From positions 1-37,255 of the forward strand of contig JAUUDF010000050.1 of NCBI GenBank assembly GCA_030826885.1: a stretch of DNA of 37,255 nt, in the 5' to 3' direction. This DNA comes from Sulfurovum sp. (GTDB lineage: Bacteria; Campylobacterota; Campylobacteria; Campylobacterales; Sulfurovaceae). The notes beneath the pieces were generated by a model. The model did no database searches and was not told the origin of the DNA. It saw only the letters and a list, made by a program, of their open reading frames with translations. This document shows, in pieces, positions 1-37,255 of the stretch. The translations under genes were made by a program, and so were the position numbers. Numbering within the stretch: the first letter of the stretch is position 1; every line of letters begins with the position of its first letter.

Positions 1-2
1 CT

Positions 3-311
3 GAGTTGCTTCTTCGCATTGAGGCAAAGACCCTGCTGAAACAAAAACGTACAAGTGTACATGGCTACAGCGTTGATCCGAAAACGGGTGAGGTTTATTA
101 CAATGATGTATTGTGCAGTATGGGGAGGGTGCAAAAAAATATTCTTGCTACACTTTTACACGCTTACCCCAACCCTGCGGACAAAGAGACCCTGATGGAG
201 GGGTTGGAGACATATAATGACGGTGCACTGCGGGTAAACATTGTGAAACTTAAAAAAGAGACCGGTCTTCAGATAGAGGCTGTACGAGGAGTGGGTTATA
301 AAATTCTCTGA
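3..311 (+). CDS. OmpR-family response regulator, C-terminal part (cut by window edge)
   Basis: This is the C-terminal DNA-binding half of a two-component response regulator; the gene continues to the left of the window. The frame opens with ELLLRIEAKTLL, which matches the end of the receiver-to-effector linker in OmpR/PhoB proteins (the last receiver helix before the winged helix). The remainder fits the winged-helix fold: a recognition-helix region with NDGALRVNIVKLKKE at about residues 73-87 and the classic wing ending VRGVGYKIL directly before the stop. The phosphoacceptor Asp lies outside the window. A histidine kinase gene follows within about 40 bases, so the two form a two-component pair. 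The signal and regulon cannot be read from the sequence. Confidence 0.88.
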   Translation, partial: ELLLRIEAKTLLKQKRTSVHGYSVDPKTGEVYYNDVLCSMGRVQKNILATLLHAYPNPADKETLMEGLETYNDGALRVNIVKLKKETGLQIEAVRGVGYKIL

Positions 312-350
312 AAAAGAATCGTTCATTAAAAGCTTTATGCTTTTTTTACT

Positions 351-1406
351 GTGATTGTGTTGTTGATGATGTTTATTTTTTACGACAAATACCGTACCGA
401 AAAGAGTTATATTCGCAATAACCTGTTTTTGGAGATGAAAAATTACAGTTTCACTTTTGACGACAGGCGTTTTCATATGGATGCCATGCACAAGCAAAAA
501 GTACAAAAGTACTATACACTTTATGAGGATGCTCAAAGCCTCTATATCCTCCTACCGTACCATCAAACAGGGAAAGAGGATTTTGTAGCGGTCGTGACTC
601 CCCTGGGGACAGTGATGGTGCCAAAGACAAACAGGGAAACGGATGTGCTGAAAATTTGGTTCCCTCTTGCAGATTACCAAAACATGCTCGAACAGGTACG
701 TCATCATCTGTTATGGAAATTTTTACTGGCCCTACTGGGGGCACTGGTGCTCTCACTGCTTGCTGCCTGGTATGCACTCAGACCGTTGCGCAGTTCATTG
801 CGTATGCTCGAAGACTTCATAAAAGATATCATTCACGATATCAACACGCCGCTAACCTCCATTTTGCTGAACCTCAAGATGCTTGAGAGCAAAAATGACG
901 AGATAGAAAGCATCGACACGGCAGCCAAGACCATAGAGATGCTGCATTACAATCTCGATGCCTACATCAAAGAGAAAAAGCAGACAGAGGAGACTTTTTT
1001 AGTCGAAGAGGTAGTAGAGAAGTATGTTTCTTTTTTTACCCCTTTGTATGATTACCTGACATGGGAAGTGAATGTAGAACCGTGTCTTGTGCATACTGAC
1101 CGGAATGCCTTTGAACGCGTTGTCTATAATCTGCTCAGTAATGCCTGCAGGTATAATACAGGTGAAGGGAAAATAGTCATACGGGTTAAAGATACCATGC
1201 TCTCTATTCAAAACAGCAGTTATGGGGTGCGCCATCCGGAGAGGGTCTTTGAACGTTTCTATAAAGAGAGTGAGAGAGGACTTGGGATAGGCCTACATAT
1301 TGTTAATAAATTGTGCAAAACACTGGGGATTGACCGAACATTTAGTGTAAAAGGAACAGAGGTGACTGTGACACTGGCGTGTCACCATATTATGGTATCT
1401 AAGTAG
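351..1406 (+). CDS. Sensor histidine kinase with apparent N-terminal frameshift
   Basis: Membrane sensor kinase partnered with the preceding response regulator. From the GTG at 351 it gives 351 residues: a short hydrophobic start (1-11), a roughly 100-residue periplasmic part, a second membrane segment (about 121-141), the phosphoacceptor motif FIKDIIHDINTPLTS with His162, the N-box NLLSNACRYN (about 260-269) and the glycine-rich ATP lid ending RGLGIGLHIVNK (309-320). The G1 box is weak (SIQNSSYG), as in other compact epsilonproteobacterial kinases. The first membrane helix is truncated at this start and there is no Shine-Dalgarno sequence. Adding one T to the T-run at 341-347 would join ATG 337 to this frame and give MLFFTVIVLLMMFIFY, a full helix. 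Either the gene is frameshifted or the base is a sequencing error; the catalytic core is intact. Confidence 0.85.
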   Translation: MIVLLMMFIFYDKYRTEKSYIRNNLFLEMKNYSFTFDDRRFHMDAMHKQKVQKYYTLYEDAQSLYILLPYHQTGKEDFVAVVTPLGTVMVPKTNRETDVLKIWFPLADYQNMLEQVRHHLLWKFLLALLGALVLSLLAAWYALRPLRSSLRMLEDFIKDIIHDINTPLTSILLNLKMLESKNDEIESIDTAAKTIEMLHYNLDAYIKEKKQTEETFLVEEVVEKYVSFFTPLYDYLTWEVNVEPCLVHTDRNAFERVVYNLLSNACRYNTGEGKIVIRVKDTMLSIQNSSYGVRHPERVFERFYKESERGLGIGLHIVNKLCKTLGIDRTFSVKGTEVTVTLACHHIMVSK

Positions 1407-1440
1407 TGTTACTGCCCCTTGGTTACCCCGTTCTAATGTT

Positions 1441-2319
1441 TTACTTTTCCCTGGCCCTGCCGAGCAGATACTGACCGTATTGATTTTTCTTGAGTGGCTG
1501 TGCAAGTGCTATAAGCTCATCTTTGTTGATGTAGCCCATTTCATAGGCGATCTCTTCAATGCAGGCGACCTTGAGTCCCTGACGGTTCTCGATGGTTTGA
1601 ATGAAGGTTGAAGCCTCCAGTAGACTTTCATGTGTACCGGTATCGAGCCATGCATAGCCGCGACCCATCAGTTCTACCTTGAGACGTTTCTCTTCAAGGT
1701 ACATCTGGTTGAGCGTGGTGATCTCCAGTTCACCCCGGTCACTCGGTTTGACCTCTTTGGCTTTTTGGACAACATCGTTGGGGTAGAAGTAAAGACCGAC
1801 CACGGCATAGTTGCTTTTAGGTTCTTTTGGTTTTTCTTCGATGCTGGTTACATTGCCGGCTTCATCGAACTCGGCGACACCGTAACGCTCAGGGTCTTTG
1901 ACATAGTAGCCAAAGACGGTAGCGTTACCATCCTGCTCGGCATTTTTGACGGATGTTGCCAAGAGGTCTGTCAAGCCGTGTCCGTAGAAGATATTGTCTC
2001 CCAGTACCAGTGCGACATCATCATCGCCGATGAACGCTTCCCCCAGAATGAACGCCTGTGCCAAACCGTCCGGAGAAGGCTGTACGATATAGCTGAAGGA
2101 CATACCGATGTCAGAGCCGTCTCCAAGCAGCTGCTCAAAGCGGGGAAGGTCGGTCGGGGTGGAGATGATGAGCACTTCGGTAATGCCTGCCAGCATAAGA
2201 ACCGAAAGCGGGTAGTAGATCATCGGTTTGTCGTAAATGGGTACGAGCTGTTTGCTGACCCCTTTGGTAATAGGGTAGAGTCTGGTGCCTGAACCGCCTG
2301 CTAAGATAATGCCTTTCAT
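1441..2319 (-). CDS. rfbA: Glucose-1-phosphate thymidylyltransferase
   Basis: Makes dTDP-glucose from dTTP and glucose 1-phosphate, the first step of dTDP-deoxysugar synthesis in the cytoplasm. The 292-residue product has the normal length. The nucleotide-binding loop [12 protein letters not shown] is at residues 5-16, followed by [17 protein letters not shown], the metal-binding [12 protein letters not shown] and the sugar-binding [19 protein letters not shown]. The open frame extends 19 codons further upstream, but the family begins at MKGIILAGG, and that ATG overlaps the rfbB stop as ATGA (2316-2319), so I use it. It is the last gene of the sugar cluster. No rfbC or rfbD follows, so the later rhamnose steps must be elsewhere or replaced by another branch. 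Confidence 0.95.
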
Positions 2320-3368
2320 ATGCTTGCTCCCAATCGTTCTCTCTGGTAGCTGCCATCCTGTACAGCTCTCCACCATGCTTCATTGTCAAGGTACCACTGT
2401 ACCGTTTTTTCAAGACCGCTCTCAAAGGTCTCCTCCGGCGTCCAGCCGAGCTCTCTTTGGATCTTCGAAGCATCGATGGCGTAGCGCACATCATGACCCG
2501 GTCTGTCTTTTACAAAAGTAATGAGTTCTTCGTATGGTGTCTCTTTGGGTACTTTCCGGTCGAGGATCTTACAGATGGTCTTGACCACTTCAATGTTCTG
2601 CTTTTCGTTATGCCCGCCAATGTTGTAGGTCTCTCCGATTAGTCCTTTTGTTGCAACAAGAACCAGTGCGCGTGCATGATCTTCTACATAGAGCCAGTCT
2701 CTTATCTGGTCACCCTTGCCATAGATAGGCAGCGGTTTGCCTTCCAGGGCATTGAGTATGACCAGTGGAATCAGTTTTTCGGGAAAGTGATATGGCCCAT
2801 AGTTGTTCGAACAGTTGGTTACCAGTGTAGGGAAGCCGTAGGTACGCTGCCAGGCACGCACGAGGTGATCGGAACTTGCTTTGGAAGCGGAGTAGGGAGA
2901 ACTGGGTGCATAGGGTGTTGTCTCGGTAAAGAGGTCGTCTGTACCCTCCAGATCACCGTAGACTTCATCTGTGGAGATATGGTGGAAACGAAAACGTTTC
3001 TTTTTCTCCTCATCGAGAGTATTGTAGTATTTTCTGCCTTCATGCAGCAAGGTGTAGGTACCGAAAATATTGGTTTGGATGAATTCGCCGGGACCGTCGA
3101 TGGAACGGTCGACATGGGACTCTGCCGCAAGGTGCATGACAATATCGGGCTGGTGTTGATTGTAGACACGTGCAACCTCGTCCGCATCGCAGATATCTAC
3201 CTGTTCGAAGGTGTAGCGCGGGGAGCCGCTGACCTCTGCAAGTGACTGGAGGTTCCCGGCGTAGGTCAGTTTGTCCACATTGACCACCTCGTGTTCTGTA
3301 TTGTTGATTAGGTGCCGTATGACCGCAGAGCCGATGAATCCGGCACCGCCTGTAACTAAAAACTTCAT
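2316..3368 (-). CDS. rfbB: dTDP-glucose 4,6-dehydratase
   Basis: Converts dTDP-glucose to dTDP-4-keto-6-deoxyglucose, the branch-point precursor of dTDP-rhamnose and several amino and deoxy sugars. It is an extended short-chain dehydrogenase of 350 residues. The NAD-binding GGAGFIG is at residues 7-13, the catalytic triad region STDEVYGD supplies Thr133-Asp134-Glu135, and the YxxxK motif is YSASK (Tyr159, Lys163). [11 protein letters not shown] and [13 protein letters not shown] are typical of RfbB/RmlB. A clear ribosome-binding site (GGAGAG) precedes the ATG. The gene starts one base after the galU stop and overlaps rfbA by four bases, so the three are translationally linked. Confidence 0.96.
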
Positions 3369-4202
3369 TTATTTCTCTCCTTTTTTGAAAAAATAGTTCG
3401 TCGCTTCCACAAAACCGTTGACAGAACCGCAGTCGAAACGTGTTCCTTTAAAGCGGTAGGCAATCACTTTCCTCTGTTTGGCCTGTTCAAGCAGGGCATC
3501 TGTAAGTTGAATCTCACCCCCTTTGCCAGGCTGTGTCATTCGCAGGATATCAAAAATATCGGGAGTGAGGATGTATCGCCCGATAATAGCCAGGTTGGTG
3601 GGTGCTTCCTGGGGGGAAGGTTTTTCGACCATATCGGTGACGCGATAAATGTCATCGGTATTGTCGATGAGGTGGCCGGCAATAATGCCGTACTTGTCCG
3701 TATTTTCCGGTGATACCTCTTCGATTGCTATAATAGAACACTGATATTTTTCGTAAATAGCGACCATTTGTGAAAGAATACCCTCTGTATAGCCTGCCGG
3801 TGTACAGAGGTCATCGGCAAGCACAACGGCAAAGGATTCTTTACCGATGAGGGTTTCCCCTGTAAGGATGGCATGCCCCAGCCCTTTCATCTCTGTCTGT
3901 CTTGTATAGGAAAAAGTACATTGGTTGATAAGCGAACGAATTTCATCGAGCAACGGTTCCTTGCTCGTACCTTTGATCTGGTGTTCAAGTTCGTAGGAGA
4001 TGTCGAAGTGGTCCTCGATGGCACGTTTGCCACGTCCAGTGACGATTGCCATAGTGCTGATTCCCGCTTCAAGCGCCTCTTCCACACCATACTGAATGAG
4101 TGGCTTTGTCAGTACCGGCAGCATCTCTTTGGGGGTCGCTTTGGTGGCAGGAAGAAAGCGGGTACCGTACCCGGCAGCGGGGAAAAGACATTTGTTGATC
4201 AA
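3369..4202 (-). CDS. galU: UTP-glucose-1-phosphate uridylyltransferase (TTG start)
   Basis: Forms UDP-glucose from UTP and glucose 1-phosphate for surface polysaccharide and lipooligosaccharide synthesis. Conserved blocks are LFPAAGYGTRFLPATKATPKEML at the N-terminus, LADDLCTPAG in the middle and IGRYILTPDIFDIL towards the end. I place the start at a TTG (4200-4202) because a Shine-Dalgarno AGGAG lies six bases upstream (4209-4213) and it gives MINKCLFPAAGYG, which is the family N-terminus. An ATG at 4221-4223 is in frame but would lie upstream of that AGGAG and add seven residues. The product is 277 residues, usual for bacterial GalU. It is followed immediately by rfbB. Confidence 0.92.
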   Translation of the reverse strand: MINKCLFPAAGYGTRFLPATKATPKEMLPVLTKPLIQYGVEEALEAGISTMAIVTGRGKRAIEDHFDISYELEHQIKGTSKEPLLDEIRSLINQCTFSYTRQTEMKGLGHAILTGETLIGKESFAVVLADDLCTPAGYTEGILSQMVAIYEKYQCSIIAIEEVSPENTDKYGIIAGHLIDNTDDIYRVTDMVEKPSPQEAPTNLAIIGRYILTPDIFDILRMTQPGKGGEIQLTDALLEQAKQRKVIAYRFKGTRFDCGSVNGFVEATNYFFKKGEK

Positions 4203-4243
4203 GCAGGGCTCCTGGATTATCAAAATGATGAAATAAATACGAG

Positions 4244-4249
4244 ATTATA
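4244..4249 (-). promoter_or_regulatory. Candidate -10 box upstream of galU
   Basis: TATAAT on the minus strand, about 40 bases before the galU TTG and inside the 83-base gap after the SGNH gene. No -35 match is visible at normal spacing, which is common for the housekeeping sigma factor of Campylobacterota. It would allow galU-rfbB-rfbA to be expressed separately from the genes upstream. Confidence 0.4.
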
Positions 4250-4285
4250 TCCAATAACCCATTAAGTACGGGCAAAAACCGTTTT

Positions 4286-5035
4286 TTAGTCAAGCAGCAT
4301 GGAGAGTGAAGGTACAAGCCATGCATAGCTGTAGTTTTCGTCGATGATTTTGGATACGGCATCATACCAGACATTTGCCATAATACTATAGCCTGTATCG
4401 TTGGGGTGAATACCGTCTATGAGGTTGTCCCCTACGGGGTTATACATCTCCACCAGTGTCAGTCTTTCTCCGTTGGCAATATGGTTGGCGGCCATTGAGC
4501 GCAAATAGCTGTTAAACTCGGAAACCCATGACGGGTTTTTACGGCAGTTGACGATGGTTGCCAAAACAATGTGAATGTTTGTGTTTGTATCCTGCTCAAA
4601 CCTGTGAATTTCAGAGAGTATCTGCTCTGCACCATTGACTGATGAAGCGGGAGAAATGTACATCATGTCGTTGGTTCCGATATGAAGCAGAATAATGTCG
4701 GGTCTGTTTTGTTGCAGATAACTGTAAACATGGTCACGTATCTGGGATGTCGTCCATCCTGTATGCCCTTCATTGTCTCCGTCGAAGTGGGGGGTAATGG
4801 CACCTCCGTTCGAGCGTGAGCCTACAAAGTCGACGTCATACCCCTTCTCTTGAAGTTTGTACCACAGGTGGTTTCGGTAGCCGTGTAGGTAGGCATCGGT
4901 CCGGGTATCGCCATAGTACCAGTCCCAGGTAATGGAGTCCCCCAAAGGCATGATTTTGACTGTTGCATGCAGCGGCATAACGAGAAAGAAAAAGAGCAGT
5001 GTCAGGTAGTGCAGGGAGGCGCGATACTGTCTCAT
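4286..5035 (-). CDS. Secreted SGNH/GDSL-family hydrolase
   Basis: Predicted exported esterase or acyl hydrolase of 249 residues. An N-terminal signal peptide is visible (hydrophobic stretch about 9-24, ending LHA). The four SGNH blocks can be followed: MPLGDSIT with nucleophile Ser34, a block II glycine in DFVGSRSNGG, HIGTNDMMY (Gly120-Asn122) in block III, and DGIHPNDTGY with catalytic Asp207 and His210 in block V. This fits the family used by enzymes that remove acetyl or acyl groups from carbohydrates. The substrate is not determinable, but the position between pgi/manB and galU/rfbAB suggests a cell-surface or exported polysaccharide. The start is five bases after the stop of the Sel1 gene, so the two are co-transcribed. 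Confidence 0.85.
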   Translation of the reverse strand: MRQYRASLHYLTLLFFFLVMPLHATVKIMPLGDSITWDWYYGDTRTDAYLHGYRNHLWYKLQEKGYDVDFVGSRSNGGAITPHFDGDNEGHTGWTTSQIRDHVYSYLQQNRPDIILLHIGTNDMMYISPASSVNGAEQILSEIHRFEQDTNTNIHIVLATIVNCRKNPSWVSEFNSYLRSMAANHIANGERLTLVEMYNPVGDNLIDGIHPNDTGYSIMANVWYDAVSKIIDENYSYAWLVPSLSMLLD

Positions 5036-5040
5036 GGATA

Positions 5041-5421
5041 TTATTCTTCCGGCATCATTTTCAACATTGTGCAGGCACTTTCATCACCACCGTCACAGGC
5101 CTTTTGAAAAAAGTATTTGGCACCTTTTTGCTCTGTGTCCAGATCTTTTCCGGAGGCATAGCTCATGGCATAGGCACGGCATCCTTTCATGTAGCCAAGG
5201 TCACATGCCTGCTTGTAGAGTGCAGCAACCTTGTGTGCCGCATTGGTGCTGTCATATTCTTTGAGTGTATAGCCATGAGCAGAGTAGAATACACCGGCAT
5301 CATAACAGGCTTCTGCATCGCCTGAAGCACAGTCGGTTAAGTTTTTTTGGTAGATTTCTGCTGAGCCTGCTGCATAGAGGATGGTAAAGGTACCAAGGGT
5401 GTAGAGTATTTTTTTTATCAT
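5041..5421 (-). CDS. Small secreted Sel1-repeat protein
   Basis: A 126-residue exported protein with a signal peptide (about 1-20) and Sel1-like repeats. Three Cys-x7-Cys pairs are visible: CASGDAEAC, CDLGYMKGC and CDGGDESAC. Each lies at the same point of an alpha/alpha repeat containing A.LYKQACDLG or YFFQKACDGG. This is the pattern of the disulfide-stapled Hcp-type Sel1 proteins of Helicobacter and relatives, which are periplasmic or secreted. A good ribosome-binding site (AGAAGG) precedes the ATG. It is paired with the SGNH hydrolase. Its precise role is unknown; Sel1 proteins generally act as protein-binding scaffolds, and it may assist the neighbouring hydrolase. Confidence 0.8.
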   Translation of the reverse strand: MIKKILYTLGTFTILYAAGSAEIYQKNLTDCASGDAEACYDAGVFYSAHGYTLKEYDSTNAAHKVAALYKQACDLGYMKGCRAYAMSYASGKDLDTEQKGAKYFFQKACDGGDESACTMLKMMPEE

Positions 5422-5455
5422 ACAAAACCTTCTGAAAGGGTAAATTGTCGGCGGT

Positions 5456-5461
5456 ATTATA
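5456..5461 (-). promoter_or_regulatory. Candidate -10 box for the Sel1-SGNH pair
   Basis: TATAAT on the minus strand (context GCTATAATACC), 35 bases upstream of the Sel1 ATG and inside the 104-base gap after pgi. No convincing -35 element. The rest of the gap holds nothing recognisable. Confidence 0.45.
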
Positions 5462-5525
5462 GCGTATTTATTTTAGGTTTTGCAGGATAGGGTTGTATGA
5501 AACAGGGTTGATATGAAACATTGCT

Positions 5526-6749
5526 TCAAAATGCCCTGTTGGCAAGTTTTTTCTTCAAAATGATCTTGCCTGCTTCAACACCTGGCTGGTCGTAGGTATT
5601 GACATCGATGAGTTCGCCGACAAGGGAGGTGAGCAGTTCATAGTAGAAGATGAGCGCACCAATGTTGTAGGCATCTGTTTTGGGAATGCTGATGGTGTCA
5701 ATAGGAATATCCTTTTCATTCAGCAGCGCTTCCATAACAGAGTCACATTGCATGTTGATCAGTGTTCCAAAGGGCAGTCCGTTGAGTGTGTCAAGCGACT
5801 CGAGGTGTGGCAGAGAAAGGTCCGGGATAGCAGTGGCATCATTGAAGTTTTCAATTTTGATGAAAGTGACAGATTTGTCACGTGTACCTTCCATAATGAG
5901 TTGTAAAAAAGAGTGCTGGTCTTTTGGACCGATAAGCCCGATAGGGGTCAGCCCTACGTGAAATGCCGAGTGGCGCTGGTGCTTGCCAAGACTCTCCCCC
6001 CACAGCTGCACATACCATTCGCAAAAATATTTTAGAGATTCCGAGTAGGCAAAAAGACAGTTGATATGGTACTGTGCATGGTGTTTTGCGTAATATACAG
6101 CCTTGTTAAGCATGGTGTCTTGCATATAGCCGGCATTGAAAAAACTCTCTTTGATACTTTTTGCACCTTCAAGCAGTGCACGGATGTCAATACCGCAGAG
6201 TGTCAGTGGCAGCAGACCGACTGAAGAGAGCACAGAGAAACGTCCGCCGACATTGGCAGGCAGGTGCAGTACGGCCGCACCCGTTTCACTGGCATAGGAT
6301 TCAAGTGGAGAGCCGGGATCGGTAATGAAGGTGTAGGCTTTGGGGTGCGGATGCAGGGAATATATATATTTATAAATGGAGAAAGTCTCTACAGTTGTGC
6401 CCGATTTTGAAATGACCAGAAAATGGGTTTTGGTTACATCGATTTTTTCAAGTTGAGTCGTGATATTGACGGGATCGGTACTTTCAAAGAAGTAGAGTTT
6501 TCGTGTAAGTGCCGTAACAGGTCTGATGAATTCATAGACCGCCTTGGCACCGAGTGAACTCCCTCCAATCCCAATGACAACGATGGTTGTTGCAGTGTTA
6601 TCAATGGTTTCGGCATAATCCATAATGGGTGTGATGTCCTGATCGGGAAGGGCATAGTAGCCGATATGCTCTTGCTCTTTTGTAACAGCCTGTAGCGCTG
6701 TATGTTTGGTTTTGTCATTCTGCGGTGGAAAATAGAGTTTGTTGATCAT
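5526..6749 (-). CDS. pgi: Glucose-6-phosphate isomerase (short form)
   Basis: Interconverts glucose 6-phosphate and fructose 6-phosphate in central metabolism and sugar-nucleotide supply. The 407-residue protein is shorter than the roughly 550-residue E. coli enzyme but has all signature regions: VIGIGGSSLGAKAVYE (about 57-72), the phosphate-binding SKSGTTVETF, GGRFSVLSSVGLLPL, GPKDQHSFLQL with a catalytic His, and QPGVEAGK near the C-terminus with the catalytic Lys. The short form is usual in Campylobacterota. The ATG overlaps the manB stop as ATGA (6746-6749), so pgi and manB are translationally coupled and together connect fructose 6-phosphate to glucose 1-phosphate. Confidence 0.94.
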   Translation of the reverse strand: MINKLYFPPQNDKTKHTALQAVTKEQEHIGYYALPDQDITPIMDYAETIDNTATTIVVIGIGGSSLGAKAVYEFIRPVTALTRKLYFFESTDPVNITTQLEKIDVTKTHFLVISKSGTTVETFSIYKYIYSLHPHPKAYTFITDPGSPLESYASETGAAVLHLPANVGGRFSVLSSVGLLPLTLCGIDIRALLEGAKSIKESFFNAGYMQDTMLNKAVYYAKHHAQYHINCLFAYSESLKYFCEWYVQLWGESLGKHQRHSAFHVGLTPIGLIGPKDQHSFLQLIMEGTRDKSVTFIKIENFNDATAIPDLSLPHLESLDTLNGLPFGTLINMQCDSVMEALLNEKDIPIDTISIPKTDAYNIGALIFYYELLTSLVGELIDVNTYDQPGVEAGKIILKKKLANRAF

Positions 6750-8161
6750 AGGGATGCCTTCGCTTCTGCGATGAGAGCGTTGACCCTCTCTTCATACTCT
6801 TTAGCCAGGGCTGCATCAGTCGATTCGAAACGGGTGACGAGTACGGGAGTGGTATTGGAAGCGCGCACCAGTCCCCAGCCATGCTCGAAGTTGATGCGTA
6901 CACCGTCGACATCAATGATGTTTTTAATGGCGGGAAAGTCGGCAGGCGGGTTTTGCAGCAGCAGTTTGACTCTGTCTATAATGGCGAATTTTTCCTCTTC
7001 GGTAGTCTCTACCTTGATCTCTTCTGTGGAGAAAACCTGCGGCAGTGCTTCAAGCTCCTTGTCTAGATCAATCCCCTGTGCAACGAGCTCAAGCATTCGC
7101 AGTGTGGCATAGATGGCATCGTCGTAGCCGAAGTAGCGGTGTTTAAAGAAGATGTGACCGCTTACTTCACAGGCAAGGTCGGCACCTGTCTCTTTCATTT
7201 TGACCTTGAGATTGGAGTGGCCTGTTTTGTACATAATGGCTTTTGCCCCTCGCCGTTCAAGCTCATCGTACATGACCTGTGAGCATTTGACCTCACCGAT
7301 GACTGTAGGCGTATCCATTCCCATGGCAAAAAGCAGTGCCATCTGGTCACCTTTGATATTGTGTTTATGCGTCAATACCGCAATACGGTCGGCATCTCCG
7401 TCATAGGCAAAGGCGATGTCTCCCGCTTCTTCGAGTGCCGCCTTGACATCCGCAAGGTTCTTCTCGACGGACGGATCGGGATGATGGTTGGGGAATGTGC
7501 CGTTGGGCTCACAATAGAGTCCCCTGTAGTCGAAATCGAGTTGGTCGAATATGTCGTTGATGACCGTCCCCGCGACGCCGTTTCCACAGTCGATGACAAT
7601 TTTCTTGTCAAGCCCTTTGAGCGCGGAAAACGCATTGACCATAAAGTTGATGTAGGGTGTCTTGACATCTATGGCAATTGTTTTGGGGTTGTCGGGAATT
7701 ACACGGTCAGCATCGGAGACAATCTCATCTCCAAGCGCATAGATCTGCTCTCCGAAAAAGGGTGCACGGTCGAGCGTGATTTTAAACCCGTTATATTCCG
7801 GAGGGTTGTGTGAGCCGGTGATCATGACCGATGCATCAGGAGAGTGTTCAGGATGGCGGATGTTAGATGCAGGATGCGGAAGAAGGCTTTCGATGGTTTG
7901 ATAATTGGCAAAGTAGTTGACCGGTGTGGCGACCATGCCCATATCCAGTACAGTACACCCTGCAGCATTGAGTCCGGAGGCGAGATACGCTTTAAGCAGG
8001 GGAGAGTGTGCACGTGCATCGTAACCGACAGTGACCACTTTGTTGCCGCCGACCTTTTTGCCTAAATGGTAACCAATGCGTTTGACGCTCTCTTCGTTGA
8101 GTTCTTTCTCAAAAATACCTCTAATATCATATTCACGGAAAATGGACTTGTTGATGGACAT
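6746..8161 (-). CDS. manB: Phosphomannomutase/phosphoglucomutase with in-frame insertion
   Basis: Alpha-D-phosphohexomutase of the AlgC/ManB type, moving the phosphate between C1 and C6 of mannose or glucose to supply the nucleotide-sugar transferases downstream. Motifs: N-terminal IFREYDIRGIF, the phosphoserine loop MITGSHNPPEYNG (Ser117), the metal loop AYDGDADRIAV (254-259) and the sugar-specificity loop CEVSGH. The length is 471 residues, slightly above the family. The excess is a stretch at about residues 89-108 (ending HPASNIRHPEHSP) directly before the catalytic loop, where relatives go straight from the strand to SIMITGSHNP. The DNA there is a 7-bp periodic tract (see the repeat entry). 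It is the first gene of the sugar cluster. Specificity for mannose or glucose cannot be decided, but the context with galU and rfbA favours glucose as one substrate. Confidence 0.92.
   Translation of the reverse strand: MSINKSIFREYDIRGIFEKELNEESVKRIGYHLGKKVGGNKVVTVGYDARAHSPLLKAYLASGLNAAGCTVLDMGMVATPVNYFANYQTIESLLPHPASNIRHPEHSPDASVMITGSHNPPEYNGFKITLDRAPFFGEQIYALGDEIVSDADRVIPDNPKTIAIDVKTPYINFMVNAFSALKGLDKKIVIDCGNGVAGTVINDIFDQLDFDYRGLYCEPNGTFPNHHPDPSVEKNLADVKAALEEAGDIAFAYDGDADRIAVLTHKHNIKGDQMALLFAMGMDTPTVIGEVKCSQVMYDELERRGAKAIMYKTGHSNLKVKMKETGADLACEVSGHIFFKHRYFGYDDAIYATLRMLELVAQGIDLDKELEALPQVFSTEEIKVETTEEEKFAIIDRVKLLLQNPPADFPAIKNIIDVDGVRINFEHGWGLVRASNTTPVLVTRFESTDAALAKEYEERVNALIAEAKASL
7851..7880. 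repeat. 7-bp periodic tract inside manB
   Basis: Four successive heptamers on the plus strand: GGATGGC, GGATGTT, AGATGCA, GGATGCG. They lie in the manB coding sequence and encode part of the extra residues just before the phosphoserine loop. Because 21 bases equal three heptamers and seven codons, units can be gained or lost three at a time without a frameshift. Confidence 0.6.
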
Positions 8162-8192
8162 AAAAATCTTAACCCCTCGTTTTGATTAGGAA

Positions 8193-8198
8193 AGTATA
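8193..8198 (-). promoter_or_regulatory. Candidate -10 box for the manB operon
   Basis: TATACT on the minus strand (context GATATACTTTCC), about 32 bases upstream of the manB ATG in the 47-base gap after the YfaZ-like gene. No -35 match. A weak ribosome-binding sequence GAGGGG follows. Confidence 0.3.
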
Positions 8199-8208
8199 TC
8201 AAATGATT

Positions 8209-8757
8209 TTAAAAACCTATCTTCAAACCGCCGTACCAGCTGTCGTTAAACGTATGGTCATAAGCTTCATAGTCTGTATCGATATTGCGGTATCCGCCAT
8301 AGAGATGAATGTTGGGAATGACTTCCATACTGGCTTCGAATCGGTACTCCAGATAGCTGTCTGCATCGATAAAAGAGAGAACGGAGGGTGCATAGTCGAC
8401 TTTGACAAGTAAAGAGGTGGGGGGAACAGGTTCATCGAGTGGCAGACGCAAAGCGGCCTGTCCGAAAAGAGGCAAGGCTGCGTAACTGTCGGCAAACACC
8501 GATTCAAGTCCGAAAGTAAGTGTCAGCCCCTCAGCACCGGAGAGTGCACTCGATGCACTGAAAGCTGCCTTGAAAAGATCCTCTTCGCTATGAAGATAGT
8601 CTCCCGAGAGTGCATAGGTAATGCCGTCCCCATAGCCGAAAACGGAGTTGAATGTACCGGTTACTTCAATGTCATCGCTGTTGACGTTAAGACCGATACT
8701 GTCAGCCTGTAATAGAGATGAGAGGAAAGTAAAAATAAAAATGATATGTTTCAACAA
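8209..8757 (-). CDS. YfaZ-like outer-membrane beta-barrel protein
   Basis: A 182-residue exported protein. It has a signal peptide (hydrophobic residues 4-16, ending LLQA), alternating amphipathic strands and a C-terminal aromatic residue (WYGGLKIGF), the classic signal for outer-membrane barrel assembly. The pattern of glycine-rich strands, for example TFGLESVFADSY and NIHLYGGYRNIDTDYE, resembles the YfaZ family, a small barrel of unknown function. I choose the TTG at 8755-8757 because AGGAG (8764-8768) lies six bases upstream. An extended -10 box sits 30 bases further up. Barrel topology is a good inference; the YfaZ assignment is moderate. Confidence 0.65.
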   Translation of the reverse strand: MLKHIIFIFTFLSSLLQADSIGLNVNSDDIEVTGTFNSVFGYGDGITYALSGDYLHSEEDLFKAAFSASSALSGAEGLTLTFGLESVFADSYAALPLFGQAALRLPLDEPVPPTSLLVKVDYAPSVLSFIDADSYLEYRFEASMEVIPNIHLYGGYRNIDTDYEAYDHTFNDSWYGGLKIGF

Positions 8758-8786
8758 TGTAAGCTCCTTTGTTAATATTTATTCAT

Positions 8787-8795
8787 ATTATAACA
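8787..8795 (-). promoter_or_regulatory. Extended -10 promoter for the YfaZ-like gene
   Basis: TGTTATAAT on the minus strand, matching the TGnTATAAT extended -10 form, about 30 bases before the TTG start and just after the ccoS stop. Confidence 0.55.
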
Positions 8796-8815
8796 GGAGT
8801 TGCATTAAAGTATAT

Positions 8816-9058
8816 TCAGTCAACCGGCATATAGTGTTTCTTTTTCTCTTCTTTTCTTTTTTTCTCTCTGGCCTTTTTCTTCTCTTCCATCATTGCGGCA
8901 TCGCGCAGATCCTCTTCATTGTCGAAACGGGCGGCATCGATGAATTTGGAATGGTCGTCGAACTGACCGGTCTTGACACCCCAAAGCAGTGCGGCAAGAC
9001 CTGCCGCCCCAAGAAAAGTAGAAATCCCGAGCATGAGTATAATAATATTTCCGGACAT
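8816..9058 (-). CDS. ccoS: Cytochrome cbb3 oxidase maturation protein CcoS
   Basis: A small membrane protein of 80 residues needed to assemble the cbb3-type cytochrome c oxidase. It has one N-terminal transmembrane helix (about 4-26, IIILMLGISTFLGAAGLAALLWGV) followed by KTGQFDD, the conserved CcoS signature, and a charged tail rich in Lys and Glu (about 54-75) likely to be a cytoplasmic coiled or disordered segment. In many proteobacteria ccoS directly follows ccoI, as here (45-base gap). The ATG has a ribosome-binding site AAAGGGAACGG. The oxidase structural genes ccoNOQP are not in the window. Confidence 0.88.
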   Translation of the reverse strand: MSGNIIILMLGISTFLGAAGLAALLWGVKTGQFDDHSKFIDAARFDNEEDLRDAAMMEEKKKAREKKRKEEKKKHYMPVD

Positions 9059-9086
9059 TCCGTTCCCTTTGTGGATTAGTGTATAA

Positions 9087-9095
9087 ATTGTAGCA
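9087..9095 (-). promoter_or_regulatory. Candidate extended -10 for ccoS
   Basis: TGCTACAAT on the minus strand, a one-mismatch extended -10, about 28 bases before the ccoS ATG. It would make ccoS partly independent of ccoI. Confidence 0.4.
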
Positions 9096-9103
9096 TAAAA
9101 GTA

Positions 9104-11518
9104 CTAACTGTGGGTCAAGCGAATCCTTTTGATACGCATGGAGTTCCCTACGACGATGAGTGAACTCAAACTCATGGAGAGTGCGGCAACAAGTGGAGTG
9201 ACGTACCCCGATACGGCAAGCGGAATGGCAATGGCGTTGTAGAGGAGAGAAAGCGCAAGATTCTCTTTGACTGCCAGATAAGTACGACGGGAGATACGGT
9301 AGGCATCATGAATGCTTTGGGGCTTTTCATCCATGAGCACGACATCGCTGACGGAGATTGCGACATCCGTACCGTTACCCATCGCAATGGCGATGTTCGA
9401 CTGTGCAAGTGCGATGGCATCATTGATACCGTCACCCACCATAACAGTAATGTGTCCTTTTGCCTGCTGAGTCTGAACAAAGGCGGCTTTTCCCTGTGGA
9501 AGCAGTCTGGCATGTACCTCGTCAATACCGACTGCCTTGGCTACATGGTGTGCACTCTTTTCATGGTCCCCGGTAAGCATGACGACACGGATACCCATTG
9601 ATTTGATGGCGGCAATCGCCTCTTTTGCACCTTCCCTAATGGTGTCACTCAGTTCAAAACGTGTAACAAGAACACCGTCAATGGCAAAATAGAACAGCGT
9701 GTGGTCACTTTCGTGTGCACACACAATACCGTTTTCCTCCATAAAGAGTGCATTGCCTCCAAAGAGTTGTTTGTCGAGATACGATGCCTGAATCCCTTTT
9801 GCCTGAATGCTTTTAATCTCTTCAAGTGTAACAGGCTGCAGCGACTCCTCTTTGTCCTGAAGGTAATGGTATATGCCTTTGGCAACCGGGTGGGTCGATG
9901 TGCTTACCAGCGCCAAAAGCAAAGAAGCATCATAAGGAGAGTATTGGGTCTCTTGGATGACAGAGGGTTTGCCTTCGGTGATGGTACCGGTTTTATCCAG
10001 TGCGAGAAGGTCACTCTTTGCCATAGTCTCGAGAAACCCCGCTTCTTTAAAGAGTATGTTTCGCTTTGCCGCAACGGAAATGCCTACCAGCGTCGCCATA
10101 GGAGTGGCCAGGCCCAGTGCGCAGGGACAGGCGATGACGATGACGGAAATACCGACGATCAGAGCCGTTTCGAAACTGCCGCTATAGAGGTACCAGCCTG
10201 CAAAGGTAAGCAGTGCGATCAGTAAAATAATGGTAGAAAAGTAGCCCGAGACCCGGTCTGCCAACTGCTCTATACGGGGTTTTTTGGTAATGGACTCCTC
10301 AAGCAGAGAAACAATGGAGTGCAGCAGTGAATCGGAAGCCTCCTTCGTCGCCTCATAGCGGATAACCGAATCGAGACAGACCGATCCGCTGAGTACGGGA
10401 TCACCCTTGCGTTTCAGTACGGCTTCGCTTTCTCCTGTCAATGCACTTTCGTCAAAAGAACCTTCTCCGTAGACCACAATGCCGTCAATGACCACCTTTT
10501 CTCCGGGTTTGAGTTCTATGAGATCCCCTCTGTGCACATTTTCTATGCTTACAAGTGTTTTCTCCTGTCCTTGTATCAGGGTCACTTCCGTAGGGGTGCT
10601 TCCCATAATGGAGTCAAGTGTGTCAACCGCCTGTTTTTTGCTGAGTACTTCAAGGTATTTGCCTACAAGCACGAAGGTAATGATCATGACGACCGAGTCA
10701 AAATAGACCTCTCCGCTTTGCGAAACCATTGCATAAATGGAGTAGAGATAGGCGAGCAGCGCACCTGAAGCAACCAGCGTGTCCATATTGGCAATACGGT
10801 TTTTAAAGCCATAATAGGCACCGCGGAAAAAGACCCACCCGCTGTAAAAAAGTACCGGAGTGGCAAGAATGAACTCTGCGACATTGAGGATGTCTTTGAA
10901 GCGCTGCTGCATCCCTGTAAAGTATCCGGTATACTGGGCAATGGCGATCCACATAATGTTCATGGCACCAAAGACGGCAACAAGGATACGTGAATAGTAC
11001 TCTTTTTTGGTCTTGTTCGCGCGCTCTTCCTGCAGGGCCGGATCGTAAGGGTAGGCATTGTAGCCGATAGATCGAATGGTCTCGATAATTTTTGAAAGTT
11101 TGATCTCTTCGGGATCCCAAACCACTTTGGCTTTGTTGTTTGTGTAGTTGATTGTCGCCTCGATGACACCGTCTGTTTTGTGTAGAACTTTTTCATTGAG
11201 CCAGACACAGGCGGAGCAGTGGATACCTTCGATGATGAGATTGATCTCGTAGAGCCCGTCATCGTGCTCTTTGATGTATTTGTTCTTAAAGCCCTCCAGA
11301 TCGAATTTTTCGAGGTCATCGTTTGTCTGTACAGCCGGCTGAAGCTCTGTGTCGCCGAGTTTGTCATAGAAGGTGTCAAGTCCTTCGCTCTCAAGCAGAT
11401 GGTACACGCCCTGGCACCCTTTGCAGCAAAAATAGAGTGTTTTGTCCCCCTCTTGTTCTGTGATCATGACCGATTCGTCGAATTTCAGGTTGCAGTGGGT
11501 GCAGGAGATCTGTGCCAA
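9104..11518 (-). CDS. ccoI: Copper P1B-type ATPase for cbb3 oxidase assembly (TTG start)
   Basis: Heavy-metal-translocating P-type ATPase of 804 residues that supplies copper for cbb3 oxidase maturation in the CcoI/FixI group; the link to CcoS supports this over a general exporter. Domains in order: an N-terminal Cys-rich metal-binding region (C6-x2-C9, then CCKGC at 31-35) typical of CcoI; a heavy-metal-associated domain with GIHCSACVW (Cys101, Cys104); membrane helices; the actuator TGES (361-364); the transport-site helix with CPC (464-466); phosphorylation motif DKTGT (Asp508); the nucleotide-domain HP (543-544); and GDGIND (695-700). The TTG at 11516-11518 is used because AAGGAA lies six bases upstream and it gives MAQISCTHC. 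It reads divergently from the small membrane gene on the other side. Confidence 0.93.
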   Translation of the reverse strand: MAQISCTHCNLKFDESVMITEQEGDKTLYFCCKGCQGVYHLLESEGLDTFYDKLGDTELQPAVQTNDDLEKFDLEGFKNKYIKEHDDGLYEINLIIEGIHCSACVWLNEKVLHKTDGVIEATINYTNNKAKVVWDPEEIKLSKIIETIRSIGYNAYPYDPALQEERANKTKKEYYSRILVAVFGAMNIMWIAIAQYTGYFTGMQQRFKDILNVAEFILATPVLFYSGWVFFRGAYYGFKNRIANMDTLVASGALLAYLYSIYAMVSQSGEVYFDSVVMIITFVLVGKYLEVLSKKQAVDTLDSIMGSTPTEVTLIQGQEKTLVSIENVHRGDLIELKPGEKVVIDGIVVYGEGSFDESALTGESEAVLKRKGDPVLSGSVCLDSVIRYEATKEASDSLLHSIVSLLEESITKKPRIEQLADRVSGYFSTIILLIALLTFAGWYLYSGSFETALIVGISVIVIACPCALGLATPMATLVGISVAAKRNILFKEAGFLETMAKSDLLALDKTGTITEGKPSVIQETQYSPYDASLLLALVSTSTHPVAKGIYHYLQDKEESLQPVTLEEIKSIQAKGIQASYLDKQLFGGNALFMEENGIVCAHESDHTLFYFAIDGVLVTRFELSDTIREGAKEAIAAIKSMGIRVVMLTGDHEKSAHHVAKAVGIDEVHARLLPQGKAAFVQTQQAKGHITVMVGDGINDAIALAQSNIAIAMGNGTDVAISVSDVVLMDEKPQSIHDAYRISRRTYLAVKENLALSLLYNAIAIPLAVSGYVTPLVAALSMSLSSLIVVGNSMRIKRIRLTHS

Positions 11519-11561
11519 TTAAGGTTCCTTCTTCAGGTTATGTGTAGAACAATCTTGGATT

Positions 11562-11993
11562 ATGGAGAGCTATTTTATCGAAAGTTGGATAAAATCCGGC
11601 ATGGAACAGGCACTTACCTTCACACTGATTTTGTTTATACTGGAAATTGTTGAAGCGCTCATGCAGCATGCGCCGACCCTTGGTGGGGTGATTGGGCGGC
11701 TTTACCGATGGTACCGCAAAAGTATTTTTCTCTTTTTTCTCCTCCATCCGAGTTTCTATTTCGCTCTCTATGTCGTGATGGAGACAGGGGTACTGAATTT
11801 CTATATGGTCATCATTATCGCAATGAAGGTGTTTGATATCTTTTACAAACTGGAACTGATCAAGAGCGTCTACATCAAACGCCAGGTACCTGCGGATCTG
11901 GCAGCCATGCTCTCATGGAAGATTCCCTCGTGGTTCTTTCTGACCGGCATACTGCTCTATGTCCCGCTGCTCTATTATGCGTTACAAATGTAA
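11562..11993 (+). CDS. Unknown four-helix inner-membrane protein
   Basis: I do not recognise this 143-residue protein. Four hydrophobic segments are visible at about 17-34, 53-73, 78-95 and 121-141, with basic residues between the first and second (RLYRWYRK) and after the third (YKLELIKSVYIKRQ), suggesting both termini on the same side. There is a histidine-proline inside helix two (LLHPSFYF) and an acidic residue within helix one. There is no signal peptide and no Cys motif. It is transcribed away from ccoI with only 43 bases between the starts, so the promoters must overlap; a role linked to the cytochrome oxidase assembly genes is possible but unsupported. The ribosome-binding site is weak. 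A hairpin follows the stop directly. Confidence 0.7.
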   Translation: MESYFIESWIKSGMEQALTFTLILFILEIVEALMQHAPTLGGVIGRLYRWYRKSIFLFFLLHPSFYFALYVVMETGVLNFYMVIIIAMKVFDIFYKLELIKSVYIKRQVPADLAAMLSWKIPSWFFLTGILLYVPLLYYALQM

Positions 11994-11994
11994 T

Positions 11995-12016
11995 GGTGCT
12001 GTGAGGACACAGTACC
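11995..12016. other. Hairpin next to the stop of the four-helix gene
   Basis: GGTGCTGTG and CACAGTACC form a 9-bp stem with one G-U pair and an AGGA loop, starting one base after the stop codon. There is no T-tract, so it is not a standard intrinsic terminator. It may block 3' exonucleases or act with Rho. Confidence 0.5.
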
Positions 12017-12028
12017 CCACAAACAAAA

Positions 12029-12070
12029 GCTTTTCAGTGAAAAGCATACCAAAACTATTCACTATTCACT
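12029..12070 (-). repeat. Dispersed heptad-hairpin repeat, copy A (after gdhA)
   Basis: Read on the minus strand, downstream of gdhA: a GTGAATA run (12050-12070), TTTTGGTAT, then a perfect 7-bp stem GCTTTTC/GAAAAGC with an ACT loop (12029-12045) and a T-rich tail TTTTGTTT. The end looks like an intrinsic terminator for gdhA. The same architecture recurs at five other places in the window. Confidence 0.75.
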
Positions 12071-12081
12071 CTTCGTTAGAG

Positions 12082-13443
12082 CTACACGCTTCCCTGATCG
12101 ATCATCGAGTCGGCGACCTTTCTAAAGCCGGCAATGTTGGCACCTATGACAAGATCACCTTCGCAATCAAACTCAACAGAGGTGTTGTAACAGGTCTCAA
12201 AGATGTTTTTCATGATCTGGCGCAGTTTAATATCTACCTCCTCAAAGGTCCAGTGGGACATACTGGCATTCTGGCTCATCTCCAACTGGCTAGTGGCGAC
12301 ACCGCCGCCATTGGCGGCTTTTCCCGGACTGAAAAGTATGCCTTTTTCCTTGAAGTACTCTACCGCTTCAGGAGTGCAAGGCATGTTTGCACCTTCATTG
12401 ACCAGTCGGCAGCCGTTTTTGACAAGCATTTTGGCATCTTCAAGGTTGAGTTCGTTCTGCGTAGCACTTGGAAAGGCAATGTCACAGGGGATATCCCAGA
12501 CAGCATGTCTGCCGTCCGGATAGTGATTGACCGGAGTATAGATGGCATCAGGATGTACCTGGGCATAGACCTCAAGTGACTGGTGGCCAATCTCCTTGAC
12601 CGCTTTAAGCGAATTGAGATCGATCCCTTTTTCGTGGTAGATGGTACCTCTGGAGTCGCTACAGGTTACCGGGAGCGCTCCCATTTCATAGAGTTTTTCT
12701 ATGGTATAGGTGGCGACATTCCCCGAACCGGAGACACAACACCGTTTGCCCTCCAGACCTTCCCCGTATTTGTTGAGGACATTCTCCGCAAAATAGACCG
12801 CACCGTACCCGGTCGCTTCTTTTCTGGTGTTTGAACCACCCCAGTTGATGTTTTTCCCCGTCAGTATGCCTTCGAACTGATGGGTGATCTTCTTGTACTG
12901 TCCGAAGAGGTAGCCTATTTCTCTTGCACCGACTCCGATGTCGCCGGCAGGGACATCTTTTGTCTCGCCGATATGTTGGTAGAGTTCGGTCATAAATGCC
13001 TGACAAAACCGCATAATCTCATTGTCACTTTTGCCTTTGGGGTCAAAGTTGCTGCCTCCTTTGGCGCCGCCGATCTGCAGACCGGTAAGGGCATTTTTAA
13101 AGACCTGCTCGAAACCAAGGAATTTGACAATACCAAGGTTGACACTCGGATGAAAACGCAGTCCCCCCTTATAGGGTCCGATAGCGGAGTTGAATTGCAC
13201 ACGGTAGCCGATATTGGTTTGAATAATGCCGTTATCATCGACCCAGCTGACTTTGAAAATGAGTGTTCTCTCCGGTATGGTAATGCGCTCAAGAATGTTG
13301 AAATGGTCGTAACGCTCATCGTCTTTAAGCAGAGGAACAAGCGAATAGAGTACTTCATGTGCCGCCTGGTAGAACTCTGCCTGCCCGGGACTGTTGTGCT
13401 CTATGGTACGAAGGACCTTTTTGATGTGAGACTCGACAGACAT
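12082..13443 (-). CDS. gdhA: NADP-type glutamate dehydrogenase
   Basis: Hexameric-type glutamate dehydrogenase of 453 residues, aminating 2-oxoglutarate with ammonia to give glutamate. The N-terminal substrate domain contains GPYKGGLRFHPSV (Lys92), the catalytic-lysine loop GLQIGGAKGGS (Lys128) and PAGDIGVGAREIGYLFG; the C-terminal Rossmann domain has CVSGSGNVATYTIEKL, and GGGVATSQLEMSQNA is the usual C-terminal signature. Length and motifs match the small NADP-linked bacterial form. The ATG is preceded by AAGGAAG. It stands alone on the minus strand between two oppositely directed neighbours; its 3' side carries copy A of the repeat family. Coenzyme choice is inferred from the family, not from a proven residue. 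Confidence 0.95.
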   Translation of the reverse strand: MSVESHIKKVLRTIEHNSPGQAEFYQAAHEVLYSLVPLLKDDERYDHFNILERITIPERTLIFKVSWVDDNGIIQTNIGYRVQFNSAIGPYKGGLRFHPSVNLGIVKFLGFEQVFKNALTGLQIGGAKGGSNFDPKGKSDNEIMRFCQAFMTELYQHIGETKDVPAGDIGVGAREIGYLFGQYKKITHQFEGILTGKNINWGGSNTRKEATGYGAVYFAENVLNKYGEGLEGKRCCVSGSGNVATYTIEKLYEMGALPVTCSDSRGTIYHEKGIDLNSLKAVKEIGHQSLEVYAQVHPDAIYTPVNHYPDGRHAVWDIPCDIAFPSATQNELNLEDAKMLVKNGCRLVNEGANMPCTPEAVEYFKEKGILFSPGKAANGGGVATSQLEMSQNASMSHWTFEEVDIKLRQIMKNIFETCYNTSVEFDCEGDLVIGANIAGFRKVADSMIDQGSV

Positions 13444-13473
13444 GTGTGCTTCCTTTTTATCAAAGTTTGTAGG

Positions 13474-13479
13474 ATTATA
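13474..13479 (-). promoter_or_regulatory. Candidate -10 box for gdhA
   Basis: TATAAT on the minus strand (context CGTTATAATCC), about 31 bases before the gdhA ATG in the divergent gdhA/rho region. No -35 match. Confidence 0.4.
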
Positions 13480-13507
13480 ACGATACTTATATAAGGAAAG
13501 CGAGTAT

Positions 13508-13536
13508 TTGACATTTCAGCCAAAAACAACTATAAT
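13508..13536 (+). promoter_or_regulatory. Consensus sigma-70 promoter for rho
   Basis: A perfect TTGACA (13508-13513) and a perfect TATAAT (13531-13536) separated by 17 bases, about 80 bases upstream of the rho ATG. This is the best promoter in the window and leaves a leader of roughly 75 bases. Rho is known to autoregulate in other bacteria through its leader, so the untranslated stretch may be a control site. Confidence 0.85.
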
Positions 13537-13617
13537 GCGGCTACTACATAGCAGTAATACCATACTACTATTTACACTCCATCGTTAAATTATTCATATT
13601 CGAATACAAGAGGAATT

Positions 13618-14940
13618 ATGAGCGACAACAAAAAATCCAACGGCAATGCCGGTAAAAAAAACAGAACCCATGTGCCTGTGCAGGGCTACAAAATAGAAGA
13701 CCTTCAGCAAAAACCCCTCGATGACCTTGTCAAGATCGCCAAAGAGGTCGGTGTGGAAAACCCCAACGAGTTTCAGCGAAAAGATCTAATTTTCGAAATT
13801 CTGAAATCACAGGTTTCGCAGGGAGGGTTCATTCTCTATACCGGTATTCTGGAGATCATGCCTGACGGATACGGCTTTCTTCGCTCCATCGACGGGAACT
13901 TCGCCAACTCAAGCAACGACACCTACGTCAGCGGTACACAGGTAAAGCGTTTCGCACTTAGGAACGGGGATATCGTTACCGGACAGGTGCGTCCTCCCAA
14001 AGATCAGGAAAAGTATTACGCGCTGCTGAAGATCGAAGCAATCAACTACCTGCCGCCGGAGAAGTCCAAACAGCGACCGCTCTTCGACAACCTCACACCG
14101 CTTTATGCCTCCGAGCAGTTGAAGATGGAGTATCACCCTATGAAAATGACAGGACGTGTGCTCGATCTTTTCGCACCCATCGGGAAGGGGCAGCGTGCAC
14201 TCATCGTTGCGCCTCCAAGAACCGGTAAAACCGAACTGCTCAAAGAACTTGCACACGGGGTAACGCACAACAATCCGGATGCATCGCTGATGGTACTGCT
14301 GGTCGATGAACGTCCAGAAGAGGTTACCGACATGCAGCGTTCTGTCAAAGGAGAGGTGTACGCATCGACATTCGATCTGCCTGCGCAAAACCATGTCCGT
14401 ACAGCGGAGATGGTCATTGAAAAAGCCAAAAGACGTGTTGAAATGGGCAAGGATGTCATCATTCTGCTTGACTCCATTACCCGTCTTGCCCGTGCGTACA
14501 ATACCGTGACACCAAGTTCCGGAAAGGTCCTCTCAGGCGGTGTTGACGCCAATGCGCTGCATAAGCCCAAGCGTTTTTTCGGTGCGGCACGTAACATTGA
14601 AGAGGGCGGAAGTCTGACCATTATCGCTACAGCGCTGATCGATACGGGTTCCCGTATGGATGAGGTCATCTTCGAAGAGTTCAAAGGAACAGGTAACTCC
14701 GAAGTAGTACTCAGTCGTCATGTCGCCGAACGCCGCATCTACCCTGCGATTGATGTGACAAAATCGGGTACCCGTAAAGAGGAGCTCATGGTCGATCCTG
14801 AAACCCTGCAGAAAGTCTGGGCACTCAGAAATGCAATGCAGAACATGGAAGAGGTTGAAGGACTGAAATTCCTCTACTCCAAAATGATGAAAACCAAGAG
14901 CAATGAAGAGTTCCTCTCGATGATGAACGAAGGCGCGTAG
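13618..14940 (+). CDS. rho: Transcription termination factor Rho
   Basis: Hexameric RNA-dependent ATPase that terminates transcription. The 440-residue protein has a Lys/Asn-rich N-terminal extension (1-20), the Rho N-terminal helical domain (about 24-66), the cold-shock-like primary RNA-binding fold with [14 protein letters not shown] (RNP-type, 77-90), then the RecA-type motor: Walker [11 protein letters not shown] (198-207), [10 protein letters not shown], Walker [16 protein letters not shown], the Q-loop region [10 protein letters not shown] and the R-loop. AGAGGAATT precedes the ATG. murI follows eight bases after the stop, so both probably share the strong promoter upstream. Confidence 0.97.
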
Positions 14941-14948
14941 GGTCTTTT

Positions 14949-15731
14949 TTGAAAGTAGGCATTTTCGATTCCGGGTTGGGTGGACTGACAGTTGTTCGCT
15001 CCATACTGGACGTACTCAAAGGTGCCGAGCTTTTCTACATTGCCGATACAAAGCATGCTCCGTACGGTGAAAAAAGTACCGAAGAGATCTTGCAATACTC
15101 CCTGGACATCACAGACTATTTTCTAAAAAACCATCACATCGATGCCCTTATCATCGCTTGTAATACCGCCACTTCTGCCGCGATTGCTACAATAAGAGAA
15201 CGTTACCCCCAATTGATTGTCATCGGTACGGAGCCGGGCGTCAAACCTGCAATCGAACAGACACAGACAGGCAGGGTAGGCGTACTCGCCACACCCGCAA
15301 CGCTTAAAGGGGAAAAGTATCAGCAGCTTGTCGATACCCATGCAAAGACAAAAAATATTACGCTTTATGAGCAGGCCTGTCCCGGTCTTGTCGACCAGAT
15401 TGAGAAGGGGCACATAGAGCACCCAAAAACACAGGCAATGCTTGAAGAGTGGCTTGCCCCTATGAAAGAGGGCGGCGTTGACACCATTGTGCTTGGATGT
15501 ACTCACTATCCTTTGGTAGGAGAGATGATAGCAGACATCATGGAGCATCGTCTCAGTCTCATCCATACCGGTGAGGCGATTGCCAGACGGCTGCTTTCTC
15601 TTGCACGGCAGCGTGGGCATCTAAATTATGGGGAAACGACATTGAAACTCTCCGCAACAGGCACGATCGATGAGACGATTGTCCATGCAATATTGGGAAG
15701 AGAAGCAGCTATTGAGACGGTTGCGCTTTAA
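14949..15731 (+). CDS. murI: Glutamate racemase (TTG start)
   Basis: Supplies D-glutamate for peptidoglycan by racemising L-glutamate. The 260-residue product starts MKVGIFDSGLGGLTV, the family N-terminus, from TTG 14949. The two catalytic cysteines are in LIIACNTATS (Cys71) and VLGCTHYPLV (Cys184), and the substrate-binding region HAPYGEKS is present. The ribosome-binding site is poor, with only AGGG near the rho stop, suggesting translational coupling to rho. The stop codon overlaps that of the convergent trpS gene by four bases, sharing a TTAA palindrome. Confidence 0.95.
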   Translation: MKVGIFDSGLGGLTVVRSILDVLKGAELFYIADTKHAPYGEKSTEEILQYSLDITDYFLKNHHIDALIIACNTATSAAIATIRERYPQLIVIGTEPGVKPAIEQTQTGRVGVLATPATLKGEKYQQLVDTHAKTKNITLYEQACPGLVDQIEKGHIEHPKTQAMLEEWLAPMKEGGVDTIVLGCTHYPLVGEMIADIMEHRLSLIHTGEAIARRLLSLARQRGHLNYGETTLKLSATGTIDETIVHAILGREAAIETVAL

Positions 15732-16693
15732 AGCAGTCCGACGGCCTCTCTGACCTTCTGCATTTTCGCATCGGCAATGGCAGATGCCTTTTTTGCCCCC
15801 TCGGCAAGAATCTCTTTAACTTCATCCATATGCTCAAGGTAGTACGCGCGGCGTTCTCTTGCTTCTGCCAACTCCTCCCAAATGAGCTCTTTGAGGTATT
15901 TTTTGAAATGCCCGTACCCCTCTTTACCGCTTTTGTAGCGTGCCTGCAGTGCTTTTTTGCCCTCCTCGTCAAGAAAGAGGGCGGCAAGATTGTAAATGTG
16001 GCACCCTTCCCACTCCAGTGGCTCTCCCAGCGGTGTGGAGGAGGAGATGATCTTGTTGCAGCGCTTCTGTAGGGCTTTTTCACTCTCCATAAAAAGGTCG
16101 ATGGCATTGCCGTAGCTTTTGCTCATTTTTTGACCGTCAATGCCCGGAATAGTCGCAACCTCTTCACTGACCATTGCTTCAGGCAGTACAAAGAGTTCGC
16201 CATACTCATTATTGAATTTTGTGGCGATGTCACGTGTGATTTCAAGGTGCTGTATCTGGTCTTTGCCTACAGGCACTTTCTCGACGTCGTAAAGCAGAAT
16301 ATCTGCTGCCATGAGGACAGGGTAGCTAAAGAGTGCATGTGAAGCGGGGATACCTTTGGCAACTTTGTCCTTGTAGCTGTGTGCACGCTCTAAAAGTCCC
16401 ATTGGGGTAAACTTGGAGAGAATCCAGTAGAGTTCAAGTACCTGGGGTACATGGCTTTGTACCCAAAAGGTGGTTTTGTTGGGGTCGATACCTACAGAGA
16501 GGTAGTCGACCGCTGCATCGAGTGTGTACTGTTTGAGTGTCTGGGCATCGGTGGAACTGGTCAGTGAATGGTAGTTTGCGATGAAGGTAAAGAGTTCATG
16601 CTCTTCCTGCAGCTCTACCATCGGTTTCATTGCACCAAAGTAGTTGCCGATGTGGAGTTTGCCTGAAGCCTGAATTCCGGTAAGTACGCGCAT
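15728..16693 (-). CDS. trpS: Tryptophanyl-tRNA synthetase
   Basis: Class I aminoacyl-tRNA synthetase charging tRNA-Trp. The 321-residue product begins MRVLTGIQASGKLHIGNYFG, with the HIGH-type motif HIGN at 14-17, PVGKDQIQHLEITRDIA in the Rossmann core and KMSKS at 189-193 (GQKMSKSYGNAI). Length is normal for bacterial TrpS. An extended -10 promoter lies 30 bases upstream. The stop overlaps the murI stop from the opposite strand. der lies upstream on the same strand, separated by a 7-bp periodic tract. Confidence 0.96.
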   Translation of the reverse strand: MRVLTGIQASGKLHIGNYFGAMKPMVELQEEHELFTFIANYHSLTSSTDAQTLKQYTLDAAVDYLSVGIDPNKTTFWVQSHVPQVLELYWILSKFTPMGLLERAHSYKDKVAKGIPASHALFSYPVLMAADILLYDVEKVPVGKDQIQHLEITRDIATKFNNEYGELFVLPEAMVSEEVATIPGIDGQKMSKSYGNAIDLFMESEKALQKRCNKIISSSTPLGEPLEWEGCHIYNLAALFLDEEGKKALQARYKSGKEGYGHFKKYLKELIWEELAEARERRAYYLEHMDEVKEILAEGAKKASAIADAKMQKVREAVGLL

Positions 16694-16722
16694 AATGTGA
16701 TTCCTGCTGTTGTTTTTGCAAA

Positions 16723-16731
16723 ATTATAGCA
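16723..16731 (-). promoter_or_regulatory. Extended -10 promoter for trpS
   Basis: TGCTATAAT on the minus strand, a perfect TGnTATAAT, about 30 bases before the trpS ATG. Confidence 0.6.
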
Positions 16732-16735
16732 GGAA

Positions 16736-16757
16736 AGCGTTAAGCGTTAAGCGTTGA
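16736..16757. repeat. 7-bp periodic tract between trpS and der
   Basis: Three heptamers on the plus strand, AGCGTTA, AGCGTTA, AGCGTTG, just upstream of the trpS promoter. The unit differs from the GTGAATA repeat and from the manB tract, but the period is the same. Confidence 0.6.
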
Positions 16758-16799
16758 GTGTTTAGAAAATGAAGAAGAGTGTGGGTATGCACCCTACGA

Positions 16800-18206
16800 T
16801 CACTCCTCGTCTACCCGTTCACCGCGCTTACGTGCGACAATATCAAGGGGCACGCCTTCAAAATCGAATTTACTTCGGATGTAGTTGGCAAGGTAGCGTT
16901 TGTAGCTGAAGTGCAGTCCATCGGGGCGGTTGGTGATCAGGGCGATTTTGGGCGGTTTGGTTTCATACTGGGTGGCAAATTTGATCTTGACCACAGCCCC
17001 GTTGTGGCTTGGTACGTGGTGACGGTTCATCGCTTCACGCAGGACATCGTTGAGTCTGGAAGTAGGGATACGCTGTTTGTAGCGTTCATAGATAGCGGTG
17101 ATCTGATCGAGTATTTTATGTACACGCATACCTGTTTTTGCAGAAATGGTAATGAGTGGAGCGTAGTGAAGGAATTTGAGTTCGTCTCGGATGTCATCGA
17201 CCATCTCTTCGTAGCTTTTCTCTCCGCGGATGTCCCATTTGTTGACGACAATGAGAGCCCCCAAACGGAACTTTTCAATGAGTCCGGCAATGCGTTCATC
17301 CAGCTCCAGCACTCCTTCCGTAGCATCGATCATCAGCAGTGCGATGTCCGCTTTTTCCAGCATCGCTTCGGTGCGTCCGAGTGCATACTTTTCTATGCCG
17401 ACAATCTTCCCCCGTCGACGTATGCCGGCAGTATCCACAAAGGTGATCTTGTAGTCATTGTGTTCGACACTCTCATCGATGGGGTCGATGGTGGTACCTG
17501 CTACGTCCGATACAATGGAACGATCTTCACCAAGCAGGGCATTGAGCAGGGAACTTTTGCCGGTGTTGACACGTCCGATGATGGCAACGTTGATCTCTTT
17601 GTCCTCTTCTTCTTCGAGGCTGTTGATGTCACTGACAAACTCTCCAAACGGGTCTGCCTCTTCGTCTGATTCCAACACCAGTTCGGGTTTCTCTTCGCGT
17701 GCGGGGATGTACTGCTCCAGCCACTGGTAAAAGTCATTGAAGTAGCGGTTGTGGCTGACAGACATGGGAAACGTAGCATCGGCACCGAATTCATAGAACT
17801 CGAAAAAACGCTCCTCATACTCTCTGTCGTTGTCGATTTTGTTGACCACAAGGGCAAGCGGTTTGCCAAGCTGCTGCAGGTCGTAAAAAAGTTTTTTATC
17901 CTCTTCGTCCGGAAGGGTTTTTCCATCGACCATATAGACGATGACATCGGCCTCTTTGGCTGCCCTGAGCGAAAAGTCCGCCACTTTGGAGAAGAGTTCG
18001 GAAGTGTAGTCTATCCCCCCTGTATCGAGGATCTCAAAATCCCGGTTCTCACTGATGGTGACAATGCGTTTCTTGACATCACGGGTCGTACCGCTCATAT
18101 CGGAAGTAATGGCATCGCGCTGGCGTGCCAGACGGTTGAAGAGTGAACTCTTTCCGACATTGGGACGGCCGAGGATGGCGACTTTTTTGAGGTTGTTTTC
18201 TTGCAT
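16800..18206 (-). CDS. der: Double-domain ribosome assembly GTPase Der (EngA)
   Basis: Essential GTPase for 50S subunit maturation. The 468-residue protein has two tandem GTPase domains and a C-terminal KH-like domain. Domain 1: P-loop GRPNVGKS (13-20), SGTTRDV, DTGGI and NKID. Domain 2: P-loop GRVNTGKS near residue 210, AGTTIDPID, DTAGIRRR and NKWD. The KH-like end has PSHNGAVVKIKFATQYETKPP. An acidic linker (ESDEEADPFGEF...LEEEEDKE) separates the two G domains and is longer than in E. coli. An extended -10 box lies about 65 bases upstream. I recall der (engA) close to trpS and kdsA in Campylobacter jejuni, which fits. Confidence 0.96.
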   Translation of the reverse strand: MQENNLKKVAILGRPNVGKSSLFNRLARQRDAITSDMSGTTRDVKKRIVTISENRDFEILDTGGIDYTSELFSKVADFSLRAAKEADVIVYMVDGKTLPDEEDKKLFYDLQQLGKPLALVVNKIDNDREYEERFFEFYEFGADATFPMSVSHNRYFNDFYQWLEQYIPAREEKPELVLESDEEADPFGEFVSDINSLEEEEDKEINVAIIGRVNTGKSSLLNALLGEDRSIVSDVAGTTIDPIDESVEHNDYKITFVDTAGIRRRGKIVGIEKYALGRTEAMLEKADIALLMIDATEGVLELDERIAGLIEKFRLGALIVVNKWDIRGEKSYEEMVDDIRDELKFLHYAPLITISAKTGMRVHKILDQITAIYERYKQRIPTSRLNDVLREAMNRHHVPSHNGAVVKIKFATQYETKPPKIALITNRPDGLHFSYKRYLANYIRSKFDFEGVPLDIVARKRGERVDEE

Positions 18207-18269
18207 GCTTGTTATCTTTCAGAAGCGTTTCTTACAGGAAGAAACGAGAGGGTTTAAATTATTGGCGCT

Positions 18270-18278
18270 ATTATACCA
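18270..18278 (-). promoter_or_regulatory. Extended -10 promoter for der
   Basis: TGGTATAAT on the minus strand, perfect TGnTATAAT, in the gap between the mscS stop and the der ATG. Confidence 0.6.
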
Positions 18279-18286
18279 TAACTTAA

Positions 18287-19480
18287 TCAGGATAGGGGCT
18301 TCGGTTCACCAGGGAGAGATTCGACATAGATACTCTGGCTTGGGAAGGCGAAGCTGCTGCCGTTTGCTTCGACGATTTGCATGATCTTCAAATTGATATC
18401 TTCGCGGATCGCCAGATAGCGCTCCCAGTTTGCTGTAGCGGTAAAGGTATAGATGAAAATATCCAAAGAGGAGTCACCAAAGTTGTCAAAGTTGACAAGC
18501 ATAGTCTCTTTTTGGGAGATGCCCTCATGGCTTTTGAGCATCGCTTCAATACTTGTTCTGATAGCGGTGATCTGCTCGGATGTTGTGCCGTATGTCAGAC
18601 CGATGTGCATTTTGATACGTCGAACGCCCCGGCGGGAAAAATTCTCTATGGGCTGGTTGGCGACAAGCTGGTTGGGAACGGTAATGAGGGTTTTTTCAAA
18701 CGAACGTATCTTGGTTGTACGCATACCGACATCCTCGACGACACCTTCCACGCCGCCGACCTTGACCCACTCTCCGATGCGGATAGCTTTGTCCGCCAGC
18801 AGGGCAAAAGAGCCGAAAAGATTGGACGCGGTGTCCTTGGCGGCGAGGGCAAATGCCAGACCGCCAAGTCCGAGTGAAGCGATAAGCGCGGTTACGTTAA
18901 TGCCCCAAACTGTCAGAACGGCGGCCAGTCCAATGCCGCCGACAAGCACTTTTAAAAGTGTAAGAATAAAGTTTCCCATCTCTTTGGAAAGATCGGGATT
19001 GAGCCGTTCAGTTGCGGCGTATATCAGCTCCTTGAGTGCTTCCATAATGTCAAGAATCGCCCAAAAGAGTGTAATAATTACAAGTGAGTCTAATATATTT
19101 TTAATAAAGTGTGTCTCCTTGAATGTCAGCAGAAAAAAAACATGCAGTGCAATGATGACGAACATGAAACGTACCGGCTGCTTCAGTGCCGAGATAATGC
19201 GGTCATCATAGTAGGTTTCCGTCCGTTTGGCAAGTTTTTGGAAAAATGCCAGCACAATACGCGTAAAGAACTTTCGTAAGCCCAAAATAAGTAAAGAGAG
19301 CAGTGTTGCAGCGATGAGATTTGCCAACGGAATACCCAAAATCGTGGTAGTAAGAACAGGGTAGGCTTCGTAGACAGGTGCCAGTTTCGTCTGAACCGCA
19401 TTGATGATGTCAACATCGTAGGCGTTAATGACCTTGAGACTCTCCTGTGTCAAAGTGGTATTCGTTTCCGTAGGTGTCAT
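18287..19480 (-). CDS. MscS-family mechanosensitive channel
   Basis: Small-conductance mechanosensitive channel or relative, 397 residues, protecting against osmotic downshock. Hydrophobic helices are visible at about 45-65 (TTTILGIPLANLIAATLLSL), 100-118, 125-145 and 165-190, followed by the pore-lining helix ALIASLGLGGLAFALAAKDTASNLFGS with its Gly/Ala ridge, the beta domain GEWVKVGGVEGVVEDVGMRTTKIR and VPNQLVANQPIENFSRRG, then the alpha/beta C-terminal domain. It has two to three more N-terminal helices than E. coli MscS. The ribosome-binding site (AGAAGAG) is modest. It reads divergently from the DUF3108-like gene. Confidence 0.92.
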   Translation of the reverse strand: MTPTETNTTLTQESLKVINAYDVDIINAVQTKLAPVYEAYPVLTTTILGIPLANLIAATLLSLLILGLRKFFTRIVLAFFQKLAKRTETYYDDRIISALKQPVRFMFVIIALHVFFLLTFKETHFIKNILDSLVIITLFWAILDIMEALKELIYAATERLNPDLSKEMGNFILTLLKVLVGGIGLAAVLTVWGINVTALIASLGLGGLAFALAAKDTASNLFGSFALLADKAIRIGEWVKVGGVEGVVEDVGMRTTKIRSFEKTLITVPNQLVANQPIENFSRRGVRRIKMHIGLTYGTTSEQITAIRTSIEAMLKSHEGISQKETMLVNFDNFGDSSLDIFIYTFTATANWERYLAIREDINLKIMQIVEANGSSFAFPSQSIYVESLPGEPKPLS

Positions 19481-19541
19481 GTTCTCTTCTTTTTATCCAC
19501 GATCATACTGTACAATATGACAAAAGATGCGGAGGTTTTGT

Positions 19542-20288
19542 ATGGTAAAGACAATTATAACGGTTTTGGGCTTAATGGGGATGCTCTCATCCCTGCTTTC
19601 TGCCGAGACGCTCCGTGCATCGTACGATGTCAGTTACGGCATTTTTGGTGAAATCGGTACGGCAAAGGCACAGCTGCAGAAAGGGGATGGACGCTACCAT
19701 ATTGACATCCGTCTTGCGGCTACCGGACTAGCTGCAACACTCAGCGGCAACCGAAAAGAGTTCCACCACTCTGAAGGGCATATGGAGCAGGGGGTTCTTG
19801 TCAGTGATCTCTACCGGGTCATCAGGGAGTACCGCAATACGCGTGTGGTAAAAGAGTACCGCATCGATCATAAGCATAAAAAGGTAAAAAAGCTTTATAG
19901 AAAATACAAAAAAGGTACCTTGGTAGACACACAGAAAAAAGTACTTGATTTCTACGCCTCCAACGATCTGCTGAGTCTCTACTTTAACCTCGACAAGCTC
20001 ATTCCCGATAAACATAAAGAAGGTACCTATGTTTTCAGTGCGGTTGGTGCGGAGAAGCAGCAGGGCAGGGTTACGGTCATACTCCCTCCCGCTTCCAAAA
20101 TAGCCCAGTACCGGCATGACCTGCATGTAGATGCCGCATGGTATGCCACAGCGATCATCCATCAGAAAATTTTTATGAGCAAAGAGGGAAGGCTGGAGCT
20201 TGCAGTGGGCAAAGATGGTATTACCCGGGCGGCACTGCTTAAAGATCTCATTCTCTTTGGGGATATTTATGCATTCAGAAAGGAGTAA
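19542..20288 (+). CDS. Exported DUF3108-like protein
   Basis: Predicted periplasmic or outer-membrane-associated protein of 248 residues with a signal peptide (about 1-21, ending LLSAE). The mature part starts LRASYDVSYGIFGEIGTAKAQL and contains regularly spaced beta strands (YHIDIRLAATGLAATLSGNRKE, RVTVILP), a fold pattern like DUF3108 and lipid-binding LolA/LolB-type barrels. I chose ATG 19542 because GGAGG (19531-19535) lies six bases upstream; an ATG at 19527 overlaps that site. The FAH hydrolase gene begins three bases after its stop, so both are co-transcribed. The function is unknown; a role in envelope lipid handling is only a guess. Confidence 0.72.
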   Translation: MVKTIITVLGLMGMLSSLLSAETLRASYDVSYGIFGEIGTAKAQLQKGDGRYHIDIRLAATGLAATLSGNRKEFHHSEGHMEQGVLVSDLYRVIREYRNTRVVKEYRIDHKHKKVKKLYRKYKKGTLVDTQKKVLDFYASNDLLSLYFNLDKLIPDKHKEGTYVFSAVGAEKQQGRVTVILPPASKIAQYRHDLHVDAAWYATAIIHQKIFMSKEGRLELAVGKDGITRAALLKDLILFGDIYAFRKE

Positions 20289-20291
20289 ATA

Positions 20292-20900
20292 ATGCAGCAT
20301 ATCCGTTTTGAAGACGAGAAGGTGTACCCTTCCAAAGTCATTTGTGTAGGGAGAAATTATGTTGAACATATCCATGAATTGGGGAATGAGGTGCCGGAAA
20401 ATATGGTACTGTTCAATAAACCAAACTCTGCTATTGACGACACACTCTACTATATAGATGAATCGTGCCGGTTTGAAGGGGAGATCTGTTTTGTCATGCA
20501 GGAGGGAGGCATTGCCGGTGTGGGGTTTGGGCTTGATCTAACCAAGGCCGATTTGCAGAATTATCTCAAATCCAAAGGCTTGCCTTGGGAGCGTGCCAAA
20601 GCGTTTGACCATTCGGCAGTTTTTGGGGAGTTTGTTGCTCTCAAAGGAGAGATTGAGACGCTGGAGATGAAACTTTACCTCAACGACAGACTGCAGCAGC
20701 ATGCGACCTATGAACTGATGATCTATAAACCCGTGCAGATCGTCGATGAGATTGCATCATTCATGCGCATTGAAGATGGTGACATTATTATGAGTGGTAC
20801 GCCAAAAGGTGTGACGACCTATAAACGAGGCGACAGACTGCATGCACAGATATATGCCCAGGGAAGGATGCTGACAGAGAGCCGCTTTAGAGCAGAGTAG
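20292..20900 (+). CDS. Fumarylacetoacetate hydrolase family protein
   Basis: A 202-residue single-domain FAH-family enzyme, a group that includes acylpyruvate hydrolases, oxaloacetate decarboxylases and fumarylpyruvate hydrolases. Recognisable parts: ICVGRNYVEHIHELGNE, LFNKPNSAI, the metal-ligand strand RFEGEICFVM (Glu-x-Glu), GFGLDLTKADLQ with the third acidic ligand, and the terminal DGDIIMSGTPKGV. The family's usual catalytic lid and Mg/Mn site are thus present. AGGAG within the end of the previous gene serves as the ribosome-binding site. The 3' end overlaps the convergent 86-residue gene by 14 bases. The substrate cannot be assigned from sequence. Confidence 0.85.
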   Translation: MQHIRFEDEKVYPSKVICVGRNYVEHIHELGNEVPENMVLFNKPNSAIDDTLYYIDESCRFEGEICFVMQEGGIAGVGFGLDLTKADLQNYLKSKGLPWERAKAFDHSAVFGEFVALKGEIETLEMKLYLNDRLQQHATYELMIYKPVQIVDEIASFMRIEDGDIIMSGTPKGVTTYKRGDRLHAQIYAQGRMLTESRFRAE

Positions 20901-21147
20901 CGCGAAGTACAAAATCGATCACCTTGGCATCGCTCATCTCGCAGGGTTTGAGTGTCCCCTCCTTGATGGTGGGATAGTAGTTGCCGCTGACGATATCATT
21001 GCCTCCAAGCTCCTCGGCGTAGAGTTTGATCAGTTTTCCCTGAAGCAAGGTCTCTTTGCGCAGCAGATAACGTCTGTTTTGGTACTCTACATCATTGGCC
21101 CCATCGGGCAGCGCCAGCAGTTTTAGATAAAAATCGGTTTCATTCAT
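20887..21147 (-). CDS. Small conserved-looking protein of unknown function
   Basis: An 86-residue soluble protein I do not recognise: no signal peptide, no membrane helix, no Cys pair. It is mixed acidic/basic with RRYLLRKETLLQGKLIKLYAEELGGNDIVSGNYY as its most structured-looking part. It lies on the minus strand, overlapping the end of the FAH gene by 14 bases, and fills a gap that would otherwise be empty. Its ATG is not preceded by a strong ribosome-binding site. I judge it real because the codon use resembles its neighbours and no alternative gene covers 20901-21147. Confidence 0.6.
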   Translation of the reverse strand: MNETDFYLKLLALPDGANDVEYQNRRYLLRKETLLQGKLIKLYAEELGGNDIVSGNYYPTIKEGTLKPCEMSDAKVIDFVLRATLL

Positions 21148-21167
21148 CGGGCTATTTTACCCAATTA

Positions 21168-21176
21168 TGCTACACT
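21168..21176 (+). promoter_or_regulatory. Candidate extended -10 for the EamA-kdsA operon
   Basis: TGCTACACT, a two-mismatch extended -10, about 45 bases before the transporter ATG in a 73-base divergent gap. Confidence 0.3.
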
Positions 21177-21220
21177 TGCGCGTTTAAATAAAGTAAAAAT
21201 GAAAATGAAAAAGTAAGATA

Positions 21221-22123
21221 ATGAAAGAACGTATCAAAAATCTTGACCGTGGTATTGTCCTGATGCTGTTGGCATCGCTGACCTTCGCGGTCATGGGCGG
21301 TTTTGCCAAGGTTCTGACCCAGCAGCTGCCGGCACTGGAGGTGACATTCTTTCGCAATATTTTCGGTGTGGCCATCATCGCTGCGGCGATCTGGAAAGTC
21401 CCGCTCAAGCAGAGCGGCGGCAAACCGTGGCTGCTCTTCTTTCGCGGAGCGATGGGGTTTTTGGCGCTGTTGGCCTATTTTTACATTATGGGGAAGATTC
21501 CTCTGGGAGAGGCGATCACCTACAACAAGACCTCTCCGCTCTTTGTCGCCTTTTTTGCATGGCTCTTTCTGAGAGAGAGTCTGCACTGGAGTGCAATCAT
21601 CGCACTGATTCTCGGCTTTACGGGTATTGTGCTTATCGCTCAGCCGGAGGGTGGGGGTTTTGACAAGTATGACATCCTGGGGATCTTCTCCGGTATCGGT
21701 GCGGCGCTTGCCTATACCTCGATCCGTGAGCTTCGTCGTTATTACGATACCCGTGCGATCGTGATGAGCTTCATGCTGGTAGGGACAGTGGGGCCTCTGC
21801 TGTTGATGGCGATCGGCAGTGTGGTGAAAGTGTCGGATGAGTGGGACTGGATCATCGCGCCATTCGTGATGCCGCAGGGGTGGCAGTGGCTTTTTATCGT
21901 GATGGTGGGGCTGAGTGCGACTGTTTCACAACTGCTGATGACCAAAGCCTATGAACTGACCAAAGCTGGGATCGTAGGGACGATCAGCTATACCAATATT
22001 GTGTTCGGGATGATCATCGGAATCGCACTGGGAGACCCTGTTCCGGGATTTTGGACAATTTTGGGTATAATCTTGGTAATTGTATCGGGGCTGATCGTAG
22101 CACTGGTCAAAGAGAAGCAGTAA
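21221..22123 (+). CDS. EamA/DMT-superfamily transporter
   Basis: Ten-helix inner-membrane transporter of 300 residues with two internal EamA repeats: the first about 10-140 (ending IALILGFTGIVLIAQP), the second about 152-297 (ending WTILGIILVIVSGLIVALVKE). Hallmarks are VTFFRNIFG, PLFVAFFAWLFLRESL and SYTNIVFGMIIG, as in RhaT/YdcZ-like permeases. Substrate unknown; relatives export amino acids, sugars or nucleotides. kdsA follows after nine bases with an AAAGGA ribosome-binding site, so the two are in one operon. I recall a membrane protein at the same place before kdsA in Campylobacter jejuni. Confidence 0.9.
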   Translation: MKERIKNLDRGIVLMLLASLTFAVMGGFAKVLTQQLPALEVTFFRNIFGVAIIAAAIWKVPLKQSGGKPWLLFFRGAMGFLALLAYFYIMGKIPLGEAITYNKTSPLFVAFFAWLFLRESLHWSAIIALILGFTGIVLIAQPEGGGFDKYDILGIFSGIGAALAYTSIRELRRYYDTRAIVMSFMLVGTVGPLLLMAIGSVVKVSDEWDWIIAPFVMPQGWQWLFIVMVGLSATVSQLLMTKAYELTKAGIVGTISYTNIVFGMIIGIALGDPVPGFWTILGIILVIVSGLIVALVKEKQ

Positions 22124-22132
22124 AGGATACCA

Positions 22133-22933
22133 ATGATACTTATAGCAGGTCCCTGTGTACTCGAAAGCCGTGACAATGTCATGCGCATCGCCGAGTCACT
22201 GGGGAAATACCATGACGACTGTACGAAAGATTTCTATTTCAAGGCGAGTTTCGACAAGGCCAACCGTACGAGCTTGGATTCATTCAGAGGGCCGGGACTC
22301 GATGAGGGGCTCAAGATGCTGCAGGAGGTCAAAGAGGAGTTTGGCTACAAAATCCTGACCGATGTGCATGACTATACGCAGCCTGCTGCAGCGGCAGAGG
22401 TGGCGGATGTACTGCAGATTCCTGCCTTTTTGTGTCGTCAGACAGACCTGCTGGTGGCAGCCGCCAAGACCGATGCGACGGTCAACATCAAAAAAGGACA
22501 GTTCCTCGCACCTGCGGCGATGGAGCACTCCGTGGCAAAAGTCCTCAAAACACGCGGTTTTGACGGTGAAGTGACCTATGAAAATGCGCAAAAGTACCGT
22601 GTCTGGCTCACCGAGCGCGGTACCACCTTCGGATACGGCAATCTGGTTGTCGATATGCGTGGGCTGGTGACGATGCGCCAGTTTGCACCGGTCGTCTTCG
22701 ATGCGACACATTCTGTACAGATGCCTGCCAGTGGCGGAGCGAGCAGCGGGGGAGACAGCAGTTTCGTCCCGTATCTCTCCCGTGCAGCGGCAGCGGTCGG
22801 GGTGGACGGTTTCTTTTTTGAGACCCACTTCGATCCGTCCATTGCTCTGAGTGACGGACCCAATATGATACAATTGGAGAAACTCGATGCACTCATCGGG
22901 CAGATCGATGCGATCAGGAGTATTGTGGAGTAA
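22133..22933 (+). CDS. kdsA: 3-deoxy-D-manno-octulosonate 8-phosphate synthase
   Basis: Condenses phosphoenolpyruvate with arabinose 5-phosphate to KDO 8-phosphate for the inner core of lipopolysaccharide. The 266-residue product starts [12 protein letters not shown], then [19 protein letters not shown], the binding-site [15 protein letters not shown] and [20 protein letters not shown], all typical of KdsA. The metal-ligand Cys in AGPC (Cys8) suggests the metal-dependent class, which this N-terminal Cys marks. The stop codon lies within a perfect hairpin, followed by copy B of the dispersed repeat. Confidence 0.96.
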
Positions 22934-22950
22934 GCACTGCGGTGCTTACT
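22929..22950. other. Perfect hairpin containing the kdsA stop codon
   Basis: Arms AGTAAGCAC and GTGCTTACT, nine base pairs with a 4-base loop; the TAA stop (22931-22933) is inside the left arm. No T-tract follows directly. Confidence 0.65.
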
Positions 22951-23010
22951 CAAATGAATAGTGAATAATGAATAATTTTGGTATGCTTTTCTCAAGAAAA
23001 GCTTTGATTT
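22951..23010 (+). repeat. Dispersed heptad-hairpin repeat, copy B (kdsA-ribH)
   Basis: AATGAATA, GTGAATA and ATGAATA units (22953-22974), then TTTTGGTAT (22976-22984), an 8-bp stem GCTTTTCT/AGAAAAGC (22985-23002) and the tail TTTGATTT. In the direction of kdsA transcription this resembles an intrinsic terminator, so it may separate kdsA from ribH or attenuate the operon. Confidence 0.75.
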
Positions 23011-23035
23011 GAAAAATAAATGCAAAGGAAAAAGA

Positions 23036-23503
23036 ATGAATATTGTAGAAGGTAATCTTCAGGTAGACAAGACAAAAAAAGTCGCGATCATCAATGCGCG
23101 TTTCAACCACTTCATTACCGACAGACTGGTAGAGGGAGCTAAAGATGCCTATGCCAGACATGGCGGCAATACCGAAGATCTGGACTTGATTCTGGTGCCG
23201 GGAGCCTTTGAGATTCCGTTTGCACTGGACAAGGCGCTTGCATCAGGCAAATATGATGCCGTATGTTGTCTGGGTGCTGTTATCAGGGGAGCGACGCCAC
23301 ACTTTGACTATGTCTCTGCCGAAGCGACCAAAGGGGTGGCAAATATGGCACTTAAGTACGGAAAACCCGTCACCTTTGGTGTACTGACCGTCGACAGCAT
23401 CGAGCAGGCGATAGAGCGGGCAGGTACAAAAGCGGGCAACAAGGGTGCTGAGGCGATGGTTGGACTGATAGAGCTGATGAATCTTTATGAGGAGCTCTCC
23501 TAA
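23036..23503 (+). CDS. ribH: 6,7-dimethyl-8-ribityllumazine synthase
   Basis: Penultimate enzyme of riboflavin synthesis, forming capsids or pentamers in the cytoplasm. The 155-residue product starts MNIVEGNL, with [38 protein letters not shown] (catalytic His region) and [17 protein letters not shown], all matching RibH. An ATG 27 bases upstream is in frame but AAAGGA (23024-23029) precedes ATG 23036, so I use the latter. No FMN riboswitch is visible; the leader holds copy B of the repeat instead. The stop overlaps the nusB start as TAATG. Confidence 0.95.
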
Positions 23504-23895
23504 TGGCGACACGACATCAGGCACGTACGGCGGTTGTGGGACTCTTGTACGCGTATGATCTCGGCAATGAAAATATTGCCAAGTTCTCCGACGAGATTCT
23601 CGAAGAGGACAAGATACGCAATAAACAAAAAGAGTTTTCCAACCAGCTTTTTAACGGTACAATTGAAAACCTTCCTATGCTCGATGCAGAGATAGAAAAA
23701 CATTTGACAGACTGGGACTATGAGAGTATCGGGAAGGTGGAAAAGGCCATTTTGCGTCTGGGGGCGTATGAGATTCTGGTCGCCAAGACAGACAGGGCGA
23801 TCATCATCAATGAAGCGGTCGAGCTTGCCAAAGAACTTGCCGATGATAAATCACCGAAGTTTATTAACGGTGTGCTGGATGCGATAGGGAAATAA
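23503..23895 (+). CDS. nusB: Transcription antitermination protein NusB
   Basis: All-helical RNA-binding factor for rRNA transcription antitermination with NusE (S10), 130 residues. Landmarks are the N-terminal RHQARTAVVGLLYAYDLGN, the central DWDYESIGKVEKAILRLGAYEIL and the C-terminal INEAVELAKELADDKSPKFINGVLDAI, close to the consensus. It overlaps ribH by one base (TAATG). The ribH-nusB pairing is common in many bacteria. Confidence 0.95.
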   Translation: MATRHQARTAVVGLLYAYDLGNENIAKFSDEILEEDKIRNKQKEFSNQLFNGTIENLPMLDAEIEKHLTDWDYESIGKVEKAILRLGAYEILVAKTDRAIIINEAVELAKELADDKSPKFINGVLDAIGK

Positions 23896-23900
23896 GAACC

Positions 23901-24965
23901 ATGACAACAACCATGCAAAGAAGAATGACTATTGATGAAGCGGTAGAGCTTATTGAAAAGGCCGATCTCAAGACACTGGGGAAAATGGCTCTTGCCAAAA
24001 AGCGGGAGCTTCATCCCCAAAAAGTCACCACTTTTGTCGTTGACCGTAACATCAACTATACTAACATCTGCTGGGTAGACTGTAAATTCTGTGCCTTTTA
24101 TACCCATGAAAAGAAAGAGGATGCCTATATACTCAGTTTTGATGAGATCGACCAGAAGATCGACGAACTGCTCACTATCGGTGGTACACAGATTTTGTTT
24201 CAGGGCGGGGTGCATCCAAAGCTTGAGATCGAGTGGTATGAGGATTTGGTAGAGCATATCCATCAGAAGTATCCGCAGGTGACCATTCACGGATTTTCCG
24301 CGATCGAGATCGACTATATCGCACGTCGTTCGGGCATCTCCATCTCCGAAGTGCTTGCAAGGCTCAAAGCCAAGGGGCTCAGCTCTATTCCCGGTGCCGG
24401 TGCGGAGATACTCAGTGACCGTGTGCGTGATATCATCGCGCCAAAGAAACTCGACAAGGATACCTGGCTGGAGGTGCACAGAGAGGCTCACAAACTGGGC
24501 ATCAAGTCCACTGCGACGATGATGTACGGTACGGTAGAGACCACGCGTGAGATCGTTGAACACTGGGATTACGTCCGTCAGCTGCAGGATGAGACAGGTG
24601 GTTTTAGAGCCTTTATCATGTGGAGTTACCAGAGTGACAACACCCAGCTTAAGCGAGAGCTGCCCACCATCACCAAAACCACCTCCAACCAGTATCTGCG
24701 TTATCTTGCGGTGGCTAGACTCTTTTTGGACAATGTTCCCAATATTCAGAGTTCATGGGTGACACAGGGCAGTTATATCGGTCAGATGGCACTGCTTTTC
24801 GGTGCGAACGATCTGGGAAGTACCATGATGGAAGAGAATGTCGTCTCCGCCGCAGGTGCAAAAAACCAGATGAATCAGGAAGAGATGATCAGGCTGATCA
24901 AAGATGTCGGAGAAAACCCCGCCAAGCGCAATACGGCGTATGAGATTTTAGAGCGATACTATTGA
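23901..24965 (+). CDS. mqnC: Cyclic dehypoxanthinyl futalosine synthase (menaquinone)
   Basis: Radical SAM enzyme of the futalosine pathway to menaquinone, turning dehypoxanthinyl futalosine into its cyclic form. The 354-residue product has the cluster motif Cys57-x3-Cys61-x2-Cys64 in NICWVDCKFCAFY, then LFQGGVHPKL, IHGFSAIEI, SSIPGAGAEIL, a TATMMYGTVE strand and YLRYLAVARLFLDNVPNIQSSWV, all characteristic of MqnC rather than MqnE. The start is uncertain among ATGs at 23901, 23913 and 23925; I keep the first, with AAGAA near it. Presence fits organisms that use menaquinone without the Men pathway. The stop lies in a perfect hairpin. Confidence 0.94.
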   Translation: MTTTMQRRMTIDEAVELIEKADLKTLGKMALAKKRELHPQKVTTFVVDRNINYTNICWVDCKFCAFYTHEKKEDAYILSFDEIDQKIDELLTIGGTQILFQGGVHPKLEIEWYEDLVEHIHQKYPQVTIHGFSAIEIDYIARRSGISISEVLARLKAKGLSSIPGAGAEILSDRVRDIIAPKKLDKDTWLEVHREAHKLGIKSTATMMYGTVETTREIVEHWDYVRQLQDETGGFRAFIMWSYQSDNTQLKRELPTITKTTSNQYLRYLAVARLFLDNVPNIQSSWVTQGSYIGQMALLFGANDLGSTMMEENVVSAAGAKNQMNQEEMIRLIKDVGENPAKRNTAYEILERYY

Positions 24966-24982
24966 TGCTGATGCATCAATAG
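24959..24982. other. Perfect hairpin containing the mqnC stop codon
   Basis: Arms CTATTGATGC and GCATCAATAG, ten base pairs with a TGAT loop; the TGA stop (24963-24965) is in the left arm. No T-tract follows. Confidence 0.65.
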
Positions 24983-24988
24983 AGTGCA

Positions 24989-25044
24989 TAATGAAGAGTG
25001 AATAACCAATGTATGTTTTTCTGTCGAAAAACTTTTATTTTTTT
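24989..25044 (+). repeat. Dispersed heptad-hairpin repeat, copy C1 (after mqnC)
   Basis: ATGAAGA and GTGAATA units, a diverged ACCAATGTAT, then a 7-bp stem GTTTTTC/GAAAAAC with a TGTC loop (25015-25032) and the tail TTTTATTTTTTT. This is the most terminator-like member and would end the mqnC transcript. Confidence 0.7.
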
Positions 25045-25059
25045 AAAGGAAGTACAGGT

Positions 25060-26430
25060 ATGTATTTTTTAACAAAGGCATTGCAAAGCAATATGCGCAA
25101 TTACTATTCACTATTTACTATTCACTATTCATTGAAAAAGATCATATTGACGATTTTTTTACTACAAGGACTACTGATGGCAGAAACCATAAAAAAAATA
25201 GAATATCAACATAGCGAAATCCCGATGATATTCGAAGAGAGCAAGGTGGTACCCATTGTGTCGCTGCAGCTTGTCTTTACCAATGCGGGACACCTAAGCA
25301 ACGATGTTAGCAAAGACGGACAGGCCGACATGGCGGCGAAGCTGCTCAATGAAGGAACCAAAAAGGATGGCGCAGTCGGTTTTGCAAAAAAACTCGACGA
25401 CCATGCCATTGATCTCTCCGCACAGGTGGGGCGGGAAAGTTTTGTCATTGAACTCTCTGCACTCAAGGAGGAGTTCGGGTATGGGGTAGAGAGGCTTGCT
25501 GATCTGCTTAAAGACCCGAACTATACCGAGGAAGCACTCTCACAGGTCAAACGCCAGAAGATCGGCTGGCTGACGCAAAAGAAGAGTGACTTTGACTACA
25601 TTGCCGCCACTGCTTTACGAAAAGAACTTTTTCAGGGCACCCCTTTGGCACGTCCATATGACGGTACCATGCAGAGTGTCAAGGCGATGGGACTTGATGA
25701 TCTGAAATCCTTCATTCAGAGCCGTCTGGGATACAACAATCTCATTGTCGTCATCGGCGGTGACCTTAGTATGGCAGATGCAGAGCACTATATTCACACA
25801 TTGTTGCCGCTTTTGCCAAAGTCCCATACCCAGACTGTAGGTCCTTTCAGAGCTTCTGACAAACAGAAGGTCGAGGAGATTGCCGAAGATTCACAGCAGG
25901 CATACATCTACTTCGGCGCGCCGTTTGACTACTCATACAAAGCGAAAGACCAGTACAAGGCAAAAATTGCCGAATATGTACTTGGCGGTGCGGGTTTTGG
26001 CAGCCGGCTTATGGAGGAGCTGCGTGTCAAACGAGGCTTGACCTATGGCGCATACAGTATGCTCAGACGCGCAAAGTACGGCTCCTATCTCAGCGGCTAC
26101 CTTCAAACGAAACTCTCCACGCAGGATGAAGCGGTAAAACTGGTCAGAGAGGTTGTCAGTGACTTTGTCAAAGAGGGTATCACTGCCAAAGAACTGCAGG
26201 CAGCCAAGGAGTTTCTTGTAGGCAGTGAGCCGCTGCGTGTCGAAACCCTTTCACAGCGTCTTAACCGTGCCTATAATGAATACTATTACGGCAGACCGTT
26301 AGGTTTCAGCAAAGCACAGCTTGAGAAGATTGAGCATGTGAGCCTCGAAGAGGTTAATGATTTTATCGAGGCACACCCGGAACTCTCTAAACTCTCGTTT
26401 GCCATTGTCACAAAGAAAGAGAAGAAGTAA
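25060..26430 (+). CDS. M16-family peptidase-like protein lacking the zinc motif
   Basis: A 456-residue exported protein of the M16 (insulinase, PqqL/processing-peptidase) family. The N-terminal M16 domain covers about 70-200 and the C-terminal domain 210-410, with VVIGGDLS at the joint and LRVKRGLTYGAYS marking the second half. The zinc site HxxEH is absent: its place holds GQADMAAKLLNEGT, so it is probably the non-catalytic partner of another M16 protein. The most likely native signal peptide begins at residue 25 (TTG-AAA-AAG, KKIILTIFLLQGLLMAE), but the good ribosome-binding site AAAGGA (25045-25050) precedes ATG 25060. Everything from 25078 to 25133 between them is repeat copy C2, translated as NYYSLFTIHYS. 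The true start could be 25060 or TTG 25132. Confidence 0.85.
   Translation: MYFLTKALQSNMRNYYSLFTIHYSLKKIILTIFLLQGLLMAETIKKIEYQHSEIPMIFEESKVVPIVSLQLVFTNAGHLSNDVSKDGQADMAAKLLNEGTKKDGAVGFAKKLDDHAIDLSAQVGRESFVIELSALKEEFGYGVERLADLLKDPNYTEEALSQVKRQKIGWLTQKKSDFDYIAATALRKELFQGTPLARPYDGTMQSVKAMGLDDLKSFIQSRLGYNNLIVVIGGDLSMADAEHYIHTLLPLLPKSHTQTVGPFRASDKQKVEEIAEDSQQAYIYFGAPFDYSYKAKDQYKAKIAEYVLGGAGFGSRLMEELRVKRGLTYGAYSMLRRAKYGSYLSGYLQTKLSTQDEAVKLVREVVSDFVKEGITAKELQAAKEFLVGSEPLRVETLSQRLNRAYNEYYYGRPLGFSKAQLEKIEHVSLEEVNDFIEAHPELSKLSFAIVTKKEKK
25075..25133 (-). repeat. Dispersed heptad-hairpin repeat, copy C2 (start of the M16 gene)
   Basis: On the plus strand: a stem GCATTGC with an imperfect right arm GCAATATGC (25078-25096), then TATTCAC, TATTTAC, TATTCAC, TATTCAT units to 25133. 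Opposite in orientation to C1, so the two form an inverted pair around 25045-25077. It overlaps the possible N-terminal coding region of the M16 gene. Confidence 0.7.
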
Positions 26431-26443
26431 ACCAATAGATGCT

Positions 26444-26462
26444 CCTGTTGCTTTGCAACGGG
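26444..26462. other. Hairpin after the M16 gene
   Basis: CCTGTTGC and GCAACGGG pair over eight bases with one G-T, loop TTT, 14 bases after the stop. No T-tract. Confidence 0.45.
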
Positions 26463-26513
26463 GGTGGTGTATGACAATTTGACATCTTTTCTTCTCCCTC
26501 ACCAAACCTTCGC

Positions 26514-26519
26514 TATAAT
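26514..26519 (+). promoter_or_regulatory. -10 box for recG
   Basis: TATAAT in the context CGCTATAATC, 89 bases before the recG ATG. TTGACA at 26479-26484 is 29 bases away, too far to act as its -35. Transcripts would carry repeat copy D in their leader. Confidence 0.5.
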
Positions 26520-26530
26520 CTTCCCATAGA

Positions 26531-26590
26531 CAAAAGCATTGCAAGGCAATGCAACCAAAACTATTCACTATTAATTATTAACTATTCATT
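26531..26590 (-). repeat. Dispersed heptad-hairpin repeat, copy D (recG leader)
   Basis: On the plus strand: a perfect stem GCATTGC/GCAATGC with an AAG loop (26536-26552), AACCAAAAC, then TATTCAC, TATTAAT, TATTAAC, TATTCAT units to 26590. It sits between the recG promoter and the ribosome-binding site ACGGAG. Confidence 0.7.
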
Positions 26591-26607
26591 TTGAACGGAG
26601 TGGAATC

Positions 26608-28425
26608 ATGGAAGAGGCAAAGCAGCTGTTTCGCAAACTCAAAATCTATTCGCTGCTTGATCTCGCCCTCATTGTCCCCGCTGCCTATAGTGATACGACA
26701 CTCTCACAAAGCCTCGATATTGGTAAAACAGTCACTTTGGATGCAAAAGTACTTGAGAGCAGGGTCTACAACGGCAAGTTGCGTGTAACATTTGTATTAC
26801 CACGTTTCAATGACCGCAGGCTCTCTTCGACCTTTTTCAGAACAACCCCCTATCATTACAAACTCTTTGAGCCGGGAAGCAGCCATGTCATACAGGGCAG
26901 ACTCGATGTCTATAAGGGCTATTTGCAAATGTCGCAGCCCAAATCGGTTAAAGAGGTAGGCAGGGTCACCCCTAAGTACAAAACCGTACTCAAAGAGAGT
27001 GAAATTCGCTCCCTTATGGAACGCTACATTACTGAAAAAAATCTCTATAATGAAGGGTTGGACTCCAAAGAGGTGGCCACGCTGATGCGTCTGCATTTTC
27101 CAAACAGCATTGAAGAAGTTTACCATGACAGTAGACTGAAGCCTGAAATCGTTGAGGTGCTCAAGTTTGTCGAAGCCTTCAACCATCTCAAAAAACTGCG
27201 GGGCAAGCGGGTAGATTTCCCTGCTTTGGCAGCGTTGAGCGGAGATATCACGCCGTTTGTCGAGGGGTTGCCTTTTACACTGACTGAGGAACAGCAGCAG
27301 GTTATTGGCGACATTAGAAAGGACCTTGCCAGAGAGGATAAAGCGGCAAGGCGCATGGTTGTGGGGGATGTGGGTTCCGGCAAGACGATGGTCATTTTAG
27401 CCAGTGCCATGACGGCACTGCCGCACAAAAGCATTCTCATGGCACCTACCTCTCTGCTGGCACTCCAGCTCTATGAAGAGGCGAGCAAACATCTGCCTAA
27501 AGATATCAGCATCGCACTGGTCATGCAGGGCAAAGAGGAGGGTGATTATGAAGAAGCGGATTTTATCATCGGTACCCATGCGCTGCTTTACAAAGAGGAT
27601 ATGCCGTCCGCAGCGTTGGTAATGGTAGACGAACAGCACCGTTTCGGTACCAATCAGCGCCAAATGCTCGAAGCACTTGTCAGCGGCGAGGGAGAGCGCA
27701 AACCGCACTACATACAGTTCTCTGCTACGCCCATTCCTCGTACACAGGCAATGATGGAATCGGAGCTGATCGATGTAAGCCTTATCACGACCACGCCATT
27801 TGAGAGGGAAGTCCATACAAAAGTCGTTGGCAGAGAATCGTTTCCGGCACTCTTGTCACACATCAAAGAGGAGATAGCCCGGAAGCATCAGGTACTCATT
27901 GTCTACCCGCTGGTCGAAGAGAGTCAGGAAGTGCCTTACCAGTCACTTGAAGAGAGCAGGGGGTTTTGGGAAGAGCGTTTTGAGAATGTCTATGTCACAC
28001 ACGGAAAAGATAAGGAGAAAGAGGAAGTTTTGCTGCAATTTAGAGAGAAGGGTGACATACTGCTTGCAACCACGGTTGTGGAAGTAGGCATTTCTCTGCC
28101 TCGGCTTACGCTTATTGTCATTGTCGGTGCGGAGCGGTTGGGGCTGGCTACGTTGCATCAGCTTAGAGGCAGGGTAGGACGTAACGGTTTGAAAAGCTGG
28201 TGCTACCTCTTTAGCAATACCCCGCAGAGTGAGCGTCTTGCGCAGTTTAGCAAAACCACCAACGGTTTCGATATTGCCAAACTTGACCTCAAGTTCCGGG
28301 ACAGCGGCGACATCATAGACGGTACCATCCAAAGCGGTCAAAAGTTCAAATGGCTCGATATGGCTGAAGATGATGCAATCATATGCAAGGCGAAAGAGAG
28401 AGTGCACATTCAGGAAGATAATTGA
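26608..28425 (+). CDS. recG: ATP-dependent DNA helicase RecG
   Basis: Superfamily 2 helicase that regresses stalled replication forks and processes branched DNA. The 605-residue product is shorter than the 693-residue E. coli protein, mainly in the N-terminal wedge region, as in relatives. The OB-fold wedge covers about 40-115. Helicase motifs: TEEQQQVIGDI, Walker A GDVGSGKT (253-260), MAPTSLLALQ, DEQHRFG (341-347, the RecG form of the DEAD box), SATPIPRT, TTVVEVGISLP and HQLRGRVGRNG. The C-terminal RDSGDIIDG replaces the usual RGPGE/D loop in part. It starts with ATG 26608 after ACGGAG. It converges with hpf. Confidence 0.95.
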   Translation: MEEAKQLFRKLKIYSLLDLALIVPAAYSDTTLSQSLDIGKTVTLDAKVLESRVYNGKLRVTFVLPRFNDRRLSSTFFRTTPYHYKLFEPGSSHVIQGRLDVYKGYLQMSQPKSVKEVGRVTPKYKTVLKESEIRSLMERYITEKNLYNEGLDSKEVATLMRLHFPNSIEEVYHDSRLKPEIVEVLKFVEAFNHLKKLRGKRVDFPALAALSGDITPFVEGLPFTLTEEQQQVIGDIRKDLAREDKAARRMVVGDVGSGKTMVILASAMTALPHKSILMAPTSLLALQLYEEASKHLPKDISIALVMQGKEEGDYEEADFIIGTHALLYKEDMPSAALVMVDEQHRFGTNQRQMLEALVSGEGERKPHYIQFSATPIPRTQAMMESELIDVSLITTTPFEREVHTKVVGRESFPALLSHIKEEIARKHQVLIVYPLVEESQEVPYQSLEESRGFWEERFENVYVTHGKDKEKEEVLLQFREKGDILLATTVVEVGISLPRLTLIVIVGAERLGLATLHQLRGRVGRNGLKSWCYLFSNTPQSERLAQFSKTTNGFDIAKLDLKFRDSGDIIDGTIQSGQKFKWLDMAEDDAIICKAKERVHIQEDN

Positions 28426-28466
28426 TCTATATAATATTGTGAAAGTGTTTTGTGGCAATGAAGAAT

Positions 28467-28489
28467 AGGATGCACCGAGAGTGCATCCT
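28467..28489. other. Hairpin between convergent recG and hpf
   Basis: AGGATGCAC and GTGCATCCT form nine base pairs with a CGAGA loop. Symmetric, without a T-tract on either side; it could serve as a weak bidirectional end or as RNA-protecting structure for both transcripts. Confidence 0.5.
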
Positions 28490-28496
28490 GTAGGAA

Positions 28497-29030
28497 TTAA
28501 TAGAGTCCGAATTTCCCGTCGGCACGTTTGTACATGACACGCATATGGCCGTCATAGTCGTTGAAAACAATGAACTGGCGTTTTTTCTCTGCTCTTAGTG
28601 CTTCGATGGCTTCGTCGAAGTCAAGCGGTTTGTGCAGCTCCAAATCCATAGGGACAATCTCTATTTCGTCAATGTCAATGTCCGCTACTGCCTCAGCCTC
28701 TTCACCGAGGTCTTTAAAGCTGTTTATCTTGTGGTTTTTGATCTTTTCCGAGTAGCGTCTGAGTGATTTTTTGACACGTTCCATGCCCAGGTCGAGTGCG
28801 GCATAGACATCTTTGTTGCGTTCGGTGATGACAATGGTGTTCTTGTCTTTAAGATTGACCAGTATCTCTACACTAAAGCCTTTTTTCCCGTTCTTTTCAT
28901 CGGCTGAAATGACCACATTCCCTGAAATGATATCGAGGTTGTATTTTTTCAATCCTTCCAACAGTGCATCAGCATAGGCTTTGATGGCATCGGTCAGTTC
29001 GAAATGTCGTCCGGTAATACTTTTATTCAT
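28497..29030 (-). CDS. hpf: Long-form ribosome hibernation promoting factor
   Basis: Long HPF (RaiA/YfiA with extension), which pairs 70S ribosomes into inactive 100S dimers in stationary phase. The 177-residue product has an N-terminal RaiA-like domain (about 1-100: SITGRHFELTDAIKAYADALL, VVISADEKNGKKGFSVEI, DVYAALDLGMERVKKSLRRY) and a C-terminal dimerisation domain (about 125-177) with KPLDFDEAIEAL and FIVFNDYDGHMRVMYKRADGKFGLY. AGGATCT precedes the ATG. It lies downstream of the pilin operon on the same strand, separated by a terminator-like hairpin. Confidence 0.94.
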   Translation of the reverse strand: MNKSITGRHFELTDAIKAYADALLEGLKKYNLDIISGNVVISADEKNGKKGFSVEILVNLKDKNTIVITERNKDVYAALDLGMERVKKSLRRYSEKIKNHKINSFKDLGEEAEAVADIDIDEIEIVPMDLELHKPLDFDEAIEALRAEKKRQFIVFNDYDGHMRVMYKRADGKFGLY

Positions 29031-29055
29031 GATAGATCCTTTAGTGTTGAAGTAT

Positions 29056-29075
29056 AAAAAGCCCTCACGGACTTT
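29056..29075 (-). terminator. Intrinsic terminator-like hairpin after the pilin operon
   Basis: On the minus strand: AAAGTCC and GGGCTTT pair over seven bases (one G-T) with a GTGA loop, followed by TTTTA. It separates the pseudopilin operon from hpf. A TATACT just beyond it could be the hpf -10 box. Confidence 0.55.
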
Positions 29076-29126
29076 CTATACTTAATTGTAACTTAATAGG
29101 CTTAATGAGGGGTAAATAGGAGCAGT

Positions 29127-29804
29127 TTATGAGTTTGGCTGACCCTGTATGTAGGCATAGCCTGTTTCTTCCAGAATAATGATTTTTAAATTTCCTGTAA
29201 ATGAAGGGGAAGTGAATGTGATCTCACAGCGACCATTTTTTACATAGGTACTATAGGTATCTGTCGCACCACTAGAAGTGCCTCCTGAAGAGGTTGTATC
29301 AAGTATGCCTCTATGGGGTCTGCCCTTATTGTCAAAGGCAATATGTTTGGCTGCCGTCGTTGATGCCCCTTTGCAATTATTGAAAGTGACACTGTCAATG
29401 CCGTACTGAGAGGTAAGGAAAATCTGGTCTGATTCATCGTTGTCTTTTGTTGCATCGGATGTCCAGAGGTACTTTCCGGTAAGAGGATCTATTGCAGATT
29501 CATTTTTATCAATTTTCCCCTTTTGATCCATATCCGAACCAATTTTATAAATAACTTCATTACCATATGTTTTAAAGCGAATGAGCCAGAGTTTTTGCTG
29601 CCATTTGGCATCATTGTAGCTCTGCTTGTCATCAGTCAGGGCAAGATGCTGTGTATAGCGTATGGCCGAAAGAATATTGTCTCCGGCTTCCTGGCGCAGG
29701 TCACGTTCCATACGGGGAACCGCAAGTGCGGCAAGAATACCGATAATAATAATGACAAAGACGAGTTCAAGCATGGTAAAGGCGTTTTTTTGTTTCATAA
29801 TCAT
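29127..29804 (-). CDS. Type IV pilin-like protein (GspH type)
   Basis: Fourth pilin-like gene of the operon, 225 residues. It has a prepilin leader MIMKQKNA followed by FTMLELVFVIIIIGILAALAVPRM, with Glu at +5 and a standard hydrophobic helix. Cleavage after Ala instead of Gly is implied. The rest (GspH-like) has two cysteines (NNCKG and GRCEI) that could form a disulfide loop, and a Gly/Ser/Thr-rich segment (TTSSGGTSSGATDT). It overlaps the previous gene as ATGA (29801-29804); ATG 29798 is an alternative start. It is followed by the terminator-like hairpin. Confidence 0.8.
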   Translation of the reverse strand: MIMKQKNAFTMLELVFVIIIIGILAALAVPRMERDLRQEAGDNILSAIRYTQHLALTDDKQSYNDAKWQQKLWLIRFKTYGNEVIYKIGSDMDQKGKIDKNESAIDPLTGKYLWTSDATKDNDESDQIFLTSQYGIDSVTFNNCKGASTTAAKHIAFDNKGRPHRGILDTTSSGGTSSGATDTYSTYVKNGRCEITFTSPSFTGNLKIIILEETGYAYIQGQPNS

Positions 29805-30265
29805 ATCTTTTGTAGTGTCCTTTTATGATATACGATATCCGGAGCATTCGTGGGATCTGGATGATCTGGTTCCTTGTAACTTACATAGGTATCTACCATA
29901 ATGGACAATGGTGATTCCGGTGTCACTACCGTATTGTCAAGTTGTGTTGAACAGTTTACTATCTCAGTACTATCCCCAATATAGGCAATTTGGACATCAA
30001 TAGAATAGCCTCCTATTGTTCCAGTTATCTCATTCAGGCACTGTCCTGCTGCACTTCGGTCGTTTGCCATAACGGCGAGTATGGCGTATTCTGTATAGCT
30101 TTTGGCATAAAGCATGGCTTGTTCACGCTGGTACTGTGCCGTGGTCTCTCTTGTCATTTTCGAAGAGAGGTTCATGACGAAAATGCTGACGCTTGACATG
30201 AGAATGATGACGATAATAGCGGTGACAAGTGAAAAGCCTTTTTTAGATGCTGTTGTTTGTATCAT
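29801..30265 (-). CDS. Pilin-like protein with non-standard helix start (PilX/GspK-like)
   Basis: Third pilin-like gene, 154 residues. Leader KKG then FSLVTAIIVIILMSSVSIFVMNLSSK: Gly at -1, but the +5 position is Thr rather than the usual Glu. Loss of Glu5 is the mark of GspK/PilX-type minor pilins, which cap the pseudopilus tip. Two cysteines (QCLNE and VNCST) could form a disulfide. It starts as TAATG overlapping the previous stop (30263-30267). The sequence is otherwise unrecognised. Confidence 0.72.
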   Translation of the reverse strand: MIQTTASKKGFSLVTAIIVIILMSSVSIFVMNLSSKMTRETTAQYQREQAMLYAKSYTEYAILAVMANDRSAAGQCLNEITGTIGGYSIDVQIAYIGDSTEIVNCSTQLDNTVVTPESPLSIMVDTYVSYKEPDHPDPTNAPDIVYHKRTLQKI

Positions 30266-31110
30266 TAGAATACCGCCTTTTCTTTACAGGATGTAATGTT
30301 GTAGTCATCGCCGACTTCCTCTTGGACACAGAGCTTGAAACGTATGGTACTGCCGGCTATTTTAAATTTGAAGGTAGTGACATTCTTTAAGAGAAGCTCT
30401 TTGGTGTTGCCTCTTGCTGTAGCAGGTGAAGCAGCAAAATCATAGTAGAGGTTCAAGTCCCCGTTTTCTACAACCAGCGCATAGGAGGTCCAAGCAAGTT
30501 TGTAATGTTCCTTAATCGTTTTATTCGCTGCTGATGCAAGTGTAATGATGTCCCCTGCTGCAGATTGAACTGCATAGGACGTGGAATCGTTTGGAAAGTA
30601 GACATAGGCATTTGCAATGCTTTTTCCACTGGGAGAGAGGTTGCCGATAATGGTATTTGCAAGCGGTAAGTATGAGCCGGATGTTTTCATATGGTTAATA
30701 TCAGTACTTGGGTTCTCAACATCGACGAAACCGCTCCAGCCCGATCTTCTGTCAGCATTGCTGCGAATGGCTTCAAAACTGTCACTGTCAGCAGAGACCC
30801 ATTGCAAGCCTTTGTAGTTGTTGCCACTGATACTGAGACCTACTTCAGCGCTTTCAAGGGTGTTGTCATTTTTAATACGGAAAATCGTGCCAGGTATGGC
30901 ATCTTTAATACGGTTTGCAATGGCAAGAGAAGCCAGCTCAGTCTTGATTGTCGCGCGATGTGTTGCCCGTTGTATAATATAGCTTTCATACACCTGCGCA
31001 ACGATCTGCGAACCGATACCCGAGACGATACCCAGGATGATGATGGCAAATATCAGTTCGATCAGAGTATAGGCAGATCGGGATTGTTGCAGTAGTAACC
31101 TAAGTTTCAT
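30265..31110 (-). CDS. Type IV pilin-like protein (GspJ/PilW type)
   Basis: Second pilin-like gene, 281 residues. After the leader MKLRLLLQQSRSA comes YTLIELIFAIIILGIVSGIGSQIV, with Glu at +5 and Ala at -1. The large C-terminal part is beta-rich and ends KLCVQEEVGDDYNITSCKEKAVF with two cysteines near the end. The size and pattern fit a GspJ/PilW-type minor pilin. The start overlaps the stop of the upstream gene as TAATG (31108-31112). Confidence 0.75.
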   Translation of the reverse strand: MKLRLLLQQSRSAYTLIELIFAIIILGIVSGIGSQIVAQVYESYIIQRATHRATIKTELASLAIANRIKDAIPGTIFRIKNDNTLESAEVGLSISGNNYKGLQWVSADSDSFEAIRSNADRRSGWSGFVDVENPSTDINHMKTSGSYLPLANTIIGNLSPSGKSIANAYVYFPNDSTSYAVQSAAGDIITLASAANKTIKEHYKLAWTSYALVVENGDLNLYYDFAASPATARGNTKELLLKNVTTFKFKIAGSTIRFKLCVQEEVGDDYNITSCKEKAVF

Positions 31111-31844
31111 TAAAATGCCTTTGATGCAAGTTTGTATGCACCGATGTTACAGACAAATGCTTGCAATACGATTTGCTTGGCGTACTCATCGACACCGCTA
31201 GTACTCGTGAGCGTTACGGTAACATGTTTAATGTTGGTACTGCCTGCAGTTGTGTCTGCGAGTCCATTGAATGAAATAATACCATCTCCACCGGTTGTGT
31301 CATAGGGCCCTGTACCTGCAACAGGGCTATCGAGTGCATAGCTGACGGTAGTCGCTACACTGATCTGTTTGTCTGCAACATCTGATTTTCCTGCTGCAGC
31401 TACATTTTGCAATACATAAGTGCCGATGAAATCATCGACATCATCCTCAGGTGGTTCTCCTGCATCTTTCCCAAGGTTTGCAGGAGCGGTAGCGTTGATA
31501 TTTTTTGTTCCGTCTTCACGAATGATGGAACGGCTGCTCTCTTTGGGGGTTCCAATACGCCAACTGTTGAGTTTAAAGAAGGAGAGATTGTTGTCAGCCG
31601 TTGTCGATACAATGAGAATTGGGTCAGGATACTCTTCATTGGTATCGCCTTCATCCCAGTGGTACCCCAAAATCATATTCATGTGTGAAGCCGCTTCAGT
31701 AATGGCCTCCTGCTGCAGTCCAACAAAGGAGCTTTTTGTGGCTGTGCTTATGAGTTTTGGTGCAGACATCAGTACCAGTCCCATAATGACAAGTGCAAAA
31801 ATGAGTTCGATCATGGCGGCGGCAGTTCGCATTTTCATTGACAT
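31110..31844 (-). CDS. Type IV pilin-like protein
   Basis: First pilin-like gene after the giant protein, 244 residues. The leader MSMKMRTA is followed by AAMIELIFALVIMGLVLMSAP with Glu at +5. The usual Phe at +1 is Ala here. The body is beta-rich and Asp/Thr-rich, with a single Cys near the end (FVCNIGAY). I start it at ATG 31842-31844, which overlaps the giant gene's stop as TAATG and matches the other junctions; an ATG six bases upstream (31848-31850) is in frame. It is probably a minor pilin like GspI/PilV, but the identity is uncertain. Confidence 0.72.
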   Translation of the reverse strand: MSMKMRTAAAMIELIFALVIMGLVLMSAPKLISTATKSSFVGLQQEAITEAASHMNMILGYHWDEGDTNEEYPDPILIVSTTADNNLSFFKLNSWRIGTPKESSRSIIREDGTKNINATAPANLGKDAGEPPEDDVDDFIGTYVLQNVAAAGKSDVADKQISVATTVSYALDSPVAGTGPYDTTGGDGIISFNGLADTTAGSTNIKHVTVTLTSTSGVDEYAKQIVLQAFVCNIGAYKLASKAF

Positions 31845-34800
31845 TACCATCCCAGTCGCCTGTTGGTTGTTTTACTGGAGTTTGTTTCCATGACATGGCC
31901 AGTTTTTCCGTATCCTGCCCAGTCACCGATGTTGATACATTTGACTCTGTAGAACGGTGAGGGAATGCTGTTACTGTCTTTATTGTAGATCAGCCAGTCA
32001 CTTGTGGTTGTAGCAGTCGTCGTATCAAAGTCTATATCGGTTGTGTTGGGTGCTGTACAAAGTACCTGAATATTTTTATCACGACCGTTGGTATTGCCGT
32101 TTATAGTCACTGTAGCCGGATCCTGCGTTCCATTTAAGGTTGAGAGAATGGAACCGTTGGTAGCTCCCAGGGTAATATTGCCGTCATTTTGAGACATGTT
32201 GTGATCGACAGAAAGGAACCACTGGTATTGGTTTGTCTGACCATTGACAATGTCAACACCCGGACAGTTTGCTGCACTTGTCGGCCATCTGTTGCAATAA
32301 ACCTCAACCATAATAGGTGTATTTTGGGTGCCTGTGGTAGTTTGGTAGAAATATATACTTGGTTTTGCTCTGGCATAAAGAAAAGTTACATTCTGATCAA
32401 GGTCTTTGTTACCATGTATTTGGTAATTGGGGCTTAAATCCGCATGCAGATTGCTGGGATTTGTCACATAAGTAATGTTGAAATCCTGAAATTCTATACT
32501 TCTGGGATTGACTGGCTTATTGTAATCGCGTTTGAAATTGAATCCAAGATCCATTGTAATGGAACCATTCATGTCTTTTGCAAAGAAATTTTTTGCCTGT
32601 GTAATAGAAATTGGCGTACTGATAGCAGTAGGTTCCGACGGTCTTTCAAAATTATCACTGCCCGAAGCAGGTCTATAGACCACAGTGCTGTCAGTAGTAT
32701 TGTAATCTTTAATGCTGTACCACAAGTATGGTTTTTGTGTGGGTGCAGGAGTGTTATAGACATAGTGAAGACTCATGTTGACATCTTCGGCATAGCAGCC
32801 GTTAACGAAGTTGCTAAGCTGTACCCTGTTTTTTCCTGATGCATAAAAAGTTCCATTCATATTATAGCTCATGTCAGTATTGTTTATATTCAGTGTAGGA
32901 GGGGTATCTATGTATATAAAAGTCTGGCCTCCTGTTCTGGTATATGGCCCAGCCTTTGGAGTAATGCCTGACTGATCAAATGTGTAAGGGTAGAATCTAA
33001 GATGCAGATCAGTATAGTTGGTTGATGTATCCAGATTGGTATGCGTTGAGGAAATATCACATCCGTTGATACCTCTGTTTGCACTTGTTTGGACACTATT
33101 ATCATTTTCAAGGCAGTCTGCATTTTGATTCGTTTTAAAATAGGATGGGTTATGGTGCACCATGTATTCGGATATATGGTCCACTCTTGTCCATTTGGAG
33201 TCTGTCATATTCATGTCATATTCACCCACCTGGTCAATAGGAAATGTCTGCTGTGCTACTCCACCTGTAAAAGGGAAACTGTTGTTTTTGTCATTTGTAT
33301 CGTTACAGTTTGAAACACTGATAGTCGGTGCCCATACAAATGTGGCATTGACCTCGGCACTGTACCCAGGGGATGCATCGTTGCCTAGATGGGTGGTTGC
33401 GTTGACATCGTATAGATAGTTATACCCACCGGCGAGATTTACGTTGGGTGATGGGGCAGGGGCATTATTGGCAACTGCTACGCTGCTGGTAGAAGAAGAG
33501 GTACTTCCATTTGAGTCGGTAATGGTTGCATAAAATGCTTCGGGGCGGATGGCGAAGTTGTCTCTTGAACAGAGTCTTTTGGTTTGGTAGCCAAATATAC
33601 ACTGTAAACAGGTACGCACTTCTCCCCGGGAGAGGCTGAGCCCAGATTGGCCTCCACCACCATGATCGCTATTACCACCGGTATTGTCACCACACCATCG
33701 GCTAATTTGTCTACTGTTTCCGGTTGGCGGTACGAAATCTGGGGAGCATTGTTGACCTCCATAGCTTGGGAAATTATGTAGACGATAGGAGTCACTGCCA
33801 AGTTTATCAAAAATAATTAAGCTTCCATTTCCATCGAGAGGTGCGGAGATGAGGAAAGCGGCATTGGAAGAGGCTTTATCGAAAAATCCTGCATTATCCA
33901 TCTCAGTAACATTGAGATCTCCAAGGTGTTCATTTTTATTTATGAATCCCCAAACTCTAGTGTGACTAATCTTTGTGCTATTATCGTCTGTACATGTGGC
34001 ATCAGTGTAGTGGAATCCATCTGCGCTGATTGTTTCGATCGCTGCTGCTATGAGATAGTCAGTGCTGCCATAAAGGTTGTATTTATTATCATTTCCTGGG
34101 ATCATAAACTCCAGCTTGTAGTGCTCTGGTCTTTTAACAACTTGTGTAGGCAAATTGTAGAAGAAGTCCGGATTTCCTGAGCGTGCCATTGCGGGATGCA
34201 CTATGTTAAAACTGCCATAAGTAGGCTTATAACTTCCACTATCTTGGCAGATACCAAAATTTTTGAGCAGATTCTCCCTGTGTCCAATTTGCAGGTCTGT
34301 TCCATTTATATTGACAACAAGGTCATAGGAAACATGAGCATTGATCGGCATGTCAATATCCCCAGTGTTTCGAATATCAAGACTGTAGTATGTGTAAAGA
34401 TACTCCAGTCCGCCAACATCTCCAATGGTAATGTTACGATCATAAGCATCAGAGACTTCTCTGCCGCTATCACTTAAGAATGTCATTGATTGTCCGGGCG
34501 GTGCGATGTAGGTGCTCTCTCGTTTATAGACAGCCTGTGTTGTATTGATATCTTCAATATGCATAGAAAGATTTTTGAGTGTGACATCAGAGTTTTCTTG
34601 GTTACGGAGGTAAAGTTTCACATCGAGTGGATTATTGGAGTTAAACGATCCTTTTATGCTTAATCCTTGGGTATCTGAAGCGGTGATATAGTTTCCGTTT
34701 TGCCCATAAGTGTAGTCATAGCAAATTTTTGGGACGAAAATTTTAGTAGAAAATGCGAGAACCTGAGGAAAAACCTGATCACAATAATTTTGCATTTTGA

Positions 34801-36094
34801 CAACGCCGAATTTAATTTGGGTAGATGTTTGGTCATGTTTCATTATATTTGACGTATCGAAAATATCAAGGTCCATACCCTGGAAATAGCTTTTATTTGG
34901 GAAAATATCGTGATCTATATCAGTGAATGTCCCGTTGAACTTCTGAGTGCCCCCATTGCGGAAATTGGTCAAGTCAACAAAAGAGCCTGGCGAGTTCCCG
35001 TCTTCAACCTGTAAGGTATCATGATCCATTCCATAATCGCCACCTCCACCGAAAAATAGTAGTTTACTGTCGATCACCCCACTTTTTGGTGTTAAGAAAC
35101 CACTTAATTGAATAGTGGTTTCGAAGGGGATGCCTGATCCATTACCCCAAGTTAAAAACTGATCGAATCCGTTAAAGATGGAGACATTGTGGTAGCTGAA
35201 AGCATTAGGATGGCTATTGCTAGTCGCCAAATCAACATTGTAAACTACAATAAGTGACCAACCTCCAAAGTGTCCCATATGAACCCCAGAATACCATGCT
35301 CCGTTAGGTTCGTTGATATGGGAAAAATACATATCACTGGGATTATCTACTCCTGGTGTTGCCATAACGTTGCCCACAACCAGTTGGTTATTTGTTGATG
35401 GCTGTATCCCACCATTTTTTATAATATTGGTGACATCGACATAAGCTTCGTAAAAATACCGAAACTGACCATTACGGGTATAGGCGTAATGGTATGTGCT
35501 ATGATCCTTGGTGTTCCCACCTATCGGAGCGGTAATGGTGTGCACTATATTGTCGGGTGTACGGAGGTGGACACTGTTCCATCCGCTCACTTTAGTGTCT
35601 ACTTCTGCAGTTGACGATGCGGTACCGTGTATTTGGCCCTGCCAAAAGAGTCCAGCCCAAATAATATGACCGGCATTGACATAATCCGGCAGGCGAAGGT
35701 TTGCTGCCGAAGAGTTTTTGTTATCGGTTCTGTCCCCTAGGTTCGTAATGTATGTATCGTCATTAATGGCTACAGGATCGGATCCGGCAAAATATGGTGT
35801 ATTCTTATTACCAGACAATACTGAATTTCCCGTAGCAATAAAATCTCCCAGTACGATATTTTTACTACCACCATTAATGAGTGAGAAGTTTTTGTTGACA
35901 TCAATATCGATGTAGCCATTACCATTACTCTGCCATCCATAACTATAATTGAAAGTCATTAGTGCAATAAAAATCATTCGGATCATTTTTTGTAGCCCCC
36001 ATTCCCTCCTCCATTTTAACGGTAAGATCAATATAATAGTTAAAATAAACAGCGGAAAGAATAAAAGATTAAATAAATATTTACTATATTCCAT
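31844..36094 (-). CDS. Giant exported protein of the pseudopilin operon
   Basis: I do not recognise a family with certainty. From ATG 36094 it is 1416 residues: hydrophobic segments at 7-27 and about 38-52 (IRMIFIALMTFNYSYG, which could itself be a signal peptide from ATG 35986), then a long extracellular part. The N-terminal half has repeated beta-sandwich-like features (AGLFWQGQ, YFYEAYVDVTNII, GGWSLIVVYN, LLFFGGGGDYGMD). The middle has a Gly-rich loop and a cysteine cluster CLQCIFGYQTKRLCSRDNFAIRP (Cys842), where FAIRP resembles the DUF6701/MshQ region of mannose-sensitive pilus accessory proteins. The last third is Asn/Thr/Asp-rich with paired cysteines. The ribosome-binding site AAAGG (about eight bases upstream) favours 36094 over the TTG at 36148. 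Being first in a pilin operon it resembles PilY1 or MshQ in position: a large tip adhesin. Function is inferred only. Confidence 0.75.
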   Translation of the reverse strand: MEYSKYLFNLLFFPLFILTIILILPLKWRREWGLQKMIRMIFIALMTFNYSYGWQSNGNGYIDIDVNKNFSLINGGSKNIVLGDFIATGNSVLSGNKNTPYFAGSDPVAINDDTYITNLGDRTDNKNSSAANLRLPDYVNAGHIIWAGLFWQGQIHGTASSTAEVDTKVSGWNSVHLRTPDNIVHTITAPIGGNTKDHSTYHYAYTRNGQFRYFYEAYVDVTNIIKNGGIQPSTNNQLVVGNVMATPGVDNPSDMYFSHINEPNGAWYSGVHMGHFGGWSLIVVYNVDLATSNSHPNAFSYHNVSIFNGFDQFLTWGNGSGIPFETTIQLSGFLTPKSGVIDSKLLFFGGGGDYGMDHDTLQVEDGNSPGSFVDLTNFRNGGTQKFNGTFTDIDHDIFPNKSYFQGMDLDIFDTSNIMKHDQTSTQIKFGVVKMQNYCDQVFPQVLAFSTKIFVPKICYDYTYGQNGNYITASDTQGLSIKGSFNSNNPLDVKLYLRNQENSDVTLKNLSMHIEDINTTQAVYKRESTYIAPPGQSMTFLSDSGREVSDAYDRNITIGDVGGLEYLYTYYSLDIRNTGDIDMPINAHVSYDLVVNINGTDLQIGHRENLLKNFGICQDSGSYKPTYGSFNIVHPAMARSGNPDFFYNLPTQVVKRPEHYKLEFMIPGNDNKYNLYGSTDYLIAAAIETISADGFHYTDATCTDDNSTKISHTRVWGFINKNEHLGDLNVTEMDNAGFFDKASSNAAFLISAPLDGNGSLIIFDKLGSDSYRLHNFPSYGGQQCSPDFVPPTGNSRQISRWCGDNTGGNSDHGGGGQSGLSLSRGEVRTCLQCIFGYQTKRLCSRDNFAIRPEAFYATITDSNGSTSSSTSSVAVANNAPAPSPNVNLAGGYNYLYDVNATTHLGNDASPGYSAEVNATFVWAPTISVSNCNDTNDKNNSFPFTGGVAQQTFPIDQVGEYDMNMTDSKWTRVDHISEYMVHHNPSYFKTNQNADCLENDNSVQTSANRGINGCDISSTHTNLDTSTNYTDLHLRFYPYTFDQSGITPKAGPYTRTGGQTFIYIDTPPTLNINNTDMSYNMNGTFYASGKNRVQLSNFVNGCYAEDVNMSLHYVYNTPAPTQKPYLWYSIKDYNTTDSTVVYRPASGSDNFERPSEPTAISTPISITQAKNFFAKDMNGSITMDLGFNFKRDYNKPVNPRSIEFQDFNITYVTNPSNLHADLSPNYQIHGNKDLDQNVTFLYARAKPSIYFYQTTTGTQNTPIMVEVYCNRWPTSAANCPGVDIVNGQTNQYQWFLSVDHNMSQNDGNITLGATNGSILSTLNGTQDPATVTINGNTNGRDKNIQVLCTAPNTTDIDFDTTTATTTSDWLIYNKDSNSIPSPFYRVKCINIGDWAGYGKTGHVMETNSSKTTNRRLGW

Positions 36095-36148
36095 TAACAA
36101 CACCTTTAATACCCGATAGATCACCGGACGAGTTTTAAATATATACAA

Positions 36149-36405
36149 AAAAGTTATAACATTAAAATCACCCTAACGTACAATTAGCACCCTTTTCTTT
36201 TCATTAAGGCTGGTTTAACTTTTATTACATATATGAGTTAAAATATATCATATCTAAGATAAAAGGGATATAAAAATAAATATAACAAATGTCTTTAAAA
36301 AACTATTTCATCTATAGATTTACATGATGATATGTACAAAGAAGACATTAATGCATTTTTTACGAACTTTGAGCTATGATAGTACAAACCAATAGCGAGG
36401 TGAGC
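36149..36405. other. AT-rich divergent region, giant gene and bamD
   Basis: Roughly 250 bases, strongly AT-rich by eye, containing the promoters for the giant/pilin operon (minus) and bamD (plus). It holds no open frame worth calling and no clear inverted repeat. GTTATAAC at 36152-36159 is palindromic and could hold the minus-strand -10 box; TATGAT at 36375-36380 may serve bamD. AT-rich flanks are typical targets of nucleoid-silencing proteins. Confidence 0.4.
36375..36380 (+). promoter_or_regulatory. Candidate -10 box for bamD
   Basis: TATGAT in the context GAGCTATGATAG, 25 bases before the bamD ATG, with no -35 match. It overlaps a spurious upstream ATG in frame with bamD. Confidence 0.35.
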
Positions 36406-37056
36406 ATGCAAATAAGAAATATTCTTTTGTTGGGGATGGCCACGGTGATCTTTGTTGTTTCAGGATGCGGAAAAACAGACGAGGTCGCCGAGTTCAACAA
36501 ACCCGCGCTCTACTGGTACAAGAAGATTGCGGGGAGTATCAGCAGTAGCAATATGGACAAGGCTGACGAGTACTACATTTCGCTTAAAAGCGAGCATATG
36601 CTCTCCCCACTTATGCCAACAGCCATTACGATGCTGGCGCATGCGCACATGCAAAAAGAGGAGTATCTGCTTGCAAACTACTATTTTGACGAGTTCAACA
36701 AGCGCTATGCCGATGACGAAAGCAGGGAATATACTGAGTTTATGAAATTGAAGGCCTCGTTTCTTGGCATTAAAGATGTCTATAAAGACCAGAAGCTGAT
36801 TATGGACAGCATTAACAAGGCAAAAGTCTATCTGATGCGCTATCCGGGCTCGGAGTATGCGCCGCTTGTCAATACACTGCTTGTACGGCTGCATATGAGC
36901 CAGTATTTGCTCAATGAGAACATCGCTGCACTCTATGAGCGTATAGACAAGCCTGAAGCTGCGAAGATATATAGAGAGAAAAACAAAAGTTCCCTGGTTG
37001 AGATGGCGGACATTACACCGCCACAGCAGGGCTTTTTGGGAAAAATATTTGATTGA
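36406..37056 (+). CDS. bamD: Outer-membrane assembly lipoprotein BamD
   Basis: Essential TPR lipoprotein of the BAM complex that inserts beta-barrels into the outer membrane. The 216-residue product has a lipoprotein signal (MQIRNILLLGMATVIFVVSGC, Cys21 at the VSGC lipobox), then NKPALYWYKKI and TPR helices (LANYYFDEFNKRYADDES, YLMRYPGSEYAPLVNTL). I use ATG 36406 because GAGGTG lies just upstream; ten more codons from 36376 would bury the signal peptide. In Campylobacter jejuni I recall bamD next to lon, which may be the next gene. The stop lies within a perfect hairpin. Confidence 0.9.
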   Translation: MQIRNILLLGMATVIFVVSGCGKTDEVAEFNKPALYWYKKIAGSISSSNMDKADEYYISLKSEHMLSPLMPTAITMLAHAHMQKEEYLLANYYFDEFNKRYADDESREYTEFMKLKASFLGIKDVYKDQKLIMDSINKAKVYLMRYPGSEYAPLVNTLLVRLHMSQYLLNENIAALYERIDKPEAAKIYREKNKSSLVEMADITPPQQGFLGKIFD

Positions 37057-37072
37057 AAGCAGAGGCTTTCAA
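37053..37072. other. Perfect hairpin containing the bamD stop codon
   Basis: Arms TTGAAAGC and GCTTTCAA, eight base pairs with an AGAG loop; the TGA stop (37054-37056) lies in the left arm. No T-tract follows. Confidence 0.65.
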
Positions 37073-37171
37073 CGGAAATGAATTCTCAACAATATTGATG
37101 TTGCAAGGAAGGGTGGCGGATGCGTCGTTCCCTGATGTGAAGCCCAATACTTCTTTCGTTTGTATTACTCT

Positions 37172-37179
37172 GCTATAAT
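37172..37179 (+). promoter_or_regulatory. Promoter -10 for the gene beyond the window
   Basis: TATAAT at 37174-37179 with TGC directly upstream, that is an extended TGnTATAAT starting at 37171. No -35 match. The transcript would run through repeat copy E to a ribosome-binding site AAAGGA at the very end (37250-37255). Confidence 0.55.
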
Positions 37180-37186
37180 TCAATTC

Positions 37187-37245
37187 ATAAAATGTTTCAC
37201 AGGAAAACATACCAAAATTACTTATTATTCAATATGAATTATTAG
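37187..37245 (-). repeat. Dispersed heptad-hairpin repeat, copy E (leader at window end)
   Basis: A 6-bp stem ATGTTT/AAACAT (37192-37210), then ACCAAAAT, TACTTAT, TATTCAA, TATGAAT units. The most degraded copy but with the same order; on the minus strand its hairpin is followed by TTTATG. Confidence 0.55.
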
Positions 37246-37255
37246 ATCCAAAGGA

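Follow-up and report, generated by a model that had tools for sequence, protein, structure and literature searches.

A widespread MshQ-like exported protein encoded with minor pilins in Campylobacteria: a probable pilus-tip module encoded apart from its machine

Introduction

The analyzed stretch of DNA, referred to below as the window, comprises 37,255 nucleotides of a contig of Sulfurovum sp. (assembly GCA_030826885.1, contig JAUUDF010000050.1). It contains a gene for a very large exported protein that precedes four pilin-like genes. The question raised by this locus is whether it encodes a new surface-fibre system, as the first-pass annotation proposed, or a component of a known type of pilus, and in the latter case which machine it uses. 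Little is known about the pili of Sulfurovum, Sulfurimonas, and Sulfurospirillum, the dominant sulfur oxidisers of vents and sediments, and the locus supplies a defined set of genes for a candidate organ of attachment in them. A probable origin of the Campylobacter jejuni ctsT competence locus can be proposed from it as well. In Sulfurovum indicum, expression of an MshL gene increases on elemental sulfur (PMC10045233).

Organization and conservation of the locus

The genes of the locus and its two conserved neighbours are as follows.

36376..37056, plus strand: bamD (YfiO; PF13525), a conserved divergent neighbour that serves as the locus marker
31844..36094, minus strand: giant exported MshQ-like protein P0001, 1416 residues by translation of the open reading frame
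31110..31850 (alternative start 31844), minus strand: PilV/MshD-like minor pilin P0002
30265..31110, minus strand: PilW/MshO-like minor pilin P0003
29801..30265, minus strand: PilX/MshP/GspK-like minor pilin P0004
29127..29804, minus strand: FimT/FimU/MshC-like minor pilin P0005
28497..29030, minus strand: ribosome hibernation factor HPF (PF02482), a conserved downstream neighbour

The reported exported protein of 1416 residues with four overlapping pilin-like genes is indeed encoded here. The giant/PilV-like, PilV-like/PilW-like, and PilW-like/PilX-like junctions are each TAATG, with a one-base overlap, and the PilX-like/FimT-like junction is ATGA, with a four-base overlap; such overlaps suggest that the five genes are co-transcribed. 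The PilV-like gene has two in-frame ATG starts, 31850 and 31844, six bases apart. The start of the giant at 36094 is plausible, since relatives from Sulfurovaceae have extended N-termini resembling that of P0001. The HPF gene, with a terminator-like stem nearby (28467-28489), probably lies outside the function of the pilin operon.

The giant was found in 98 of 298 genomes of the class by protein search and in 147 of 296 by profile search; a genome scan with the single giant protein as query yielded no match. Thus, about half of the sampled class genomes carry a member of this unannotated, so far unnamed protein family. Its distribution follows that of the PilW-like gene (counted at E <= 1e-20): 145 genomes have both, 2 only the giant, 6 only the PilW-like gene, and 143 neither, the two sets being phylogenetically structured, so that a Fisher value overstates independence.

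The same gene order had been proposed as something to look for in relatives, and it is seen again at the BamD locus across many families: giant, PilV-like, PilW-like, PilX-like, in some cases FimT-like, and then HPF. Because this order is kept across families, the five-gene arrangement is far beyond chance. We considered 78 named loci from Sulfurovum, Sulfurimonas, Sulfurospirillum, Sulfuricurvum, Nitratifractor, and others, of which 69 have room for the comparison. The PilV-like gene immediately follows the giant in at least 63 of these 69; in the other six, the locus lacks one end of the giant, carries tandem giants, or has offset coordinates. Relatives lacking the neighbouring pilins, which the first-pass annotation had named as counter-evidence, are a minority: in four genomes from families f2 and f4 (L051, L065, L068, and L073) the giant lacks adjacent pilins.

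Several loci deviate from the standard arrangement. In genus g21 (L060, 2080-8592; L061, 3737-10636) the giant lies beyond HPF, and the pilins are in the usual place. Two or three tandem copies of the giant are observed in L040 (3788-14365), L121 (2173-12747), L091 (4561-14623), and L102, which suggests a diversifying tip repertoire. One giant (L114, 2-5136) comes from a contig filed under a Thermoproteota archaeon metagenome-assembled genome, most likely a misbinned campylobacterial contig.

Domain structure of the giant protein

All parts of the giant are encoded on the minus strand.

35936..36094, minus strand: extended N-terminal signal region with two hydrophobic stretches, residues 1-53, a putative export signal
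34655..35935, minus strand: beta-rich N domain, residues 54-480, also present in surface-protein genes of Thermus and Deinococcus
33725..34654, minus strand: beta-rich middle domain, residues 481-790
31847..33703, minus strand: C domain, residues 798-1416, divergent DUF6701/MshQ-type and reaching the C-terminus (hhalign, local HMM, AlphaFold)
33542..33610, minus strand: CxxC...CSRDNFAIRP motif, residues 829-851, at the start of the C domain

The N, middle, and C domains form the constant core of the giants, with 266-373 residues between the N and C domains. The C domain ends at most 10 residues from the C-terminus in 91 of 103 giants, and any extra length is N-terminal: more than 200 residues (at most 1646) precede the N domain in 27 of 99 proteins, and in some of them this arm contains Ig, cadherin, Calx-beta, or tandem-95 repeats. 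The cysteine cluster with FAIRP noticed previously is real and conserved, as C829, C832, and C842 of the motif are kept in 21-23 of 26 relatives. In total, 13 cysteines are conserved in at least 19 of the 26, which suggests disulfides in this exported protein.

No family matched P0001 in Pfam and NCBIfam at E <= 1, and no match was found among PDB sequences. Structure prediction in segments, also suggested by the first-pass annotation, yielded confident beta-rich AlphaFold models (pTM 0.78 for the C domain and 0.82) and no specific fold: Foldseek searches of both halves against PDB produced generic Ig-like or beta-sandwich matches at TM <=0.31, and the N-domain model had no convincing fold match there. 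The fimbrial adhesins CfaE, RrgB, and antigen I/II are among these low-TM matches, to which we assign no functional weight.

Plasmid proteins of Thermus and Deinococcus contain the N domain too, as exemplified by a DUF11 protein from T. thermophilus pTT27 (L205, 6728-9718) and by L206 and L207. There are no annotated pilins near these plasmid genes, and the N domain is thus a mobile surface module.

Relationship of the C domain to MshQ

The identity of the giant is provided by its C-terminal half, via DUF6701 (PF20419), which we take to be the MshQ family. The Pfam search for DUF6701 had no match in the genome of the window (G000), P0001 included. The model does match the C-terminal part of unambiguous members of the giant family, among them an orthologue (L094, genome G195) that scores above the gathering threshold with 81.8-84.1 bits and sits at the same BamD-giant-pilins-HPF locus. 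The filtered hmmscan reproduced the DUF6701 match for L094 only; the scores for L091, L092, and L095 come from one earlier search.

We built a C-domain HMM from 51 sequences. In L094 it covers residues 753-1209 (E 4e-48), the same stretch as the DUF6701 match, and it also finds the MshQ-like proteins of MSHA-like operons in L092 (E 5e-35) and L093 (E 3e-25). In hhalign, the C domain aligned with L092 and L093 at 99.7% (E 7.9e-27), and a further hhalign comparison of the C-terminal half with DUF6701 members gave E 1.3e-45. When the MshQ-like C domain was used to search plasmids for MshQ of gammaproteobacteria, no match was obtained; the assignment of P0001 to DUF6701 is by way of relatives and profile comparison rather than by direct comparison with gammaproteobacterial MshQ. 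By profile comparison, then, the C-terminal half of the giant is a divergent domain of the DUF6701 (MshQ) superfamily. The same result disposes of the weakest alternative, that the giant is a PilY1/PilC orthologue, a suggestion raised by its large size, its export, and its four minor-pilin partners, which recall the pilVWXY1 clusters, but scarcely credible given that the Pfam PilC/PilY1 models match neither P0001 nor any of 26 relatives and that the C domain aligns with the DUF6701 family instead.

The two MSHA-like operons (L092, 3-14304; L093, 6953-19799) are complete, are headed by a DUF6701 protein, and represent a second system in two relatives. The secretin of the L092 operon is of MshL type (248.4 bits against a cut-off of 250.2), and its ATPase carries an MshE-related c-di-GMP domain. 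The MshQ-like protein of this operon has Laminin_G_3 and H_lectin at the place occupied by the N domain in the window protein; no LamG or lectin-type N-terminal module was detected by Pfam in P0001. A TafC name match in L092 falls inside the LamG stretch and was dropped.

The minor pilins

The Pfam N_methyl model (cut-off 21.2) recognizes the PilW-like (22.6 bits) and FimT-like (22.7 bits) proteins, the latter found mainly in Sulfurovaceae. The PilV-like pilin is under this cut-off and has Glu5. The PilX-like pilin has a weak PilX_N match (19 bits, cut-off 25.5) and a weak GspK match. Glu5 is absent from this protein and from its 30 relatives; a missing Glu5 is a trait of GspK-type tip subunits.

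The partner machine

The window contains no GspE/PilB-type ATPase, secretin, or A24 peptidase; the genome's own copies are on other contigs, in agreement with the earlier view that the machine is encoded elsewhere. That machine had been described as a pilus or a type II system, and of these two the pilus is much the likelier. The window genome has a complete type II secretion system (T2SS) on contig C47, with a GspD-type secretin (375.6 bits, over the cut-off), as well as two PilT-type ATPases (C29 and C38) and one A24 peptidase (C6). Given this T2SS, and given that MshQ-type proteins are exported, the pilins might constitute an alternative pseudopilus of the T2SS, with the giant as its secreted substrate. 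However, the C47 operon is already equipped with its own GspG, H, I, and K-like pseudopilins, and the giant tracks the minor pilins across genomes. Moreover, genome G123 carries the same type of giant-pilin operon and has a single secretin, which is MshL-type (270.1 bits, above the cut-off), along with two PilT-type ATPases. Its pilins must therefore serve an MshL-type machine, and a T2SS is not the partner there. We consider the T2SS explanation very unlikely.

The pilins of the window genome likely use an MshL-type machine as well. At the edge of contig C20, only the 3' end of an ATPase gene remains, and a platform gene comes next; the platform protein is 83% identical to that of the relative G225, and the neighbour gene is the same. 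In G225, the operon located after Era encodes a secretin of the MshL type (256.6 bits, above the equivalog cut-off), an AAA protein at the position of MshM, an MshEN ATPase, and, last, the platform protein; there are no pilins within this MshL/MshM/MshE/MshG-type operon. The MshEN domain of MshE in relatives scores 69.8 bits. The combination of MshL-type secretin, MshEN ATPase, and platform is present in close relatives, and the incomplete window genome shows the ATPase 3' end and the platform only. An MshL-type secretin matches in 270 of 296 genomes, which makes its co-occurrence with the giant uninformative as a test. A GspG-like pilin standing alone at the beginning of contig C38 (L189, 133-645) is a candidate for the major pilin.

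Functional interpretation

Taken together, the locus most likely encodes an MshQ-like pilus-tip module that is class-wide, has an N domain of its own, and is encoded apart from the machine. A new fibre system is not supported, as the C-terminal half of the giant belongs to the DUF6701 superfamily and an operon for an MSHA-type type IVa pilus probably supplies the machine. The previously noted resemblance to PilY1 or MshQ with minor pilins, with a probable tip protein leading the operon, is borne out.

Most probably, the five genes encode an MshQ-like complex that primes an MSHA-type type IVa pilus and forms its tip. On the inner-membrane platform, the PilV-, PilW-, and PilX-like pilins would assemble together with the FimT-like one, the PilX-like protein being outermost among the pilin subunits, with which its missing Glu5 is consistent. 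The minor pilins would carry the giant, docked onto them by its DUF6701-like C domain. The N domain, supplemented in many relatives by the Ig, cadherin, or Calx-beta arm, would then lie outermost and bind the ligand. The tip would be driven through the MshL secretin by the MshE/MshG motor and platform, PilT-type ATPases would retract the fibre, and the giant would serve as an MshQ-like adhesin with an additional part in starting pilus assembly. We infer the tip location, the docking by the C domain, the adhesive role, and the use of the MshL/MshE/MshG machine; the priming and tip roles are drawn by analogy with characterized systems. MshQ is a putative MSHA adhesin, and its loss leads to less surface MSHA in V. 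cholerae (PMC7096442); in V. fischeri, mshQ plays a part in host specificity (PMC4094467); and PilY1 with four minor pilins forms a priming and tip complex (PMC7541494).

The best surviving alternative is that the pilin set forms a DNA-uptake (competence) pseudopilus, in which the giant is a DNA- or cell-binding tip and not a general adhesin. It draws on the matching chromosomal place in genomes of the C. jejuni-like genus g15. There, beside FliW, ProC, BamD, and Lon, we observed a pilin of 98-100 residues, a PilW-like gene (220-242 aa; E 4e-8 and 4e-11), and a PilX-like gene (E 9e-13 and 6e-16), with no giant; FliW, ProC, and Lon were named by position and length, and BamD by family search. 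In C. jejuni, ctsT (cj1077) encodes 100 aa and proC (cj1076) 243 aa (PMC8308473), and this giant-less trio, by its position and gene lengths, is probably the ctsT competence locus. The occurrence of the MshL-type secretin in nearly the whole class fits the same explanation. Yet the competent C. jejuni lineage manages without the giant, which is therefore unnecessary for uptake there, and the long repeat-bearing arms and the lectin modules of the MSHA-operon paralogue favour adhesion. A competence role for the giant is thus unlikely.

A reduced set of short pilin-like genes with a ProC-like gene, and no giant, is found near BamD in family f6 (L204, 5174-6863).

We also put forward, tentatively, a broader scenario. 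An MSHA-type pilus could be common to the whole class Campylobacteria, with the BamD-HPF locus as its ancestral tip module, and the giants could have diversified into exchangeable surface-binding tips, perhaps for mineral sulfur or partner cells in vent lineages. In the C. jejuni-like and Arcobacter-like lineages, loss of the giant and shrinkage of the PilV-like pilin to CtsT would have turned the adhesive pilus into a DNA-uptake pseudopilus.

Comparison with known systems

The closest known counterpart is MshQ of the MSHA pilus. Both are large exported proteins with MshD/O/P-like minor pilins and a homologous C-terminal domain, and MSHA-type machine genes are present in the genomes of relatives. 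Differences concern (i) gene order, as MshQ is the last in mshB-A-C-D-O-P-Q, whereas the giant is the first in its pilin operon; (ii) linkage, the pilin operon of the giant being separated from the machine genes; (iii) the N-terminal part, with a different N domain and no LamG found; and (iv) the C domain, which has its own CxxC...CSRDNFAIRP motif and goes undetected by the Pfam model itself. The T2SS pseudopilins GspH-I-J-K are similar in forming a minor set with one member lacking Glu5, but the T2SS of the window genome is separate and has its own set. Within the Cts transformation system of C. jejuni, the ctsT locus probably occupies the same chromosomal place and contains PilW-like and PilX-like genes; it differs by the absence of the giant and by a first pilin of only ~100 aa. 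Finally, the PilY1/minor-pilin complex of Myxococcus and Pseudomonas also combines a giant exported protein with four minor pilins and, despite the lack of a PilY1/PilC domain match in the giant, probably does the same job.
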